NCBI GenBank assembly: GCA_948472945.1
Contig: CAOKVX010000016.1
Location: 1-61,055, forward strand
Direction: 5' to 3'
From: an uncultured Clostridia bacterium
GTDB taxonomy: Bacteria > Bacillota > Clostridia > Lachnospirales > Lachnospiraceae
DNA: 61,055 nt
Below the pieces are notes generated by a model. The model saw only the letters and a program-made list of their open reading frames with translations, searched no databases and had not been told where the DNA came from. The translations under genes and the position numbers were made by a program. Below are positions 1-61,055 of this stretch, piece after piece. Within the stretch, counting starts at the first letter, position 1. Each line of letters begins with the position of its first letter.

Positions 1-77
1 CCCTTTGAAATAAAGGAATTATAAAGAAAACAAGGGGTGTCATTTGACACTACCTCAGGCGGCGGGGGAGTAAAGAT

Positions 78-911
78 ATGACTAAAATTAGCATTGCAGG
101 CGGCATTGAAGAAAAAATGAGGAATCTGGAGACATATCTTCAGTCTCTGGGAAGCGTTGCGGTTGCATTTTCAGGAGGGGTGGATTCTGCATTTTTGTTG
201 AAAGCGGCGAAAGAGGTTCTCGGCGAAAATGTTGTTGCCGTCACTGTAAATATCCATTCGCTCCCTGCGAGGGAGTTAGAGGAGGCTAAGACTTTTTGCA
301 TAGAAAATGGAATTCGTCATATTGTCAGTGATTTTGATGAACTCGCTGTCCGGGGTTTTTGTGAAAACACTCCTGACAGATGTTATTTGTGTAAAAGAGA
401 ATTATTAAAGCAAATTATCTATATAGCCGGAGAGAGCGGAATTGAATATGTCGTCGAGGGTTCTAATATGGATGATGAGGGCGACTACCGCCCCGGAATG
501 GCTGCGGTGGCGGAGCTTGGGATTAAGAGTCCGCTTCGTGAGGCAGGAATTTATAAAAAGGAAATAAGAAGTATGTTAAAGGAGATGGGGCTGTCCGTAT
601 GGAAGAAGCCCTCTTTTGCATGTCTATCTTCACGGTTTGCATACGGAGAACAAATTACAAAAGAGAAGCTTTTGATGGTAGAGCGGGCTGAGGAATTTCT
701 TTTTGACAAAGGTTTTTCACAGGCAAGGGTGCGGATTCACGGCAGGCTCGCTAGGATTGAGGTGCTGCCGGAAGATTTGGAAAGGCTGACGCAAAAAAAT
801 CTGCGTGAAGAGATAGTAACAAAATTTAAGTTTTATGGATTTATATATGTAAGCTTGGATTTACAAGGGTATCGTACGGGAAGTATGAACGAAGTACATA
901 AGCAGACTTAA
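78..911 (+). CDS. larE: ATP-dependent sacrificial sulfur transferase LarE
   Basis: LarE activates the nicotinic-acid-derived precursor with ATP and inserts sulfur during synthesis of the nickel-pincer cofactor of lactate racemase. The protein is 277 residues, normal for the family. A PP-loop ATP-binding motif AFSGGVDSAF lies at residues 30-39, and the family motif ACLSSRFAYG at 181-190 carries the conserved cysteine (C182). Two further cysteines, C102 and C105 in DRCYLCK, suggest the three-cysteine, iron-sulfur type of LarE rather than the single-cysteine sacrificial type. The start is supported by GGGGGAG about 8 bases upstream. larB and larC are not in view; they may lie left of the window. 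The family call is firm; the cofactor type is inference. Confidence 0.9.
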   Translation: MTKISIAGGIEEKMRNLETYLQSLGSVAVAFSGGVDSAFLLKAAKEVLGENVVAVTVNIHSLPARELEEAKTFCIENGIRHIVSDFDELAVRGFCENTPDRCYLCKRELLKQIIYIAGESGIEYVVEGSNMDDEGDYRPGMAAVAELGIKSPLREAGIYKKEIRSMLKEMGLSVWKKPSFACLSSRFAYGEQITKEKLLMVERAEEFLFDKGFSQARVRIHGRLARIEVLPEDLERLTQKNLREEIVTKFKFYGFIYVSLDLQGYRTGSMNEVHKQT

Positions 912-912
912 T

Positions 913-940
913 TTGACTTTTTTTGTATTAATGCTATAAT
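913..940 (+). promoter_or_regulatory. Promoter P1 for the Ig-like surface protein
   Basis: TTGACT at 913-918 and TATAAT at 935-940 are separated by 16 bases. TGC directly before the -10 makes it an extended -10 (TGnTATAAT). It starts just after larE stops and gives a leader of about 170 bases to the gene at 1117. Confidence 0.65.
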
Positions 941-1003
941 AATACCGGATTTAAATTATATTAAAAAATAATCAAATTTTTTTGTAATAATATAGATAAC
1001 AAT

Positions 1004-1033
1004 TTGACACATTTATACTCTATAAGTTATAAT
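1004..1033 (+). promoter_or_regulatory. Promoter P2 for the Ig-like surface protein
   Basis: A perfect consensus pair: TTGACA at 1004-1009 and TATAAT at 1028-1033 with an 18-base spacer. It lies 64 bases downstream of P1, so the gene at 1117 has two tandem housekeeping promoters. Confidence 0.75.
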
Positions 1034-1046
1034 GTATTTAATATTG

Positions 1047-1090
1047 TTCCCTGTTTGTGTAGTCTTATACGGGATTACCCATACAGGGAA
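1047..1090 (+). other. Leader hairpin before the Ig-like protein
   Basis: TTCCCTGT (1047-1054) can pair perfectly with ACAGGGAA (1083-1090), closing a 28-base loop. The stem ends 8 bases before the ribosome binding site and lies downstream of both promoters, so it would be in the 5' leader of every transcript. It may stabilise the mRNA or affect translation; no known riboswitch class was recognised. Confidence 0.45.
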
Positions 1091-1116
1091 ACTTAATGAA
1101 AGGAAGAGTGCAGATT

Positions 1117-2370
1117 ATGTTTAGGACATATATTAATAGGAAAAAAGCATATAGTATGACTGCAGTTGTAATGTGCTTTATCATTACGTTGTCCGGAATG
1201 TTGATGAATTCTTATGAGAGTGCCGACGCTAAGGCCAAGGTGAATATAGGAAAAAAGAAACTTAATTTGTATGTTGGTCAGACGTACAAATTTAAAAATA
1301 AAAAATATTCATGGAAGAGTTCAAGGAAAAGTGTTGTTTCGGTCAACAAGAAGGGCAGGATTAAAGCTAAAAAAATTGGAACAGCAAAAATTACGGCCAG
1401 CCTTAAAGTTGGCAAAAAACTCAGTAAATCAGTTTGTAATGTCAAGGTCGGCAAATATGCCGGAGGCATAAAGCTTGCGTCGGCCGGTACAATTATATTA
1501 AAGACCGGGCAGTCTTCCACGATTAAAGCAAATGTAACGCCTGACAAAGTTTTGTACAAGGATATTGTATATTCATCTGACAATACCAATGTAGCGACAG
1601 TAGACAAAAACGGGGTTGTAAGGCCTGTTTCAAAGGGTACGACTACTGTAAGGATGACATCCAAAGCTGTGAATTCAAAAGGAAAGCATGTGTCTGCATC
1701 CATCACGGTAGTTGTAATGGACGACCCTCAGAATATAACTACTGATATTCCGGGAGTAAAACCGGGAGAGAATATAATAGATACGACTAAGGACTGGATT
1801 TTGGATGATTCATTTATAACCCCTGGCACTACGCCGGGACAAACGGCTGCGCCTACGGACACGCCGGAAAATACACAGGAACCGTCTGGACCGGGCGAAA
1901 AACCTACTCCTAAACCTACGGAGGTTCCTACTCAGACACCGGTTCCCACACCGGCTCCTACTACAGTACAGGAATATATCGCCTCGCTTAAGCCTGACGA
2001 TAATTCTCCTCTGGTTGGAAGCTTTGTCGTAAAGAATACGCAGGGTGATAACAGAACCGTTTACCTATTGAACAAAAACTATTCGGGGACAGTGAAACTG
2101 GACATAGACGGTTATACTTATTCTGGAAATGACAGTGTACTCTCTCTGTTAAAGAGACTGGAGACGGAGAGGATTAAGGCAACAAACTCTGCAGGTACGA
2201 TATGCGTGCACAGAACGCCGCAGGAAACGCTGTGGACTGTCGAATTTTTGCAGACCGGAGTCAAATATTATTTTGATGCAAAGGTTAATGATACTACTTT
2301 CAATTCAGATTATGGATTAATTATTGCCGTGGGCAATACTATTAACAATATAAAAATATCCGGAAGATGA
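1117..2370 (+). CDS. Secreted protein with bacterial Ig-like (Big_2) domains
   Basis: A predicted exported surface protein of about 417 residues. The start at 1117 is preferred over an in-frame ATG at 1096 because AAAGGAAG at 1099-1106 lies at the right distance. The N-terminus has a basic patch, a hydrophobic segment (about residues 13-32) and an SADAKA cleavage-like site. Two Big_2-type repeats follow (roughly residues 40-110 and 118-200), the first very lysine-rich, with the typical signature of a threonine or lysine series followed by GxAxITA. A Pro/Thr linker (about 240-285) leads to a unique C-terminal domain of about 130 residues that I do not recognise. There is no LPXTG-like sorting signal. 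It resembles in layout the two small proteins at 59.3-60.7 kb. Function is unknown; adhesion or wall association is plausible. Confidence 0.75.
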   Translation: MFRTYINRKKAYSMTAVVMCFIITLSGMLMNSYESADAKAKVNIGKKKLNLYVGQTYKFKNKKYSWKSSRKSVVSVNKKGRIKAKKIGTAKITASLKVGKKLSKSVCNVKVGKYAGGIKLASAGTIILKTGQSSTIKANVTPDKVLYKDIVYSSDNTNVATVDKNGVVRPVSKGTTTVRMTSKAVNSKGKHVSASITVVVMDDPQNITTDIPGVKPGENIIDTTKDWILDDSFITPGTTPGQTAAPTDTPENTQEPSGPGEKPTPKPTEVPTQTPVPTPAPTTVQEYIASLKPDDNSPLVGSFVVKNTQGDNRTVYLLNKNYSGTVKLDIDGYTYSGNDSVLSLLKRLETERIKATNSAGTICVHRTPQETLWTVEFLQTGVKYYFDAKVNDTTFNSDYGLIIAVGNTINNIKISGR

Positions 2371-2428
2371 CAGATATACTGTAATATTATGTTGCAATGT
2401 AAAGCTTATTAAGGTGGTATATAATTAT

Positions 2429-3082
2429 ATGAATCAAAAATATAGAGTTATTTCAAAAATATTTAGTTCAGTTATTTGCTTTGCAGTATGCGCCGCGGCG
2501 ACAATTGCTTTATCCGGTTATGCCTCGGCCGAGGGAGGAATCAATGGCAATGAGGCTCGTGTAATTGCAGTTGCAAGAGGCAGCTTTGAGTATAACGGTG
2601 AGACATATGTTGCCAGACAGAGTTATGTAGACCAGCTTATTGCAAAGCTGAGCCAGGACGATGTGGACCTCACATCAGAGCAGGCTGATGCGGCAATATC
2701 AGCCATATATTCAAATGTTGAGACGGGCGTGGTTTCCGGTTACATTGTCAAAGTCGGCTCGGCAGAAGATGACCAGAAAAAAGACAATGATGAAAATAAG
2801 TCTGATGATTCTTCTGATAAAGCAAATAAAGACAGTGATAAGGAGCCGGGCGAAAAAAATGAAACCGACGCAACGGACGCGCCTGCAGTTAATAAAAATG
2901 ACGACGGTAGTTTGACAGTTGAGGATGATGACGGGAACGTGGTACTCAAGCTGGATGGAATTTTAAAGAATACAGGTTTTTCATTTCAGGACACTATTGT
3001 ATTATTAATATTGTTAGGAGTTATTATATCATGCGTTTTAATATATTCAGTAAAGGTCATATGGGACACAGGCAGACAGTAA
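2429..3082 (+). CDS. Exported, membrane-anchored protein of a sortase operon
   Basis: Unrecognised protein of about 217 residues. The start at 2429 is chosen over an upstream GTG (2414) because AAGGTGG at 2411-2417 is well spaced for it. A signal-like hydrophobic segment (about residues 11-29, ending ALSGYASA) precedes a conserved-looking globular part of about 80 residues. Next is a highly charged Lys/Asp/Glu linker (about 120-165), and then a C-terminal membrane segment (about 188-208) with a very short basic tail. It overlaps the sortase gene by 52 bases, so the two are translationally linked. The layout suggests an extracellular stalked domain tethered to the membrane, acting with the sortase. 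No sorting motif is visible. Confidence 0.55.
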   Translation: MNQKYRVISKIFSSVICFAVCAAATIALSGYASAEGGINGNEARVIAVARGSFEYNGETYVARQSYVDQLIAKLSQDDVDLTSEQADAAISAIYSNVETGVVSGYIVKVGSAEDDQKKDNDENKSDDSSDKANKDSDKEPGEKNETDATDAPAVNKNDDGSLTVEDDDGNVVLKLDGILKNTGFSFQDTIVLLILLGVIISCVLIYSVKVIWDTGRQ

Positions 3083-3717
3083 TAATAAGAGGGATTATTG
3101 TGACATTGTTGGCGGCGGTTATCAGTTTGGCATTATTTTTTCTTGTCGGCATTAAATATACTGATACGATGTTTGCTGAATTTTCGTATGCCGTTGTGCA
3201 GGGTAGTATATATGATGATGCGGAGACTGATAATGATATAAAGATAAATAATATTACTGAAGGAACGATAGATGAAAGTAATTGGGTTTCGCCTGTCGTG
3301 GACAGTCAGTATGGTTATATTATCTGTGACGAGGTTGGACTGAACGCACCGCTTTATTATGGCGACAGCGAAAATGTCCTGCTGAAAGGCGCGGGACAGT
3401 CGGTTTCGTCTTATTTTCCGGGGCAGGGCGGAACAGTCCTAGTCGGAGGGCACGATACGACGTTTTTCGGATGCCTTGAAAGTATAAATGAAAATATGAA
3501 AATAAAAGTCAATACGGAATATGGCGTTTTTGAGTATAATGTAACCGATATCAGTATTGTCAGCGGTTCAGATTATGATATTAAATCAGATAAGGAGCAG
3601 TTGGTTTTGTATACATGTTATCCGTTTGGAAAAACTGACATCAACAGGACAAAGAAAATAATATTTGTCTGTGATAAGGTGAGCGGACCAGTTATTGGAG
3701 GTGCCGGTGATGAGTAA
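3031..3717 (+). CDS. Sortase family transpeptidase
   Basis: Sortases cleave a sorting motif in surface proteins and join them to the cell wall or to pilin subunits. This 228-residue protein has one N-terminal membrane anchor (about residues 18-41). The catalytic set is visible: His141 in VGGHDTTFF, Cys196 in LVLYTCYPF and Arg206 in NRTKK. TTAGGAG at 3014-3020 supports the start. It overlaps the gene before it and is followed by an overlapping membrane-protein gene. The short motif spacing looks most like the class D/E group, but I cannot assign the class safely. No substrate with a C-terminal LPXTG-like signal is present in the window. Confidence 0.85.
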   Translation: MRFNIFSKGHMGHRQTVIIRGIIVTLLAAVISLALFFLVGIKYTDTMFAEFSYAVVQGSIYDDAETDNDIKINNITEGTIDESNWVSPVVDSQYGYIICDEVGLNAPLYYGDSENVLLKGAGQSVSSYFPGQGGTVLVGGHDTTFFGCLESINENMKIKVNTEYGVFEYNVTDISIVSGSDYDIKSDKEQLVLYTCYPFGKTDINRTKKIIFVCDKVSGPVIGGAGDE

Positions 3718-4555
3718 GGGGAGCTTACACAGGAAAAAAAATAAATGTATTATGATTCTCAGCGGCATAATATCACTTTTTATTGCCTTATGTATGTCGT
3801 TATTATTGCTTTCGGTGCTGCTTAAGGGCGGCCTGCTCAATGAAAAATTGTTTAGGCAGACTCTAAGTGAAAGCACGTATTTTGATAATAAGATTGACGA
3901 GGTAATGCAATCCGTCAGTGATAAACTGTCATTAGCCGGGTTGCCGGAAGAGATAAGTGAGGAAGTAATTACCAGAACTGCTATAACTATTAATGCCGAT
4001 AAAAAGATAAAAAATGGAAATACGGAAAAGTATGACGGTATGTCGCAGTTTGGGGATAAGCTTACAGCCAATATATACGACTATCTTGGTGAAACCGGTG
4101 TTGTTGTAACTGACGAAGTTAAAAAATCCGTGGAGCTAATTGTCACAGAGATAGCAAAGGCTTATGATACGAATATGACTTTCTTGTTTGCAAAACTGTA
4201 CAATGAGTTTCATGATAAATATAACCATATTTTTGAAATGGTAATATACGTATCTGCAGCGGTGCTTATAATATGTTCTCTGATGGCGGTTTTTATGCAT
4301 TCGAGAAAATACCGCGGACTTAGGTATGTTGGTTACGGTATTCTTGCAGGGTCGGCAGTTACGGAGGCAGTTTCAGTGTTGTTGAAGCTTAACCTGAAGG
4401 GTATGCTGCCTGATAATAAAACTGAATATTACAATTTTGTCAGTAAATTTATAGATAAAAGTTTTTCGCAGGGCATTTTTATGTGTCTTGCGGGCATACT
4501 GCTGTTCAGCCTTGTATCTTTGGCGACATATTATATGAGAAAGCAGGCTATATAA
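3710..4555 (+). CDS. Membrane protein of the sortase operon, unknown function
   Basis: Unrecognised protein of about 281 residues. Translation is taken from ATG 3710, which follows TTGGAGG (3696-3701) and overlaps the sortase stop. Four membrane segments can be seen: one near the N-terminus (about residues 15-38), then an external region of about 140 residues rich in Lys, Asp and Glu, then three closely spaced segments (about 175-198, 208-230 and 248-272). The arrangement suggests an N-terminal anchored extracellular domain and a compact three-helix C-terminus. Its overlap with the sortase gene suggests it works with it, possibly in substrate presentation; that is inference. Confidence 0.55.
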   Translation: MSKGSLHRKKNKCIMILSGIISLFIALCMSLLLLSVLLKGGLLNEKLFRQTLSESTYFDNKIDEVMQSVSDKLSLAGLPEEISEEVITRTAITINADKKIKNGNTEKYDGMSQFGDKLTANIYDYLGETGVVVTDEVKKSVELIVTEIAKAYDTNMTFLFAKLYNEFHDKYNHIFEMVIYVSAAVLIICSLMAVFMHSRKYRGLRYVGYGILAGSAVTEAVSVLLKLNLKGMLPDNKTEYYNFVSKFIDKSFSQGIFMCLAGILLFSLVSLATYYMRKQAI

Positions 4556-4663
4556 AAATAATAGCAGGATATATAAAAATATAAGATATTAAAATATAAA
4601 AAAATAATTATACTTTTTGCAGCACTTTGTGTTGTATAAATCTGAGAAATGAGGTGAGAAAAT

Positions 4664-5395
4664 ATGCCTGAAAAAGGCTATGTTGATATACATGCGCATA
4701 TTATTCCCGGTGTAGATGACGGCTCGAAAAATATGGACGAGTCCGTCAAGATGCTTGAGATGGCATACAATCAGGGAATAAGAACAATATATGCAACCCC
4801 GCATTACGGTTCAGGCAAGGAAAGATATGACAGTGATTACCTGACTGAACAATATGAACTTCTAAAGGAAAAGGCCGCCGGTGTGGGAGACGCAGGTATT
4901 GAATTATTACTTGGTAATGAGATATACTATAGACATGGAACGCTCGAAGAACTTAAAAGCGGACAGGCGCTTACGATGAACAATACTAAATATGTTCTTG
5001 TCGAGTTTAATGTGGATATAAGATATAAGGAGCTGTATTCTGCACTGCAGAAGCTTGTCCTTGCAGGTTACAGGCCAATTCTTGCACATATTGAAAGATA
5101 TTTCTGCCTGCAGAAGAAATTTGAGCTTTTATATGCAGTGAAAAACCTTGGTGTATGTATGCAGATTAATGCATCATCGGTTATTCCAAAATTGAATTCT
5201 GAAGCGTCATTCTGCAGAAAAGCAATCAGGGAGGGATATATATCCTTTCTCGGAAGCGACTGCCACAGGACGGAGTGGAGACCGCCCTGCATGGAAGATG
5301 CCGTAAAAGTCTTGACAAAAAAGACGCCTGAAATGATTATAGACAGAATATTATACAAGAACACCGTTAAACTGTATAATAATGAGTTTATTTGA
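4664..5395 (+). CDS. Tyrosine-protein phosphatase of the CpsB/CapC (PHP) family
   Basis: Manganese-dependent PHP-fold phosphatase that dephosphorylates the polysaccharide tyrosine kinase and so tunes capsule or exopolysaccharide export. The length, 243 residues, is typical. Metal-binding motifs are visible: DIHAHIIPGVDDGS at residues 8-21 (H10 and H12), ATPHYG, a histidine in LAHIERY, and SDCHR near the C-terminus. AGGTGAG lies just upstream of the ATG. It heads a four-gene set with the chain-length protein, the kinase and the priming transferase. The kinase at 6263 is its expected substrate. Confidence 0.88.
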   Translation: MPEKGYVDIHAHIIPGVDDGSKNMDESVKMLEMAYNQGIRTIYATPHYGSGKERYDSDYLTEQYELLKEKAAGVGDAGIELLLGNEIYYRHGTLEELKSGQALTMNNTKYVLVEFNVDIRYKELYSALQKLVLAGYRPILAHIERYFCLQKKFELLYAVKNLGVCMQINASSVIPKLNSEASFCRKAIREGYISFLGSDCHRTEWRPPCMEDAVKVLTKKTPEMIIDRILYKNTVKLYNNEFI

Positions 5396-5428
5396 ATTAA
5401 TTAACTAATAGGTAAAAGGAGAACTGAA

Positions 5429-6190
5429 ATGGAACATCAAAATGATGAAATTGAAATTGATTTAATGGAAATATTGTATGTTATCAGGAGTAAAATTGTT
5501 ATGATAATTCTGACAGCGATGATTTTTGGAATTGCTTCAGGATTATTTACGCATTACATGATAACCCCAAAATATTCGTCAACGTCATCAATATACGTAC
5601 TTACAAACGAATCTATAGTTTCAATGTCTGACCTGCAGATAGGAAATTCGCTTACAAGCGATTATATTCAGATGATACAGAGCAGGACTGTTATAGAGAC
5701 GGTAATAAAAAACCTTGAAATGGAAGATGAGCTTACATATGAGGGGTTACGCAGCTGTGTGAGTATATCTAATCCGTCTGACACAAGAATATTGAATCTG
5801 ACCGTCACATATGACGACCCAAGAATTGCAAAGGCGATTGTAGACGAGCTTGCTAAGGTTTCCATAGAAAGGATTTATCATATAATGGACACGCCTAAGG
5901 CTCCTAATATATTTGAGAAAGGATATATTAATACTAATCCTGTAAGTCCTAACACTAAACGAAATATTATAATTGCATTTTTCGTAGGATTTATACTTGC
6001 TGTCGGTATTGTTATATTTGTAAATATAATGGATGATACCATTCACTCTCCTGAGGATGTTGAGAAATATCTTAAGCTCAACACACTTGCCGCGATACCT
6101 GTAAGTGAAGATTCTGAGGCTCAGATTAGGAAAGACGATATAAAACGGCGCGGTGGTAAGCTGTCAAGGATGATGGGACGAAGAAGTTAG
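5429..6190 (+). CDS. Polysaccharide co-polymerase / chain-length determinant (Wzz, CpsC/YveK type)
   Basis: Membrane adaptor that sets polysaccharide chain length and activates the partner tyrosine kinase. The 253-residue protein has the family layout: a short acidic cytoplasmic start, a first membrane segment (about residues 20-42), an extracellular loop, a proline-containing pre-membrane stretch (NPVSPNTKRN), and a second membrane segment (about 176-198) followed by a cytoplasmic tail that contacts the kinase. AAAGGAG is 9 bases before the ATG. It lies 33 bases after the phosphatase gene and 72 bases before the kinase gene. Confidence 0.88.
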   Translation: MEHQNDEIEIDLMEILYVIRSKIVMIILTAMIFGIASGLFTHYMITPKYSSTSSIYVLTNESIVSMSDLQIGNSLTSDYIQMIQSRTVIETVIKNLEMEDELTYEGLRSCVSISNPSDTRILNLTVTYDDPRIAKAIVDELAKVSIERIYHIMDTPKAPNIFEKGYINTNPVSPNTKRNIIIAFFVGFILAVGIVIFVNIMDDTIHSPEDVEKYLKLNTLAAIPVSEDSEAQIRKDDIKRRGGKLSRMMGRRS

Positions 6191-6262
6191 CATATTAATT
6201 AAAAAATAAGCATTTGTCTTTCAAATAATAATATAAAAGAGACAATACAGGAGGAAATAACT

Positions 6263-7036
6263 GTGAACAAAGTTGAATTTGGTAAACTGGACAAGCTTGA
6301 GTATAATATTAATGAAGCTTATAAAACACTCAGAACAAACTTATCCTTTTGCGGGGATGACGTAAAAGTTATATTATTTACAAGCTGTACGCCAAACGAG
6401 GGTAAGAGTACGGTATCAATCAGATTATCCCAGGCTTTGGCGGAGGATAACAAAAAAGTGATAGTTATAGACGCTGATTTGAGAAAATCAGTCCTAATAG
6501 GAAGACATGGTATAACGGGAGAAAATGAGATAAAAGGATTATCGCATTATCTTTCCGGTCAGGCTTCGCTTGATGATGTGATATGTGAAACTAACATTGA
6601 CGGCATGAGCGTAATATTTGCGGGGCCTGTTACGCCTAATCCAACCGAGCTTCTCGGCAACAAATATTTTAACAGGATGATTGATACGCTTCGCGGACAG
6701 TACGATTATATTATTATAGACGCGCCTCCCCTTGGCTCGGTAATTGACGCTGCGATAATAACAAAGGTTTGTGACGGCGCTATTATTGTTATAGAAAACA
6801 ATGTTATAAGCTACAGATTTGCACAGGATGTAAAAAAACAGCTTGAGATGACTGACTGTAAAATTTTAGGGGCAATTCTCAATAAAGTTGATACAGGTAA
6901 AAATGGCTATTACAGCGGCTATTACAAAGGATATTACAAAAAGCGCTATTATGGCAAGAAATATGGTTCTTATGGAAAATATGAGAAGTATGGAGAATAT
7001 GGAAACCCTGAACAATATGACGGTATAGAAAATTAA
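6263..7036 (+). CDS. Bacterial tyrosine kinase of the CpsD/CapB family
   Basis: BY-kinase that autophosphorylates on a C-terminal tyrosine cluster and controls polysaccharide assembly with its membrane adaptor. Residues 41-50 (SCTPNEGKST) form the Walker A motif, VIVIDADLRK the A' motif, and YDYIIIDAPP the B motif. The last 45 residues are extraordinarily tyrosine-rich: about 15 tyrosines between residues 210 and 254, many in Gly-Tyr-Tyr or Lys-Tyr repeats, more than the usual three to six of the family. The ribosome site CAGGAGG sits upstream of a GTG or ATG-adjacent start at 6263 (GTG). It is the expected substrate of the phosphatase at 4664. Confidence 0.9.
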   Translation: MNKVEFGKLDKLEYNINEAYKTLRTNLSFCGDDVKVILFTSCTPNEGKSTVSIRLSQALAEDNKKVIVIDADLRKSVLIGRHGITGENEIKGLSHYLSGQASLDDVICETNIDGMSVIFAGPVTPNPTELLGNKYFNRMIDTLRGQYDYIIIDAPPLGSVIDAAIITKVCDGAIIVIENNVISYRFAQDVKKQLEMTDCKILGAILNKVDTGKNGYYSGYYKGYYKKRYYGKKYGSYGKYEKYGEYGNPEQYDGIEN

Positions 7037-7050
7037 CAGGAGGATGTGCC

Positions 7051-8469
7051 ATGAATGTGGGTAAAGATTACAGACATTCTGGACTTACTGTAATAATTGC
7101 TGATGTAATAGTCTTAACGATATCGGCCGGCATTGCGAATATGATTGTATTTGGCAGCTGGCATTATAATGTTGCGACGATTGGAGCGCCCAGTTTAAAG
7201 TGGGTTATGATAATGAGTTATTTTATCAGTACCATTTTTCTTGCTGGAACAAAGCATTACATATACTACGGTTTTTATAAGGAAGTATATAATACAGTTA
7301 AGATTCATTTTAACATAGTAGTTATATCTCTTTGTTATTTATATGTTAAAAAGATAAGCTCAGATTATTCCAGACTTAATTTTGCGGTATATGTGGTTAT
7401 TGATATATTAATTATGATTTCGGTGCACAGGATTATGAGATATCTGGTTACGAAGAAATTCCGCAATACCACATATTGTGAAAGAGTCCTGTTTATAACG
7501 GAAAGCAATATGGTTCTTCCCACTGTTAAAAAGATAAAAAAGACTAACAACTGGGATTTCAGGGTAGACGGTATTGCCCTTATCGACACCAATATGATTG
7601 GTGAGCGTATAGACGATATACCGGTAGTTGGAAGTTGTGAAGATTTTTTAGACGTCCTGCAGCATGGAATATATGACAGCGTTTTAGTTAAAATTAAAAA
7701 ACAGGATAAAAAAAATTTTGAAGAAAATATAAAAAAAATGATTGATATGGGTGTTACAGTACATATCAATATTGATGATTACGACATGTCGGTTCCGGCA
7801 GGCGTGCGTCTTGACAAAATGGGACGACTCGGGGTGGTTACATTTAAGACGCATGAATATAATTTTGCACAGGTTGTAATTAAGCGTGCAATGGATATTG
7901 TAGGGGCGGTTTTTGGATTGTTTTTGTTTGGAATAGCAATGCTGATTTTTGCTCCTTTAATTAAGCTTGAATCGAAGGGCCCGGTTCTTTTTCGCCAGAC
8001 TAGGATTGGAAAGGGCGGCAGGAGATTTGAGATATATAAGTTCCGTTCGATGGTTAATGACGCTGAGGAAAAAAAGGCGGACCTTATAAATGAAAACCAG
8101 ATGGACGGACAAATTTTTAAATTAAAAGACGACCCGAGAGTGACAAGGGTAGGAAAATTTATGCGGAAATTCAGCATAGACGAACTTCCGCAGTTTATCA
8201 ATGTGCTTAGGGGGCAGATGAGCCTTGTAGGCACGAGACCTCCGACTGAGGATGAATTTCTTGAGTATGAGACGGTTCACAGAAGACGAATAAGTATTAA
8301 ACCGGGTATGACAGGGCTTTGGCAGGTCAGTGGACGAAGTTCAGTCACTGACTTTGATGATATCGTAAGGCTTGACTGTGAATATATTGACAACTGGTCG
8401 GTCGGACAGGATATAAAAATCATGTTCAAAACGGTTTGGGTTGTTATGTTTGGAAGAGGCGCACAGTGA
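7051..8469 (+). CDS. Undecaprenyl-phosphate sugar-1-phosphate transferase (priming enzyme)
   Basis: Polyprenol-phosphate hexose-1-phosphate transferase of the bacterial sugar transferase family. It transfers the first sugar phosphate to undecaprenyl phosphate and so starts exopolysaccharide repeat-unit synthesis. In 472 residues there are four to five N-terminal membrane segments (about 10-130), a central Rossmann-like CoA-binding-type domain (about 140-255), a re-entrant hydrophobic helix (about 283-305), and a C-terminal catalytic domain. The catalytic domain shows FRQTRIGKGG, KFRSMVNDAE, RKFSIDELPQFINVL and GTRPP, followed by KPGMTGLWQVSGRS. It is 14 bases after the kinase gene. It is unusual that no glycosyltransferase, flippase or polymerase follows. 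Confidence 0.9.
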   Translation: MNVGKDYRHSGLTVIIADVIVLTISAGIANMIVFGSWHYNVATIGAPSLKWVMIMSYFISTIFLAGTKHYIYYGFYKEVYNTVKIHFNIVVISLCYLYVKKISSDYSRLNFAVYVVIDILIMISVHRIMRYLVTKKFRNTTYCERVLFITESNMVLPTVKKIKKTNNWDFRVDGIALIDTNMIGERIDDIPVVGSCEDFLDVLQHGIYDSVLVKIKKQDKKNFEENIKKMIDMGVTVHINIDDYDMSVPAGVRLDKMGRLGVVTFKTHEYNFAQVVIKRAMDIVGAVFGLFLFGIAMLIFAPLIKLESKGPVLFRQTRIGKGGRRFEIYKFRSMVNDAEEKKADLINENQMDGQIFKLKDDPRVTRVGKFMRKFSIDELPQFINVLRGQMSLVGTRPPTEDEFLEYETVHRRRISIKPGMTGLWQVSGRSSVTDFDDIVRLDCEYIDNWSVGQDIKIMFKTVWVVMFGRGAQ

Positions 8470-8506
8470 CTGCGGAATTATTGTACAATATTTATAATGA
8501 TTTACT

Positions 8507-8535
8507 TGAACTTATAAACAGATTATTGTAAAATG
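8507..8535 (+). promoter_or_regulatory. Promoter for the foldase gene
   Basis: TTGAAC at 8507-8512 and TAAAAT at 8530-8535 are separated by exactly 17 bases, 58 bases before the foldase start. This separates the foldase transcript from the polysaccharide operon. Confidence 0.6.
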
Positions 8536-8592
8536 TATGATGGTGTCGTTATAACCGGCATGTAAGTTTAGAAAGGAAAGGTACGGATTTAT

Positions 8593-9807
8593 ATGAATTC
8601 AGCAAAAAGGGTTTCAAACCAAACAATTAAAAATAATGACAAGAAGTCAAAGAATACGACTCCTGCACAAAGCGCAGGTAAAAAGAATTTAATAATATTC
8701 TCGGTTCTCGGAGCATTACTTCTTCTTGTAATATCTATGGTGTTGTGGGAAAATCTGCACCCTCGTCTGATTTTTACGGTAAACGGCGATAAAGTATACC
8801 TTAGCGATATGATGACAGATATATATATGTCTGAATCAACAGGCGATTATATGGACAACCTTTATAAGCAAAATTATGGCGCAAGCTCAAGTTACTGGGA
8901 TGCCGAGGGCAATGACGGCATGACTTACGGCGAGATTCTCAAAGACAGCACTCTCGAGGCGTCAATGCAGCGGGAGATGATGTATAAGGAGGCTGTGGAA
9001 GCCGGATATACGCTTTCGGACGAGGAGAATGCGACATGTGAGGAGAACACCACTTCACTCTATGACCAGCTTTCAGGTTCTGTAAAAAATAAATCGGGTT
9101 TAAATAAAAAGAAAATACTTGAGTATTATCAAAAGAAAACTCTAGCAGACAGATACAAGGCGGACTGGATTGATACATTTGATATAAACGACGAGGCTCT
9201 CATTGCAGAGGCCGGCATAACTAAGGAAGATTACCGTCAGTATGATATTCAGTATTACTATATTCCATATACTGAGATGGATGAACAGGGAAATGAGACT
9301 CCGGTCAGCGATGAAAAAAAGGCTGAATCTTTAAGCGAGCTTGAAGATTCATACAGCGATATTGCAGGTCTTAATGATTTTACAACTTATATTGATAACG
9401 GTGCTGAACAGGGCCAGAATACCGAAGGAACGGATAATACGGCTGCTCCGACAGAAAATGCGGGACCTAAGGCGCCTGAGGGAACAAATATAAAATATAC
9501 GACAAAAAGTTTTATTGAGAAAGACGAACCGGTATTTTCAGCCGAACTTACCGCACAGGTTAAAGCTATGGAAAACGGCGCTGTGACAGGCGGGGTAGTT
9601 GAGGATGAAAAAGGATGCTATATCATAAAGATGGTTGAAAACAACAGCACCGAGAGATACGACTCAGAGTGTGAGTCAGTTATAACCGACAAGGAGAACG
9701 AGGAGTTCCAGACAAAGATTGACGACCTTGAGGTAGAAAAGTATCTGATAGAGCTGAATGATAAAGAGTGGGACAAAGTTACATTCGGAAGAGTTACAAT
9801 CAACTGA
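8593..9807 (+). CDS. PrsA/SurA-like extracytoplasmic foldase (peptidyl-prolyl isomerase family)
   Basis: A membrane-anchored chaperone or isomerase thought to help exported proteins fold outside the membrane. The 404-residue protein has a basic cytoplasmic N-terminus, one membrane segment (about residues 36-53), and no lipobox cysteine, unlike typical PrsA lipoproteins. An N-terminal SurA/PrsA-like helical region (about 60-210) starts with the family signature FTVNGDKVYLSDM. A degenerate parvulin-like region (about 220-390) follows and is interrupted by an acidic, low-complexity stretch. Parvulin hallmarks such as GG-rich motifs are weak, so isomerase activity is doubtful. GAAAGGAAAGG precedes the ATG. 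Confidence 0.65.
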   Translation: MNSAKRVSNQTIKNNDKKSKNTTPAQSAGKKNLIIFSVLGALLLLVISMVLWENLHPRLIFTVNGDKVYLSDMMTDIYMSESTGDYMDNLYKQNYGASSSYWDAEGNDGMTYGEILKDSTLEASMQREMMYKEAVEAGYTLSDEENATCEENTTSLYDQLSGSVKNKSGLNKKKILEYYQKKTLADRYKADWIDTFDINDEALIAEAGITKEDYRQYDIQYYYIPYTEMDEQGNETPVSDEKKAESLSELEDSYSDIAGLNDFTTYIDNGAEQGQNTEGTDNTAAPTENAGPKAPEGTNIKYTTKSFIEKDEPVFSAELTAQVKAMENGAVTGGVVEDEKGCYIIKMVENNSTERYDSECESVITDKENEEFQTKIDDLEVEKYLIELNDKEWDKVTFGRVTIN

Positions 9808-9822
9808 TAAAAAATTTAAACA

Positions 9823-9855
9823 GGCTTCGGCGAATCATAATGACAAGCCGGAGCC
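9823..9855 (+). other. Hairpin upstream of purL
   Basis: GGCTTCGGC (9823-9831) pairs with GCCGGAGCC (9847-9855): nine base pairs including one T-G wobble, with a 15-base loop. It lies between the foldase stop and the purL ribosome site. There is no T-run after it, so it is not a standard intrinsic terminator; it may protect mRNA or act as a weak terminator. No purine riboswitch core was seen here. Confidence 0.5.
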
Positions 9856-9879
9856 GTTAGAATATAAGGAGATGAAACG

Positions 9880-12800
9880 ATGGGCAGAGTAAGAAGAATA
9901 TATGTTGAAAAGAAAAGACCATACGCTATTGCTGCAAAGGATTTAGAGAAAGAGATTAAAAGTTATCTCGGCATTGACGGTCTTGCTAACGTGCGCGTGC
10001 TTGTAAGATACGATATTGAGAACGTATCAGAAGACACTTACAGGGCGGCGGCAAACACTGTTTTTGCGGAGCCGCCGGTAGACGAATTGTACGAAGGCAC
10101 ATTTCCGGGGGCCGGTTTCGGAAAAATATTTTCCGTTGAATATCTTCCGGGTCAGTTTGACCAGAGGGCTGATTCGGCAGAGCAGTGCGTTAAGCTTCTG
10201 AATGAAAGTGAGGAGCCCGTAATACGATCTGCCACAACATATGTTTTGGATGGTGAAATTTCGGATGATGATTTTGACAGAATAAAGGCTTACTGTATTA
10301 ATCCTGTCGACTCGAGAGAGACGGATGAGGTTATACCGGAAACTCTTGTACAAAAGTTTGATGAGCCTGCCGATATCACGGTGTTTGACGGTTTCTGCGG
10401 TATGCAGCAGGATGAACTTTCGAAGTTATATGAATCGTTAAACCTTGCAATGACGTTCAAGGATTTTCTTCACATACAGAATTATTATAAGGACGAGGAA
10501 AAGAGGGACCCATCGTTTACTGAGATACGGGTGCTTGACACATATTGGTCTGACCACTGCCGACACACTACTTTTCTTACCGCACTTAAAAATATAAGCT
10601 TTGAGGAAGGATATTATGCGGAGCCAATCAAAGCCTCATATGAGAAATACTCAGATAATTTTAAAGAGATTTATGACGGACGCAGTGACAAATACGTGTC
10701 ACTAATGGATATAGCCCTAATGGCTATGAAAAAGCTGAGGAAAGATGGAAAGCTGGACGATATGGAAGTATCGGATGAGATAAACGCATGCTCTATTATC
10801 GTTCCTGTTGATATAGACGGAAAAACCGAGGAGTGGCTTGTATTTTTCAAAAATGAGACACACAACCATCCTACGGAAATAGAGCCGTTCGGAGGAGCGG
10901 CTACATGTCTTGGCGGAGCGATTAGGGATCCGCTCTCGGGAAGAGGATATGTGTATCAGGCGATGCGTGTTACAGGTGCGGCCGACCCGACCGTATCACT
11001 AAAAGATACGCTTGAAGGCAAGCTTTCACAGAGAAAGATTACTACCGGGGCTGCGTCAGGGTACAGCTCATACGGAAACCAGATTGGACTTGCCACAGGT
11101 CTGGTAAATGAAGTGTACCATCCTGATTATGTTGCAAAGAGAATGGAGATTGGAGCCGTTATGGGAGCAGCTCCTAGAAAAAATGTTATACGTGAGAATT
11201 CTGATCCGGGCGATATAATAATTCTTTTAGGAGGAAGGACCGGACGAGACGGCTGCGGTGGAGCTACAGGTTCATCAAAAGCCCACAATACGCAGTCCAT
11301 TGATACTTGCGGCGCGGAGGTGCAGAAAGGAAATGCGCCTACTGAGCGTAAGATACAGAGACTTTTCAGGCGTGCGGAAGTCAGTAGTATAATTAAAAAA
11401 TGTAACGATTTTGGAGCAGGCGGCGTTTCGGTTGCCATTGGGGAGCTTGCGGCAGGTCTTAGGATTGAACTCGACAAAGTTCCAAAGAAATATGCCGGTC
11501 TTGACGGAACTGAACTTGCCATATCAGAGTCGCAGGAGAGGATGGCTGTTGTTGTAGACCCGGCGGATGTTGAAAAGATGCTAGGATTTGCCGCTGAGGA
11601 GAATCTTGAGGCGATTGCGGTCGCAGTAGTTACCGAGGAACCAAGGCTTGTAATGGAATGGCGTGGCGAGACGATTGTAGATTTGTCCAGAGCTTTCCTT
11701 GACACAAACGGAGCCCATCAGGAGACGGATGTTGTAGTGACAATGCCTGACAGAGAAAACAGCTATTTTAAATCTGAGAATACAGAAGACCTAAAGGTAA
11801 AATGGCTTTCTACGTTGTCAGACCTAAACGTATGCTCGCAAAAGGGTCTTGTCGAGATGTTTGACAGTTCAATAGGAGCCGGAACCGTTCTGATGCCTTA
11901 CGGAGGAAAATACCAGCTGACGCCTATTCAGACAATGGTTGCCAAACTTCCGGTACTTGAGGGCAGGTGCGATACCGTTACTATGATGAGTTACGGACTT
12001 GATCCGTATCTCTCAAGCTGGAGTCCATATCACGGCTCGCACTATGCTGTGCTGACTTCGGCTGCAAAGATTGTCGCTGCTGGAGGCGACTACCATAAAA
12101 TAAGGTTTACGTTTCAGGAATATTTCAGAAGGCTCGGTGATAATCCAAAGAATTGGGGAGAGCCTATGTCTGCGCTGCTAGGAGCATATGACGCCCAGAT
12201 GAAGCTTGGTCTTCCGTCAATTGGCGGAAAGGACAGTATGTCTGGTACATTTAACGAGATTAATGTGCCGCCGACTCTCTGTTCATTCGCTGTAGCTGTA
12301 GGAGAACTTGGAAATGTAATAACGCCTGAGTTTAAGTGTGCGGGGAATAAGATTGTAGCTTTTGAAATAAAGAAAGATAAATATGAACTTCCTGATTACA
12401 AATATATTGAAGAGATGTATGACGGTATTTCACAGATGATATCATCAGGAATCCTCAAATCAGTATACGCAGTAGGTTTCGGTGGAATCTGTGAGGCAGT
12501 CAGCAAAATGGCGTTTGGCAACAAACTCGGCGTTAAAATATATGACGATGCATGTGATGCCGGTCTGTTTTCAAAGTTATACGGAGGATTTGTAGCTGAG
12601 GTTTCCGAGAGTGACATAGGAAAAATTAGTAATGATTATAAAGTTGAATTTAAATTGGTCGGAGAGATTACAAATGATTCGTCATTTATATTAGGGAATG
12701 ATGTCATATCAATGGATGAGGCGCTTGACGCATGGACCTCAAAACTTGAGAAAGTGTTCCCGACGTCCTCCGAGCCTGAAAATAAGGGTCTTATCAGTGA

Positions 12801-13644
12801 CACATACAGTAACGGAAACGTATATGTCTGCAAAAACAAGGTTGCCGTACCTGAAGTGTTTGTTCCGGTATTTCCCGGTACAAACTGTGAGTACGATACA
12901 TCGCTCGCATTCAAAAAGGCGGGAGCAAAAGTTAACAGCGTAGTGTTCAGAAATATGTCCGAGTCCGATATCAGGGAATCGGTCGATGCCTTTGAGAAAG
13001 CGATAAAGAAAGCGCAGATACTTATGTTCTCCGGCGGCTTCAGCGCGGGTGACGAGCCTGACGGTTCAGCTAAGTTTATCGCATCTGTATTTAGAAACGA
13101 CAAAATTACCGCGGCGGTTCACGAACTTCTTGAGGAGCGCGACGGGCTTGTGCTTGGAATATGCAACGGTTTTCAGGCCCTGATTAAGCTCGGCCTTGTT
13201 CCGTACGGAAAGATTTGCGAACAGAAAGCCGATTCTCCTACGCTTACTACAAACAGCATCGGACGCCATATTTCAATGTCGGTTTACACAAAGGTTGTCT
13301 CTGACAAATCGCCTTGGATGCTTAAGGCAAATGTAGGAGATGTTTATACAATTCCTGCGTCACACGGTGAGGGAAGGTTTGTAGCAGACGAAGAATGGAT
13401 TAAGAAATTGTTTGAGAACGGACAGGTAGCCACCCAGTACGTCGATGCAGACGGCAATCCAACTATGGACGAGGCATTCAACCCTAACGGTTCATACTGT
13501 TCAATCGAGGGCATAACGAGCGTGGACGGAAGGGTTCTTGGAAAGATGGCGCACTCGGAGCGTATAGGAAATGGTGTTGCAATGAATATATTTGGAACTC
13601 AGGACCAAAAGATTTTTGAGTCAGGAGTTGAATATTTTTCGTAA
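9880..13644 (+). CDS. purL: Phosphoribosylformylglycinamidine synthase, single-chain form
   Basis: Fourth step of purine synthesis: converts FGAR, glutamine and ATP to FGAM. The protein (1254 residues) carries both the synthetase and glutaminase parts in one chain, unlike the PurL/PurQ/PurS set of Bacillus. Visible are an N-terminal PurS-like region, ATP-site motifs SDHCRHTTF and NETHNHPTEIEPFGGAATC, a second half with GGKDSMSGTF, and a C-terminal class I glutaminase. The glutaminase shows FPGTNCEYD, LGICNGFQAL with the catalytic cysteine, and SHGEGRF with the catalytic histidine. AAGGAG precedes the ATG. No other purine gene flanks it, so it is detached from a pur operon. Confidence 0.95.
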   Translation: MGRVRRIYVEKKRPYAIAAKDLEKEIKSYLGIDGLANVRVLVRYDIENVSEDTYRAAANTVFAEPPVDELYEGTFPGAGFGKIFSVEYLPGQFDQRADSAEQCVKLLNESEEPVIRSATTYVLDGEISDDDFDRIKAYCINPVDSRETDEVIPETLVQKFDEPADITVFDGFCGMQQDELSKLYESLNLAMTFKDFLHIQNYYKDEEKRDPSFTEIRVLDTYWSDHCRHTTFLTALKNISFEEGYYAEPIKASYEKYSDNFKEIYDGRSDKYVSLMDIALMAMKKLRKDGKLDDMEVSDEINACSIIVPVDIDGKTEEWLVFFKNETHNHPTEIEPFGGAATCLGGAIRDPLSGRGYVYQAMRVTGAADPTVSLKDTLEGKLSQRKITTGAASGYSSYGNQIGLATGLVNEVYHPDYVAKRMEIGAVMGAAPRKNVIRENSDPGDIIILLGGRTGRDGCGGATGSSKAHNTQSIDTCGAEVQKGNAPTERKIQRLFRRAEVSSIIKKCNDFGAGGVSVAIGELAAGLRIELDKVPKKYAGLDGTELAISESQERMAVVVDPADVEKMLGFAAEENLEAIAVAVVTEEPRLVMEWRGETIVDLSRAFLDTNGAHQETDVVVTMPDRENSYFKSENTEDLKVKWLSTLSDLNVCSQKGLVEMFDSSIGAGTVLMPYGGKYQLTPIQTMVAKLPVLEGRCDTVTMMSYGLDPYLSSWSPYHGSHYAVLTSAAKIVAAGGDYHKIRFTFQEYFRRLGDNPKNWGEPMSALLGAYDAQMKLGLPSIGGKDSMSGTFNEINVPPTLCSFAVAVGELGNVITPEFKCAGNKIVAFEIKKDKYELPDYKYIEEMYDGISQMISSGILKSVYAVGFGGICEAVSKMAFGNKLGVKIYDDACDAGLFSKLYGGFVAEVSESDIGKISNDYKVEFKLVGEITNDSSFILGNDVISMDEALDAWTSKLEKVFPTSSEPENKGLISDTYSNGNVYVCKNKVAVPEVFVPVFPGTNCEYDTSLAFKKAGAKVNSVVFRNMSESDIRESVDAFEKAIKKAQILMFSGGFSAGDEPDGSAKFIASVFRNDKITAAVHELLEERDGLVLGICNGFQALIKLGLVPYGKICEQKADSPTLTTNSIGRHISMSVYTKVVSDKSPWMLKANVGDVYTIPASHGEGRFVADEEWIKKLFENGQVATQYVDADGNPTMDEAFNPNGSYCSIEGITSVDGRVLGKMAHSERIGNGVAMNIFGTQDQKIFESGVEYFS

Positions 13645-13677
13645 CCCATAAGTGTTTGACTGGGGAGATGGTACATT

Positions 13678-14451
13678 ATGGCGATGCCGGTTCAGCAGGT
13701 TTTCAAGAGGATTGAGAAGAAATATCTCGTGGACGCAAAGCGGTATAATGAGTTAATGCCTGTTCTTACAGAACATATGAAAGCTGACGAGTATGGACTC
13801 CATACAATATGCAATGTCTATTATGACAATTTAAACAACGACCTAATTCGGGTATCAATTGATAAGCCTGTATACAAGGAAAAATTCAGGGTGAGAAGTT
13901 ATGGTATACCATCTGATGATGACACTGTATTTCTTGAAATTAAGAAAAAGGCGCAGGGTGTTGTATATAAGAGAAGATTACCATTTAAGATGAGAGATTC
14001 CAGGGATGTTTTAAGAAAAATAAGCGAGTCAGATAAAATGTCGGGGATAATTGTTGGAGTTGACGTCAATGACAGCGGTTATCCGATATTTGACGAAGTA
14101 TCAAACAGACAGATAATGCATGAGATTGAATATATAATCAGGCATTATAATCTTGTTCCCGACACATATGTAGCGTATGACAGGATTGCATTGTTTGGAC
14201 TAGAAGAACCGGATCTTAGGATAACATTCGACAAAAATATCAGAACGAGGAAAGACAGACTTTCTTTGACTTCGGGAGATAGCGGAGATTTAATCCTTGA
14301 GGATGGAAAATATATAATGGAAGTTAAGACAAACGGTTCAATGCCTTTGTGGCTTGTAAAAAAAATATCGGGGATGGAGTTATATCCTTTTTCATATTCA
14401 AAAATAGGAACAGCATATAAGAAAAAAATTACCGGAGGCATTGGACAATGA
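13678..14451 (+). CDS. VTC-domain protein (polyphosphate polymerase domain)
   Basis: A 257-residue protein of the VTC/CYTH-like tunnel fold that in yeast makes polyphosphate. The charged tunnel motifs are present: RIEKKYLVD near the N-terminus, KFRVRSYG, FLEIKKK, YKRRL, RITFDKNIRTR, and IMEVKTNG near the C-terminus, with SKIGTAY at the end. GGGGAG precedes the ATG. It overlaps the next gene (DUF4956) by four bases, a widespread pairing in Firmicutes. Whether the bacterial pair makes polyphosphate is not established to my knowledge; another triphosphate or phosphate-polymer reaction is possible. Confidence 0.82.
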   Translation: MAMPVQQVFKRIEKKYLVDAKRYNELMPVLTEHMKADEYGLHTICNVYYDNLNNDLIRVSIDKPVYKEKFRVRSYGIPSDDDTVFLEIKKKAQGVVYKRRLPFKMRDSRDVLRKISESDKMSGIIVGVDVNDSGYPIFDEVSNRQIMHEIEYIIRHYNLVPDTYVAYDRIALFGLEEPDLRITFDKNIRTRKDRLSLTSGDSGDLILEDGKYIMEVKTNGSMPLWLVKKISGMELYPFSYSKIGTAYKKKITGGIGQ

Positions 14452-15125
14452 TTAGTTCTGTTTTATATTATAACATGAGTACCCCTACCATATACACGGC
14501 ATTAATTTGTTTTGGCGCGGCGTTTATTCTGGGCCTTATAACGTCTATAATATATATGTACACTACGCCGTCATACACTAAGAATTTTGCGGTGACGCTT
14601 GCGATACTGCCTGTAATTGTGCAGGCAGTGCTTATTCTTGTCAACGGCAATCTCGGAACGAGCGTTGCCGTTCTGGGAATATTCAGTCTTGTGAGATTCC
14701 GCTCAGTTCCGGGCAGTTCAAAGGAGATAATGTCGGTATTCCTTACAACGGCAATAGGACTTGCAATCGGAATGGGATGTGTGTTATATGCGGTTTTTAT
14801 CACTGTTTTGGTTGGCATTGCATTTATTATATTTGATAAGATATCATTTGGTGAGAACAGGTCTTCGGACAAGCTGCTTAAAGTCATAATTCCTGAGAAT
14901 CTTGACTATATCGAAGTTTTCGACGACATATTTGAAAAGTATCTTAAAAAGGCTGTGTCACATAGGGTAAAGACAGTCAATATGGGAACGATGTTTGAGG
15001 TATCGTACATAATTTCTATGAAGAATCCGAAAGATGAGAAGAAACTGATTGATGACATAAGATGCCGCAACGGGAATCTTACGGTGTCGATAGGACATGT
15101 GCCGGTCAATACCGAGGAGTTGTAA
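14448..15125 (+). CDS. DUF4956 membrane protein, partner of the VTC-domain protein
   Basis: A 225-residue membrane protein. Three to four membrane segments lie in the first 130 residues (about 13-36, 46-70 and 95-128), with the motif GIFSLVRFRSVPGSSKEI between them, characteristic of DUF4956. A soluble C-terminal domain of about 90 residues follows. The ATG overlaps the VTC gene stop (ATGA), indicating coupled translation. The conserved arginine-rich RFRSVPGS loop next to a membrane segment would suit phosphate or polyphosphate binding, which is inference. It probably forms a membrane complex with the VTC-domain protein. Confidence 0.75.
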   Translation: MISSVLYYNMSTPTIYTALICFGAAFILGLITSIIYMYTTPSYTKNFAVTLAILPVIVQAVLILVNGNLGTSVAVLGIFSLVRFRSVPGSSKEIMSVFLTTAIGLAIGMGCVLYAVFITVLVGIAFIIFDKISFGENRSSDKLLKVIIPENLDYIEVFDDIFEKYLKKAVSHRVKTVNMGTMFEVSYIISMKNPKDEKKLIDDIRCRNGNLTVSIGHVPVNTEEL

Positions 15126-15140
15126 TTATATAGTCAACAG

Positions 15141-15197
15141 CCTGCACATTAAATATAATACTTCCTTTTTCCTGTAGTATTATATTTAATGTGCGGG
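15141..15197. terminator. Very long hairpin between convergent genes
   Basis: GCACATTAAATATAATACT (15144-15162) and its exact complement at 15176-15194 form 19 perfect pairs. Three more pairs follow outside (CCT with GGG, one wobble). The loop is 13 bases. It lies between the stop codons of the DUF4956 gene (plus) and dapL (minus), so it probably ends transcripts from both sides. There is no strong T-run; the AT-rich stem itself is unusual. Confidence 0.65.
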
Positions 15198-15239
15198 CGT
15201 ATTTATTATATATTTACTTTCATAATTTATTCAAAAATA

Positions 15240-16445
15240 TCACATTTTATCGAGCATCCCATTAATTCTTCGGACAGCCTCAATTGTGTTTTCGCGGCTG
15301 CCAAATGCGGTGAGACGGAAGAAATTGTCGCCGTTCTTTCCGAAACCGGCGCCAGGGGTTCCGACAACCTGTATCTCATTTAACATATAGTCAAAGAAAT
15401 CCCATGAATACATATTGTTAGGGCACTCAAACCAAATGTACGGCGAGTTGATTCCGCCGAAGTACTTTATGTTTCTCTCGTCGAAGCAACCGGCTATAAG
15501 CTTTGCGTTCTCCTTATAGTAATTGATGTTCTCCTTGCACTCTGCGATTCCTTCCTCGCTAAGCGTTGCGGCCGCAGCGTACTGTACTATGTAAGGCACG
15601 CCGTTGAATTTGGTTGACTGGCGTCGGTTCCACATAGCGTTGACTGAAACATTTTCGCCGTTGCCTGCCTTGAATTCAAGCTCTTTTGGAATTATTGTGT
15701 ATCCGCACCGCGTTCCGGTAAAGCCTGCAGTTTTTGAAAGTGAACAGAACTCAATTGCGCACTGTCTTGCACCTTCAATTTCAAAAATACTGTGTGGGTA
15801 TATGTCTTCTTCGATAAAGCATTCGTATGCGGCGTCAAACAGAATGATTGATTTATTTACAATGGCAAAATCAACCCATTCCTTAAGTTGGCTGCGGGTG
15901 TAGGAGGCTCCGGTAGGATTGTTCGGAGAGCATATGTATATTATGTCAGCTTTAAGTCCGTCGTACGGCATTGGTGTGAAATTGTTGTCCTTATTGGAGT
16001 CTATGAATGTGATATTCCTGCCGCTCATTGTGTTTGAATCCATATATACAGGATATACAGGGTCAGGAATCAGGACATCATTGTCAGGGCCAAATAAGTC
16101 CGTAATATTTCCCGTGTCACTCTTTGCGCCGTCGGATATAAATACCTCGTCCGCTTCTATGGACGCTCCGTTTCTGTGGTAATAATCAACAACAGCATTT
16201 CTAAGGAACTCGTATCCCTGTTCAGGTCCATATCCCCTGAAAGTGTCGGCTGAGGACATATGTGAAACGCCCTCTTTCAGAGCCTCGATTGTTTTATTAG
16301 TGAGCGGTTTTGTGACATCGCCGATGCCGAGCCTGATTACGGTTTTGTCAGGATTGGCTTTCGTATATTCTGCTATACGCTTTGCAATCTCTGAAAACAG
16401 ATAGTTCTGGTTAAGATTAAGAAAATTTTCGTTTAACTGTAACAT
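15240..16445 (-). CDS. dapL: LL-diaminopimelate aminotransferase
   Basis: PLP enzyme that makes LL-diaminopimelate directly from tetrahydrodipicolinate, bypassing the acyl steps. It supplies lysine and peptidoglycan. The 401-residue length is typical. The N-terminal signature NYLFSEIAKR, the substrate-binding RLGIGDVTKPL, the cofactor region SDGAKSDTGN and CSPNNPTGASY, and the PLP-lysine region SLSKTAGFTGTRCGYT are all seen. GAAAGGAG lies before the ATG. It is transcribed from its own promoter at 16515-16543, which overlaps the end of the MerR-type gene. Confidence 0.94.
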   Translation of the reverse strand: MLQLNENFLNLNQNYLFSEIAKRIAEYTKANPDKTVIRLGIGDVTKPLTNKTIEALKEGVSHMSSADTFRGYGPEQGYEFLRNAVVDYYHRNGASIEADEVFISDGAKSDTGNITDLFGPDNDVLIPDPVYPVYMDSNTMSGRNITFIDSNKDNNFTPMPYDGLKADIIYICSPNNPTGASYTRSQLKEWVDFAIVNKSIILFDAAYECFIEEDIYPHSIFEIEGARQCAIEFCSLSKTAGFTGTRCGYTIIPKELEFKAGNGENVSVNAMWNRRQSTKFNGVPYIVQYAAAATLSEEGIAECKENINYYKENAKLIAGCFDERNIKYFGGINSPYIWFECPNNMYSWDFFDYMLNEIQVVGTPGAGFGKNGDNFFRLTAFGSRENTIEAVRRINGMLDKM

Positions 16446-16514
16446 ATTTATGTGCTCCTTTCTTGATAATATGCAGTCTCATATGTAAAAATGTTCCGGC
16501 TGCAATTGTCCATA

Positions 16515-16543
16515 ATTTTAACATTGAATAAAAAATGTGTCAA
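16515..16543 (-). promoter_or_regulatory. dapL promoter
   Basis: On the minus strand, TTGACA (complement of 16538-16543) and TAAAAT (complement of 16515-16520) are 17 bases apart. TGT before the -10 makes it an extended -10. The -35 box overlaps the stop codon of the upstream regulator gene, so dapL can be expressed independently of it. Confidence 0.75.
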
Positions 16544-17364
16544 TCAACGCTTACAAATATATATTTAAGATATCGTTTAGTCTCGCTTGAATCCACAAGG
16601 TTCATAAGACTGAGCGAGTATACGTCTGATTTTGTCGTGAGGTTGTTTTCGCAAATATACTGCTGCATTTTTTCATATACATTATAGATGGTTTCTTTCG
16701 AGTCGTCACATATGCAGCTTACGACATTGTTTGTCGGAAATGTGTATATGTCGTCGGAACTTGAAGCGTTATCAGCAAGGCTGAACATCTTGGAATAAGC
16801 GTAATCCCTGTTAAAAAAATTCTCGGTTGTGATTGCGCAGCCAAGTGGAAATGAGTTTATTGTCTTTGATTCGTTGCAAATTTTTATATGGTTGGTTATA
16901 TCGTTAATTATGTCGTTCGAACTGTATGCAGGTGAAGAGTGTATGTCGGTGCAGAATACCCGCACCGGCTTGTCTCGTTTTTCAAGTATAACTTCACCGT
17001 TAGGAGTATTTTTTACATGATTAATTAAGTCTACCACTGACGATATGAGGTTGAGCTTTTGGTCAAGTTCATTTTTCATTTTCAAAAGCGATGCGTATTG
17101 TGTGTTAACCAGCTCATAAAATTCCTCGGAATGTGCGTTTTCCATAAAATGTTTTAAATATTTCACGGGACAGTCAAGAGTCCTGTATGCGTTGATGAAA
17201 TAAAACGTAGTAATCTGGTTGTGACTGTAGTATTTATAACCGTTTTCTTCATTTTTCTTTGGAGTAAGTATGCCCATTTTGTCGTAATATCTGAGAGTGT
17301 CCCTTGTCGTTTGGCAGAGCTTGGCGAATTCACCGGCAGATATGCAGTAATCGTCATAAGTCAT
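16540..17364 (-). CDS. MerR-family transcriptional regulator with effector-binding domain
   Basis: A 274-residue regulator. Residues 8-75 form a MerR-type winged helix: ISAGEFAKLCQTTRDTLRYYDKMGIL followed by a YKYYSHNQI wing. A coiled-coil dimer helix (about 90-120) and a C-terminal GyrI/BmrR-like ligand domain of about 150 residues follow. This is the layout of multidrug-sensing MerR proteins, though no efflux pump is adjacent. AAAGGAGG precedes the ATG. Its own promoter contains a 10-bp palindrome, suggesting autoregulation. Whether it also controls the divergent HD-GYP operon or dapL cannot be told. Confidence 0.82.
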   Translation of the reverse strand: MTYDDYCISAGEFAKLCQTTRDTLRYYDKMGILTPKKNEENGYKYYSHNQITTFYFINAYRTLDCPVKYLKHFMENAHSEEFYELVNTQYASLLKMKNELDQKLNLISSVVDLINHVKNTPNGEVILEKRDKPVRVFCTDIHSSPAYSSNDIINDITNHIKICNESKTINSFPLGCAITTENFFNRDYAYSKMFSLADNASSSDDIYTFPTNNVVSCICDDSKETIYNVYEKMQQYICENNLTTKSDVYSLSLMNLVDSSETKRYLKYIFVSVD

Positions 17365-17389
17365 ATATAAATCCTCCTTTACAATTTAT

Positions 17390-17418
17390 ATTATATAACA
17401 AATATACGCGTATTACAA
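17390..17418 (-). promoter_or_regulatory. merR-type gene promoter with palindromic operator in the spacer
   Basis: Minus strand: TTGTAA (complement of 17413-17418), 17-base spacer, TATAAT (complement of 17390-17395). The spacer holds the perfect palindrome ATACGCGTAT (17404-17413). MerR-type regulators bind between -35 and -10, although their targets usually have 19-20 base spacers; here the normal 17-base spacing would suit repression or autoregulation. Confidence 0.6.
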
Positions 17419-17482
17419 TATAGATTTTGTTATTTTTTTATCATATTTTTTTGCAATAATAACTGTAATTTTATGAAAAATA

Positions 17483-17491
17483 TGGTATTAT
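17483..17491 (+). promoter_or_regulatory. Extended -10 promoter of the HD-GYP operon
   Basis: TGGTATTAT (TGn plus TATTAT) at 17483-17491, with only a weak -35 (about 17463-17468). It lies inside the longest open frame, which argues that translation starts downstream, at 17557. Confidence 0.5.
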
Positions 17492-17556
17492 ATATGAGTA
17501 AGAAGCTCAAACTTAAAGTTATTTACTTTTTTCGTGTCAGGAATATGGAGCGGGTT

Positions 17557-19059
17557 ATGTATTATAAAAAAAAATCAGCAAAAGAGATGATGGCCGATAT
17601 ACTAGATGTGGGAATTGCGCTGACGTCGGAGAACAATAAAGAAAAGCTGTTCGGTATCATTATTGAAAAATGTATCGCTATAACAAACTGTTATGCAGGA
17701 AAGTTATATTTATGTGAAAAAGATTCGTTGGTTTTAAGTAAATATGTTACATATTCGGGCTGTGAAACGGAATGCCGGACAGGACTATGCGAAGACTCGC
17801 AGCCCGCGGTAATACCGTTACATATTGGCACGGAAGTTAATATTAAAGATGTGAATGTTTACGCTGCGCTAAATAAAGAGACCGTCAATATAGAAGACAT
17901 TTACAGCTGCGGAAGATTCGACTTTCAATTTGAAAAGAAAAATGATATTGTGCACGGATTTCGCACAAGGTCAATGCTTGTAATTCCGTTAAAAGACAAT
18001 TCAGACGAAATTATAGGTGTACTGCAGCTTATTGACGCTCACGGTGAGGATGGGAGAGTCATTTCATTTTCAAAGACCTATGAGCAGATTGCGGCTTCAA
18101 TTGTAAACCAGGGGGCTGTCTCGGCGGCAAATATGCTTTATATCGAAGAGATTAAGATGCTTATGAAATCATTTGTACAGGCGATGTCCACTGCAATCGA
18201 CGAGAGAACCCCTTATAACGGCTCGCATACAAGGAAAGTTACAATGTATGCGGGAATAATGGCGGATTACATTAACAGCCTGTACAGTGAGGGCGGAACG
18301 GATATGTTTTTTACAAAACAGCATAAAGATAACCTGCTTCTTGCAGCCGGTCTTCACGACATTGGAAAGATGATAGTGCCCCTCTCGGTAATGAATAAAG
18401 CTACCAGGCTTGGTGAGAGATACAGCGAGGTAATGCTTAGATATGAACTTATCCAATCTTATCTCAGGATTGATATGCTTGAGGGAAAGATGACAAAAGA
18501 TAAATATGACGTTGAATATCTGTTTCTTGAGAAGACAAAGGAATTGATAGAATATGCAAATCCAAAGAGTTTTCTTGCAGAGGATATATCGGATAAGATT
18601 GATGAGATTGCGTCAAAGTCTTATATAAGGCCCGATGGGCTCGTTATTGCGTATATGAGTACCGAAGAGGCGGATTGCATGAAGATACGCAGGGGAACGC
18701 TGTCTGCGAGTGAGCGCAAGATAATGGAAAGCCATGTAGACATGACTGAAAAGATATTGTCGCGTGTACATTTTGACAAAACACATGAAAAGGTTCCGGT
18801 ATGGGCGTCGACACACCACGAGATGCTTGACGGCACAGGTTATCCCAAAAGGTTAAAAGGGGATGAGATTGAGCCTGAGGCGAGAATTTTAGCTATAATT
18901 GACATATATGACGCGCTGACATCGGCAGACAGGCCTTATAAGATGCCTATGTCGAAAAATGAAGCTTTCTTAGTACTAAGCGGTATGGCAGGCGAGGGCA
19001 AGCTCGATAAGATTTTTGTAGAGTATTTTATGGATGCTGTTAACAAATACGAAAATTAG
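17557..19059 (+). CDS. GAF and HD-GYP domain protein (probable c-di-GMP phosphodiesterase)
   Basis: HD-GYP proteins hydrolyse the second messenger c-di-GMP. The open frame reaches up to 17473, but GGAG at 17547-17550 and a promoter at 17483-17491 favour ATG 17557 (500 residues). The first part (about 5-190) is a GAF-type sensor domain with cysteine-rich segments. The HD-GYP part (about 205-495) has HTRKV, the HDIGK metal motif, HHE and DGTGYP. An insertion of about 75 residues between HDIGKM and the later motifs sets it apart from the usual form. It lies 30 bases before a second HD-GYP gene. Activity is expected from the conserved motifs. Confidence 0.82.
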   Translation: MYYKKKSAKEMMADILDVGIALTSENNKEKLFGIIIEKCIAITNCYAGKLYLCEKDSLVLSKYVTYSGCETECRTGLCEDSQPAVIPLHIGTEVNIKDVNVYAALNKETVNIEDIYSCGRFDFQFEKKNDIVHGFRTRSMLVIPLKDNSDEIIGVLQLIDAHGEDGRVISFSKTYEQIAASIVNQGAVSAANMLYIEEIKMLMKSFVQAMSTAIDERTPYNGSHTRKVTMYAGIMADYINSLYSEGGTDMFFTKQHKDNLLLAAGLHDIGKMIVPLSVMNKATRLGERYSEVMLRYELIQSYLRIDMLEGKMTKDKYDVEYLFLEKTKELIEYANPKSFLAEDISDKIDEIASKSYIRPDGLVIAYMSTEEADCMKIRRGTLSASERKIMESHVDMTEKILSRVHFDKTHEKVPVWASTHHEMLDGTGYPKRLKGDEIEPEARILAIIDIYDALTSADRPYKMPMSKNEAFLVLSGMAGEGKLDKIFVEYFMDAVNKYEN

Positions 19060-19089
19060 AAAGATAATTTTTATCAGGAGTGAGCGAAT

Positions 19090-20145
19090 ATGTTTGTGTC
19101 AATAGATATTTTAAAAGATGGTATGTGTATTAAAGAGGATGTAATTAATGAAAAGGGAATGCTTATCGTCGCACGGGATACAATTGTCACCGAAAATATT
19201 ATAAGCAGGTTAAAGCTCTATAATATAGAGGAGGTTAATGTTGCAAAAAACCGAGTCAAGCGGGAGAGCTCATCGCTTAAGGATTCACTTGAGTTTAAAT
19301 ACTTTAAGGATGAGACTAATGAGGTTAAAGACAGTCTTAATAACTCATTTAACAAAATTCTGAACGATGCGTCTGACAATGTAGAGCTTAGGCATATAAT
19401 GAACCTTGGTAAAAAAATGTTTGCGGACAACTGTGGCAATTCTAATATTTTGGATATGCTGTACTGTATGCAGGAGTTCTCAGATACCACATATGTACAC
19501 TGTATTAATGTTGCCATGATAGCAGGACTTCTTGGAAAATGGCTTTCCTGGTCTGAAGAAGACGTTAACATGCTTGTAACATGCGGAATGTTCCATGACA
19601 TAGGTAAGCTCACAATACCCGACTCCATACTGCACAAACCGGGAAAGCTTACAGATAAGGAATATAAGATAATGAAACAGCATACGGTAGCAGGTTTTGA
19701 CAGGCTCCAGCGAATTGAAATCCTGCCTCCGGAGGTAAAGCGCACCGCCATGCTTCATCATGAACGCTGCAATGGAACAGGTTACCCGCTTGGAATAGTT
19801 GGCGAGAAGATAGACAAATACTCAAAGGTTATTGCAATAGCGGACGTTTATGACGCACTTACCGCAAACCGCGTATACAGGGACGCCCTGTGTCCGTTTG
19901 ACGTTGTGGCAATTCTGGAAAGAGAGGGACTTGAACTGTACGAGACAAGATACATAATGACATTTCTGCACAAAGTATTGTACAGTTACCTGAATAAAAA
20001 GGTATACCTTAACAATGGCATGATTGCAAGCATTAAGGAGATTAATCCGGATTCAAGGGCAAAGCCGGTAGTAATGGTGGAGGGCGGAAGAATTGTTGAC
20101 CTTTCACAGTATGATGGGATTAAGATTGACAGTGTTATCGAATGA
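19090..20145 (+). CDS. HD-GYP domain protein (probable c-di-GMP phosphodiesterase)
   Basis: A 351-residue protein: an N-terminal domain of about 110 residues of the type often found in front of HD-GYP (starts with MFVSIDILKDGMCIKEDV), then the HD-GYP domain. Motifs are complete: HCINVAMIAG, HDIGKLTIPDSIL, HHERCNGTGYP and DVYDALTANRVYR. TCAGGAG precedes the ATG. It follows another HD-GYP gene by 30 bases, so both are one transcript. No diguanylate cyclase (GGDEF) gene lies nearby. The two may differ in signal input, the first having GAF. Confidence 0.85.
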   Translation: MFVSIDILKDGMCIKEDVINEKGMLIVARDTIVTENIISRLKLYNIEEVNVAKNRVKRESSSLKDSLEFKYFKDETNEVKDSLNNSFNKILNDASDNVELRHIMNLGKKMFADNCGNSNILDMLYCMQEFSDTTYVHCINVAMIAGLLGKWLSWSEEDVNMLVTCGMFHDIGKLTIPDSILHKPGKLTDKEYKIMKQHTVAGFDRLQRIEILPPEVKRTAMLHHERCNGTGYPLGIVGEKIDKYSKVIAIADVYDALTANRVYRDALCPFDVVAILEREGLELYETRYIMTFLHKVLYSYLNKKVYLNNGMIASIKEINPDSRAKPVVMVEGGRIVDLSQYDGIKIDSVIE

Positions 20146-20202
20146 CAGCGTCAAGTGCGGCAATACAGTAAATAATTTTTTAAAATAAATTAAATTAAAG
20201 GG

Positions 20203-20231
20203 TTGACAAATGTCTTAGTATATTGTATTAT
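20203..20231 (+). promoter_or_regulatory. tRNA-Gly promoter
   Basis: TTGACA (20203-20208), exactly 17 bases, TATTAT (20226-20231): a near-consensus strong promoter about 30 bases before the tRNA. Confidence 0.8.
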
Positions 20232-20261
20232 GATTAAGGCTTAAGTGATAAGCAATGTTTT

Positions 20262-20333
20262 GCGCGAGTGGCTCAGTGGTGGAGCACTTCCTTGCCAAGG
20301 AAGGGGTCGCGGGTTCGATCCCCGTCTCGCGCT
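20262..20333 (+). tRNA. tRNA-Gly (GCC)
   Basis: A 72-base cloverleaf. Acceptor arms GCGCGAG and CTCGCGC pair fully; the D-arm holds GGCTCAGTGGTGGAGC. The anticodon stem CTTCC/GGAAG encloses the loop TTGCCAA with anticodon GCC at 20294-20296. The T-arm has GGGTTCGATCCCC. The discriminator is T and CCA is not encoded. Confidence 0.95.
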
Positions 20334-20397
20334 TTTTGTATGTCTGAATTTACAGAAGTTTTGTGATGTTGGTAATCAAAAGGTAAAATGAAAAAAA

Positions 20398-20444
20398 GGG
20401 ACCATCACTTATATGTTTTTGCATTAAAGTGATAGTCCCTTTTT
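20398..20444 (+). terminator. Intrinsic terminator after tRNA-Gly
   Basis: GGGACCATCACTT (20398-20410) pairs with AAGTGATAGTCCC (20427-20439) apart from one mismatch, then five T. A run of A before the stem would also let it work on the other strand. Confidence 0.85.
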
Positions 20445-20662
20445 GAATATAAATATTATATTTGTACATACCTGTCAATATAATAAATCTTTTTACATTA
20501 GATAATTCATCTTTAATAATTTTTTCCCCATTGAATGGAGATACTAATATGATGTACATTAATGTTATATGCATATCGGTATCAGTATTCTATATGATAT
20601 GTGTTAAGACTGTATAAGATGTTATACATGCAGTTATTATTAAAACAGGAGGAATTAGTTTT

Positions 20663-22150
20663 ATGAAAAATTACAAGTTTTGGTTTTGTACAGGCTCACA
20701 GGATTTGTATGGGGACGAATGTCTTGCGAAAGTTGCAGAACATTCAAAGATAATTGTGGAGGAGCTCAACAAGTCGGGGGCTTTTCCGCATGAGATAGTA
20801 TGGAAACCGACGCTTATTACTAATGAACTTATCAGAAAAACATTTAATGAAGCGAATCAGGATGAAGAGTGTGCAGGAGTAATTACGTGGATGCACACAT
20901 TTTCACCTGCCAAGTCATGGATACTTGGACTTAAGGAATATAACAAGCCTCTCTGCCATCTCCACACCCAGTTTAATGAGGAGATACCGTATGACACGAT
21001 TGATATGGATTTCATGAATGAAAATCAGTCGGCCCACGGTGGAAGAGAATACGGGCATATGGTGACAAGGCTTGGGATTGAGCGCAAGATAATTGTAGGA
21101 CATTGGGAAAACAAAAAGGTTTGGGAACAGCTTTCGAGTTGGATGTATACGGCAGTTGGAGTTATGGAGAGCAGCCACATAAGGGTTGCCAGAATTGCCG
21201 ACAATATGAGAAACGTAGCGGTTACAGACGGGGACAAGGTTTCAGCCCAGATGCTTTTTGGATGGGAGGTAGACGCTTATCCTGTAAATGAGGCCGTAGA
21301 ATATGTCAATGATGTCAAGAAAGGCGACGTGGACGCGCTTGTCGAGGAATATTACAGTAAATATGAGATTTTGACCGAGGGCCGCGACGAGAAAGAATTC
21401 CGCGATCATGTAGCAGTACAGGCCCAAATTGAACTTGGCTTAGAGAAATTTTTGACAGAAAAGAATTATCATGCAATAGTAACTCATTTTGGAGACCTTG
21501 GAGGTATGAAACAGCTTCCGGGACTTGCAATCCAGAGACTTATGGAAAAAGGCTACGGTTTTGGAGCCGAGGGAGACTGGAAAACTGCTGCAATGGTGAG
21601 GCTTATGAAGATTATGACTGATGGGAAGAAAGATGCAAAGGGAACAAGTTTCCTTGAGGACTACACCTACAATTTTGTTCCGGGAAAAGAGGGAATCCTT
21701 CAGTCACATATGCTTGAGATATGCCCGACAATTGCGGACGGACCGATCAGCATCAAATGTAATCCGCTGTCGATGGGAGACAGGGAAGACCCTGCGCGCC
21801 TTGTATTTACAAGCAAAGAGGGAGAAGGTATCGCCACATCCCTAATAGATTTGGGAGACCGTTTCCGACTTATAATTAACGAGGTAGACTGCAAAAAATG
21901 TGAGAAGCCAATGCCAAAGCTGCCTGTGGCTACTAATTTCTGGACTCCTAGGCCTAACCTTGAGGTTGGGGCGGCCGCATGGATACTGGCAGGAGGAGCG
22001 CACCACACTGCATTTTCATACGACCTTACAACCGAGCAGATGATTGACTGGGCGGATGCATTTGGAATTGAGAGCGTTGTCATCGGCGCCAATACTGATA
22101 TGCGGACGCTGAAAAATGAGCTTAGATGGAACTCTGTGTATTACAGATAA
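20663..22150 (+). CDS. araA: L-arabinose isomerase
   Basis: Interconverts L-arabinose and L-ribulose (Mn-dependent), the first step of arabinose use. The 495-residue length is standard. The N-terminal FWFCTGSQDLYG signature, TWMHTFSPAK, QFNEEIP, the active-site region GYGFGAEGDWKTAA and the C-terminal GGAHHTAFSYDLT (catalytic His) are all intact. AGGAGG is 8 bases before the ATG. It stands alone: no kinase (araB), epimerase (araD), transporter or AraR-type regulator is adjacent. It is followed by a candidate non-coding RNA. Confidence 0.95.
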   Translation: MKNYKFWFCTGSQDLYGDECLAKVAEHSKIIVEELNKSGAFPHEIVWKPTLITNELIRKTFNEANQDEECAGVITWMHTFSPAKSWILGLKEYNKPLCHLHTQFNEEIPYDTIDMDFMNENQSAHGGREYGHMVTRLGIERKIIVGHWENKKVWEQLSSWMYTAVGVMESSHIRVARIADNMRNVAVTDGDKVSAQMLFGWEVDAYPVNEAVEYVNDVKKGDVDALVEEYYSKYEILTEGRDEKEFRDHVAVQAQIELGLEKFLTEKNYHAIVTHFGDLGGMKQLPGLAIQRLMEKGYGFGAEGDWKTAAMVRLMKIMTDGKKDAKGTSFLEDYTYNFVPGKEGILQSHMLEICPTIADGPISIKCNPLSMGDREDPARLVFTSKEGEGIATSLIDLGDRFRLIINEVDCKKCEKPMPKLPVATNFWTPRPNLEVGAAAWILAGGAHHTAFSYDLTTEQMIDWADAFGIESVVIGANTDMRTLKNELRWNSVYYR

Positions 22151-22177
22151 GGATTTTAACAAATAAACAAACTAAGT

Positions 22178-22183
22178 TATAAT
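22178..22183 (+). promoter_or_regulatory. -10 box for the RNA candidate
   Basis: Perfect TATAAT at 22178-22183, placing a start near 22190. The -35 region (TTTAAC around 22155-22160) is weak. Confidence 0.45.
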
Positions 22184-22189
22184 ACTTAA

Positions 22190-22335
22190 GGACGCAGACA
22201 TATGCATAGTATGCTTTTTCAGGGTACACTCCCGTTTTGACGCACTTGACGGCTTTAAGACCGTTTGGTGCGGGACAATAACCGGAATGTGCAAATACCC
22301 TTTCAAGGCAGACTGTAAACATATGTCTGTTGTTT
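22190..22335 (+). ncRNA. Structured non-coding RNA candidate, possibly 6S RNA
   Basis: The 298-base gap after araA holds no open frame but folds as one long, interrupted hairpin. The closing stem is CAGACATATG (22195-22204) with CATATGTCTG (22320-22329), ten perfect pairs. A large open internal region follows, then GGGTA (22222-22226) with TACCC (22296-22300), and an apical helix CGCAC (22241-22245) with GTGCG (22268-22272), capped by ACGG/CCGT (22249-22252 and 22261-22264). A closing stem, a large central bubble and an apical arm are the shape of 6S RNA, which binds the housekeeping RNA polymerase. The predicted length, about 145 bases, is on the short side. The identity is inference from shape, not from a sequence match. 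Confidence 0.45.
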
Positions 22336-22352
22336 ACTTATAGCTCAATAAA

Positions 22353-22374
22353 CATGGAATATTTATGTTTTTTT
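22353..22374 (+). terminator. Weak terminator after the RNA candidate
   Basis: AAACAT and ATGTTT form a six-pair stem with a 9-base loop, followed by several T (to 22374). It is weak by stem length but well placed to end the RNA starting near 22190. Confidence 0.4.
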
Positions 22375-22382
22375 GGTATAAT
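22374..22382 (+). promoter_or_regulatory. Extended -10 promoter of the decayed HAD gene
   Basis: TGGTATAAT (TGn plus a perfect TATAAT, 22377-22382) stands about 65 bases before the HAD pseudogene start, which also keeps a good GGAGGAGG ribosome site. Confidence 0.5.
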
Positions 22383-22448
22383 GACAACTAAAGCCTGCGG
22401 ATTTTGAGAGTGCAGTAATTACATATGTAGCTTATTTGCGGAGGAGGT

Positions 22449-22945
22449 ATGCTTGTGAATATTATTTTTGATATGGACGGACTTATGTTTGATACCGAAA
22501 GAGTTTACATTGATGCATGGGATATGCCGGAGAAAAGATTGGCGTCGGCAAAGCCTGATACATGGTATATAAGACATTGGGCCTTAGTAATGCAGCTGCT
22601 TATAATATATTGGAACAAGAATTTGGTGACAGATACAATCAGGAAGAATTAAGAAAACATACAAAGGACTATTTTGAAAAATATTATGATGAAAATACAA
22701 TTCCTGTTAAAAATGGCTTATATATACTGCTTGATTATTTGCGGGATATAAACAGCAAAATGATATTAGCATCTTCTTCGCAGTGGGAAGTTGAGAAACA
22801 TTTAAAAAGCGCCATTGTGTCGGATTATAACTAATCGTTGCAAAATATGATAGTTTGGAGCAGGTAAAAACAGCCTTTGAATATCGGGAAACGCCGTTAT
22901 TTTAACGATGAAATGAAGCTGAAAATGGAGGAAAGATTAAAGTGA
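22449..22945 (+). pseudogene. Decayed HAD-superfamily phosphatase (phosphoglucomutase-like)
   Basis: The start encodes an intact HAD nucleophile motif, NIIFDMDGLMFDTERVY. The frame then breaks near 22521-22523, apparently by loss of one base. In the next frame the family sequence resumes (YAGEKIGVGKA) but meets TGA at 22556-22558 where GGA (Gly) would be expected. After that it runs on as YMVYKTLGLSNAA and reaches MILASSSQWEVEKHLKSA before a stop at 22832. The HAD middle and metal-binding aspartate motif are missing. A tail-like piece (IVAKYDSLEQVKTAF, 22834-22878) in another frame, with a further shift near 22886, runs to a stop at 22943. At least two frameshifts, one nonsense change and one deletion mark it as dead. 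Promoter and ribosome site still look good. Confidence 0.75.
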
Positions 22946-23146
22946 CTTACGGCGCCAGATAATTTTGATGGCAGGATTTGATGAAAGAGGCAGAGAAACG
23001 CGGTTATTTATAAGGTTTCCTTTATTTGTGACTGCGTTGAGAAAAACAGCAGGCGAATCCGGCTTGCTTGAAAATTATGAAAATTTTACTAATCGTTTGA
23101 CTATAATATATAAAAGGTGTAGAATATGGTCTGTGGAGGTGTTCCA
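22946..23146 (+). other. Non-coding stretch between the pseudogene and the ATPase operon
   Basis: No intact gene. Short coding-like scraps occur, for example LMKEAEKRGYL ending near 23013, so this may be further gene debris. A TATAAT at 23102-23107 without a clear -35 may be the start signal of the V-type ATPase operon. Confidence 0.4.
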
Positions 23147-23470
23147 ATGACAGATGCGGTTAACGAACTTTTTGACAGGCTTGAAAAGATAGAGGAATCG
23201 GCTGGGAAAATGCTTGATGCGGCCGACGATGAGAAGAAAAAAATTAGCGCCCTGCATGAAAAAAGGATTGCTGATTTTGACGCGGAGCTTGATGTCGAAT
23301 ATAAGAAAAAGCTTGATGATGTTGCAGACAAATTAAAAGCAAAGGCATCCGGCGAGATTGAAGCGCTGCGAGCCGGAATGAAAGAAATGTCCGACAAGCT
23401 TGATAAGGATTACATTGAAAAGCAGGATGAATGGGTAGAAGAAATATTTAAGTCAATAATTTCAGTCTGA
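23147..23470 (+). CDS. V-type ATPase peripheral-stalk subunit G/H
   Basis: A 107-residue, almost fully helical coiled-coil protein rich in Lys, Glu, Asp and Ala. It is of the kind that pairs with subunit E to form the peripheral stalk holding the catalytic head still. ATG 23147 is chosen over 23126 because GGAGGTG (23135-23141) fits it. It is the first gene of the operon, 72 bases before subunit C. Assignment rests on length, coiled-coil composition and position; sequence motifs are absent in this family. Confidence 0.72.
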   Translation: MTDAVNELFDRLEKIEESAGKMLDAADDEKKKISALHEKRIADFDAELDVEYKKKLDDVADKLKAKASGEIEALRAGMKEMSDKLDKDYIEKQDEWVEEIFKSIISV

Positions 23471-23542
23471 GCATATTAAGAATAAATATTGAAAGGTAGA
23501 AAATGCATATAACATGCATTTTTTATTGGGGTTTTAAATATT

Positions 23543-24586
23543 ATGGGTGATTTGTTGGAGTACAGCGGTCTTGCGACTAAGATTAAGGCGATGAAAGCAA
23601 AGCTCTTAACCGACGGGGATTTTGTCAATCTTATGGAACAGGGCAGCATAGGCGGAATATTATCTTACCTTAAGAAGACGGACAGCTACAAAAATGTCCT
23701 TGTAAATGAAAATGAGAGCAGTATAAGGAGGCACCGTCTGGAGAAACTCGTACGCTCGACCTTATATACTGATTTTGATAAAATATATAAATTTTCCCAC
23801 GCAGTGCAGAAAGCATATCTGAAAGCATTTTTTATGAAATATGAAATTTCAGTGATAAGAAAGGCGCTAAGAAGATGTTACGGGAGGATTCAGAACGATT
23901 ACCAGATAGGAGTAATTGAGATTCCGGCGTTTGAGCGAAGGAGTATCATTAACCTGAAACAAATTATGACTGCGTCAAGCGTAGAGGAAGTTATATCTGC
24001 TCTTGACGGAACTCTTTATCACAACGTGCTGAAGATGATATGGCAGAAAGGAAACGTCGAATTATTTGACTATGAGTCGGTACTTGACATATATTATTTC
24101 AAATCGCTGTGGAAAGCAGGACATAAGGTTCTGTCAAAGAGCGACCTTGAAATAATACGTAAAAACTACGGGCAGGAGATTGACCTTCTGAACATACAAT
24201 GGCTCTACAGGGCGAAGAAATATTATAAGCTGTCTCCGGCGCAGATGTATTCGCTTGTCATTCCTATATATTACAAAATAAGAAAGCAGGATATGCTGTA
24301 TCTTGCGAAGACCGAGTCTGACGAAGAATTCACGCAGATTATAAACAGGCTTCCGTACGTCAGGAAAGCGGGAGGCATTGAAAATGTCAATCTTGAAAAA
24401 ATGTACGACGAGCAGATGAAAAAGCTTTTTCAGGATGGAATCAGGAAAAATCCGTACAGCATAGCGTGTATTGAATCATACTTTTATAATAAAGAGAAAG
24501 AGATAGATATGCTTATACGGGTGATAGAGTGCGTCAGATACGAGGTTGACAGAGACGATATGGTCAATTATATATTGGGAGCGTGA
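23543..24586 (+). CDS. V-type ATPase subunit C (AC39/d type)
   Basis: Funnel-shaped, mostly helical subunit that connects the central rotor shaft to the membrane ring. The 347-residue length is typical. The start YSGLATKIKAMKAKLLT and repeated helical blocks with aromatic residues fit the AC39 family. It lies between the stalk subunit and subunit I genes and ends 13 bases before subunit I. A ribosome site is not obvious before 23543 (TTGGGG at 23527-23532). Confidence 0.85.
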   Translation: MGDLLEYSGLATKIKAMKAKLLTDGDFVNLMEQGSIGGILSYLKKTDSYKNVLVNENESSIRRHRLEKLVRSTLYTDFDKIYKFSHAVQKAYLKAFFMKYEISVIRKALRRCYGRIQNDYQIGVIEIPAFERRSIINLKQIMTASSVEEVISALDGTLYHNVLKMIWQKGNVELFDYESVLDIYYFKSLWKAGHKVLSKSDLEIIRKNYGQEIDLLNIQWLYRAKKYYKLSPAQMYSLVIPIYYKIRKQDMLYLAKTESDEEFTQIINRLPYVRKAGGIENVNLEKMYDEQMKKLFQDGIRKNPYSIACIESYFYNKEKEIDMLIRVIECVRYEVDRDDMVNYILGA

Positions 24587-24599
24587 GGAGGCTTGACAG

Positions 24600-26528
24600 A
24601 TGATTGCGAGAATGAAGTTTATTAAGATTGCAGCTCCGGTAAGTAAGCTGGAAACTGTAGTTGACGAATATGTTTCAAAATATGAAATTCAGATTGAAAA
24701 TACTGTCGCAGAGATAGATAAAATATCCAATCTTGTAATACACAACGAACCGAATCCGTATAAGGAGAGCCTGAATAAGGCAAACCAGATGACGGAAAAT
24801 ATGAAGATGCAAGGTTTAAACTTTCGGTACGGGCTTCCTGACAAGGGCGAAGCTGTAAATATAATAGAAAATTTTGAGAAAGAGCTCGCGGAGCTTGCTT
24901 CAAAAAGAAATGAAATTCTTGATAATTTTAACAACAGGAAAGAGCTTCTTGATAATATACAGCCGTATAGCAGCATACATTATGATTTGCACAAAATACG
25001 GGAGTTTAGGTTTATAAAATATAGATTTGGACGTATAGCGAGAGATTATTACAAAAAGCTAAATGATTTTGCCGGTGAAGACATGTGCTCCCTGTTCTGC
25101 GAGTGCAGCAGTGACGCAGAGTACGTGTGGGGAATGTACTTCGCACCGGGTTCAGAGATTGAGCATATAGACGCAATATACTCTGAGATGAACTTTGAGA
25201 GAATTGAGATTAACGGCGGCTGTGGCGGAATGATTGACGAGGAGGCAGAAAAGCTAAGGAACGAGGTTATACAGCTTGAAAATGACCTTAAAAAAGAAAA
25301 TGACCGACTTGAAAAATATATTCAGGATAATTGCGAAAGTCTGCTCGCCGCCAGAAAAAGCATTGAAATAGCATGCAGAAACTATGATTTAAGAAAACAG
25401 CTTGCGTTTTCAAAAACCGGCGACACGGAATATTTTATATTGTGCGGGTGGATGCTGCAGGACGAGGCTGACAAGCTTGAGGACGAGCTGTCGGGGGACA
25501 AATACATTACGGTAATAACCGAAGAGGAGCACAGGGGACCGTTTGGCGGCGCTCCAATTAAGCTCAAAAACCCGAAAATGCTAAGACCATTTGAGATGCT
25601 TATAAAAATGTATGGACTGCCTGACTACAGGGAATTTGACCCAACATGGTTTGTTGCGATATCGTATACGATAATATTCGGTATGATGTTCGGAGATGTG
25701 GGACAGGGATTGTGCCTCGCCGTGGCCGGATTCCTCGTCTATAAATTTAAGAAAATGGACCTTGCCGCCATTATAGGGGTGGCGGGAATCTTTTCAACAA
25801 TATTCGGTTTCCTGTTCGGAAGCATATTCGGCTATGAGGACATAATAGAGCCGCTGTGGTTAAGACCCGCGGAGAGCATGGCCGACCTGCCGTTTGTAGG
25901 CAAGATGAATACGGTGTTTGCATATGCAATTGCGCTCGGTATGCTGTTAATACTTGTAATGATGGTATTCAACATTATAAATGCTGTCAGGGCCAAAGAA
26001 TTCAGGGAAGTTTTGTTTGACTACAACGGAGTGTGCGGACTGATATTTTACGGAGCTGTAGTGGCTTGCGTAGTATTGTTCATGACGGGACATACGCTTC
26101 CGGGCGTGGCCGTTTTGGTTGTGATGTTTGTGGTTCCGCTTGTGTTAATAATACTTAAGGAGCCGCTTATGGCTGTTGTTTTCAAACATGCGGAGTCGAT
26201 GCCGAAAGAATGGGGAGTTTTTGCGGTACAGGTATTCTTTGAAATGTTTGAGATACTTTTAAGTTATTTTTCCAACACGCTTTCGTTTGTGCGTATCGGA
26301 GGCTTTGCGGTGAGCCATGCGTCAATGATGGCTGTAGTTCTTATGCTTGCCGGGGCGGAGAACGGCGGAATGGGAAATCTGTTAGTTATAATAATAGGAA
26401 ATATACTTGTCTGCGGACTTGAGGGGCTTATCGTTGGAATACAGGTTATGCGTCTTGAATATTACGAGATGTTCAGCAGGTTTTACCGCGGAGGCGGGCG
26501 GGAGTTTAAACCTTACAATGAGGGTTGA
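24600..26528 (+). CDS. V-type ATPase subunit I (membrane stator, a-type)
   Basis: Stator subunit that carries the half-channels for ion entry and exit against the proteolipid ring. The 642-residue protein has a soluble N-terminal half with long coiled coils (about 40-110 and 210-260). Then come seven or eight membrane segments (about 345-620), including the family stretch SYTIIFGMMFGDVGQG. Near the C-terminus SYFSNTLSFVRIGGFA contains the essential arginine of the ion path. GGAGG lies before the ATG. It is followed by a 146-base gap holding an internal promoter. Confidence 0.92.
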   Translation: MIARMKFIKIAAPVSKLETVVDEYVSKYEIQIENTVAEIDKISNLVIHNEPNPYKESLNKANQMTENMKMQGLNFRYGLPDKGEAVNIIENFEKELAELASKRNEILDNFNNRKELLDNIQPYSSIHYDLHKIREFRFIKYRFGRIARDYYKKLNDFAGEDMCSLFCECSSDAEYVWGMYFAPGSEIEHIDAIYSEMNFERIEINGGCGGMIDEEAEKLRNEVIQLENDLKKENDRLEKYIQDNCESLLAARKSIEIACRNYDLRKQLAFSKTGDTEYFILCGWMLQDEADKLEDELSGDKYITVITEEEHRGPFGGAPIKLKNPKMLRPFEMLIKMYGLPDYREFDPTWFVAISYTIIFGMMFGDVGQGLCLAVAGFLVYKFKKMDLAAIIGVAGIFSTIFGFLFGSIFGYEDIIEPLWLRPAESMADLPFVGKMNTVFAYAIALGMLLILVMMVFNIINAVRAKEFREVLFDYNGVCGLIFYGAVVACVVLFMTGHTLPGVAVLVVMFVVPLVLIILKEPLMAVVFKHAESMPKEWGVFAVQVFFEMFEILLSYFSNTLSFVRIGGFAVSHASMMAVVLMLAGAENGGMGNLLVIIIGNILVCGLEGLIVGIQVMRLEYYEMFSRFYRGGGREFKPYNEG

Positions 26529-26575
26529 GCTAAAACCGTTTCAATGTATATTGGATTCAAAATAATTTTCTCTAC

Positions 26576-26604
26576 TTGTAACTGCGAAGTTTGGGCAATA
26601 TAAT
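26576..26604 (+). promoter_or_regulatory. Internal promoter before the proteolipid gene
   Basis: TTGTAA (26576-26581), exactly 17 bases, TATAAT (26599-26604), about 70 bases before the subunit K start. It sits in the only large gap of the ATPase operon and would allow extra expression of the ring subunit and the cytoplasmic subunits. Confidence 0.6.
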
Positions 26605-26674
26605 TTTACTCTTTTATAAAGATTATATGTGTGCAAAGATTGAGTAGAACATATATTAAAAGGAGGTCATAATT

Positions 26675-27109
26675 ATGACGACAGTAACAACAGAAATATT
26701 AGTATTGGTGGCGATGATTCTCAGTATTTTTATTCCGTTCAGGGTATTCTTTATCGGCGAGCGCTGTAAAAAGAGATATAAGAGGGTTCTAAGTGTCAAC
26801 GCGGTGCTCTTCTTCGGTCTGCTTGTGGCGGGAGTGCTTGTAATGTTCGCACCTCAGGCTTCGGCGGAAGCTGCCGCAGCTCCTGCCGACGGACTTGCCG
26901 CAGGACTTGGCTATATAGGCGCGGCGCTTGCGACCAGCATATCGGGTATCGGCGGAGGAATTGCCGTTGCGAGCGCGGCGAGCGCGGCGCTTGGTGCGGT
27001 TAGTGAGGATTCGTCGGTCCTTGGAAAATCTCTCATTTTTGTTGGACTTGCCGAGGGAGTTTGTCTGTATGGATTCATTATATCAATTATGATTTTGGGT
27101 AAACTGTAA
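26675..27109 (+). CDS. V-type ATPase subunit K (proteolipid, c-ring)
   Basis: Rotor-ring subunit that carries ions through the membrane. The 144-residue protein has four membrane segments. The first hairpin (about residues 7-27 and 44-59) is not glycine-rich and has no carboxylate in the membrane. The second (about 75-107 and 118-141) is the true c-type hairpin, with GISGIGGG-like glycine packing and a single ion-carrying Glu127 in VGLAEGVCLYGF. So one ion site per four helices, as in Enterococcus NtpK. AAAGGAGG is 8 bases before the ATG. Its stop overlaps the next start by one base. Confidence 0.92.
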   Translation: MTTVTTEILVLVAMILSIFIPFRVFFIGERCKKRYKRVLSVNAVLFFGLLVAGVLVMFAPQASAEAAAAPADGLAAGLGYIGAALATSISGIGGGIAVASAASAALGAVSEDSSVLGKSLIFVGLAEGVCLYGFIISIMILGKL

Positions 27110-27417
27110 TGAGAATGTATCTTATATGTGACAGCACAGACACATGTGTGGGAATGAAGCTTGCAGGTGTCGAAGGAGTAATAGTACACGGTCAGGAGGA
27201 ATTTTCCGAGGCTGTAAACAGAGCCCTAAAGGACAGAGATATAGGTATCCTTTTAATTAGCGAGGGACTATGTAAACTCGACGAGGAGCTTGTAAACAAT
27301 ATAAAGCTTAAATACTCAAAACCTCTTATTGTCGAAATACCGGACAGGCACGGTACCGGTAGAAAAGAGGATTTCATTACTTCATATGTAAAGGATGCGA
27401 TAGGAATCAATATTTAA
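27109..27417 (+). CDS. V-type ATPase subunit F
   Basis: Small rotor-shaft subunit (102 residues) with a Rossmann-like fold that sits beside subunit D and regulates rotation. The first strands MRMYLICDSTDTCVGMKLAG and the IGILLISEGL motif match the family. The ATG overlaps the stop of the proteolipid gene (TAATG), implying translational coupling. It is 25 bases before subunit E. Confidence 0.88.
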   Translation: MRMYLICDSTDTCVGMKLAGVEGVIVHGQEEFSEAVNRALKDRDIGILLISEGLCKLDEELVNNIKLKYSKPLIVEIPDRHGTGRKEDFITSYVKDAIGINI

Positions 27418-27442
27418 TGGGATTATATCCGGAGGATTAGAT

Positions 27443-28009
27443 ATGACACAGGACGAAAAGCTAAAGCTTTTTTTTGACGCTGCAATGGAAGAAGCCGGGC
27501 AGAGAAACTCGGACTCCGTCAGCGAGTTTAAAAAATCACTTGAGTCTTCATATGATGAGCATGTCATAAATATGAGGGAATCTGCCGAAGCCAAATTCAA
27601 GGTGGGCAGGGATTCGTTAATCAGGGAGAGTAACAGTGAAATATCCAAGCGGCAGATAGAGCTTCGAAGAGAGTTTGCAGCAAAGCAGGAGGAATACAGG
27701 AAGAACATATTTGACAGGGTTGCTGCTAAACTGATGAACTATAAAAATACTCCCGATTATGTCTCAATGCTGAAAGCCCATATAAAAAAGGCCGAGGAGT
27801 ATGCGGGAGACGACATTATGACGGTGTATGTCGACTCGACTGACGAGGGACTAATAAAAGAACTGTCCGCATCGTGCGACGTGGAAGTAGCTGTCTGTGA
27901 CAAGAACATAATGGGTGGAATACGTGCTGAGATTCCGGCAAAGAATGTTCTGATTGACGAGTCGTTTACGTCAAAGCTTGAAGATGCCGGACGTAATTTT
28001 AATTTCTAG
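27443..28009 (+). CDS. V-type ATPase subunit E (peripheral stalk)
   Basis: Stalk subunit, 188 residues: a long N-terminal helix (about 1-105, rich in Glu, Lys and Arg, coiled coil) and a compact C-terminal domain (about 110-188) that caps the catalytic head. The C-terminus shows the family-type NIMGGIRAEIP strand. It pairs with the small G/H subunit encoded first in the operon. CCGGAGG precedes the ATG. Confidence 0.85.
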   Translation: MTQDEKLKLFFDAAMEEAGQRNSDSVSEFKKSLESSYDEHVINMRESAEAKFKVGRDSLIRESNSEISKRQIELRREFAAKQEEYRKNIFDRVAAKLMNYKNTPDYVSMLKAHIKKAEEYAGDDIMTVYVDSTDEGLIKELSASCDVEVAVCDKNIMGGIRAEIPAKNVLIDESFTSKLEDAGRNFNF

Positions 28010-28027
28010 TGTTGGGTGGTGACAAAT

Positions 28028-29794
28028 ATGAGCGCTAAAGGCATAATATATGGTATAAACGGTCCCGTAATATATATAAAGGGCGCAACCGAATTTAAGA
28101 TGAACGAGATGGTGTATGTCGGCGTGGAAAAGCTTGTTGGCGAGGTTATCACGCTTACGTCGGCAAGGACTACGATTCAGGTATTCGAGGAGACATCGGG
28201 ATTAAAGGCGGGCGATGAGATTGTAGGAACAGGGACAAGTATGTCGCTTACGCTTGCGCCGGGCATTGTCAACAATATATTTGACGGCATAGAGAGGCCG
28301 CTGCGTGAGATTGCGGAGCGCTCAGGCGCATTTATCAACAGAGGTGTAAGCGTTGACGCCCTAGACTATGACAAAAAATGGAGCGCGCATATAACCGTTA
28401 AAGAGGGCGACGTTATATGCGGAGGTACGATAATTGCGGAAGTTCCGGAGACTTCAGCCATCATACATAAAGTTATGGCTCCCCCTGGAACAGACGGGGT
28501 GGTTAGCTCTGTTGTTCCGGACGGTGAATATACCATCGGAGATACACTTGTTAATATTACTCTTGCTGACGGAAGTACTGCGGAACTTACAATGGTTCAG
28601 AAATGGCCTATTCGTACTCCAAGGCCGGTAATCAAGAGACATTTTACCGACAGGCCGCTAGTTACAGGGCAGAGAATACTTGATACGATGTTCCCGATTG
28701 CAAAGGGCGGAACGGTTGCGATACCTGGCGGATTCGGCACCGGAAAGACTATGACACAGCATCAGATTGCAAAGTGGTCGGATGCTGATTTAATCGTATA
28801 TATAGGATGCGGGGAACGCGGAAATGAGATGACTCAGGTGCTTGAGGATTTTAAGGAGCTTACTGACCCAAGGACGGGAAATCCGCTTATGGATAGAACT
28901 GTTCTCATTGCCAACACGTCCAACATGCCCGTGGCCGCCCGTGAGGCGAGCATATATACCGGAATAACTCTTGCTGAATATTACAGGGATATGGGTTATG
29001 ACGTGGCGATAATGGCCGACTCAACCTCAAGATGGGCGGAAGCGCTCAGGGAGTTGTCCGGAAGGCTTGAGGAGATGCCTGCTGAGGAAGGATTCCCTGC
29101 ATATCTCGCTTCAAAGCTGTCGGCTTTCTATGAGAGAGCCGGGCGTGTTGAGAACCTAAACTCAACCGAGGGAAGCGTGACGATAATAGGCGCGGTTTCG
29201 CCGCAGGGAGGCGATTTTTCAGAGCCTGTCACACAGAATACAAAGAGGTTTGTAAGGGCGTTTATGGGGCTTGACAAGTCTCTTGCTTATGCGAGACATT
29301 TTCCGGCTATAAACTGGCTGATTAGTTACAGCGAATATTTATCCGACATGGCTCCGTGGTATATAGAGAATGTCGGAAGTGACTTTGTAAACAACCGCAA
29401 CACTCTTTTGGCTATTCTAAATCAGGAAAATACCCTTATGGAGATTGTAAAGCTTATAGGAAGCGACGTACTTCCCGAGGACCAGAAACTGACGCTTGAG
29501 ATTGCGAGGGTAATAAGGGTTGGATTCCTTCAGCAGAATGCTTTTCACAAGGATGACACATGCGTACCACTCGAAAAGCAGAATCTGATGATGGATACTA
29601 TATTATATCTTCACAGAAAATCAAAGGAACTTGTCGCGATGGGTATGCCGGTATCAGTTCTAAGAGAGACAGGAATGTTTGATAAGATAATCGCCATCAA
29701 ATATGACGTGCCTAATGATAAGCCGGAAATGTTTGCAGAATACAGGGAGCATATAGATAGATTTTATGATGAAGTGCTTGCAAAGAACGGATGA
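28028..29794 (+). CDS. V-type ATPase catalytic subunit A
   Basis: ATP-hydrolysing or ATP-synthesising subunit of the V1 head. ATG 28028 is taken rather than an upstream GTG (28016), since GGTGGTG at 28015-28021 serves it; this gives 588 residues. The catalytic Walker A GGFGTGKT lies near residues 234-241, with the V-type bulge (non-homologous region) before it. CGERGNEMTQVL, MADSTSRWAEALRE and the Walker B strand YDVAIMADST are intact. It sits between subunits E and B in the operon. Confidence 0.96.
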   Translation: MSAKGIIYGINGPVIYIKGATEFKMNEMVYVGVEKLVGEVITLTSARTTIQVFEETSGLKAGDEIVGTGTSMSLTLAPGIVNNIFDGIERPLREIAERSGAFINRGVSVDALDYDKKWSAHITVKEGDVICGGTIIAEVPETSAIIHKVMAPPGTDGVVSSVVPDGEYTIGDTLVNITLADGSTAELTMVQKWPIRTPRPVIKRHFTDRPLVTGQRILDTMFPIAKGGTVAIPGGFGTGKTMTQHQIAKWSDADLIVYIGCGERGNEMTQVLEDFKELTDPRTGNPLMDRTVLIANTSNMPVAAREASIYTGITLAEYYRDMGYDVAIMADSTSRWAEALRELSGRLEEMPAEEGFPAYLASKLSAFYERAGRVENLNSTEGSVTIIGAVSPQGGDFSEPVTQNTKRFVRAFMGLDKSLAYARHFPAINWLISYSEYLSDMAPWYIENVGSDFVNNRNTLLAILNQENTLMEIVKLIGSDVLPEDQKLTLEIARVIRVGFLQQNAFHKDDTCVPLEKQNLMMDTILYLHRKSKELVAMGMPVSVLRETGMFDKIIAIKYDVPNDKPEMFAEYREHIDRFYDEVLAKNG

Positions 29795-29855
29795 CTGTGA
29801 GAAAAATATAAGTGAAAGCATGAAATGGTAATCAAATGGCAGATTGGAGGATACT

Positions 29856-31241
29856 ATGTCGATAGAATATATGGGGCTTTCCGAGATAAACGGTCCTCTT
29901 GTAGTTCTTGAGGGAATTAAAGACGCATTTTTTGATGAAATAGTTGAGATAAATGTAGACGGAAAAGAGAAAAAAATCGGCAGAATTGTTGAGCTGTATG
30001 CGGACAAGGCAATTATTCAGGTTTTTGAGAACACTGAAAATATGTCGCTCAATAATTCAAAGACTAGGCTTACCGGACGTCCTATGGAGATCGGACTTTC
30101 GGGCGAGCTGCTTGGAAGGACATTTGACGGAATAGGACGTCCTATCGACGGCCTTGGAGAGATAATTCCTGATATGGTCAGGGACATTAACGGAAAGCCG
30201 CTTAACCCTTATGAGAGAAAATATCCGCGTAACTATATAAGGACGGGTATATCCGCTATAGACGGGCTTACAACACTGATTCGCGGACAGAAGCTCCCTA
30301 TATTTTCAGGAAATGGGCTGCCGCACGACGAGCTTGCGGCCCAGATTGTCAATCAGGCGTCGCTTGGAGGTGACGCTGATAAGAATTTTGCGGTTGTGTT
30401 CGCGGCTATGGGAGTTAAGTTTGACGTGGCAGAATTTTTCAGGCGTTCGTTTGAGGACAGCGGAGTTATGGACCACGTGGTAATGTTCCTTAACCTTGCG
30501 AACGACCCTGTCGTGGAGAGGCTGATAACGCCGAAAGTTGCGCTTACCGTGGCGGAATATCTTGCATTTGAGAAGAATATGCACATACTTGTAGTGCTTA
30601 CAGATATGACCTCGTACGCCGAGGCGCTTCGCGAGGTATCGTCAAGCAAAGGCGAGATTCCTTCCCGTAAAGGATATCCGGGATACCTATATAGTGATTT
30701 TGCCACAATATATGAGAGGGCGGGCATAATAAAAGGAGTCGACGGCTCGGTAACGCAGATACCGATTCTTACTATGCCTAACGACGATATAACTCATCCT
30801 ATACCCGACCTTACCGGATATATTACCGAGGGACAGATAGTGTTAGACAGGGAGCTGCACGGGCAGTCTGTTTATCCTCCGATAAATGTGCTGCCGTCTC
30901 TTTCAAGGCTTATGAAAGACGGAATAGGCGAGGGATTTACCAGGGGAGACCATCAGGATGTGGCCAACCAGCTTTTCTCGTCATATGCGAAAGTCGGCGA
31001 TGCAAGGGCGCTTGCATCGGTAATAGGAGAGGACGAGCTCTCGCCTGTCGACAAGCTATATATTGAATTCGGTAAGGAATTTGAGAAAAGTTTTGTAGGG
31101 CAGGGCAACAAGGAGAACAGAACTGTTGAGGAGACCCTTGAAATAGGCTGGAGTCTGCTTAGAATGCTGCCGAGGGAGGAACTCGACAGAATGGATACGA
31201 AGACACTTGAAAAATATTATAAAGTTAGCGGTGATGAGTAA
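29856..31241 (+). CDS. V-type ATPase regulatory subunit B
   Basis: Non-catalytic nucleotide-binding subunit that alternates with A in the head. ATG 29856 follows TTGGAGG and gives 461 residues; an in-frame TTG at 29844 is less likely. The P-loop is replaced by [11 protein letters not shown], as expected for subunit [39 protein letters not shown] and the C-terminal [18 protein letters not shown] are intact. Its stop overlaps the subunit D start (TAATG). Confidence 0.96.
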
Positions 31242-31876
31242 TGAATCTAAAGGCGGTTCCTACAAAGGGAAATCTAATAGCGGCAAAAAACTCCTTAAAG
31301 CTTGCGAGACAGGGATATAACCTAATGGATAAGAAGCGTAATATTCTTATCAGGGAGCTTATGGAGATGATAGAGAACGCCAAATCAATTCAGTATGAGA
31401 TTGACGAGACTTACCGGACTGCGTATGATTGCCTTGAGGCGGCCAACATTGAGATGGGAATAACGGGCGTTATGGAAGCAGCGCAGGCAATACCGGTCGA
31501 GGAATCGGTTAAAATAAAGGTGAGAAGCATTATGGGTACGGAGATTCCGCATGTCGAGTACGACAAGAGCGGAAACCGGGCGCCGGTATATGCATTTCTC
31601 AACACAAGGGAGTCGCTGGATAAGGCGAGGGAGAGCTTTACCAAGGTGAAGGATTTGACAATCAGGCTTGCAATGGTAGAAAATTCAGCTTACAGGCTCG
31701 CAATGAACATAAAGAAGACGCAAAAGAGGACCAATGCTTTACAGAACATTACAATACCTGCAACTGAAGCGGTAATAAAGACTATATCAGACGCACTGGA
31801 AGAAAAAGAAAGAGAAGATTTTATACGTCTTAAGGTGATTAAGAGAGAGATGAACAAAAAAAATCCGGCGTCGTAG
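31241..31876 (+). CDS. V-type ATPase central shaft subunit D
   Basis: Rotor shaft, 211 residues, forming a long antiparallel coiled coil inside the A3B3 head. The conserved start PTKGNLIAAKNSLKLARQGY and the C-terminal helix with KTQKRTNALQNITIP are present. It is the last gene of the operon and is followed by a strong terminator. Confidence 0.95.
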   Translation: MNLKAVPTKGNLIAAKNSLKLARQGYNLMDKKRNILIRELMEMIENAKSIQYEIDETYRTAYDCLEAANIEMGITGVMEAAQAIPVEESVKIKVRSIMGTEIPHVEYDKSGNRAPVYAFLNTRESLDKARESFTKVKDLTIRLAMVENSAYRLAMNIKKTQKRTNALQNITIPATEAVIKTISDALEEKEREDFIRLKVIKREMNKKNPAS

Positions 31877-31893
31877 AAAGTGTATATTATGGT

Positions 31894-31926
31894 GTCGGGG
31901 TCAAATATATTTTGGCCCCGACTTTT
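31894..31926 (+). terminator. Terminator of the V-type ATPase operon
   Basis: GTCGGGGTCAAA (31894-31905) pairs with TTTGGCCCCGAC (31911-31922), twelve pairs with one wobble, loop TATAT, then TTTT. Confidence 0.9.
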
Positions 31927-31985
31927 CTTGAGGTATTCTTTGTTCTTATTTAAGTAAATGAAAATAAAGAAAGTGGAACGGTTTT

Positions 31986-32663
31986 ATGGAAGAAAGGTAC
32001 TCGCGTTCAGCCGCACTTTTGGGTGAGGACGCCATTGAGAATTTAAAAAGCAAATCGGTAATTGTGTTCGGTGTCGGCGGGGTCGGAGGATATGTCGTCG
32101 AGGCGCTTTCGCGCATGGGAGTGGGGACTATTGAGCTTGTAGACAATGATATTGTTTCAGAGTCAAATATCAACCGCCAGATTATCGCAACATATGACAC
32201 TATAGGAATGCTTAAAACTGAGGTTATGCGTAAACGTATTTTATCAATAAATCCCGACGCAAAGGTATTTGCCCGCAATTGTTTTTATCTGCCTGACACA
32301 GCCGGTGAATTTGACTTTTCAAAATATGACTATGTTGTCGACGCAGTTGACACGGTTACTGCAAAACTTAGTATAATAATGGCTGCTAAAGAGAAGAACG
32401 TACCTGTAATAAGCAGTATGGGTGCGGGAAATAAGCTTGATCCCTCGGCGTTTGAGGTGTCTGATATATCAAAGACTTCGGTCTGCCCGCTCGCAAGGGT
32501 TATAAGACGTGAGTTGAAAAAGCGAGGCATTAATAATGTTAAAGTAGTTTATTCAAAGGAGGAGCCTGCCGCGTCAAGCCGTATTCCCGGAAGCGTAGCG
32601 TACGTACCGGCGTCAGCAGGTCTGTTAATTGCCTCGGAAGTAATAGAGGATTTAATTAAATAG
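31986..32663 (+). CDS. tcdA: tRNA threonylcarbamoyladenosine dehydratase (TcdA, E1-like)
   Basis: ThiF/MoeB-like enzyme that uses ATP to cyclise t6A37 in tRNAs to ct6A. The 225-residue length is normal. RYSRSAALLGEDAI, the nucleotide-binding VFGVGGVGGYVVEAL (residues 27-41), the LVDNDIVSESNINRQ strand and the later SVCPLARVIRRELKKRG with a cysteine match the TcdA/YgdL group. It stands between the ATPase terminator and a membrane-protein pair, with no obvious functional link. AAAGTGG is a modest ribosome site. Confidence 0.9.
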   Translation: MEERYSRSAALLGEDAIENLKSKSVIVFGVGGVGGYVVEALSRMGVGTIELVDNDIVSESNINRQIIATYDTIGMLKTEVMRKRILSINPDAKVFARNCFYLPDTAGEFDFSKYDYVVDAVDTVTAKLSIIMAAKEKNVPVISSMGAGNKLDPSAFEVSDISKTSVCPLARVIRRELKKRGINNVKVVYSKEEPAASSRIPGSVAYVPASAGLLIASEVIEDLIK

Positions 32664-32711
32664 TTATTAATTGCTAATTATATAATTAATATTTAATATT
32701 ATAGGGTCTTG

Positions 32712-32740
32712 AATAAATTACATAGTTAGGCTAATTTATT
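32712..32740. repeat. Inverted repeat upstream of the PfoR-like gene
   Basis: AATAAATTA (32712-32720) and TAATTTATT (32732-32740) are exact complements, 11-base loop. No T-run follows. It could end tcdA transcription weakly or be an operator for the gene at 32860. Confidence 0.4.
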
Positions 32741-32859
32741 TATAGAACAACAAACAAAAGTATGTATAAATTTTTGTAAGACGTTTGGCGAAATGTGAGC
32801 GAAATAGTGCATTAGAATTTATGCCGATGTTTGAATTAATATTAGAAGGGAATAATAAG

Positions 32860-33951
32860 ATGATAAAGAAAGCGCTTAACCATATATTTGTTGACGGATT
32901 GTCCGGCATGGCCCTCGGATTATTTGCGACGCTTATAATAGGAACAATTATATGTCAGATAGGAAGTTTTGTTCCCGGTACTGCCGGAATATACATAATT
33001 GCAGTTGGAAATATTGCCAAAGCCCTTACGGGTGCGGGGATTGGAGTTGGTGTGGCCGGAAAGTTCGGAATAAAATCGCCTCTTGTGACTGTTTCAGCTG
33101 CAGTTTGCGGCATGGTTGGGGCCTGGGCCTCTAAAATACTCGGAACCGGCGTTGTTTTAAGCTTTGCGGTGGACGATTCAGGAGCCAACATTATATCGGG
33201 ACTTCCGGGCGAGCCTTTGGGAGCTTTTGTCGCAGCTCTTGTCGGGATAGAAATTGGCAGGATTATTGCCGGAAAGACTGCGCTCGACATAATTCTTACC
33301 CCGTTAATAACAATTGCGTCGGGGAGCGTGGTCGGTATTATACTCGGACCGCCTATAAGCAGGCTTATGACTATGCTCGGCAATCTTGTTAATATGGGAG
33401 CCGAGAGTTATCCTTTCATCATGGGAATTGTGGTATCAGTACTCATGGGAATGATTCTCACACTTCCAATCAGCTCTGCGGCAATAGGTATCTCTCTGGG
33501 CCTGGGTGGAATAGCCGCCGGGGCGGCAACAGTAGGATGCTGCGCTCAGATGGTGGGCTTCGCTGTTGCAAGTTACAGGGAGAATGGGTTCGGAGGACTT
33601 ATTGCACAGGGCATTGGAACAAGTATGCTTCAGGTTCCAAATATAGTAAAGCGTCCCCTCATATGGATTCCGCCGATTGTAACGAGCGCAGTACTCGGAC
33701 CGGTATCAACATGTCTGCTTTCAATGACAAACAATGCGACAGGCTCGGGGATGGGCACGTCCGGCCTTGTAGGACAGCTGATGGCGTATCAGGATATGGT
33801 AACCGTCGGCGGGATGTCACAGGGAATGGCGGTTTGTGAGATAATAGTGATGCATTTTATTGCGCCTGCGGTAATTACATTGGGATTAAGTGAAATGATG
33901 AGATATTTCAAATGGATTAAATATGGTGATATGGAGCTTCCGAAAGCATGA
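32860..33951 (+). CDS. PfoR-like membrane protein (PTS EIIC-related)
   Basis: A very hydrophobic, glycine-rich protein of about 363 residues with roughly nine to ten membrane segments. It belongs to the family of predicted EIIC-like membrane proteins that includes Clostridium perfringens PfoR, named for an effect on toxin gene expression. ATG 32860 is chosen because GAAGGG (32845-32850) fits it; the frame extends to a TTG at 32785 without signals. Family-like stretches include FVDGLSGMALGLFATLI near the start and ISLGLGGIAAGAATVGCC in the middle. No PTS IIA or IIB domains are nearby. The substrate is unknown. Confidence 0.75.
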   Translation: MIKKALNHIFVDGLSGMALGLFATLIIGTIICQIGSFVPGTAGIYIIAVGNIAKALTGAGIGVGVAGKFGIKSPLVTVSAAVCGMVGAWASKILGTGVVLSFAVDDSGANIISGLPGEPLGAFVAALVGIEIGRIIAGKTALDIILTPLITIASGSVVGIILGPPISRLMTMLGNLVNMGAESYPFIMGIVVSVLMGMILTLPISSAAIGISLGLGGIAAGAATVGCCAQMVGFAVASYRENGFGGLIAQGIGTSMLQVPNIVKRPLIWIPPIVTSAVLGPVSTCLLSMTNNATGSGMGTSGLVGQLMAYQDMVTVGGMSQGMAVCEIIVMHFIAPAVITLGLSEMMRYFKWIKYGDMELPKA

Positions 33952-34415
33952 CACGAATTTTAAAACGTAATAAAACTATAATTAAAGTATTAGTGTGGCT
34001 GTTATTTTTTGTATATATTGCTATGATGGTTTACTTTTTGTTCTTCTCTGAAAAATACGGAAGGACGGTAAGTGACGAATACCATTATAATCTTATGCCT
34101 TTTTCTGAGATAAGGCGTTACATTGTGCATTATGATGTAATAGGATTTAAGGGATTTATGCTTAATATAGTAGGAAATGTGGTGGCGTTTATACCGTTTG
34201 GATTCTGTATACCTCTGCTTCGGATATCATACAGGGGTTTTTTGAACGTCCTTTTGGACGGGGTTTTATTCACGGTATGTATAGAGGCTGTTCAGTTGGT
34301 TTTAAAGGTTGGCAGCTTTGATGTAGACGACATGATACTCAACACTCTGGGCGCCGTCATCGGTTATTGGTGCTATAAGATTGCGTATAGGATTTATAAT
34401 AGATTTGACAAGTGA
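33948..34415 (+). CDS. VanZ-like membrane protein
   Basis: A 155-residue protein with four membrane segments (about 12-32, 65-88, 93-115 and 122-142). It has the VanZ family hallmarks YNLMPFSEIRRYI, NIVGNVVAFIPFGF and the acidic SFDVDDMILNTLGAVIGY motif. VanZ gives low-level teicoplanin resistance in Enterococcus, but most family members have unknown roles in the envelope. The start overlaps the PfoR-like stop by four bases (ATGA), so the two are co-translated. Confidence 0.85.
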   Translation: MTRILKRNKTIIKVLVWLLFFVYIAMMVYFLFFSEKYGRTVSDEYHYNLMPFSEIRRYIVHYDVIGFKGFMLNIVGNVVAFIPFGFCIPLLRISYRGFLNVLLDGVLFTVCIEAVQLVLKVGSFDVDDMILNTLGAVIGYWCYKIAYRIYNRFDK

Positions 34416-34471
34416 AATTATACGGCATAAAAATTTAAACAAAATTATACAAATGTAAGGATGTGAATAAG

Positions 34472-34852
34472 TTGAAAATAAAAACCTTATTTGAAAATAT
34501 GAAAGACCGCGATAAAAAGATTATCCGCAAAAAGAAAGCTATTAAAATGTCGGCTTATAAAGTTACAAAAAAGCTGGCGGCTTCTATTTGTATTGCTTTA
34601 ATTTCATTTTTGGGGTTTGTGGGAGTGTGTGTATATTCCGCTATAATGAAAGGCGACGCCGGGTTTATTGTCGGAATCGTACCGTTGTTTTTAATGTTAT
34701 GCAACATAGTCGGTCTTATGATCGCATACAGTGAAATAAAAAATGATAATGTCAGGGTTAAATATGTTACAATTGGAACTCTCTCAAACGGGATTATTCT
34801 TGTAGTATATCTTTTAATGTACATTGCAGGCAGTCTGGACATTGTAGGCTGA
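34472..34852 (+). CDS. Small membrane protein, unknown function
   Basis: About 126 residues. TTG at 34472 is preferred as the start because TAAGG (34456-34460) is too close to the upstream GTG (34463). The N-terminal 30 residues are very basic (KDRDKKIIRKKKAIK), followed by three membrane segments (about 33-56, 62-82 and 96-116). It resembles small Lachnospiraceae DUF6142-like proteins, but I am unsure of that. It lies downstream of the VanZ gene and convergent to the AP2-domain gene. Confidence 0.55.
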   Translation: MKIKTLFENMKDRDKKIIRKKKAIKMSAYKVTKKLAASICIALISFLGFVGVCVYSAIMKGDAGFIVGIVPLFLMLCNIVGLMIAYSEIKNDNVRVKYVTIGTLSNGIILVVYLLMYIAGSLDIVG

Positions 34853-34868
34853 AATTATCGGCTGCCGC

Positions 34869-35666
34869 CTAATTTCTTTTGCATAATTCAGTAATTTTAT
34901 AAGATATATTAATATTTTGGTATATAAAACTGTAATCAGCTGATGACAATGATTCAATGAAATTTTTTTCAAAGTTTTTCTTAATTCCTTTTTCTGATAG
35001 TGTGTCGACGGCCTTGTTGTAGGCTACGGCGGCCTCTGTCTCCGTTTCATACCGTCCTATAATATAATTGCCTCTTATATGGATTTTCGCTATGTAATGT
35101 TCAAACTCCGTACCCCTGTTCTGAACCGAAACCCCGTTATAACGGTTTATAACGGCTATATTTGAATAGCGGTAATCGTGGTCGTCCCCGTTAATGAAGT
35201 AGTAGTCTTTCCCCTCTATGGCGTAGTTTTTAATACCGTATCTTGAAGCGATGTTTATCTGCATGCCGAAATCAGCCACAAATAAATGTCCTCCCCGCTT
35301 CATTATTTTATGTGTGGAATAAAAAAATAAATCCTCGGCGTCAAATGTGTACACGTCATTTTCGTCCAGATAATAGTAAAACATATTTTTTTTCAAATAT
35401 ATCGGAGTATTTATGTAAAGGCCGTTGTCGCGATAGTTAATTATTACAACCCATTTAATAAATGACAGGCTGGCGGAGTCTGTATAATCAGAAACTGATA
35501 ATGAGGATGAAACGAGTGACAGCGCTTCTTTGTACGCCGCGTTTGCATCGGCCTCGGATAGGTAGCTTCCAAGGCTTATGTGTCTTCCCCTGAATGTAAA
35601 TGAAGCCCGGTAATATACATCGCCGTTCTTTTTTTTTGCAGCGTATACACCTCGTGCATCGGACAT
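34869..35666 (-). CDS. Double AP2-domain protein with a degenerate HNH core
   Basis: A 265-residue protein. Residues about 5-55 (GVYAAKKKNGDVYYRASFTF onward) and 177-235 (NGVSVQNRGTEFEHYIAKIH onward) are both AP2/ERF-like DNA-binding domains: three strands with GxxxR/Yxx spacing, then a helix with EA-xAAYN/KEA. The middle (about 95-175) has the layout of HNH homing endonucleases, but the catalytic region reads YYFINGDDHDYRYSNI where active enzymes have DHINGD-x-DNRxSNL. The key histidine is a phenylalanine (F158), so cleavage is unlikely. It looks like a homing endonuclease turned into a DNA-binding protein. ATG 35666 follows AAAGG. No intron or insertion site is evident around it. Confidence 0.72.
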   Translation of the reverse strand: MSDARGVYAAKKKNGDVYYRASFTFRGRHISLGSYLSEADANAAYKEALSLVSSSLSVSDYTDSASLSFIKWVVIINYRDNGLYINTPIYLKKNMFYYYLDENDVYTFDAEDLFFYSTHKIMKRGGHLFVADFGMQINIASRYGIKNYAIEGKDYYFINGDDHDYRYSNIAVINRYNGVSVQNRGTEFEHYIAKIHIRGNYIIGRYETETEAAVAYNKAVDTLSEKGIKKNFEKNFIESLSSADYSFIYQNINISYKITELCKRN

Positions 35667-35777
35667 CAAATCTCAACCTTTCTTAAAAATTTATACAATT
35701 TTATCACAAAATTGTTACATAATTATTTCGTATATGCATATAATATTTAATATAAATGTAAATATATGGAGGTATAT

Positions 35778-36494
35778 ATGCGAATTAAAGGAAAAAAGAT
35801 AATATTGATTATATACAGTGTGTTGATAATATGTACGATAGCAAGGGCTAAAGCTGCAGTGATAGATAAGCCTGAAGCCGACGAGTGCAGTGTATATGTA
35901 AACACCGTAAAGAGTCTGGGACATAACAAAGGATATGACGTAGGAGAAACGATAACCGCAAATATTGATTTGATAGACACGGTAACGGCTGAAACTATTA
36001 TACAGCAGAACAGCGAGCGGTTAATAGAGAGCAGCGTAAAAGCACATAAACCTAAACCTGTTGTGGAAACTATAGGAGGACTTGCCATAAACAGGCGGGA
36101 TGAAATTAAACTCTCGGAAAAGGATAAAAAAATATTATACAGAATAGTTGAAGCAGAGGCTGGTGGAGAGAATCTTTCCGGAAAGATGTTAGTAGCTAAT
36201 GTAGTATTAAACAGGTATCTAAGCAAAAAGTTCCCAAACACCATAAAGGGCGTGGTTTTTGCGCACAGTGGAGGAACTTATCAATTCTCACCCATAAGTG
36301 ATGGAAGATATTATAGAGTAAAGGTTAGCGGTGAAACTAAAAAGGCGGTAAAGAAAGCGCTGTCAGGAATGGACAACTCAAGAGGCGCCGTATACTTTAT
36401 GTGCCGCAGGCTTGCAAAGAGCAGCAATACAACATGGTTTGACAATTGTCTCGACTACCTGTTTAAATATGGATGTCATGAGTTTTTCAAGTGA
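35778..36494 (+). CDS. SleB-like cell wall hydrolase, secreted
   Basis: A 238-residue secreted protein. The start at 35778 is set by GGAGG at 35768-35772. An N-terminal signal peptide (hydrophobic KIILIIYSVLIICTIARAKA) precedes a linker of about 80 residues. A C-terminal Hydrolase_2 domain (about 110-238), related to the spore cortex lytic enzyme SleB, follows. The active-site glutamate region is RIVEAEAGGENLSGK, followed by VANVVLNRYLSKKFPNTIKGV and QFSPISDG. Lytic transglycosylase action on peptidoglycan is expected from the family. A paralogue lies at 39359. Confidence 0.82.
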   Translation: MRIKGKKIILIIYSVLIICTIARAKAAVIDKPEADECSVYVNTVKSLGHNKGYDVGETITANIDLIDTVTAETIIQQNSERLIESSVKAHKPKPVVETIGGLAINRRDEIKLSEKDKKILYRIVEAEAGGENLSGKMLVANVVLNRYLSKKFPNTIKGVVFAHSGGTYQFSPISDGRYYRVKVSGETKKAVKKALSGMDNSRGAVYFMCRRLAKSSNTTWFDNCLDYLFKYGCHEFFK

Positions 36495-36522
36495 TATTTA
36501 TTATTAAATTATTATATATTCT

Positions 36523-36575
36523 GCAGCTTGTTATTTGTCTGTCTTGAGTTGACAAATAATAAGCTGCGTTTTTTT
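36523..36575 (+). terminator. Terminator after the first wall hydrolase
   Basis: GCAGCTTGTTATTTGTC (36523-36539) pairs with GACAAATAATAAGCTGC (36551-36567), 17 pairs with one wobble, followed by G and seven T. Confidence 0.92.
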
Positions 36576-36656
36576 GTTACAATTTTTATGTTTTTATATT
36601 TTTATTTTTATATTTTAAGCTAATACCGGGTTATACTGGATTTTACAAAAAGAAAG

Positions 36657-36665
36657 TGATATAAT
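36657..36665 (+). promoter_or_regulatory. Extended -10 promoter of thrC
   Basis: TGATATAAT (TGn plus a perfect TATAAT at 36660-36665), 37 bases before the thrC start; -35 weak (TGGATT around 36637-36642). No T-box is present. Confidence 0.5.
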
Positions 36666-36701
36666 CATTTATATATGTCACGAAAAAGGAGAGATACTAA
36701 T

Positions 36702-38186
36702 ATGGGTATTATGTATAAAAGTACGAGAAGCAGCGGCACGGAAGTAACTGCGTCACAGGCTATTCTAAAAGGTCTTGCCGACGACGGAGGGTTATACGTA
36801 CCGGTTTCGTTTCCTAATCTCCCTGTAAGTGTTGACGAACTTGCGGGGCTTAGTTACAGGGAAACAGCTTATATTATAATGAAAGAATTCCTTTCGGATT
36901 TTACTGAGGAGGAATTGAAGAAATGTATAGACAGCGCCTACGATGATAAATTTGACACGAAAGAGATTGCACCGCTTCACAAGGCGGACGGCGCATATTT
37001 TCTTGAACTGTTCCACGGGGCCACAATCGCATTTAAAGATATGGCTCTTTCAATCCTGCCTCATCTTCTGACGACGGCGGCAAAAAAGAATAATGTTAAT
37101 AATAAAATAATAATACTCACTGCGACAAGCGGAGACACAGGAAAGGCGGCACTTGCCGGGTTTGCAGATGTTGAAGGAACCGGTATTATTGTATTCTACC
37201 CGAAGCACGGCGTAAGCCAAGTGCAGGAAAGGCAGATGATAACACAGAAAGGCAGCAATACATATGTTGTCGGAATTGAAGGCAATTTTGACGATGCACA
37301 GACAGGCGTTAAAGACATGTTTAACGACAGAGAGCTTGCCGCTTTGATGGATGAAAAGGGATATCAGTTCTCGTCAGCCAATTCCATCAATATTGGAAGG
37401 CTTGTTCCACAGATTGTATACTATGTATATTCTTATGGAAGGCTTGTCAATGACGGAGAGATAAAGGCCGGAGAGCCTGTAAATTTTGTCGTTCCAACCG
37501 GAAACTTCGGAAATATACTTGCGGCGTACTACGCTAAGAAAATGGGACTTCCTGTTGGAAAGCTGATTTGCGCGTCCAATGAAAATAAAGTATTGTTTGA
37601 TTTCTTTAAAAGCGGAACATATGACAGAAAGAGGGAGTTTATTCTGACAAGTTCACCGTCGATGGATATCTTAATTTCCAGCAACCTTGAAAGACTTATT
37701 TACCATATTGCGGGAAATGACTGGGCCAAGACAAAGGAGCTTATGGAGATGCTGGCAGTTGAAGGCTCATACAGTATAACCGACGATATGAAAAGAGAGC
37801 TTGACATATTTGAGGGCGGCTATGCAACGGAGAACGAAACGGCAGAAACTATTAGACGAATATATAAACAGGACGGATATGTAATTGACACACATACAGC
37901 TGTTGCGGCGGATGTATATGACAAGTACAAAAAAGGTGGGGATACGGCGACAACAGTTATCGCATCAACTGCAAGTCCATATAAGTTTACGAGGAGCGTC
38001 ATGACGGCGATAGATAAATCATACGACTCACCCGATGATTTTGAGCTTATCGACAAGCTCTGCGAGATTTCAAAAGTAAGTATACCGCAGGCTATTGAGG
38101 ATATAAGAAGCGCAGAAGTCCTGCACGACAGGGTATGTGACAAAACAGAAATGAAAGAAACGGTAATGGATATACTTTGTATTTAA
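36702..38186 (+). CDS. thrC: Threonine synthase
   Basis: PLP enzyme converting O-phosphohomoserine to threonine. ATG 36702 follows AAGGAGAG at good distance and gives 494 residues; an upstream ATG at 36675 lacks a ribosome site. The long form (yeast/E. coli-like) is recognised by MYKSTRSS near the start, LADDGGLYVP, the PLP-lysine region HGATIAFKDMALSILP and the TATSGDTGKAA loop. GNFGNILAAYYAK and STASPYKFTRSV bind the cofactor phosphate. It stands apart from other threonine genes. One copy of a dispersed repeat lies downstream. Confidence 0.94.
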   Translation: MGIMYKSTRSSGTEVTASQAILKGLADDGGLYVPVSFPNLPVSVDELAGLSYRETAYIIMKEFLSDFTEEELKKCIDSAYDDKFDTKEIAPLHKADGAYFLELFHGATIAFKDMALSILPHLLTTAAKKNNVNNKIIILTATSGDTGKAALAGFADVEGTGIIVFYPKHGVSQVQERQMITQKGSNTYVVGIEGNFDDAQTGVKDMFNDRELAALMDEKGYQFSSANSINIGRLVPQIVYYVYSYGRLVNDGEIKAGEPVNFVVPTGNFGNILAAYYAKKMGLPVGKLICASNENKVLFDFFKSGTYDRKREFILTSSPSMDILISSNLERLIYHIAGNDWAKTKELMEMLAVEGSYSITDDMKRELDIFEGGYATENETAETIRRIYKQDGYVIDTHTAVAADVYDKYKKGGDTATTVIASTASPYKFTRSVMTAIDKSYDSPDDFELIDKLCEISKVSIPQAIEDIRSAEVLHDRVCDKTEMKETVMDILCI

Positions 38187-38194
38187 TGAAATGT

Positions 38195-38249
38195 AATTTG
38201 GACCCGCCGAAGATTTTGAAAACGGAGTCAAATTGGCGCTGTTGAGCTA
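38195..38249 (-). repeat. Dispersed repeat, copy in inverted orientation
   Basis: Positions 38218-38249 match the reverse complement of the 31-bp repeat found at 54744 and 61001, with three substitutions and one extra base. Just before it, AATTTGGACCCGCCG (38195-38209) can fold back on CGGAGTCAAATT within the repeat, so this copy forms a hairpin in the thrC 3' region. Confidence 0.65.
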
Positions 38250-38317
38250 TAACACGTTTAATGATAAATAAGGGTTATTTTGTAAATTGATAACAGGTAT
38301 TTACAGGAGAGAAATTT

Positions 38318-39118
38318 ATGAGGTTCCGACCATGTATAGATATCCATAACGGAAAGGTAAAGCAGATAGTAGGCGGAAGTCTTGAAACCGGAGACGAGAA
38401 AAGTCCGGACGTGAAAGAAAACTTTGTATCTGATGTGGACGCTTCTTTTTACGCCGCACTGTACAGGAATAGAGGCCTTGCAGGAGGGCATATTATTCTC
38501 CTCAACAAGTATGGCACTGATGAGTATGAGGCTGATAAAATTCAGGCCGGACTTGCGCTTAAAGAATATCCTGGCGGTTTTCAGCTCGGTGGAGGGATAA
38601 CCGCCGACAACGCTGTTGAAATGCTTAAGCTTGGGGCTTCGCATGTAATTGTTACATCATATGTGTTTGCAGACGGAAATATTAATTATGACAACCTCAA
38701 GAAGCTGAATAAAGCTGTCGGCAGGGAGCGCATAGTACTTGACATGAGCTGTCGAATGCGCGGCGGCGGATATTATATAGTCACCGACAGATGGAAAAAT
38801 TTTACAAAACAAAGACTGACGGAGGAACTTTTGGACAGCCTAAGCGAATACTGTGATGAATACCTTGTACATGCTGTTGATGTCGAGGGATATCAGCATG
38901 GAATTGAGGCGGGGGTAGCCGGTATTTTGGGGGGATGTGACGGAATTACCGCTACATACGCCGGAGGAATTGCTAGTTTAAAAGACATAGAGCAGCTAGG
39001 CGAGCTCGGCAGTAACCGAATTGATTTCACTGTCGGGAGCGCTCTCGATATATTTGGCGGCGACCTCAGTTTTGAGGAGATTTCATCTATAAACATAACT
39101 CCGGTCAGCAGGAAATAA
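38318..39118 (+). CDS. hisA: ProFAR isomerase, eukaryotic-type HisA
   Basis: Histidine pathway isomerase (266 residues, a TIM barrel). The sequence is of the divergent group best known from fungi and plants (yeast HIS6). It starts with RFRPCIDIHNGKVKQIVGG and carries LDMSCRMRGGGYYIVTDRW, LVHAVDVEGYQHG and TYAGGIASLKDI, instead of the usual bacterial IPAIDLKDGKCVRL-type start. The phosphate-binding loops QLGGGIT and FTVGSALDIFGG are present. GGAGAG is before the ATG. No other his gene is nearby. Confidence 0.88.
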   Translation: MRFRPCIDIHNGKVKQIVGGSLETGDEKSPDVKENFVSDVDASFYAALYRNRGLAGGHIILLNKYGTDEYEADKIQAGLALKEYPGGFQLGGGITADNAVEMLKLGASHVIVTSYVFADGNINYDNLKKLNKAVGRERIVLDMSCRMRGGGYYIVTDRWKNFTKQRLTEELLDSLSEYCDEYLVHAVDVEGYQHGIEAGVAGILGGCDGITATYAGGIASLKDIEQLGELGSNRIDFTVGSALDIFGGDLSFEEISSINITPVSRK

Positions 39119-39293
39119 ATTTGTAATAATTTGATAATTTAATGTGAGTTAAGGACTAAATATTACAATTCTATTTTAAAAATTTTTTTATACAAAAGCC
39201 TTGAAAAATGGTGCTTTTCACGTATTGCAAAGTGAAATTCATCATTTTTTTCTTGCAAAATCTTCTCAAATAGGTTACAATTGTTACAAAGTT

Positions 39294-39338
39294 GTTAAAT
39301 AACCTTGTAATAGAATTGCAAAAAAAAAGTTATTTAAC
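39294..39338. repeat. Inverted repeat in the leader of the second wall hydrolase
   Basis: GTTAAATAAC (39294-39303) and its exact complement GTTATTTAAC (39329-39338) are 25 bases apart. The second arm ends just before the ribosome site GGAGG. Upstream, GTTACAA occurs twice in close succession (39274-39288). It may be an operator pair or an mRNA hairpin. Confidence 0.5.
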
Positions 39339-39358
39339 GTAACAAATTGGAGGTAATT

Positions 39359-40165
39359 ATGAAGTCAATCAAAAAGGCATTATGTTCAGTACTGGTATGT
39401 TTCGGAACATTCGTGTTTTGTTCAAGTACAGTTAATGCTGCTGAAAGCACAGAGGTATTTAATACCGAAGCTGCCGACAACAATTTTGTTGATAACAATG
39501 TAACCGAGAATATTGTTGCATCACAGGACACACAGGAACAGGAAACAACGGAGACACAGGAGACTACAGGTACACAGGAAACCGGAACACAGGAAACAGC
39601 CGAAATGCAGGACGCAGCAGAGACACAGCAGACAGTTCAGACGCCGCTGATGCGTCAGGTTCAGGTAACACCTTTCATATCCGGATCCGTGAATGTATTT
39701 ACAGAACAGACGGGTGACGCGGTTGAACAGGAGATTGCCGCAGGAGGTAAAAAGTCGAAATCCGATAAAAAGAAATATAATAAAGCGGATTTGAGACTTA
39801 TGTCGGCAATAATATACTGCGAGGCCAATATTGAGCCTTACGCCGGAAAACTTGCTGTAGGAATCGTAATAATGAACAGGGTGAATTCGAAGTCATTTCC
39901 AAATACAATTAAAAAAGTAATATATCAGAAATCACAGTTTTCACCTGTAAAAAACGGCTCCCTTAAAAGAGCGCTTGCTAGATATGACGCAGGAAAGTTT
40001 AAGTCGAAGAATGAAAAACAGTGTATCAAGGCGGCTAAGGCAGCGCTTGACGGAGTAACATCGGTGACATACGGCGGCAGTGAAAAAAATATGAAGAAAT
40101 TTCATTACTTTAGCGGCTCATTAAGCGGTTCAAAATTCAGGATAAAGGGCCATAAGTTTAAATAA
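39359..40165 (+). CDS. SleB-like cell wall hydrolase with a Thr/Gln/Glu-rich linker
   Basis: A 268-residue secreted protein, paralogue of that at 35778. The start is set by TTGGAGG (39347-39353). It has a clear signal peptide (KKALCSVLVCFGTFVFCSSTVNAAES). A low-complexity linker built from TQE and TQET units (about residues 55-105) follows. A Hydrolase_2 domain (about 140-268) comes last, with RLMSAIIYCEANIEPYAGK, the conserved VIMNRVNSKSFPNTIKKV and SQFSPVKNGSLKRAL. The linker probably spans or lies along the wall. A terminator follows directly. Confidence 0.82.
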   Translation: MKSIKKALCSVLVCFGTFVFCSSTVNAAESTEVFNTEAADNNFVDNNVTENIVASQDTQEQETTETQETTGTQETGTQETAEMQDAAETQQTVQTPLMRQVQVTPFISGSVNVFTEQTGDAVEQEIAAGGKKSKSDKKKYNKADLRLMSAIIYCEANIEPYAGKLAVGIVIMNRVNSKSFPNTIKKVIYQKSQFSPVKNGSLKRALARYDAGKFKSKNEKQCIKAAKAALDGVTSVTYGGSEKNMKKFHYFSGSLSGSKFRIKGHKFK

Positions 40166-40211
40166 ATCGTAAGTTGAACAAAAATTTGAACAAGATAAGT
40201 ATTAATACAAT

Positions 40212-40252
40212 GACCATATCATATAATTAATATCTGATATGGTCTTTTTTTT
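40212..40252 (+). terminator. Terminator after the second wall hydrolase
   Basis: GACCATATCA (40212-40221) pairs perfectly with TGATATGGTC (40235-40244), then eight T. Confidence 0.92.
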
Positions 40253-40306
40253 GTTAAAAAATTGACTCTGAACATTTTAAAATTCATATTAAAGCTTTTT
40301 GGCTTT

Positions 40307-40334
40307 TTGATTTTAAGCTTAGTTATTTTATACT
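40307..40334 (+). promoter_or_regulatory. Possible glnS promoter
   Basis: TTGATT (40307-40312), 16 bases, TATACT (40329-40334), about 65 bases before the glnS start. A second weak candidate is TTGAGT (40346-40351) with TGTAAT (40369-40374). No T-box element was found. Confidence 0.35.
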
Positions 40335-40400
40335 TTCATAAATAATTGAGTTGTGATATTATTTAAAATGTAATTTTATTCTTAAGGAGGATGCTGCTGT

Positions 40401-42098
40401 ATGAGCGACGAAACTACCGCAGTGGATGAAAATGAAGTTGTATCAAGGAACTTTATTGAACAGGAGATAGATAAGGACCTTGAAAATGGTGTTTATAAAG
40501 ATATTATGACACGTTTTCCGCCTGAGCCAAACGGATATCTTCATCTCGGACATGCCAAATCTATATTACTTAATTATGGTCTTGCAAAGAAATATAATGG
40601 AACATTTAACCTTAGATTTGACGACACTAATCCTGTTAAGGAGGATACTGAGTTTATTGAGGCCATTAGGAGAGATGTTGAATGGATATGCGGTGAGGAA
40701 AAGATTGATAACATATATTTTGCATCGGATTATTTTGATGAGATGTATGAGTGTGCTGTTAAGCTGATTAAAAAGGGAAAGGCTTATGTCGACGATTTGT
40801 CTGCCGGGCAGATAAGGGAATACAGGGGTACGCTCACAGAGCCCGGGAAGAACAGCCCGTACAGGGATAGGAGTATTGAGGAAAATCTTGATTTGTTTGT
40901 CAGAATGAGAAACGGGGAATTTGAGGACGGCTCGAAAGTTCTCCGCGCAAAGATTGATATGTCTTCGCCGAATATCAACATGAGGGACCCTGTAATTTAC
41001 CGTGTTGCACATATACCGCACCACAATACAGGCGATAAATGGTGTATATATCCAATGTATGATTTTGCCCATCCGATTGAGGATGCGCTCGAGGGTATTT
41101 CACACTCTATATGTACGCTTGAGTTCGAGGACCACAGACCTCTGTATGACTGGGTTGTGAGGGAACTTGAATATGAAATGCCGCCGAGACAGATAGAGTT
41201 TGCAAAGATGTATGTCACTAATGTAATCACGGGCAAGAGATATATTAAGAAGCTTGTAGACGATGGAATAGTTGACGGTTGGGATGACCCAAGGCTTGTA
41301 TCGCTTGCCGCGCTGAGAAGAAGGGGCTATACGTCTGATTCGATAAAGATGCTTATGGATATGGTAGGAGTCAGCAAGGCTCAGAGTTCTATAGATTATG
41401 CAATGCTTGAGTATTGTATACGCGAGGACCTAAAGCTTAAGAAACAGAGGATGATGGCGGTGCTCGACCCGGTAAAGCTTGTGATTACCAATTATCCTGA
41501 GGGACAGGTTGAATACCTTGATGTTCCTAACAATCAGGAGAATCCTGAAATGGGCACAAGAAAGGTTCCGTTTTCAAGAGAGCTTTATATTGAGCGCGAC
41601 GATTTTATGATTGAACCGCCTAAAAAATATTTCAGACTGTTTCCGGGAAATGAAGTAAGGCTTATGAGCGCATATTTTGTAAAATGTGAGGAATATTTTA
41701 CGGATGAGGATGGAAATGTTACCGAGGTTCATTGTACGTATGACCCTGAAACAAAGAGCGGACTTGGTTTTACAGGCCGTAAAGTGAAAGGAACAATACA
41801 TTGGGTATGCGCTGAAACTGCGGTAAAAGCTGACGTATACTTATATGAGAATCTTGTGGACGAAGAAAAAGGCGTTTACAATGAGGATGGAAGCGTTAAT
41901 ATCAATCCGGACTCGCTTAAGGTTCTAAAGGACTGCTTGGTGGAACCGGCGCTTTCAGAATCGGGGCCTGGGGACAGTTTCCAATTTCTTAGACAGGGAT
42001 ATTTTTGTGTTGATACAAAAAATTATTCTAAGGATAAGCTTGTATTCAACCGTATAGTATCTCAGAAAAGTTCATATAAGCCCGTGCTTAAAGCTTAA
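40401..42098 (+). CDS. glnS: Glutaminyl-tRNA synthetase
   Basis: Class I synthetase that charges tRNA-Gln directly. The 565-residue length is typical for the bacterial enzyme. The [18 protein letters not shown] segment carries the HIGH-type motif (HLGH). The KMSKS-type region reads [11 protein letters not shown], a variant. [15 protein letters not shown] and the C-terminal anticodon-binding beta barrel domains are present. Many Firmicutes lack this enzyme and use Glu-tRNA amidation instead, so its presence helps narrow the host group. AAGGAGG is before the ATG. The DUF2225 gene follows by 15 bases. Confidence 0.95.
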
Positions 42099-42113
42099 GG
42101 AGGATATATAAAT

Positions 42114-42959
42114 ATGAAAGAAATGTTTTCAGACCTTGAATCCCTTGGGTTCAAAAATCTTGACAATATAAATGTATATGAAGAAGAAAAAAATGAGACG
42201 TCAAATAAATCAGCTCAATCAGCAAAATCAGAACAGGCTGAAGAACATGACTTTGAAGTGGAGGCTCTGTTTGAAAAAAAGATTACCTGCCCATGCTGCT
42301 ACAAGGAATTTGGGGCAAAAACAGTGCGTACCGGAAAGGCAAAAGCCGCGGAACCTGATACGGACCTCCGTCCGAGATATGAAAAGATAGATCCTTTAAA
42401 ATATGATGTAATTGCGTGTCCTGACTGTGGATATGCGGCCCTAAGCAGATTTTTTCCCAACATTACTGATGGACAGAAAAAGCTTATACGCGAACAGGTT
42501 TCGGAGTCGTTTAAGGGCATAGACACGAGTCTTGAAAAGTACTCTTATGATGATGCCATAATGCGTCATAAGCTTGCTCTTCTCAATACGATAGTAAAAA
42601 AGGGCAGAAATAGTGAGAAAGCCTTTACATGTCTTAAGATCGCATGGCTTTACAGGGGAAAAGCCGAGAGCGAGCTGTTAATTAATAAAGATGCTGACGT
42701 ATCAGAATTAAACAAAGAAGAGATGAATAATTTGAATTTTGCATATGAGGGCTTCTGCGATGCATTTTCAAAGGAGGATTTTCCTATATGCGGTATGGAC
42801 CAAACTACAATTATGTATCTTCTAGCAGATTTGGCGAGAAAGCTCGGCCAAAAAGACGCGGCGAGCAGATGGATATCTAATGTAATTGCAACCCGGGGAA
42901 TCAGCAACCGTATAAGAGATAAGGCGTTACATATTAAAGAAATGTTGAAAGAGTCGTGA
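42114..42959 (+). CDS. DUF2225 protein with zinc-ribbon cysteines
   Basis: A 281-residue cytoplasmic protein of the DUF2225 family, common in Firmicutes and of unknown function. After an acidic, variable N-terminus (about 1-50), two cysteine pairs appear, TCPCCYKEFGAK and IACPDCGYAALSR, which probably bind one zinc. The rest (about 110-281) is helical and resembles TPR-type repeats. AAGGAGG stands before the ATG and the gene is 15 bases after glnS, so it is co-transcribed with it. Confidence 0.82.
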   Translation: MKEMFSDLESLGFKNLDNINVYEEEKNETSNKSAQSAKSEQAEEHDFEVEALFEKKITCPCCYKEFGAKTVRTGKAKAAEPDTDLRPRYEKIDPLKYDVIACPDCGYAALSRFFPNITDGQKKLIREQVSESFKGIDTSLEKYSYDDAIMRHKLALLNTIVKKGRNSEKAFTCLKIAWLYRGKAESELLINKDADVSELNKEEMNNLNFAYEGFCDAFSKEDFPICGMDQTTIMYLLADLARKLGQKDAASRWISNVIATRGISNRIRDKALHIKEMLKES

Positions 42960-42970
42960 TATAATTTTAT

Positions 42971-43026
42971 TTTGGAGGAGCCGGTTTGCATTTCGTTTCA
43001 AACAGGCTCTTCCAAACTGTTTTATT
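42971..43026. terminator. Bidirectional terminator between DUF2225 and DUF6062 genes
   Basis: TTTGGAGGAGCCGGTTTG (42971-42988) pairs with CAAACAGGCTCTTCCAAA (42999-43016), 18 positions with few mismatches, followed by a T-rich stretch. The genes on either side converge. Confidence 0.82.
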
Positions 43027-43738
43027 TGACAAATGTACTGTTAGTCTTTTGTATGGCTCTTATGAGCGCGTCCTTTGAGTTTTTCCAAGGAGCGTCGGTG
43101 TTTCTGTAGTCGAACTTATCGGTAAACCATTCAACGTCGTCAGTTACCCGCTTTAGATTTTCAATGTATGATTTCTTCAAAATCTCTATAAACTCTTTGT
43201 AACTGTTTCCTGACAGAAAATCAGAGGCACGTTTATACAGCAAGATAAAATGATTACTGCAAAACCCTTTAGAACGCTTGATTTTTCCGACAAATTCAGA
43301 ATCAGTTTTATATAGATGAAAAATGGTTGCTATGTACCTGTCGAACGTACCGTTAATTCTTGAACAAACATAGCATGAGTTGTTGACATTTTCCAAAAAT
43401 TCAATAAGTTTGTCGGGGGATGTGTTTTTTTTGAAAAATGACGGAGTCTTAACACCGGATTTGGAGAGCTTTTCCACATTCTCAATAGTTTTCTTGAGAT
43501 GGGTGTGGTACATAAGGGCAAGGCCAAGCCTGTTCTGGTGCTTATAAAGCATATCAGCGTGTGAGCTGCAGAATCCTGTTTTATCCGTAATCACACGTAT
43601 ATCGTCCTCCATATAACTTGGACCAAGCGTAAAATTAACGGCGTCGCTCTCAATGCTTCTGTACATACTGCATACCGGACATTCACAGTCCTTGTCAAAT
43701 GCGTCGTTTACCGGGATCATATATAATTCTTCTTTCAT
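43022..43738 (-). CDS. DUF6062 protein with duplicated Cys/His units
   Basis: A 238-residue protein matching the DUF6062 type seen in Lachnospiraceae; function unknown. It is built from two similar halves, each with a CxxC pair followed about 35 residues later by GFCSxH: C20/C23 with C57/H60 (GFCSSH) and C122/C125 with C160/H163 (GFCSNH). Each half therefore could bind one zinc ion. No signal peptide or membrane segment is visible. GGAGG precedes the ATG. Its gene is monocistronic and convergent with the glnS operon. Confidence 0.75.
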   Translation of the reverse strand: MKEELYMIPVNDAFDKDCECPVCSMYRSIESDAVNFTLGPSYMEDDIRVITDKTGFCSSHADMLYKHQNRLGLALMYHTHLKKTIENVEKLSKSGVKTPSFFKKNTSPDKLIEFLENVNNSCYVCSRINGTFDRYIATIFHLYKTDSEFVGKIKRSKGFCSNHFILLYKRASDFLSGNSYKEFIEILKKSYIENLKRVTDDVEWFTDKFDYRNTDAPWKNSKDALIRAIQKTNSTFVK

Positions 43739-43824
43739 TGAAACCTCCTTTATGTTTCTGGACTTTGCAGAGTAGGGTATAAGTTTATGAATAGTAAAGA
43801 TTAAGTTAATTTATCTGCTTATTT

Positions 43825-43854
43825 ATAATAACATGTCCGCCCGCGGCGCTGCAA
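43825..43854 (-). promoter_or_regulatory. Promoter of the DUF6062 gene
   Basis: Minus strand: TTGCAG (complement of 43849-43854), 18 bases, TATTAT (complement of 43825-43830), giving a leader of about 80 bases. Confidence 0.4.
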
Positions 43855-43927
43855 TACATATTATAGTTTATTACATTTGACAAAAAGTTTACATGTGTGC
43901 CGTATATTGTTATCCATGTACAGGGTA

Positions 43928-43956
43928 TTTACAAACATTTTTTTTTATGATACAAT
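43928..43956 (+). promoter_or_regulatory. tRNA-Arg promoter
   Basis: TTTACA (43928-43933), exactly 17 bases, TACAAT (43951-43956), 32 bases before the tRNA. Confidence 0.7.
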
Positions 43957-43988
43957 GCTAACTGTTTAAAAAAATGTTTTGATAATAT

Positions 43989-44061
43989 GCACCTGTAGCT
44001 CAGTGGATAGAGCAGTAGTTTCCGGAACTACGTGGCGGGGGTTCGAGCCCCTCCAGGTGCA
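43989..44061 (+). tRNA. tRNA-Arg (CCG)
   Basis: A 73-base cloverleaf. Acceptor arms GCACCTG and CAGGTGC pair fully. The D-arm is TAGCTCAGTGGATAGAGCA. The anticodon stem GTAGT/ACTAC encloses TTCCGGA with anticodon CCG at 44002-44004 plus 20 (44022-44024). The T-arm holds GGGTTCGAGCCCC. The discriminator is A; CCA is not encoded. Confidence 0.93.
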
Positions 44062-44139
44062 TCATATTATATATTATGTGGATTTTATTACATTTTGATA
44101 ACTAACGAAAACAGCTCATATGTTTGTTGGAGAATAATG

Positions 44140-44973
44140 ATGATACATAAAACGAAAAGAAAAAAATTACTGCTGACATTGTATTCATTAGTTTTGACGC
44201 TTGGATTTGTTGGTTTGCTTGCCGTTCCGACAGGTGGAAGTGCAAAGATACAGTACAGCGGAGACAAGCTTGATAAGGAACCTGAGATTCCTGATGAAGA
44301 TATTAAGCAGATTACCGATTCATCATCTACATTCAGTTTTGAGGGTACTGATTTTCTTGTGAAAGACGCATATCCTGAAATAAATAAACTTGTTAACGAT
44401 TATTACAGCGCGATGATGAGCAATGACATGGATTCTATGGAGGGTCTTGTCAGCGATATCACAAGGGTTGACAAAAATCTTATACGGGCTAAGCTTCAAT
44501 ACATGGAGAACATAAGCAATATTATTTGTTATACGGTTGAGGGACCCGTTGAAGGAACTTTCAGAGTTTACGTATATTACGACCTGCAGCTTCGCGGAAT
44601 AAGCACGCTTGCGCCGGCTCTGTCCGCTATGTATGTTACGATGTCTTCAGACGGCAATTATGTAATATACCTGAATGAGATAGACGACGAAGCGCAGGAT
44701 TTCATAGAGGAAGCGGACGAGAGCGTAGACGTAAAGCTGCTTAGCTCGCTTGTAAGCGAGAGGCTTAATAATGTAATCAACAGTGACGCATCTATGAAAG
44801 AATTTTACAATATGATGGAGTCGGCCGTTAGTACGGGTACGCAGGATACAGGCAGCGGCGATGCGGATGCTGCTCAAACACCTGCCGTTGACTCTGGAAA
44901 TCTCGATGCGCCCGTCGATAACATGCCGGTGGTTCCTGACGCGTCAGACGTATCAGGAGCGGCAATACAGTAG
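44140..44973 (+). CDS. Exported or membrane-anchored protein, unknown function
   Basis: About 277 residues. The frame is open into the tRNA, but TTGGAG (44127-44132) sets the start at ATG 44140 (or the ATG directly before it). A basic N-terminus and hydrophobic segment (about 9-28) act as signal or anchor. A domain of about 150 residues follows; its alternating helix-then-strands pattern (VNDYYSAMMSNDMDSMEGLV, then YVYYDLQLRG) is reminiscent of NTF2-like folds. The last 50 residues are an acidic, Ala/Pro/Asp-rich tail. I do not recognise the family. It may be co-transcribed with tRNA-Arg, since no terminator separates them. Confidence 0.6.
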   Translation: MIHKTKRKKLLLTLYSLVLTLGFVGLLAVPTGGSAKIQYSGDKLDKEPEIPDEDIKQITDSSSTFSFEGTDFLVKDAYPEINKLVNDYYSAMMSNDMDSMEGLVSDITRVDKNLIRAKLQYMENISNIICYTVEGPVEGTFRVYVYYDLQLRGISTLAPALSAMYVTMSSDGNYVIYLNEIDDEAQDFIEEADESVDVKLLSSLVSERLNNVINSDASMKEFYNMMESAVSTGTQDTGSGDADAAQTPAVDSGNLDAPVDNMPVVPDASDVSGAAIQ

Positions 44974-45023
44974 AATCGAATGCATTTTTTATGCAAAACA
45001 CAAAACTCTTTATTCCCGCGAGG

Positions 45024-45134
45024 GTCAAATAACCCGCACTTTAGTGCGAATTTACTTATGCCCTGTAACTTGCAGCGGGGTATTTGACTAAAATACTATG
45101 TTTTATACCCCGTCAGCTTGCTGCGGGGTATTTT
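45024..45134 (+). terminator. Tandem hairpins with alternative pairings, ending in a terminator
   Basis: The final hairpin is ATACCCCG (45105-45112) with CGGGGTAT (45124-45131), extended inside by CAGC/GCTG and followed by T. Upstream, GCGGGGTATTTGAC (45075-45088) can pair with GTCAAATAACCCGC (45024-45037, one mismatch). It can also pair partly with ATACCCCG. A small hairpin CGCAC/GTGCG lies at 45035-45048. It ends the upstream gene and may attenuate the pseudouridine synthase gene at 45160. Confidence 0.7.
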
Positions 45135-45159
45135 GTAACAATGATAGGAGTATATTATT

Positions 45160-45894
45160 ATGAAAAATAGCAGTAAACCGCACAACAGTACTAACAATTG
45201 TGATGGCGTGCGCATAAATAAATATCTCAGCGAGGCCGGAGTGTGCTCAAGACGGGAAGCTGACCGTTTAATTGAAAACGGGGAAGTGACAATCAACGGC
45301 AGTCCGGCAGAATGCGGCTCAAAAGTTATGCCGCATGACATAGTTGAATTTAAAGGAAAGACTGTATCGCATAATGAAGCTCCGGTACTTTTAGTTTATA
45401 ACAAGCCGACCGGAATAGTCTGTTCGACAGCCGAAAAGGATAATATCGTTGATTATATTGGTTATCCTAAACGTATATATCCTGTGGGCAGACTTGATAA
45501 AAATTCCGAAGGACTAATACTGCTTACAAATCAGGGTGATATTTCAGACGCTATACTGCGCTCTGCAAACAACCATGAAAAGGAATATATCGTGAGGGTA
45601 AACAGACATTTGACCTCGGAGTTTTTAAACGGAATGAGTGTCGGTGTTCCAATACTTGACACTGTGACAAAACCATGCAAGATAAGAAAAATTAACGATA
45701 AGACATTTTCAATTATTATTACACAGGGGCTTAACAGGCAGATTAGGCGTATGTGTGAGTATTTTGATTACAGGGTGGTTTCGCTTAAAAGAATTAGAAT
45801 AATGGATATAAAACTCGGTAATCTTAAGAGTGGGCAGTACATAGAAATGGGCAGAAAAGAGATTGAGTCCCTCAGAAAGAGATTGGAGAAATGA
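45160..45894 (+). CDS. RNA pseudouridine synthase, RluF/RsuA family
   Basis: Isomerises a uridine in ribosomal RNA, probably in 23S rRNA as RluF does. It has 244 residues. An S4 RNA-binding domain comes first (about 18-65, RINKYLSEAGVCSRREADRLI). The catalytic domain has PVGRLDKNSEGLILLT, where the aspartate is the catalytic residue, and ITQGLNRQIRRMCEYF. The RQIRRM element and overall length favour RluF over RluB, but the target uridine cannot be assigned with certainty. ATAGGAG precedes the ATG. It ends one base before ligA starts. Confidence 0.88.
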   Translation: MKNSSKPHNSTNNCDGVRINKYLSEAGVCSRREADRLIENGEVTINGSPAECGSKVMPHDIVEFKGKTVSHNEAPVLLVYNKPTGIVCSTAEKDNIVDYIGYPKRIYPVGRLDKNSEGLILLTNQGDISDAILRSANNHEKEYIVRVNRHLTSEFLNGMSVGVPILDTVTKPCKIRKINDKTFSIIITQGLNRQIRRMCEYFDYRVVSLKRIRIMDIKLGNLKSGQYIEMGRKEIESLRKRLEK

Positions 45895-45895
45895 T

Positions 45896-47881
45896 ATGTC
45901 CGGTAAAACCGATAAAAACGCAACAAACAAAAAGATTGAAAGAATGAAAGAACTCGCATCAATGCTCAATGAGGCGTCAAGGGTTTATTATCAGGGAAGA
46001 GACGAGATTATGAGCAATTTTGAGTACGACAGACTCTACGATGAACTTTTGGAGCTTGAACGTGAGCTTGGCGTAACGGTATCAGGCAGCCCTACGACAA
46101 AGGTAGGTTATGAGGTTATAAGCGAACTTCCGAAAGAAAGACACGGATATCCTGTTTTATCGCTCGATAAGACTAAGGAGATCGGCGCACTGAAAACGTG
46201 GCTTGGAGATAGGAACGGTGTTCTTTCATGGAAACTTGACGGACTCACTGTCGTGGCCGTTTATGAAGAGGGAGAGTTTATAAAGGCGGTTACAAGAGGG
46301 AACGGCGAAGTTGGTGAGGTTATCACCCATAACGCCCGTAAATTTGTCGGTTTTCCTTTGGTTATTCCTTATAAGGAAAGGCTTGTAGTCAGGGGAGAGG
46401 CTCTTATAAGATACGATGACTTTGAAAAAATAAACTCATTGATACCTGATACCGAGGAAAAATATAAAAATCCGAGAAACTTATGCAGCGGCACGGTAAG
46501 ACAGCTTAACAGCAGTATCACGGCGGAGAGGAGCGTTCATTTTCTGGCGTATAATATATTGGATGCAGATATCAATTTTAAATATAACAGCGAAATGTTT
46601 GATTGGCTCGCATCACAGGGGTTCGAGGTTGTCGGGCACGACGTCGTCAAATCAGATAATATAGAAGAAACAGTAATCAGTTATTCGGAGAAAATAAACA
46701 AAAATGATTTTCCATCTGACGGTCTTGTCCTGACATTTGACGATATAGAGTACGGACTCTCACTCGGCAATACAGCAAAATTTCCGAGACATTCAATTGC
46801 GTTTAAGTGGGCTGACGAGACTGCTGAGACAACGCTCACAGACATTGAGTGGAGCGCGTCGAGGACCGGGCTGATTAATCCTGTAGCAATATTTGAACCT
46901 GTGGAACTGGAAGGTACAACCGTCTCAAGGGCAAGCGTACACAACGTCAGTATTGTCGAAGGACTTAAACTTGGCATAGGGGACAGAATAAATGTATATA
47001 AAGCAAACATGATTATTCCACAGATAGCAGACAATCTCACATGCAGCGGAAATGCAGTCATACCAGACATCTGTCCTGTGTGCGGATCTGATACGGTAAT
47101 AAGACAGGAAAACGGTGTAAAGACGCTTAACTGTCCTAATAGGGAATGTCTTGCAAAACAGATAAAGTCATTTACCCATTTTGTCAGCCGTCAGGCGATG
47201 AATATCGATGGACTGTCAGAGGCAACAATTGAGAAGTTCATTGCGGGCAGGATTATCTGCGGCATAACGGATTTATTTCATCTCGACAATCATGCGGACG
47301 AGATTATCAATATGCCGGGTTTTGGTGAAAAGTCATACAATAACCTAATTAAATCGGTTGACAATGCAAGAAACGCTGAACTGCCGAATTTTATATACAG
47401 CCTTGGTATAAGCGGGATTGGCCTGTCTAACGCAAAGACAATATGTAGGCAGTACGGTTACGAGACAGATAAGATAATGAATCTTGACGTAGATGAGCTT
47501 ACCGCGATAGATGGAATCGGAGAAGTTCTTGCCGGGGAGTGGATAAGCTATATGTCAGATGAAAAAAATAGGCGGATGATAAAAAAGCTTCTTGAGGAGA
47601 TTAATATAATAAAACCTGAAAATGACGATATAGGCGGAAAGCTCGAGGGAGTTACGGTAGTTATAACCGGAAGTCTTGAACATTTTTCAGGCAGGGGTGA
47701 ATTAAAAAAGATAATTGAGGGAATTGGAGGCAAAGTCACAGGCAGCGTTACCGGAAAGACAAATTATCTTATAAATAACGATATCGGTTCAGGTTCCTCA
47801 AAAAATAAAAAGGCTAAAGAACTTGGGGTTGAAATAATTACCGAAAATGATTTTATAAATAAATTTGACATAACCATATAA
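45896..47881 (+). CDS. ligA: NAD-dependent DNA ligase LigA
   Basis: Seals nicks in replication and repair using NAD. ATG 45896 is used because GGAG (45885-45888) fits it; 661 residues. Domain order: Ia domain (DRLYDELLELERELG), adenylation domain with the nucleotide lysine in SWKLDGLTVVA, and OB fold. A four-cysteine zinc finger (CPVCGSD, CPNRECLAK), helix-hairpin-helix repeats and a C-terminal BRCT domain (about 585-661, LEGVTVVITGSL) follow. The family usually reads KxDG with I or Y; KLDG is acceptable. Several stretches differ from the housekeeping LigA consensus, so a second ligase gene could exist elsewhere in the genome. Confidence 0.93.
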   Translation: MSGKTDKNATNKKIERMKELASMLNEASRVYYQGRDEIMSNFEYDRLYDELLELERELGVTVSGSPTTKVGYEVISELPKERHGYPVLSLDKTKEIGALKTWLGDRNGVLSWKLDGLTVVAVYEEGEFIKAVTRGNGEVGEVITHNARKFVGFPLVIPYKERLVVRGEALIRYDDFEKINSLIPDTEEKYKNPRNLCSGTVRQLNSSITAERSVHFLAYNILDADINFKYNSEMFDWLASQGFEVVGHDVVKSDNIEETVISYSEKINKNDFPSDGLVLTFDDIEYGLSLGNTAKFPRHSIAFKWADETAETTLTDIEWSASRTGLINPVAIFEPVELEGTTVSRASVHNVSIVEGLKLGIGDRINVYKANMIIPQIADNLTCSGNAVIPDICPVCGSDTVIRQENGVKTLNCPNRECLAKQIKSFTHFVSRQAMNIDGLSEATIEKFIAGRIICGITDLFHLDNHADEIINMPGFGEKSYNNLIKSVDNARNAELPNFIYSLGISGIGLSNAKTICRQYGYETDKIMNLDVDELTAIDGIGEVLAGEWISYMSDEKNRRMIKKLLEEINIIKPENDDIGGKLEGVTVVITGSLEHFSGRGELKKIIEGIGGKVTGSVTGKTNYLINNDIGSGSSKNKKAKELGVEIITENDFINKFDITI

Positions 47882-48037
47882 AGGGAAGTAACATATAGTT
47901 ATACGATAATACTTAACGGTTAAAAAATCCATTTGCTTTATGCGTGAATCGCGCGACATTGTGAATCGGGTATAATGTTAATTGCTGTATATTGGAATTA
48001 TGTGTTATGTATTGATATTTAAAGGAGGGGAAGACAA

Positions 48038-48943
48038 ATGCCGATAAATGTACGTTCAGGTCTCCCAGCGCGCAAGGTAATGGAAGAGGAAAACATTTTT
48101 ATGATGGATGAAGTAAGAGCATATTCACAGGATATCAGGCCGCTTAAAATAGCCGTGCTTAATCTCATGCCGCTAAAGGAGGATACGGAGGTTCAGCTTT
48201 TGAGGTGCCTTTCAAACACCCCCCTGCAGGTCGAGGTAGAATTTTTGTCAACGGCAAGCTATATAGGCAGCAATACATCGAAAACGCACCTTGACAAATT
48301 TTATCTTACGTTTGAGGACATAAAAAATAAAAGGTATGACGGCTTAATAATAACAGGTGCTCCGGTAGAAGACCTTGATTGGAATGAAGTGCTATACTGG
48401 GACGAGCTGTGCGGTATAATGGAGTGGTCTAAGACAAACGTCACTTCGACGCTCCACATATGCTGGGGAGCGCAGGCGGGAATATATTATCATTATGGTA
48501 TTGACAAATATAAACTTGGCGGGAAAATTTCAGGAATATACGAGCACAGAGTCCACAACAGGAAAGAACCGATTGTCAGGGGCTTCGACGATGTGTTTTA
48601 TGCGCCTCATTCAAGGTATACCGGCGTGAATATTGACGAGGTAAAAAATAATCCTAATCTTACGGTTCTAGCTGATTCCGACGAGGCGGGACTGTTTCTT
48701 GTAATGTCCACCGGAGGGAAACAGATATTTGTGTTTGGACATCCCGAGTATGACCGCGTGACACTCGACAAAGAATACAGGCGAGATATTGACAGGGGAC
48801 TTACGCCGTGCGTCCCGCACAATTATTATCCTGACGACAACCCTGACAATAAACCGCTGCTGACATGGCGTTCGCACTCCAATGCGCTCTACATGAACTG
48901 GTTAAACTACTACGTATATCAGGAGACTCCGTATGAGTTGTAA
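48038..48943 (+). CDS. metA: Homoserine O-acyltransferase MetA, predicted acetyl-CoA type
   Basis: First committed step of methionine synthesis. The 301-residue protein has Cys142 (STLHICWGAQAG) as acyl acceptor and the HRV and YAPHSRYT motifs with catalytic His and Glu partners. Residue 111 in TGAPVE is glutamate. In characterised MetA enzymes Glu111 goes with acetyl-CoA use and Gly111 (E. coli) with succinyl-CoA, so acetyl transfer is predicted despite the common name homoserine succinyltransferase. AAAGGAGGGG precedes the ATG. No SAM riboswitch was found in the 156-base leader. Confidence 0.94.
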   Translation: MPINVRSGLPARKVMEEENIFMMDEVRAYSQDIRPLKIAVLNLMPLKEDTEVQLLRCLSNTPLQVEVEFLSTASYIGSNTSKTHLDKFYLTFEDIKNKRYDGLIITGAPVEDLDWNEVLYWDELCGIMEWSKTNVTSTLHICWGAQAGIYYHYGIDKYKLGGKISGIYEHRVHNRKEPIVRGFDDVFYAPHSRYTGVNIDEVKNNPNLTVLADSDEAGLFLVMSTGGKQIFVFGHPEYDRVTLDKEYRRDIDRGLTPCVPHNYYPDDNPDNKPLLTWRSHSNALYMNWLNYYVYQETPYEL

Positions 48944-49045
48944 AATGCGTGCCGTATAAAGCACATTTATAGCGCTGCCATGCGCATATTCACTGTCATA
49001 TTGAACATACTAACTGCATATAGTTTGTGGCAGGAGGATATTAAT

Positions 49046-49708
49046 ATGGCTAATAACAACTCAAATGATAATCTATCAAAATATGGACAGGTTATACTTG
49101 ATGACAACAAGGAAGGCTGTAATATTCAGGTTATTTCACTTATAGGAGAGATTGAAGGGCACGACTGCATACAGGGCAGCACCAAATCGACCAAGTATGA
49201 GCATATACTTCCGCAGCTTGTTTCATGTGCAGACGATAACAAAACTGACGGCATACTGTTTATAATCAACACTGTCGGCGGAGATGTGTCGGCCGGACTG
49301 GCGATAGCTGAAATGATTGCGTCAATAAACAAACCTACTGTTGCGCTTGTGATCGGTGATAGCCATTCAATAGGCGTGCCGCTCGCCGTTGCAGCCGATT
49401 ATTCGTATATTGTTGCGACGGGAACAATGATTGTGCACCCGGTAAGGCTCAGCGGTACTGTTATAGGCGCGCCTCAGACATATGATTATTTTAAGCTCAT
49501 AGAAGACAGGATTGTAAGCTTTATTGCGGAACACTCAAGCACTACAAAAGATGAGCTATCATCTATGATGATAGCCAAGGGCCTGCTTACAAAAGACCTT
49601 GGTACGATACTTGTCGGCAGGGAAGCTGTAGAAAAAGGGCTTATAAATCAACTTGGAGGACTTTCGGATGCTTTAACAAAATTAAAAGAAATGATTGGCA
49701 AAAAATAA
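49046..49708 (+). CDS. ClpP-like protease of the TepA/YmfB type
   Basis: A 220-residue ClpP-fold serine protease. The start at 49046 follows CAGGAGG; longer in-frame starts lack signals. The fold signature LIGEIEGHD, the INTVGGDVSAGLAIAEMI loop and the nucleophile GDSHSIGVPLA are present. The group includes TepA, reported to aid protein export in Bacillus, and spore germination proteases. It lacks the long handle of true ClpP. It precedes uppP and ftsK on the same strand, as tepA precedes the ftsK/spoIIIE homologue in Bacillus, which supports the call. Confidence 0.82.
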   Translation: MANNNSNDNLSKYGQVILDDNKEGCNIQVISLIGEIEGHDCIQGSTKSTKYEHILPQLVSCADDNKTDGILFIINTVGGDVSAGLAIAEMIASINKPTVALVIGDSHSIGVPLAVAADYSYIVATGTMIVHPVRLSGTVIGAPQTYDYFKLIEDRIVSFIAEHSSTTKDELSSMMIAKGLLTKDLGTILVGREAVEKGLINQLGGLSDALTKLKEMIGKK

Positions 49709-49748
49709 AGAAAAGAGCATTGGTTTTTAAGAAAAGGTAAACAAATGT

Positions 49749-49777
49749 TTGCATTTTTCGACAGATAAGTTTATACT
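49749..49777 (+). promoter_or_regulatory. Promoter of uppP
   Basis: TTGCAT (49749-49754), exactly 17 bases, TATACT (49772-49777). It gives a leader of about 105 bases before uppP. Confidence 0.6.
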
Positions 49778-49798
49778 GTAACATGATAAAGAAAAATA

Positions 49799-49857
49799 CC
49801 CCGCAGCATTTTTCATATGTCCGCGCCGCCTATGCTGCATGGAACATTGCCTGCGGG
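49799..49857 (+). promoter_or_regulatory. Structured leader of uppP with two exclusive pairings
   Basis: CCCGCAG (49800-49806) can pair with CTGCGGG (49851-49857), and overlapping GCAGCAT (49803-49809) can instead pair with ATGCTGC (49832-49838). The two cannot form together. The element is inside the transcript and ends about 33 bases before the start codon. No known riboswitch class was recognised. Confidence 0.45.
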
Positions 49858-49889
49858 AGTAATAAGAAATATGAGGGGGAATATACATA

Positions 49890-50762
49890 ATGACATTGGT
49901 TAATAGTATTATACTAGGATTGATACAGGGACTTGCTGAATTTCTTCCTATAAGCAGTTCAGGACATCTTGCAATTCTCAAGGAAATCCTTAACGTGGAC
50001 GCCGGAATAGTGTTTGATGTAATGCTGCATCTCGGAACACTGCTTGCGATATTTGTTGCGTTCTGGAAAGATATAACAAAGCTGTTTGTCGAGGGAATAA
50101 TGATTATAAGGGATTTCTTCGTCAATATTTTCAGGTTTTTCGGCAATCTGGGAAAGAAAAAGGGAGAGGGAAGCGATTATGTTGAGATAGTCGGCACGCC
50201 GTATAGAAAATTTGTAATGCTCATAATCGTGTCTACAATTCCTACCGGAATTCTTGGGGTTGTTCTGAAAGATATTGTCGAGACGGCATCTTCTTCACTT
50301 GTTGTTGTGGGCATATGCCTGCTTGTTACGGCGGTACTTCTGCAGATTTCTGACAAATGCAGCGCAGGGAAAAAGCGTCCACGCCAGATAAAATACAGTG
50401 AGGCTGGAATAGTCGGAGTTGTACAGGGACTTGCGACACTACCTGGAATTTCGAGGTCGGGTTCCACAATTACGGCTTGTCTTTTGTGCGGATTTGACAG
50501 AAATTTTGCGATTAAATATTCATTTATTATGTCGATACCTGCAGTTCTCGGCGCAGTGGTTCTCGAGCTCGGTGAATTTGCAAAAATGTCGATAACGCAG
50601 ACTGAGCTAATCAATTATTGTATCGGAACGGCAATAGCGGCAATTATAGGCTATATTTGTATAAAGACAATGCTTGTAGTAGTACGCGGCAAAAAGATGA
50701 AAGGTTTTTCATTTTACTGCTTTATAGCAGGATTATTTGCAATAATATATTATTTCGTTTAG
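49890..50762 (+). CDS. uppP: Undecaprenyl-diphosphatase UppP (BacA)
   Basis: Integral membrane phosphatase that recycles undecaprenyl diphosphate to the monophosphate carrier used for peptidoglycan and polysaccharide. Its activity also gives bacitracin tolerance. 290 residues, about eight membrane segments. The two signature motifs are present: LIQGLAEFLPISSSGHLAI near the start, with the active Glu, Ser and His, and LPGISRSGSTITACLLCGF in the second half. GAGGGGG lies before the ATG. The enzyme links to the priming transferase at 7051, which uses the same lipid carrier. Confidence 0.95.
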   Translation: MTLVNSIILGLIQGLAEFLPISSSGHLAILKEILNVDAGIVFDVMLHLGTLLAIFVAFWKDITKLFVEGIMIIRDFFVNIFRFFGNLGKKKGEGSDYVEIVGTPYRKFVMLIIVSTIPTGILGVVLKDIVETASSSLVVVGICLLVTAVLLQISDKCSAGKKRPRQIKYSEAGIVGVVQGLATLPGISRSGSTITACLLCGFDRNFAIKYSFIMSIPAVLGAVVLELGEFAKMSITQTELINYCIGTAIAAIIGYICIKTMLVVVRGKKMKGFSFYCFIAGLFAIIYYFV

Positions 50763-50778
50763 GAGGCTTCAGGTCAGT

Positions 50779-53700
50779 ATGGCACAAGTCAGACAGGGTA
50801 ATGGCGGCCGCCCTGACAACAAAAATACAAAAAGGGCTTCGAATAATACAAGCGGCAGAAATTCAAAAAGCAAAACATATGGTAAAAGTACAAAAAGCAG
50901 AAATTCAAATAGCGCACATAATGACAGCGCCAAGAGCGACAATTCAAATGCCAGAGCTAAAAAAAATATTGCCGGAGATAATTCGGCGGATGATTTATTT
51001 GATGAGTCACATACATATGCCGAAACTAAAAGAGAACTGATTATATGGATTACCCTGATTGTAAGTATTGTTCTGTTACTTTGTGTATTGAATTTGTGCG
51101 GGCCGCTAAATAATATATTAGGCGCATTTCTGTTCGGCATGTTTGGTATTATGGCATATATATTTCCTATCATGCTGTTTTTCTCAATGGGAATATTTTT
51201 GATAAACAAAAATAATAAGAGGGTTGTTCGCAAGGTGGTCTGTTCATGGCTTTTATATCTTGTGCTGGCAGCCCTTGTTCAAATGCTTGTAAACGACAAG
51301 GTTTCCGGAGTTTTCGACTGCTATATGCTTGGCTGCAGGACAAAATTCGGAGGCGGGTTTATCGGCGGCTGTATAAGCCTTGCCCTATCGGCGGTAATGG
51401 GTAAGCTGGCAGCCTCAATTATACTAATAATTATCTGTATAATGCTGTTTGTGTTTGTCACCGGTAAATTTATAGCTTCAGTCCTTGTGGACAAAAGTGT
51501 GGACAGGTACAGCGAATATTCGTCCGAAAGGCGTGAGATGAGGGAACGTCAGCGCAATGAGGACGGGGATAATAATACACATGGTAAGCGCAAAAGAAGC
51601 AGCTATTTTTTCCCTAGAATATATAACCCTGATAAGGCAAAGGACAGGCCGTCCGTTGATGAATATTCAGACTCCGCTGTTGATGACTATAGCGTCAATG
51701 TCGGCACGGATATTGTAACGGATAACAGCGGCGGTATAAATACGGAGGCTTCTGACTCGGCTGATGAAAACGATAACAGCGACGTCAATAGTAACGACGG
51801 CCGACTTAATGGCGGCGATGCTTCTTTGAACGATATTCCAATATATGAAAAGGAGCTAATAAGTAAGTTTGGAAATAGTCTTGACTCCGACGACAGAGCA
51901 ATTGAAAAGCTTTTGGTAAGGGCTTATGAAGACGTTGAAATAAGCGACGTAACAGAGGATAACAGCGATTCGATTGACGATATAAGCATATCTGACATGT
52001 ACAATAACATGCCGTACGTCAATGATATATTTGAATCTTCTTCAGGCGACGGCTCTGTTTCAAATGCTGAATTGAGCAATAATTACGGTCAAATTGACGA
52101 AAATGATGAATATGACGGTACAATTTTTAATAACAAAGCCGAGCTAAATAACGAAGCAGCAGATTTTAATGCATTGAATATTGAAAACAAATTAAATGAC
52201 GGCGATGTATCAGGACGGGATGGCAAAACGGCTGCTTTGAGTGAACACAACCCTGAGAACGGGGTGAAGTCTGATAAAGGTATAAATGCTGATGCCGTGT
52301 CAAAAGACGACGGCGAGGTAAACATAGAGATGCCTCCCGAGCCTATACCTTATATTTTTCCGTCTCTTGATTTGCTGTCAAAGCCGTCCAAGAAATCACG
52401 CAGGATGACAGAGTACGAGCTTAAGGAAACTGCAAGGAAGCTGCAGGAGTGCCTAAGGAGCTTTAAGGTTGAAGTTACGATGAAAGAGATTATATGCGGG
52501 CCTACCGTCACAAGGTATGAGCTTCAGCCTGCGCTTGGAACAAGGGTGAAAAAGATTACGGAGCTTGAGAATGACATTAAGCTGTACCTCGCCGCAAAAG
52601 ATTTGAGAATAGAGGCCCCTATACCGGGCAAATCGGCTGTCGGCATAGAAGTTCCGAACAGTGAAAATATTACTATCACTATAAGGGAAATGCTTGAAAC
52701 AAAGGAATTCAACGAACACAAGTCAAATATTTCTTTTGCGGTGGGCAAGGATATTGGAGGGCGAAACATTGTCGCAGATATACAGAAAATGCCTCATCTT
52801 CTTATTGCCGGCTCGACGGGCTCGGGCAAATCGGTCTGTATTAACACGATAATAATGAGCCTTATTTACAAAGCCGATCCTAACGACGTTAAGCTTATCA
52901 TGATTGACCCTAAGGTTGTAGAGCTTAGTATATATAACAGCCTTCCGCATTTATGTATTCCGGTAGTGTCAGACCCGAAAAAGGCTGCCGCCGCGCTGCA
53001 CTGGGCAGTAGTTGAGATGGACGAGCGGTACCGCAAATTTGCCGAGCTCGGCGTAAGGGATTTGCTCGGCTTTAACAAGAAAGTTGAGACTCTTACGGAA
53101 AATCCTAACCTTTACAGAAGTATGCCGCAGATTATTATTATAGTTGACGAGCTTGCCGACCTTATGATGGTAGCATCGCACGAAGTAGAGGATTCAATCT
53201 GCCGTCTGGCACAGAAAGCGAGAGCGTGCGGAATTCATCTGATTATTGCAACGCAGCGGCCTTCGGTAGATGTAATTACAGGACTAATCAAGGCAAACAT
53301 ACCTTCAAGAATTGCGTTTGCGGTATCGTCTCAGGTAGATTCGAGAACGATACTTGACAGCGTGGGGGCCGAGAAGCTGCTCGGAAAGGGAGACATGCTG
53401 TTCTTCCCGCAGGGATTTTCAAAACCGGTTCGGGTTCAGGGAGCGTTCGTATCGGACGACGAGGTTGCAAGAGTCACTGAATTTATTCAGGCGCAGTATG
53501 ATAGTCCCGTGTATGACACATCAATTGACAACAAGATTAACGAGGTTCAATATGCGTCAAATCAGACGGCGTCCGCGTCCGCGTCCGAGGCAGACGATAA
53601 CGGGAGGGATGAGATATTTGCCGAGGCAGGAAGGTTTGTGATAGAAAAACAGAAAGCTTCGATAGGGGTGCTCCAGCGCGTATTTAAGATAGGGTTTAAC

Positions 53701-53826
53701 AGAGGCGCAAGGATTATGGACCAGCTGTGCGAGGCGGGTGTTGTGAGCGATGAGGACGGCAAGAAGCCGAGAAATATTCTTATGACTATGGAAGAGTTTG
53801 AACGGATGATTGAGGAAGGCAGGTAG
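50779..53826 (+). CDS. ftsK: DNA translocase FtsK/SpoIIIE
   Basis: Membrane-anchored motor that pumps chromosomal DNA across the closing septum. 1015 residues: a basic, Asn/Ser-rich head (1-75), four membrane segments (about 87-240), and a very acidic linker of about 250 residues (roughly 290-520). The RecA-like motor has Walker A GSTGSGKSVCINTI, Walker B IIIIVDELADLMM and DRPSVDVITGLI-type sequence (here ATQRPSVDVITG). A C-terminal winged-helix gamma domain (about 950-1010) reads chromosome polarity. The start is 16 bases after uppP, with AGGAGG. The long acidic linker is unusual in composition. Confidence 0.95.
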   Translation: MAQVRQGNGGRPDNKNTKRASNNTSGRNSKSKTYGKSTKSRNSNSAHNDSAKSDNSNARAKKNIAGDNSADDLFDESHTYAETKRELIIWITLIVSIVLLLCVLNLCGPLNNILGAFLFGMFGIMAYIFPIMLFFSMGIFLINKNNKRVVRKVVCSWLLYLVLAALVQMLVNDKVSGVFDCYMLGCRTKFGGGFIGGCISLALSAVMGKLAASIILIIICIMLFVFVTGKFIASVLVDKSVDRYSEYSSERREMRERQRNEDGDNNTHGKRKRSSYFFPRIYNPDKAKDRPSVDEYSDSAVDDYSVNVGTDIVTDNSGGINTEASDSADENDNSDVNSNDGRLNGGDASLNDIPIYEKELISKFGNSLDSDDRAIEKLLVRAYEDVEISDVTEDNSDSIDDISISDMYNNMPYVNDIFESSSGDGSVSNAELSNNYGQIDENDEYDGTIFNNKAELNNEAADFNALNIENKLNDGDVSGRDGKTAALSEHNPENGVKSDKGINADAVSKDDGEVNIEMPPEPIPYIFPSLDLLSKPSKKSRRMTEYELKETARKLQECLRSFKVEVTMKEIICGPTVTRYELQPALGTRVKKITELENDIKLYLAAKDLRIEAPIPGKSAVGIEVPNSENITITIREMLETKEFNEHKSNISFAVGKDIGGRNIVADIQKMPHLLIAGSTGSGKSVCINTIIMSLIYKADPNDVKLIMIDPKVVELSIYNSLPHLCIPVVSDPKKAAAALHWAVVEMDERYRKFAELGVRDLLGFNKKVETLTENPNLYRSMPQIIIIVDELADLMMVASHEVEDSICRLAQKARACGIHLIIATQRPSVDVITGLIKANIPSRIAFAVSSQVDSRTILDSVGAEKLLGKGDMLFFPQGFSKPVRVQGAFVSDDEVARVTEFIQAQYDSPVYDTSIDNKINEVQYASNQTASASASEADDNGRDEIFAEAGRFVIEKQKASIGVLQRVFKIGFNRGARIMDQLCEAGVVSDEDGKKPRNILMTMEEFERMIEEGR

Positions 53827-53831
53827 GGTGT

Positions 53832-54710
53832 TTGAAGCTTTGGATTGTTGTAAATCATTTTCTTAGGAACAAAAAGTTCATGGAGCTTGAGTCAAGATTT
53901 GAGCGCGCCGCCGCTCGTGCCGGCGCAGATTACTCAATTGTCACAAATATGGACTGTATAGCCGAATACCGGTCTGACAGCATAAGAACAGGTGTCATAC
54001 CTGACGACGGTAATCCGGTACTTTTCTGGGACAAAGATATTATCCTTGCGAGAAGCCTCGAAAAAAATGGGCACAGGCTGTATAACAGCGCAGATGCGAT
54101 TGAGACGTGCGACAACAAAATATTAAGCGGTTTCAGGCTTGCGGCTTCAGGAATTAATATGCCTGTCACCGTTGCCGCGCCAATGACCTACTCTAATATA
54201 GGCTACACTGACACTTCATTTATCAAAAATGCTTCGGAACGGCTGGGATATCCCATTGTCATCAAGGAGGCGTTCGGTTCTTTCGGCGCTCAGGTGTACA
54301 AGGCTGACAATTACAGCGAGCTTATAAGTATAACCGACAAAATAAGCTCGCCGTTTCTATTGCAGGAATATATAGGAAGCAGCTATGGCAGGGATATACG
54401 GCTCCAAGTCGTCGGCGACAGGGTTGTCGCGTCCATGTACCGGTATTCGGACAACGATTTCAGGGCAAATATTACAAACGGCGGAAAGATGAAACCTTAC
54501 ATACCAGATGATGTACAGTGTGGGCTTGCAGTAAACGCAGTAAAAAATCTTGGACTTGATTTTGCCGGAGTTGACATACTTTTTGGTGAAAATGACGAGC
54601 CGGTATTATGTGAGGTTAATTCTAATGCACATTTTAAAAATATAGATGAATGTACCGGCTCGGACATTGCCGGTGAGATAATACGTCATATTTTGAGCGA
54701 CAAACTGTGA
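53832..54710 (+). CDS. RimK-type ATP-grasp ligase, first of a tandem pair
   Basis: A 292-residue ATP-grasp enzyme related to RimK, which adds amino acids (often glutamate) or other carboxyl-amine partners using ATP. The start is TTG, 8 bases after AGG of the ftsK end, so it is translated as part of the ftsK operon. ATP-grasp elements: PIVIKEAFGSFGAQVY (lysine and flexible loop), FLLQEYIGSSYGRDIRLQVV, and the metal-binding VDILF/VLCEVNSNAHF. The N-terminal pre-ATP-grasp region ends in the CDNKILSGFRLAASGI motif. A divergent paralogue follows at 54792. The substrate is unknown. Confidence 0.8.
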   Translation: MKLWIVVNHFLRNKKFMELESRFERAAARAGADYSIVTNMDCIAEYRSDSIRTGVIPDDGNPVLFWDKDIILARSLEKNGHRLYNSADAIETCDNKILSGFRLAASGINMPVTVAAPMTYSNIGYTDTSFIKNASERLGYPIVIKEAFGSFGAQVYKADNYSELISITDKISSPFLLQEYIGSSYGRDIRLQVVGDRVVASMYRYSDNDFRANITNGGKMKPYIPDDVQCGLAVNAVKNLGLDFAGVDILFGENDEPVLCEVNSNAHFKNIDECTGSDIAGEIIRHILSDKL

Positions 54711-54743
54711 TGAGACGTATCGACCGTCTGAAAAAATACAACG

Positions 54744-54774
54744 TAGCTCAACGGCGCCAATTTGAACCCGTTTC
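54744..54774 (+). repeat. Dispersed 31-bp repeat, copy 1
   Basis: Positions 54744-54774 are identical to 61001-61031 over all 31 bases, starting TAGCTCAACGGCGCC. A diverged inverted copy is at 38218-38249. Here it lies in the 81-base gap between two ATP-grasp genes, 17 bases before the second start codon. A small hairpin (AGACG/CGTCT, about 54714-54729) lies before it. Confidence 0.75.
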
Positions 54775-54791
54775 GAAATCTTTGACCGAGG

Positions 54792-55784
54792 ATGGTGAAA
54801 TATATCATTATATGGATAATGTACCACGAAAAAGATGTTGAAAAAAACATATGGCTTATAAATAAATTTATTGAAACAGGCGGATTATATAATATTCAGA
54901 TGAAGCTTGTTACGGTTGAATATTTTCTGTATATGTACAATGAAAACCGATGCTTGCTGCCGGACGCTGTAGTTGCAAGAATGATTAACCCCGCCGTGTC
55001 AAAGCTCCTTGAGAGTTTGGGAGTTCGTCTGTATAACAGTTATAATGTCTCAAAAATATGCAACAACAAAGCCGGTTGCATGAGATTTGTAAATTCCATT
55101 GGGATTAAGCATATTCCAACGCTTGCAATATCATGTACACAAAATGGCGGATACGTGTTTGAGACGATATGCAGTGACGGAGAAGAAGTGATTATTAAGC
55201 AGTTAATTGAAAATTATATTGATGAGAACTGCAATAAAGAGTGCATAAAATCTCGTCAAGGTACGAATATATTTGAAGAGTACATAATAAAATCCGCTTC
55301 CGGACACGGCGGCAGGGAAGTAATGTTTCTGTCCGAATATTTTGAAAAATATGAATGCTCATTTGATAATTTCAAGTCTGCCCCGACATCGCAGGAACAG
55401 GCTGCCGCCGATTATTTTTCGGATAAATATGTTGTGCAGCCGCTGGTCAAATGCGGCGGCAGAGACTTACGCGTATATATAATAGGCGGCAATATAATTG
55501 GAGCTGTAATTAGGAAAGCGAACGATGGGTTTAAGTCAAATTTTTCCCTTGGAGGAACGGTAGGGCTGTATACGCTGAACATAGTACAGGAAAGCATAGT
55601 CGAAAAGATAACAGACGCCATTGATATTGATTACGGAGGTCTGGATTTTCTTGTATGCGGGGAAAATGATGAACTCATATTTAATGAGATTGAGGACGTC
55701 GTGGGCGCAAGGATGTTGAGCGCGTGCTCGGATATTGATTATATAGAGTGTTATGTTAAACATATTGTTTCAAGCTTTTCATAA
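54792..55784 (+). CDS. RimK-type ATP-grasp ligase, second of a tandem pair
   Basis: A 330-residue paralogue of the enzyme before it, but clearly divergent. The same ordered elements are present: a CNNKAGCMRFVNSIGIKHIP pre-grasp motif, EEYIIKSASGHGGREVM (lysine and glycine loop), VVQPLVKCGGRDLRVYIIGG, and YGGLDFLV with LIFNEIED for metal binding. The metal-site asparagine of the first copy is replaced (NEIED against EVNSN), so catalysis could differ. The ATG follows GAGG directly, a poor ribosome site; the true start may be the GTG at 54795. Possible partners are unknown. Confidence 0.75.
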   Translation: MVKYIIIWIMYHEKDVEKNIWLINKFIETGGLYNIQMKLVTVEYFLYMYNENRCLLPDAVVARMINPAVSKLLESLGVRLYNSYNVSKICNNKAGCMRFVNSIGIKHIPTLAISCTQNGGYVFETICSDGEEVIIKQLIENYIDENCNKECIKSRQGTNIFEEYIIKSASGHGGREVMFLSEYFEKYECSFDNFKSAPTSQEQAAADYFSDKYVVQPLVKCGGRDLRVYIIGGNIIGAVIRKANDGFKSNFSLGGTVGLYTLNIVQESIVEKITDAIDIDYGGLDFLVCGENDELIFNEIEDVVGARMLSACSDIDYIECYVKHIVSSFS

Positions 55785-55857
55785 ACATGCGCTAGTATTT
55801 CTAATTCTTATTTCTTTAAAAATCCACCTGAAGTATATACATTATATAGAAAAAATG

Positions 55858-55885
55858 TTATATTAAAACATATATCTTAATATAA
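55858..55885. repeat. Inverted repeat before fhs
   Basis: TTATATTAA (55858-55866) and TTAATATAA (55877-55885) are exact complements with a 10-base gap, ending 7 bases before the ribosome site GGAGGTG. It may be an operator or a weak leader hairpin. Confidence 0.35.
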
Positions 55886-55902
55886 AATTCCGGAGGTGTT
55901 TT

Positions 55903-57573
55903 ATGAAAACTGACATCGAGATAGCGCAGGAGGCAGAATTAAAACCGATATCGGAGGTTGCAGAAAAGCTGGATATCGATTTTGACGACCTTGAACTGTA
56001 CGGCAGGTACAAAGCCAAACTTAGCGACGAGCTGTGGGAAAAAAATAAAGATAACAAAGACGGAAAACTTATTCTTGTGACGGCGATTAACCCAACTCCG
56101 GCGGGAGAGGGCAAGACTACTACGACGGTGGGGCTTGGACAGGCAATGGGCATACTTGGGAAAAAGTCTGCTATTGCTCTGAGGGAGCCGTCTCTTGGTC
56201 CGTGTTTTGGAATAAAAGGCGGCGCTGCCGGCGGAGGATATGCGCAGGTAGTTCCGATGGAGGAACTCAATCTTCATTTTACCGGTGATTTTCACGCGAT
56301 AACATCGGCTAACAATCTCCTTGCCGCTATGCTTGACAACCACATAAAGCAGGGAAATGAGTTAAATATAGACCCTGACCAGATTGTGTGGAAAAGATGC
56401 GTCGACATAAACGACAGGGTGCTTCGCAACATAGTTGTCGGACTCGGACGAAAGGCCGACGGCGTTGTGCGTGAGGACCATTTCATAATAACAGTCGCAT
56501 CAGAGATAATGGCCGTACTCTGCCTTGCGGACAATATGCAGGATTTAAAGAAACGCCTTTCAAGGATTATTATTGCGTATACTTACGACGGGGAGCCCGT
56601 GACGGCTGAGCAGATTCATGCAGCCGGTTCAATGGCCGCCTTATTAAAAGACGCGATAAAACCTAATTTGATACAGACACTTGAACATACTCCGGCATTT
56701 GTACACGGAGGACCATTTGCAAATATTGCGCACGGGTGCAACAGCGTTCGCGCTACAAAGACGGCGCTCAAGCTTGCCGACTATGTCATAACAGAAGCGG
56801 GTTTTGGAGCAGACCTTGGAGCCGAGAAGTTCTTTGACATAAAATGCCGTATGTCCGGTCTGAAACCAGACGCAGTCGTTCTCGTTGCAACTGTAAGGGC
56901 TTTAAAATACAACGGCGGTGTAGATAAAGCAAATCTAAACAGTGAAAATATAGACGCGCTTAAGGCAGGAATAGTTAATCTTGAAAAGCATATTGAGAAT
57001 ATAGCAAAATATAATGTGCCTTGTGTTGTCACACTGAACAGGTTTGTTTCAGATACTGACGCTGAGTTAAATTATGTCAGGAAATTCTGCGAGGATAGGG
57101 GCTGTACTTTCGCTCTGTCAGAGGTGTGGGAAAAAGGCGGCAATGGCGGCGTTGAACTTGCGAAGACCGTGCTCGACACGCTTGAGAACAGGGAGAGTAA
57201 TTTTACACCGCTTTATCCTGACGACATGCCGCTGAAAGATAAGATGGAGACGGTAGCAAAAGAGATATACGGTGCGGACGGCGTTACATTTGACGGTGCA
57301 GCCCTAAAATCAATAGAAAGGCTTGAAGAGCTCGGTTTTGGAAATATGCCGGTGTGTATGGCCAAGAACCAGTATTCACTGTCCGACGACCCTAAAAAGC
57401 TTGGAAAGCCATCCGGTTTCAGGGTAAATATACGAGAGGTGTATGTGTCGGCGGGGGCGGGATTTGTTGTGGCGATAACAGGAACGGTTATGACAATGCC
57501 CGGTCTTCCGAAAGTACCTGCTGCGGAGCGCATAGACGTAGACGATAACGGAAAGATAACCGGACTTTCATAA
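55903..57573 (+). CDS. fhs: Formate-tetrahydrofolate ligase
   Basis: Joins formate to tetrahydrofolate with ATP, feeding one-carbon units to purine and thymidylate synthesis and, in acetogens, to acetyl-CoA formation. 556 residues, as usual. The P-loop [19 protein letters not shown], the [20 protein letters not shown] segment and [15 protein letters not shown] are intact, as is the C-terminal [25 protein letters not shown] precedes the ATG. The gene is monocistronic and convergent with pyrBI. It complements purL in the purine supply. Confidence 0.97.
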
Positions 57574-57587
57574 CATAAGCTTATATT

Positions 57588-57620
57588 ATGGGGTGTCGCA
57601 ATGTATATTGGACACCCCAT
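57588..57620. terminator. Terminator between fhs and pyrBI
   Basis: ATGGGGTGTC (57588-57597) pairs perfectly with GACACCCCAT (57611-57620), loop 13 bases. The T-run is weak on either side. It lies between convergent genes and probably serves both. Confidence 0.72.
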
Positions 57621-57643
57621 TAGTATTGTTACGAATAATTATT

Positions 57644-58102
57644 TCACATTTGTCCCTTGAATTTCTGCTCGCAGTATATACATCTGTAGACGCGTTTTTC
57701 AGGGTCCGTCAGTTTAAATGTATGAAGAAGTCCGCGCTCTGTTGGAGAGGACGTTATACATCTCGGATTCTTACATTTAATTATATTGGTTACCTTTTCG
57801 GGCAGGTTTGGATGTTCTTTCTTTACAATTTCGTCATCTTCAATAAAATTGAGCGTTATATTTGAGTCAAGTACCGCCAAAAGATTGAGGTCAGCCGGTA
57901 TCGGACCCTCTATTTTTATAATGTCCTTTTTTCCCATTTTGCTGCTCTTAGCATTTTTGATTATTGCGACGCTTGAATCTACCTTTTCAAGATTGAGGTA
58001 GTTGTAAATTTCCATAGCGCATCCCGCTTTGATATGGTCTATTACGACCCCTTTGTGAAGTCCGCCTATATTCAACATTTTCTGCACATTCTCCTTTCGC
58101 AC
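57644..58102 (-). CDS. pyrI: Aspartate carbamoyltransferase regulatory chain
   Basis: Nucleotide-binding regulatory subunit that makes aspartate carbamoyltransferase responsive to CTP and ATP. 152 residues: an N-terminal allosteric domain with GVVIDHIKAGCAMEIYNYL, and a C-terminal zinc domain with four cysteines (CKNPRC and CIYCEQKF) that docks on PyrB. It follows pyrB by 10 bases on the same strand, so expression is coupled. GGAGAA-type ribosome site. Confidence 0.95.
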   Translation of the reverse strand: MRKENVQKMLNIGGLHKGVVIDHIKAGCAMEIYNYLNLEKVDSSVAIIKNAKSSKMGKKDIIKIEGPIPADLNLLAVLDSNITLNFIEDDEIVKKEHPNLPEKVTNIIKCKNPRCITSSPTERGLLHTFKLTDPEKRVYRCIYCEQKFKGQM

Positions 58103-58112
58103 TATTATATTT

Positions 58113-59042
58113 TTAATTTTGTTTCGGCTCCTCGATGCCCAGCAGGGTCATTATAAGAGCCATTCTCACATATACGCCGAAATTGGCCTGTTTGAAATAA
58201 ACGGCCCTTGGGTCGTCGTCAACCTCCGTGGCAATCTCATTTATTCGCGGAAGCGGGTGAAGGATGTACATATCTTCCTTTGCGTTTTTAAGTTTGGAGT
58301 TGTCGAGTATGAAGCTGTCTTTAAGTCTGATGTAATCCTCCTCATTGAAAAAACGCTCCTGCTGTACACGTGTCATATATAGTATGTCAAGCTCCGGCAG
58401 GACTGATTCAAGGTCAGATGTCTCGGTGTAAGGAATATTTTTAGCGTCGAGGGTTTCTTTCTTAAGATACGTAGGAATCTTAAGTTCTCGCGGTGCTATC
58501 AGCACAAAATTTGAACCCGGGTATCTCACCATTGCATTTATGAGAGAATGGACGGTCCTGCCGAATTTCAAATCGCCGCAAAGCCCGATTGTAAGTCCCT
58601 CAAGAGTTCCTTTCAGTTCCTTGATTGTGAGAAGGTCTGTCAATGTCTGTGTAGGATGGTTATGCCCTCCGTCCCCTGCGTTAATTACCGGTATTTTTGA
58701 ATACTGCGACGCTACAAGCGGCGCGCCCTCTTTTGGATGGCGCATAGCGCAGATATCCGCGTAACATGAGATTATGCGGATAGTGTCGGCTATACTCTCG
58801 CCCTTTGATGCGGAACTGGAATCAGCCGAAGAAAAACCGAGTACGCTGCCTCCCAGATTAATCATTGCTGATTCAAAACTTAAACGGGTTCTTGTACTCG
58901 GTTCATAAAATAATGTGGCAAGCTTTTTTCCGTCGCATAATTTGGAATAAAGCTTTGGATTTCGGTATATTCTGCCTGCCAGTGAAAGAATATCATTTAA
59001 TTCGTCAATCGACAAATCATTTGGACTTATTATATGTCTCAT
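58113..59042 (-). CDS. pyrB: Aspartate carbamoyltransferase catalytic chain
   Basis: Second step of pyrimidine synthesis: carbamoyl phosphate plus aspartate gives carbamoyl aspartate. 309 residues. The carbamoyl-phosphate motif [14 protein letters not shown], the loop with [29 protein letters not shown] and the aspartate-binding MTRVQQERF and HPLPRINEI are present. It is typical of the PyrB that works with PyrI. Its promoter lies at 59085-59113 and the short leader (about 36 bases) has no room for a PyrR attenuator. GGAG precedes the ATG. Confidence 0.96.
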
Positions 59043-59084
59043 AATACACTCCTATCTGTGGACATGTACCACGTATTTTTATAC

Positions 59085-59113
59085 ATTCTACATCATTTTT
59101 CCATTACATACAA
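59085..59113 (-). promoter_or_regulatory. pyrBI promoter
   Basis: Minus strand: TTGTAT (complement of 59108-59113), exactly 17 bases, TAGAAT (complement of 59085-59090), preceded by TG. Confidence 0.6.
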
Positions 59114-59218
59114 GCTAAAAATCATATTTAAAAAATATTTGAGACTATAATATAACTTATTATATACAATTAAAATAAAAAGTAAAAATACAGCAATAGT
59201 TATTTTACAGAATAATTC

Positions 59219-59248
59219 TTGTTTTTAAGTAGATATATATGCTATAAT
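59219..59248 (+). promoter_or_regulatory. Promoter of the tandem Ig-like gene pair
   Basis: TTGTTT (59219-59224), 18 bases, TATAAT (59243-59248) with TGC before it, an extended -10. The start is at about 59255, 75 bases before the first gene. The rest of the 287-base gap to pyrB is very AT-rich and shows nothing else. Confidence 0.65.
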
Positions 59249-59329
59249 TAACAAAATAAGACAAATTTAGCCTAAACTTATATTTAGCTCGTTTATAAAA
59301 AATAAATTATATTTGAGAGGGGAATAAAA

Positions 59330-60013
59330 ATGAAATACAAAAAGAAATATATAAATAAATTGGCAATTATCGCAGTAATTTTATCATGTATTTCAGTCGT
59401 CCTGTTATTTGAGAAACCAAGTCATGCAAAGACGATAACAATAGAAAAAGGAAAGACTTATAAGCTTAATATAAAAAAGGGAAGTAAAATTAAGTGTAGC
59501 AATAAAAAAATTGCTAAAGTAAATAAAAAAGGCAAGATTTTAGCCCTTAAAAAAGGAAAATGTACAATCAACGTGAAATATAAAAAGAAACATATTAAAT
59601 ATTCTGTCAAAGTAACAGAAAAGGTATCTGATAGTTATCCGGTTCCTACAGAAAGTGTACCGATGCCTACGGATATCCCTCCAAGGCCGTTAAATGGTGG
59701 TACGGAGATTTTCAACCCTGGTTTGTATATAGACAGAATTATTCCAAAGGATTCAGATACTTCCTATGTATACATGGGACGTAACCCAAAATCAACAATT
59801 TCGGTTATAGGAGAAAATTCGCCTATTAAATATATAATGATTGAGGTAACGAATGAGGAATTGAATAGGGGTGATTTTAAGGAAGGAGATTTTGTAGCAT
59901 ATTTTAGTAATATTAATTCGGAGACTGAACTAGAGGGAGATACACTGTATGTAAAGGTTAATGGAATTGCTGTTATTCTAATGAGTGAGAATGGAGTTTA
60001 CAAAGATAAGTAA
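59330..60013 (+). CDS. Small secreted Ig-like (Big_2-type) protein, first copy
   Basis: A 227-residue secreted protein. A signal peptide or anchor (about 9-33, ending PSHAKT) precedes a short, extremely lysine-rich Ig-like domain (about 34-97) with the Big_2 pattern SNKKIAKVNKKGKILALKKG. A Pro/Thr hinge (PVPTESVPMPTDIPPRP) leads to a C-terminal domain of about 105 residues of unknown type. AGAGGGG lies before the ATG. The first 337 bases of the coding region are identical to those of the next gene. The layout resembles the larger protein at 1117. Confidence 0.72.
   Translation: MKYKKKYINKLAIIAVILSCISVVLLFEKPSHAKTITIEKGKTYKLNIKKGSKIKCSNKKIAKVNKKGKILALKKGKCTINVKYKKKHIKYSVKVTEKVSDSYPVPTESVPMPTDIPPRPLNGGTEIFNPGLYIDRIIPKDSDTSYVYMGRNPKSTISVIGENSPIKYIMIEVTNEELNRGDFKEGDFVAYFSNINSETELEGDTLYVKVNGIAVILMSENGVYKDK
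59339..59675 (+). repeat. 337-bp direct repeat, left copy
   Basis: 59339-59675 is identical by eye to 60075-60411 (offset 736). It covers the signal peptide, Ig-like domain and most of the hinge of the two tandem genes. Confidence 0.85.
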
Positions 60014-60065
60014 CACTATATTGAATGACATTTTATGAACAATAATTTGATAGGAGGACAATATT

Positions 60066-60722
60066 ATGCAGAGTAAAAAGAAATATATAAATAAATTGGC
60101 AATTATCGCAGTAATTTTATCATGTATTTCAGTCGTCCTGTTATTTGAGAAACCAAGTCATGCAAAGACGATAACAATAGAAAAAGGAAAGACTTATAAG
60201 CTTAATATAAAAAAGGGAAGTAAAATTAAGTGTAGCAATAAAAAAATTGCTAAAGTAAATAAAAAAGGCAAGATTTTAGCCCTTAAAAAAGGAAAATGTA
60301 CAATCAACGTGAAATATAAAAAGAAACATATTAAATATTCTGTCAAAGTAACAGAAAAGGTATCTGATAGTTATCCGGTTCCTACAGAAAGTGTACCGAT
60401 GCCTACGGATAACCCTCCCAGACCGATAAATGGGGGTACATTAATTTACCGTCCTGGTTTGTATATAGACAGGGTTGTTCCAAAGGATTCGTCTACCTCA
60501 TATGTATATATGGGACGTGACCCGAAAGCAACATATTCGCCTATAGGAGAGAACGCACCTTTTAAATATATAATGATTGAAGTAAGGAATGAGTCATTGA
60601 ATCGGTGGGATGGTTTTAGGGAAGGAACTTCGGTAGGCTATTTAGAGCATATAGACTCTGAGACTGAATTGATAGGAGATACATTATATGTAAAGGGAGA
60701 TCAAAATTATCTTTGGAAGTAA
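60066..60722 (+). CDS. Small secreted Ig-like (Big_2-type) protein, second copy, altered end
   Basis: A 218-residue tandem paralogue of the gene before it, 52 bases downstream and with its own AGGAGG site. Residues 4-115 are identical at the DNA level to the first copy; the C-terminal domain has diverged at many positions. The end is changed by an imperfect 29-base tandem duplication (60690-60718 and 60719-60747), not a multiple of three, which brings in a stop at 60720. Without it the frame would read on to VKENQNYFSRENYKDK, ending at 60769 with the same NGVYKDK-like tail as copy one (YKDK). A strong terminator follows. Confidence 0.72.
   Translation: MQSKKKYINKLAIIAVILSCISVVLLFEKPSHAKTITIEKGKTYKLNIKKGSKIKCSNKKIAKVNKKGKILALKKGKCTINVKYKKKHIKYSVKVTEKVSDSYPVPTESVPMPTDNPPRPINGGTLIYRPGLYIDRVVPKDSSTSYVYMGRDPKATYSPIGENAPFKYIMIEVRNESLNRWDGFREGTSVGYLEHIDSETELIGDTLYVKGDQNYLWK
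60075..60411 (+). repeat. 337-bp direct repeat, right copy
   Basis: Right-hand copy of the identical segment at 59339-59675. Identity stops abruptly at the end of the hinge, where the C-terminal domains diverge. Confidence 0.85.
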
Positions 60723-60747
60723 AGGAAAATCAAAATTATTTTTCTCG
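60690..60747 (+). repeat. Imperfect 29-bp tandem duplication
   Basis: GTAAAGGGAGATCAAAATTA onward (60690-60718) is repeated at 60719-60747 with several substitutions, the differences lying mainly at the end of the unit. It truncates the second Ig-like gene. Confidence 0.7.
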
Positions 60748-60798
60748 TGAGAATTACAAAGATAAGTAACGAATATAAAGAAGAGAACCGGTATCTTT

Positions 60799-60835
60799 GT
60801 TAATGTCTGCTGATTTGGCAGACATTAACTTTTTT
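60799..60835 (+). terminator. Terminator after the tandem Ig-like genes
   Basis: GTTAATGTCTGC (60799-60810) pairs perfectly with GCAGACATTAAC (60818-60829), loop 7 bases, then six T. Confidence 0.95.
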
Positions 60836-61055
60836 ATGGCGTCAGCCGATATATTATTATATAATTGGAGATTCTACCAATGTGTTACAGATTAAAAATA
60901 TTATCAGCGATACACAACGGTAGATGAAAGTTATGACTTATGATGTGATACTATGCCGTATTAATAATAGACATGGATGTTTATAGTATTCGGATTATCA
61001 TAGCTCAACGGCGCCAATTTGAACCCGTTTCTAAAACTGCTATTTTGCGAATGCG
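60836..61055 (+). other. Right end of the window, no gene seen
   Basis: AT-rich with no convincing open frame. The only recognisable element is the dispersed 31-bp repeat at 61001-61031. Any element attached to that repeat may continue beyond the window. Confidence 0.5.
61001..61031 (+). repeat. Dispersed 31-bp repeat, copy 2
   Basis: Identical over 31 bases to 54744-54774. The bases on either side differ between the two copies (CG before and GAAATC after at 54.7 kb, CA before and TAAAAC after here). Confidence 0.78.

Follow-up and report, generated by a model that had tools for sequence, protein, structure and literature searches.

The double-AP2 gene and its product

This locus raises the question of whether an HNH-like gene with AP2 domains, lying in a bacterial chromosome, still encodes a mobile nuclease or has been taken over by its host as a DNA-binding protein and, if so, for what purpose. 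The gene was studied within a stretch of 61,055 nucleotides from an uncultured Clostridia bacterium of the family Lachnospiraceae (contig CAOKVX010000016.1; "the window" hereafter). A sequence-only reading had described its product as a double-AP2 protein with an inactivated HNH core, and the present analysis confirmed and extended that observation. The open reading frame was verified, with an ATG start at 35666, and its parts and neighbors are collected in Table 1.

Table 1. Features of the double-AP2 gene and of its surroundings in the window
Feature	Coordinates	Strand	Basis or remark
Double-AP2 protein gene (265 aa, P0001)	34869..35666	(-)	ORF and relatives
N-terminal AP2 domain, residues 6-53	35508..35651	(-)	
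Degenerate HNH-like core, residues about 106-174	35145..35351	(-)	Bounds by eye; motif match
Putative ruined HNH signature, residues 154-174	35145..35207	(-)	F157 at the place of the catalytic His, N169 kept; 128-row alignment, I-HmuI register
Second AP2 domain, residues 176-231	34974..35141	(-)	Opens 9 residues past N169
C-terminal tail, residues 232-265, partly helical	34872..34973	(-)	AF2 models
WalR-box-like element between divergent genes	35703..35719	(-)	One mismatch
Cell wall hydrolase (PF07486), divergent neighbor	35766..36494	(+)	In 55/108 neighborhoods
Threonine synthase, syntenic marker	36675..38186	(+)	In 88/108 neighborhoods
Small protein with no Pfam family, bounding the locus on the left within the genus	34463..34852	(+)	

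When the window protein was searched alone, no Pfam family came near its cut-off, no match to the Pfam AP2 model was obtained, and no NCBIfam family was found. Against PHROG it matched a family named HNH endonuclease (4e-8), the match running through the AP2 part, and against the PDB it matched a plant AP2 protein (E 0.15). At the level of the whole family, the AP2 sequence profile and fold were found at both ends: AP2 folds were recovered in structure searches of the models, and AP2 homology was also seen by profile, so that the proposal of AP2 domains at both ends holds on predicted structures. The Arm-type binding domains of integrases (Arm-DNA-bind_3) gave weaker matches than AP2, and the product has no integrase domain. 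Judging from the fold, the protein is predicted to bind DNA; Pfam, NCBIfam and a profile scan of the relatives revealed no recognizable ligand or effector domain. A version with three AP2 domains (L193-L199) occurs in one family of the order; in the two of these loci that were checked, the divergent neighbor is a transketolase. With Pfam's own model, few genomes of the phylum show an AP2 domain (2 of 149 at E 1e-6), and a survey of prokaryotic transcription factors gives 77 AP2 members (PMC7017128).

The HNH-like core and its lost active site

The catalytic positions were located through the canonical enzymes, whose invariant D62, H63, N75, and N84 correspond by alignment to D74, H75, N87, and N96 of I-HmuI (1u3e); D74, H75, and N96 are described as catalytic (PMC12724721). 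The alignment of relatives comprised 128 rows, of which 127 are distinct because L035 and L136 represent the same contig. At the place of the catalytic His (H75) it has Phe in 122 rows, His in four, Tyr in one, and Gln in one, and the place of the metal Asp (D74) is variable (R 47, I 21, Y 14, L 13, and others). The place of N87, which is N169 in the window protein, is Asn in all 128 rows. Between N169 and the Gly of the second AP2 domain there are 9 residues in 128/128 rows, whereas this spacing is 25 residues in nine of 11 canonical proteins and 26 and 17 in the other two, so that none of the 128 has room for the helix bearing N96, the second metal ligand. The catalytic D-H pair and the Asn metal ligand of HNH homing endonucleases were thus not found. 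These results bore out the inactivated core with His replaced by Phe, and the loss of the helix adds to the two substitutions listed by the sequence-only reading. Since the lesions are common to the aligned relatives, the loss is dated to before the sampled families diverged.

That the protein still cuts DNA through a rebuilt active site could be argued from the invariance of D154 and N169 (128/128), from the Asp kept at the place of D164 in 117/128 rows, and from the His found at the catalytic place in L037, L117, L119, and L134. However, these four His carriers have the same 9-residue spacing and therefore share the helix deletion; the general base has been lost together with one metal ligand and the helix that carried the other, and no sign of homing was seen, the locus being mostly fixed and no genuine phage copy being recognized. 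We regard an active nuclease as extremely improbable.

The closest known systems are the phage HNH-AP2 homing endonucleases, in which an I-HmuI-like core is followed by an AP2 domain at the C-terminus (for example in phage records HQ316579, KF669661, MF327003) and which share with the window protein the AP2 homology, seen by profile, and an HNH-type motif preceding AP2. All 11 enzymes compared have D, H, N, and N at the active-site places, whereas this active site is lost in the AP2 gene product, which also differs from them in the deleted helix, the added N-terminal AP2 domain, and a chromosomal, syntenic gene.

The descent of the middle from an HNH domain was examined separately. The HNH motif matched in the expected register and only one of 300 permutations did as well, whereas the stretch before the motif was no better than chance (131 of 200 permutations as good). 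The HNH_3 profile gave no row on the window protein at E up to 10, reached 4 of 68 relatives at E 0.05 (best 0.0055), and scored 11.9 and 12.0 bits, against a cut-off of 24.8, in two relatives scanned singly, so that neither these two nor the window protein reached the cut-off. AF2 confidence was low in the middle (block means 37-57 for residues 51-140 and 62-78 for the motif region), and the AlphaFold modeling used 8 rows of relatives. Neither HNH proteins nor I-HmuI were among the matches listed by Foldseek and VIA for the two models, which excludes nothing given how poorly the middle is modeled. These weak profile scores, the stretch before the motif, and the structure searches would fit a plain AP2-X-AP2 protein in which the motif NGD..D.R..N(I/L) arose by chance or convergence. 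The register of the motif and its rarity among permutations speak against this, as do the HNH-then-AP2 order, which is kept, and the invariant N169, and we think such a protein rather unlikely. Modest evidence, consisting of one short motif, suggests that the middle is of HNH ancestry.

Distribution of the relatives

Relatives were found in 163 of the 397 genomes sampled from the window's own family (126 of 320 among those of good quality) and in 76 of 295 genomes of an order sample, spread over six families, although Pfam's AP2 model rarely finds the domain in the phylum. Of the 163 own-family carriers, three have two matches and the others one; a second copy was not found in the window's own 2.68 Mb genome at E up to 10. 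Identity to the window protein was 45-59% among the matches listed, the window's own excluded. In wider samples (4 of 299 genomes for the phylum and 13 of 391 for the class) every carrier belonged to the window's own family, and seven named loci comprised six from Lachnospiraceae and one from Vallitaleaceae. As far as sampled, the double-AP2 family appears limited to one order, which from these names is presumably the Lachnospirales. Searches of 40 genomes with phrog_99 and HNH_3 were aimed solely at the canonical enzymes.

Presence is patchy, and the gene is accordingly dispensable: it was absent from 234 of 397 own-family genomes, some of them incomplete, and from six of ten genomes of the genus. 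The count of four carriers in the genus leaves out one further match at E 0.06, which is short, lies in a frame of 1516 residues, and was dropped as chance.

Locus and neighboring genes

Gene neighborhoods were compared at 108 loci (107 distinct), some of which end at contig edges. The commonest order is thrC, the hydrolase gene, and then the AP2 gene in the opposite orientation. Among 20 loci from other families, ten have threonine synthase and the hydrolase at -2 and -1, and three share another pair that is gyrase-like by Pfam (one checked); in family f2, five of seven loci have a neighbor of 659-672 residues, a transketolase in the two checked. The upstream neighbor is divergent in 95 of 106 cases and both flanking genes run against the AP2 gene in 88 of 106, so that it stands alone as a transcription unit. 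Five genomes of the genus lack the gene but have the flanking genes in place, 99-254 bases apart, and no remnant reaching E 1 was detected at the empty spot; a sixth, G398, has different genes upstream of thrC. The presence of syntenic orthologues in related genomes thus disposes of one objection foreseen at the outset, that a domesticated gene should have orthologues at the same place. A second PF07486 cell wall hydrolase gene lies nearby, at window positions 39347-40165.

Inheritance, constraint and mobility

The AP2 gene is constrained, somewhat less than its neighbors. Against its nearest relative (86% identity), dN/dS was 0.092 by NG86 and 0.117 by YN00, and the same genome pair gave NG86 values of 0.063 for thrC, 0.062 for hisA, and 0.028 for the hydrolase. 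Twelve close pairs yielded seven finite values of 0.021-0.096, one pair being counted twice and only two distinct pairs having dS below 1, and five saturated ones.

Inheritance is largely vertical, and the gene is mostly single-copy. A gene tree was built from 67 rows, for which 46 of the 107 own-family sequences were drawn at random and all 21 others were taken; only 14 of its 64 inner branches are well supported. On this tree the family labels require seven changes, against a possible minimum of six and a mean of 20.4 after shuffling. Label f22 was split, and pairwise identity correlated loosely with that of thrC (Pearson 0.45 over 87 loci), so that some transfer is possible.

The absence of the gene from many genomes could also be read as a sign that a selfish gene is decaying and being lost. 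One stop lies within the matched stretch in G212, G184, G278, and G391 among the matches listed, although some of these may be the gene's own end, and in G631 the frame is split into two pieces. Against decay stand the dN/dS of the finite pairs, the long open frames in nearly all matches listed, the ancestral age of the lesions, and a synteny that extends across families; this explanation seems very unlikely.

Mobile elements were searched as well. In viral contigs the single protein found no relative and the profile found one partial locus; phage records gave two long matches and a short one, and plasmids weak matches only. The two long phage matches and the viral locus lie on scaffolds that carry chromosomal genes of the same neighborhoods (threonine synthase on L215 and, by eye, a leuC-like gene on L214 and a leuD-like gene on L161), so that they seem to be bacterial DNA filed among viral sequences. 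Ownership of the gene by phages was consequently rejected for these two full-length scaffolds and the viral locus, and L214, L215, and L161 are recorded here as contamination of viral collections. No genuine phage, plasmid or viral relative was recognized among the matches examined. Instead of the mobility of HNH homing endonucleases (phages, introns, varied sites), a conserved locus was observed.

Upstream region and search for target sites

Target sites were sought upstream of the gene by k-mer counting and by EM, the latter on the intergenic parts of 97 loci. The searches yielded ribosome-binding sites, an extended -10-like motif, and a direct-repeat box; EM scores were 145.8 at width 14 (48.7-58.0 in three shuffles) and 167.2 at width 18 (69.0-72.0). 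The box fits TGTWAH-N5-TGTWAH, which we take to be the WalR consensus. It was exact in 11 of the 49 loci that have the hydrolase upstream and in two of 57 others, 19 of the 125 upstream regions (from other families) being placed in neither class, and in 0.8 per 125 in shuffles; it was also exact in four of five genomes without the AP2 gene, measured upstream of the hydrolase. The box therefore goes with the hydrolase gene, to which the WalR-box-like element in the window probably also belongs rather than to the AP2 gene; this suggests that the PF07486 hydrolase is part of a WalRK-type regulon.

The AP2 gene's own upstream element is the extended -10-like motif. No operator of its own was found by k-mer counting or by EM on the intergenic parts of the 97 loci, and hence there is no sign of autoregulation. 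A palindrome inside the gene (CCGTTATAACGG, 35134-35145) was rejected as a candidate site: it is not conserved in the relatives and, at up to one mismatch, it occurs 12 times genome-wide, as does its reversed control (12 copies), so it is attributed to chance. A link to sporulation was not seen in 80 own-family genomes picked by hand, of which 77 have a completeness of 90% or more and a contamination of 5% or less: SpoIVA was present in 27 of 40 genomes with the gene and in 30 of 40 without it.

Proposed origin and function

A domesticated protein that no longer cuts DNA but keeps its DNA-binding domains is well supported by the sequence comparisons. Domestication, loss of cutting, and retention of the binding domains had all been suggested from the window, and the suggestion gained from the same-locus orthologues, mostly in one copy, the low dN/dS, and the three lesions common to the aligned relatives. 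In the mechanism that we propose, the nuclease would have lost its activity before the order diversified. Its general-base His would have been replaced by Phe, the adjacent metal Asp would have been released from constraint, and deletion of the helix carrying the second metal ligand would have left the second AP2 domain abutting the core. The remainder would be a clamp of AP2, dead HNH, and AP2, with a third AP2 domain presumably added in one family; it would read DNA via the AP2 sheets and most likely act as a transcription regulator. With some confidence, then, we consider the gene to encode a host-owned DNA-binding protein derived from an HNH-AP2 homing endonuclease, probably one that regulates transcription.

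Divergent single-gene settings are typical of regulators. A regulatory role is our best guess from the divergent, stand-alone, and conserved setting of the gene and from the precedent of WhiA. WhiA is described as a degenerate homing endonuclease turned regulator, a host DNA-binding protein in Gram-positive bacteria (PMC3781837). As proposed for the AP2 gene product, WhiA (DUF199, a degenerate LAGLIDADG protein) is a dead endonuclease kept as a host DNA-binding protein, but it comes from another nuclease family, has an HTH instead of AP2, is much more widely spread, and has a known regulon. The likeness is one of kind and not of descent: a dead nuclease that is host-owned, syntenic, and constrained.

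The main rival to transcription regulation is an architectural or repair role, that is, a domesticated DNA-binding protein acting in chromosome architecture, replication, segregation or repair. In its favor are the two or three DNA-binding-type modules with no recognizable ligand or effector domain and the lack of an autoregulatory footprint upstream. The neighbors vary by family (thrC and hydrolase, the gyrase-like pair, transketolase), so that there is no fixed neighboring target, and B. subtilis WhiA is reported to affect division and segregation without regulating the genes involved in them (PMC10714963). The conserved divergent single-gene setting argues in the other direction, and the patchy presence speaks against a core chromosome function; we hold this role to be unlikely.

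The plant AP2/ERF transcription factors (WRI1, TEM1, AtERF1) have the AP2 fold in common with the family, and WRI1 also has two AP2 domains, but these factors are eukaryotic and the relation is one of domain kinship, not of membership. To our knowledge they have no HNH remnant between AP2 domains. A similar step from endonuclease to regulator has been proposed for their origin. Tentatively, and with more doubt than belief, we suggest that the family could represent a new class of transcription factor in bacteria, namely an AP2 regulator present across families of one order, derived from a disabled HNH-AP2 homing endonuclease, and missed by curated profiles. A literature search found no account of such an AP2/dead-HNH family, most subscription papers being outside its reach, and this silence is thus weak evidence of novelty. 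If the new-class reading is true, the family would be a bacterial replay of the step proposed for plants. If it does regulate genes, it would provide a bacterial case of a homing endonuclease becoming a DNA-binding regulator, with intact endonucleases still existing for comparison, and it would point to an unstudied regulator in Lachnospiraceae.

An AP2 protein from a Staphylococcus aureus plasmid (149 aa, L213:1447-1893) also gave a weak match. Scans of the viral contigs retrieved no locus with this protein and one with L228. By eye the S. aureus protein also seems to have no proper HNH signature, and it is perhaps another degenerate case.
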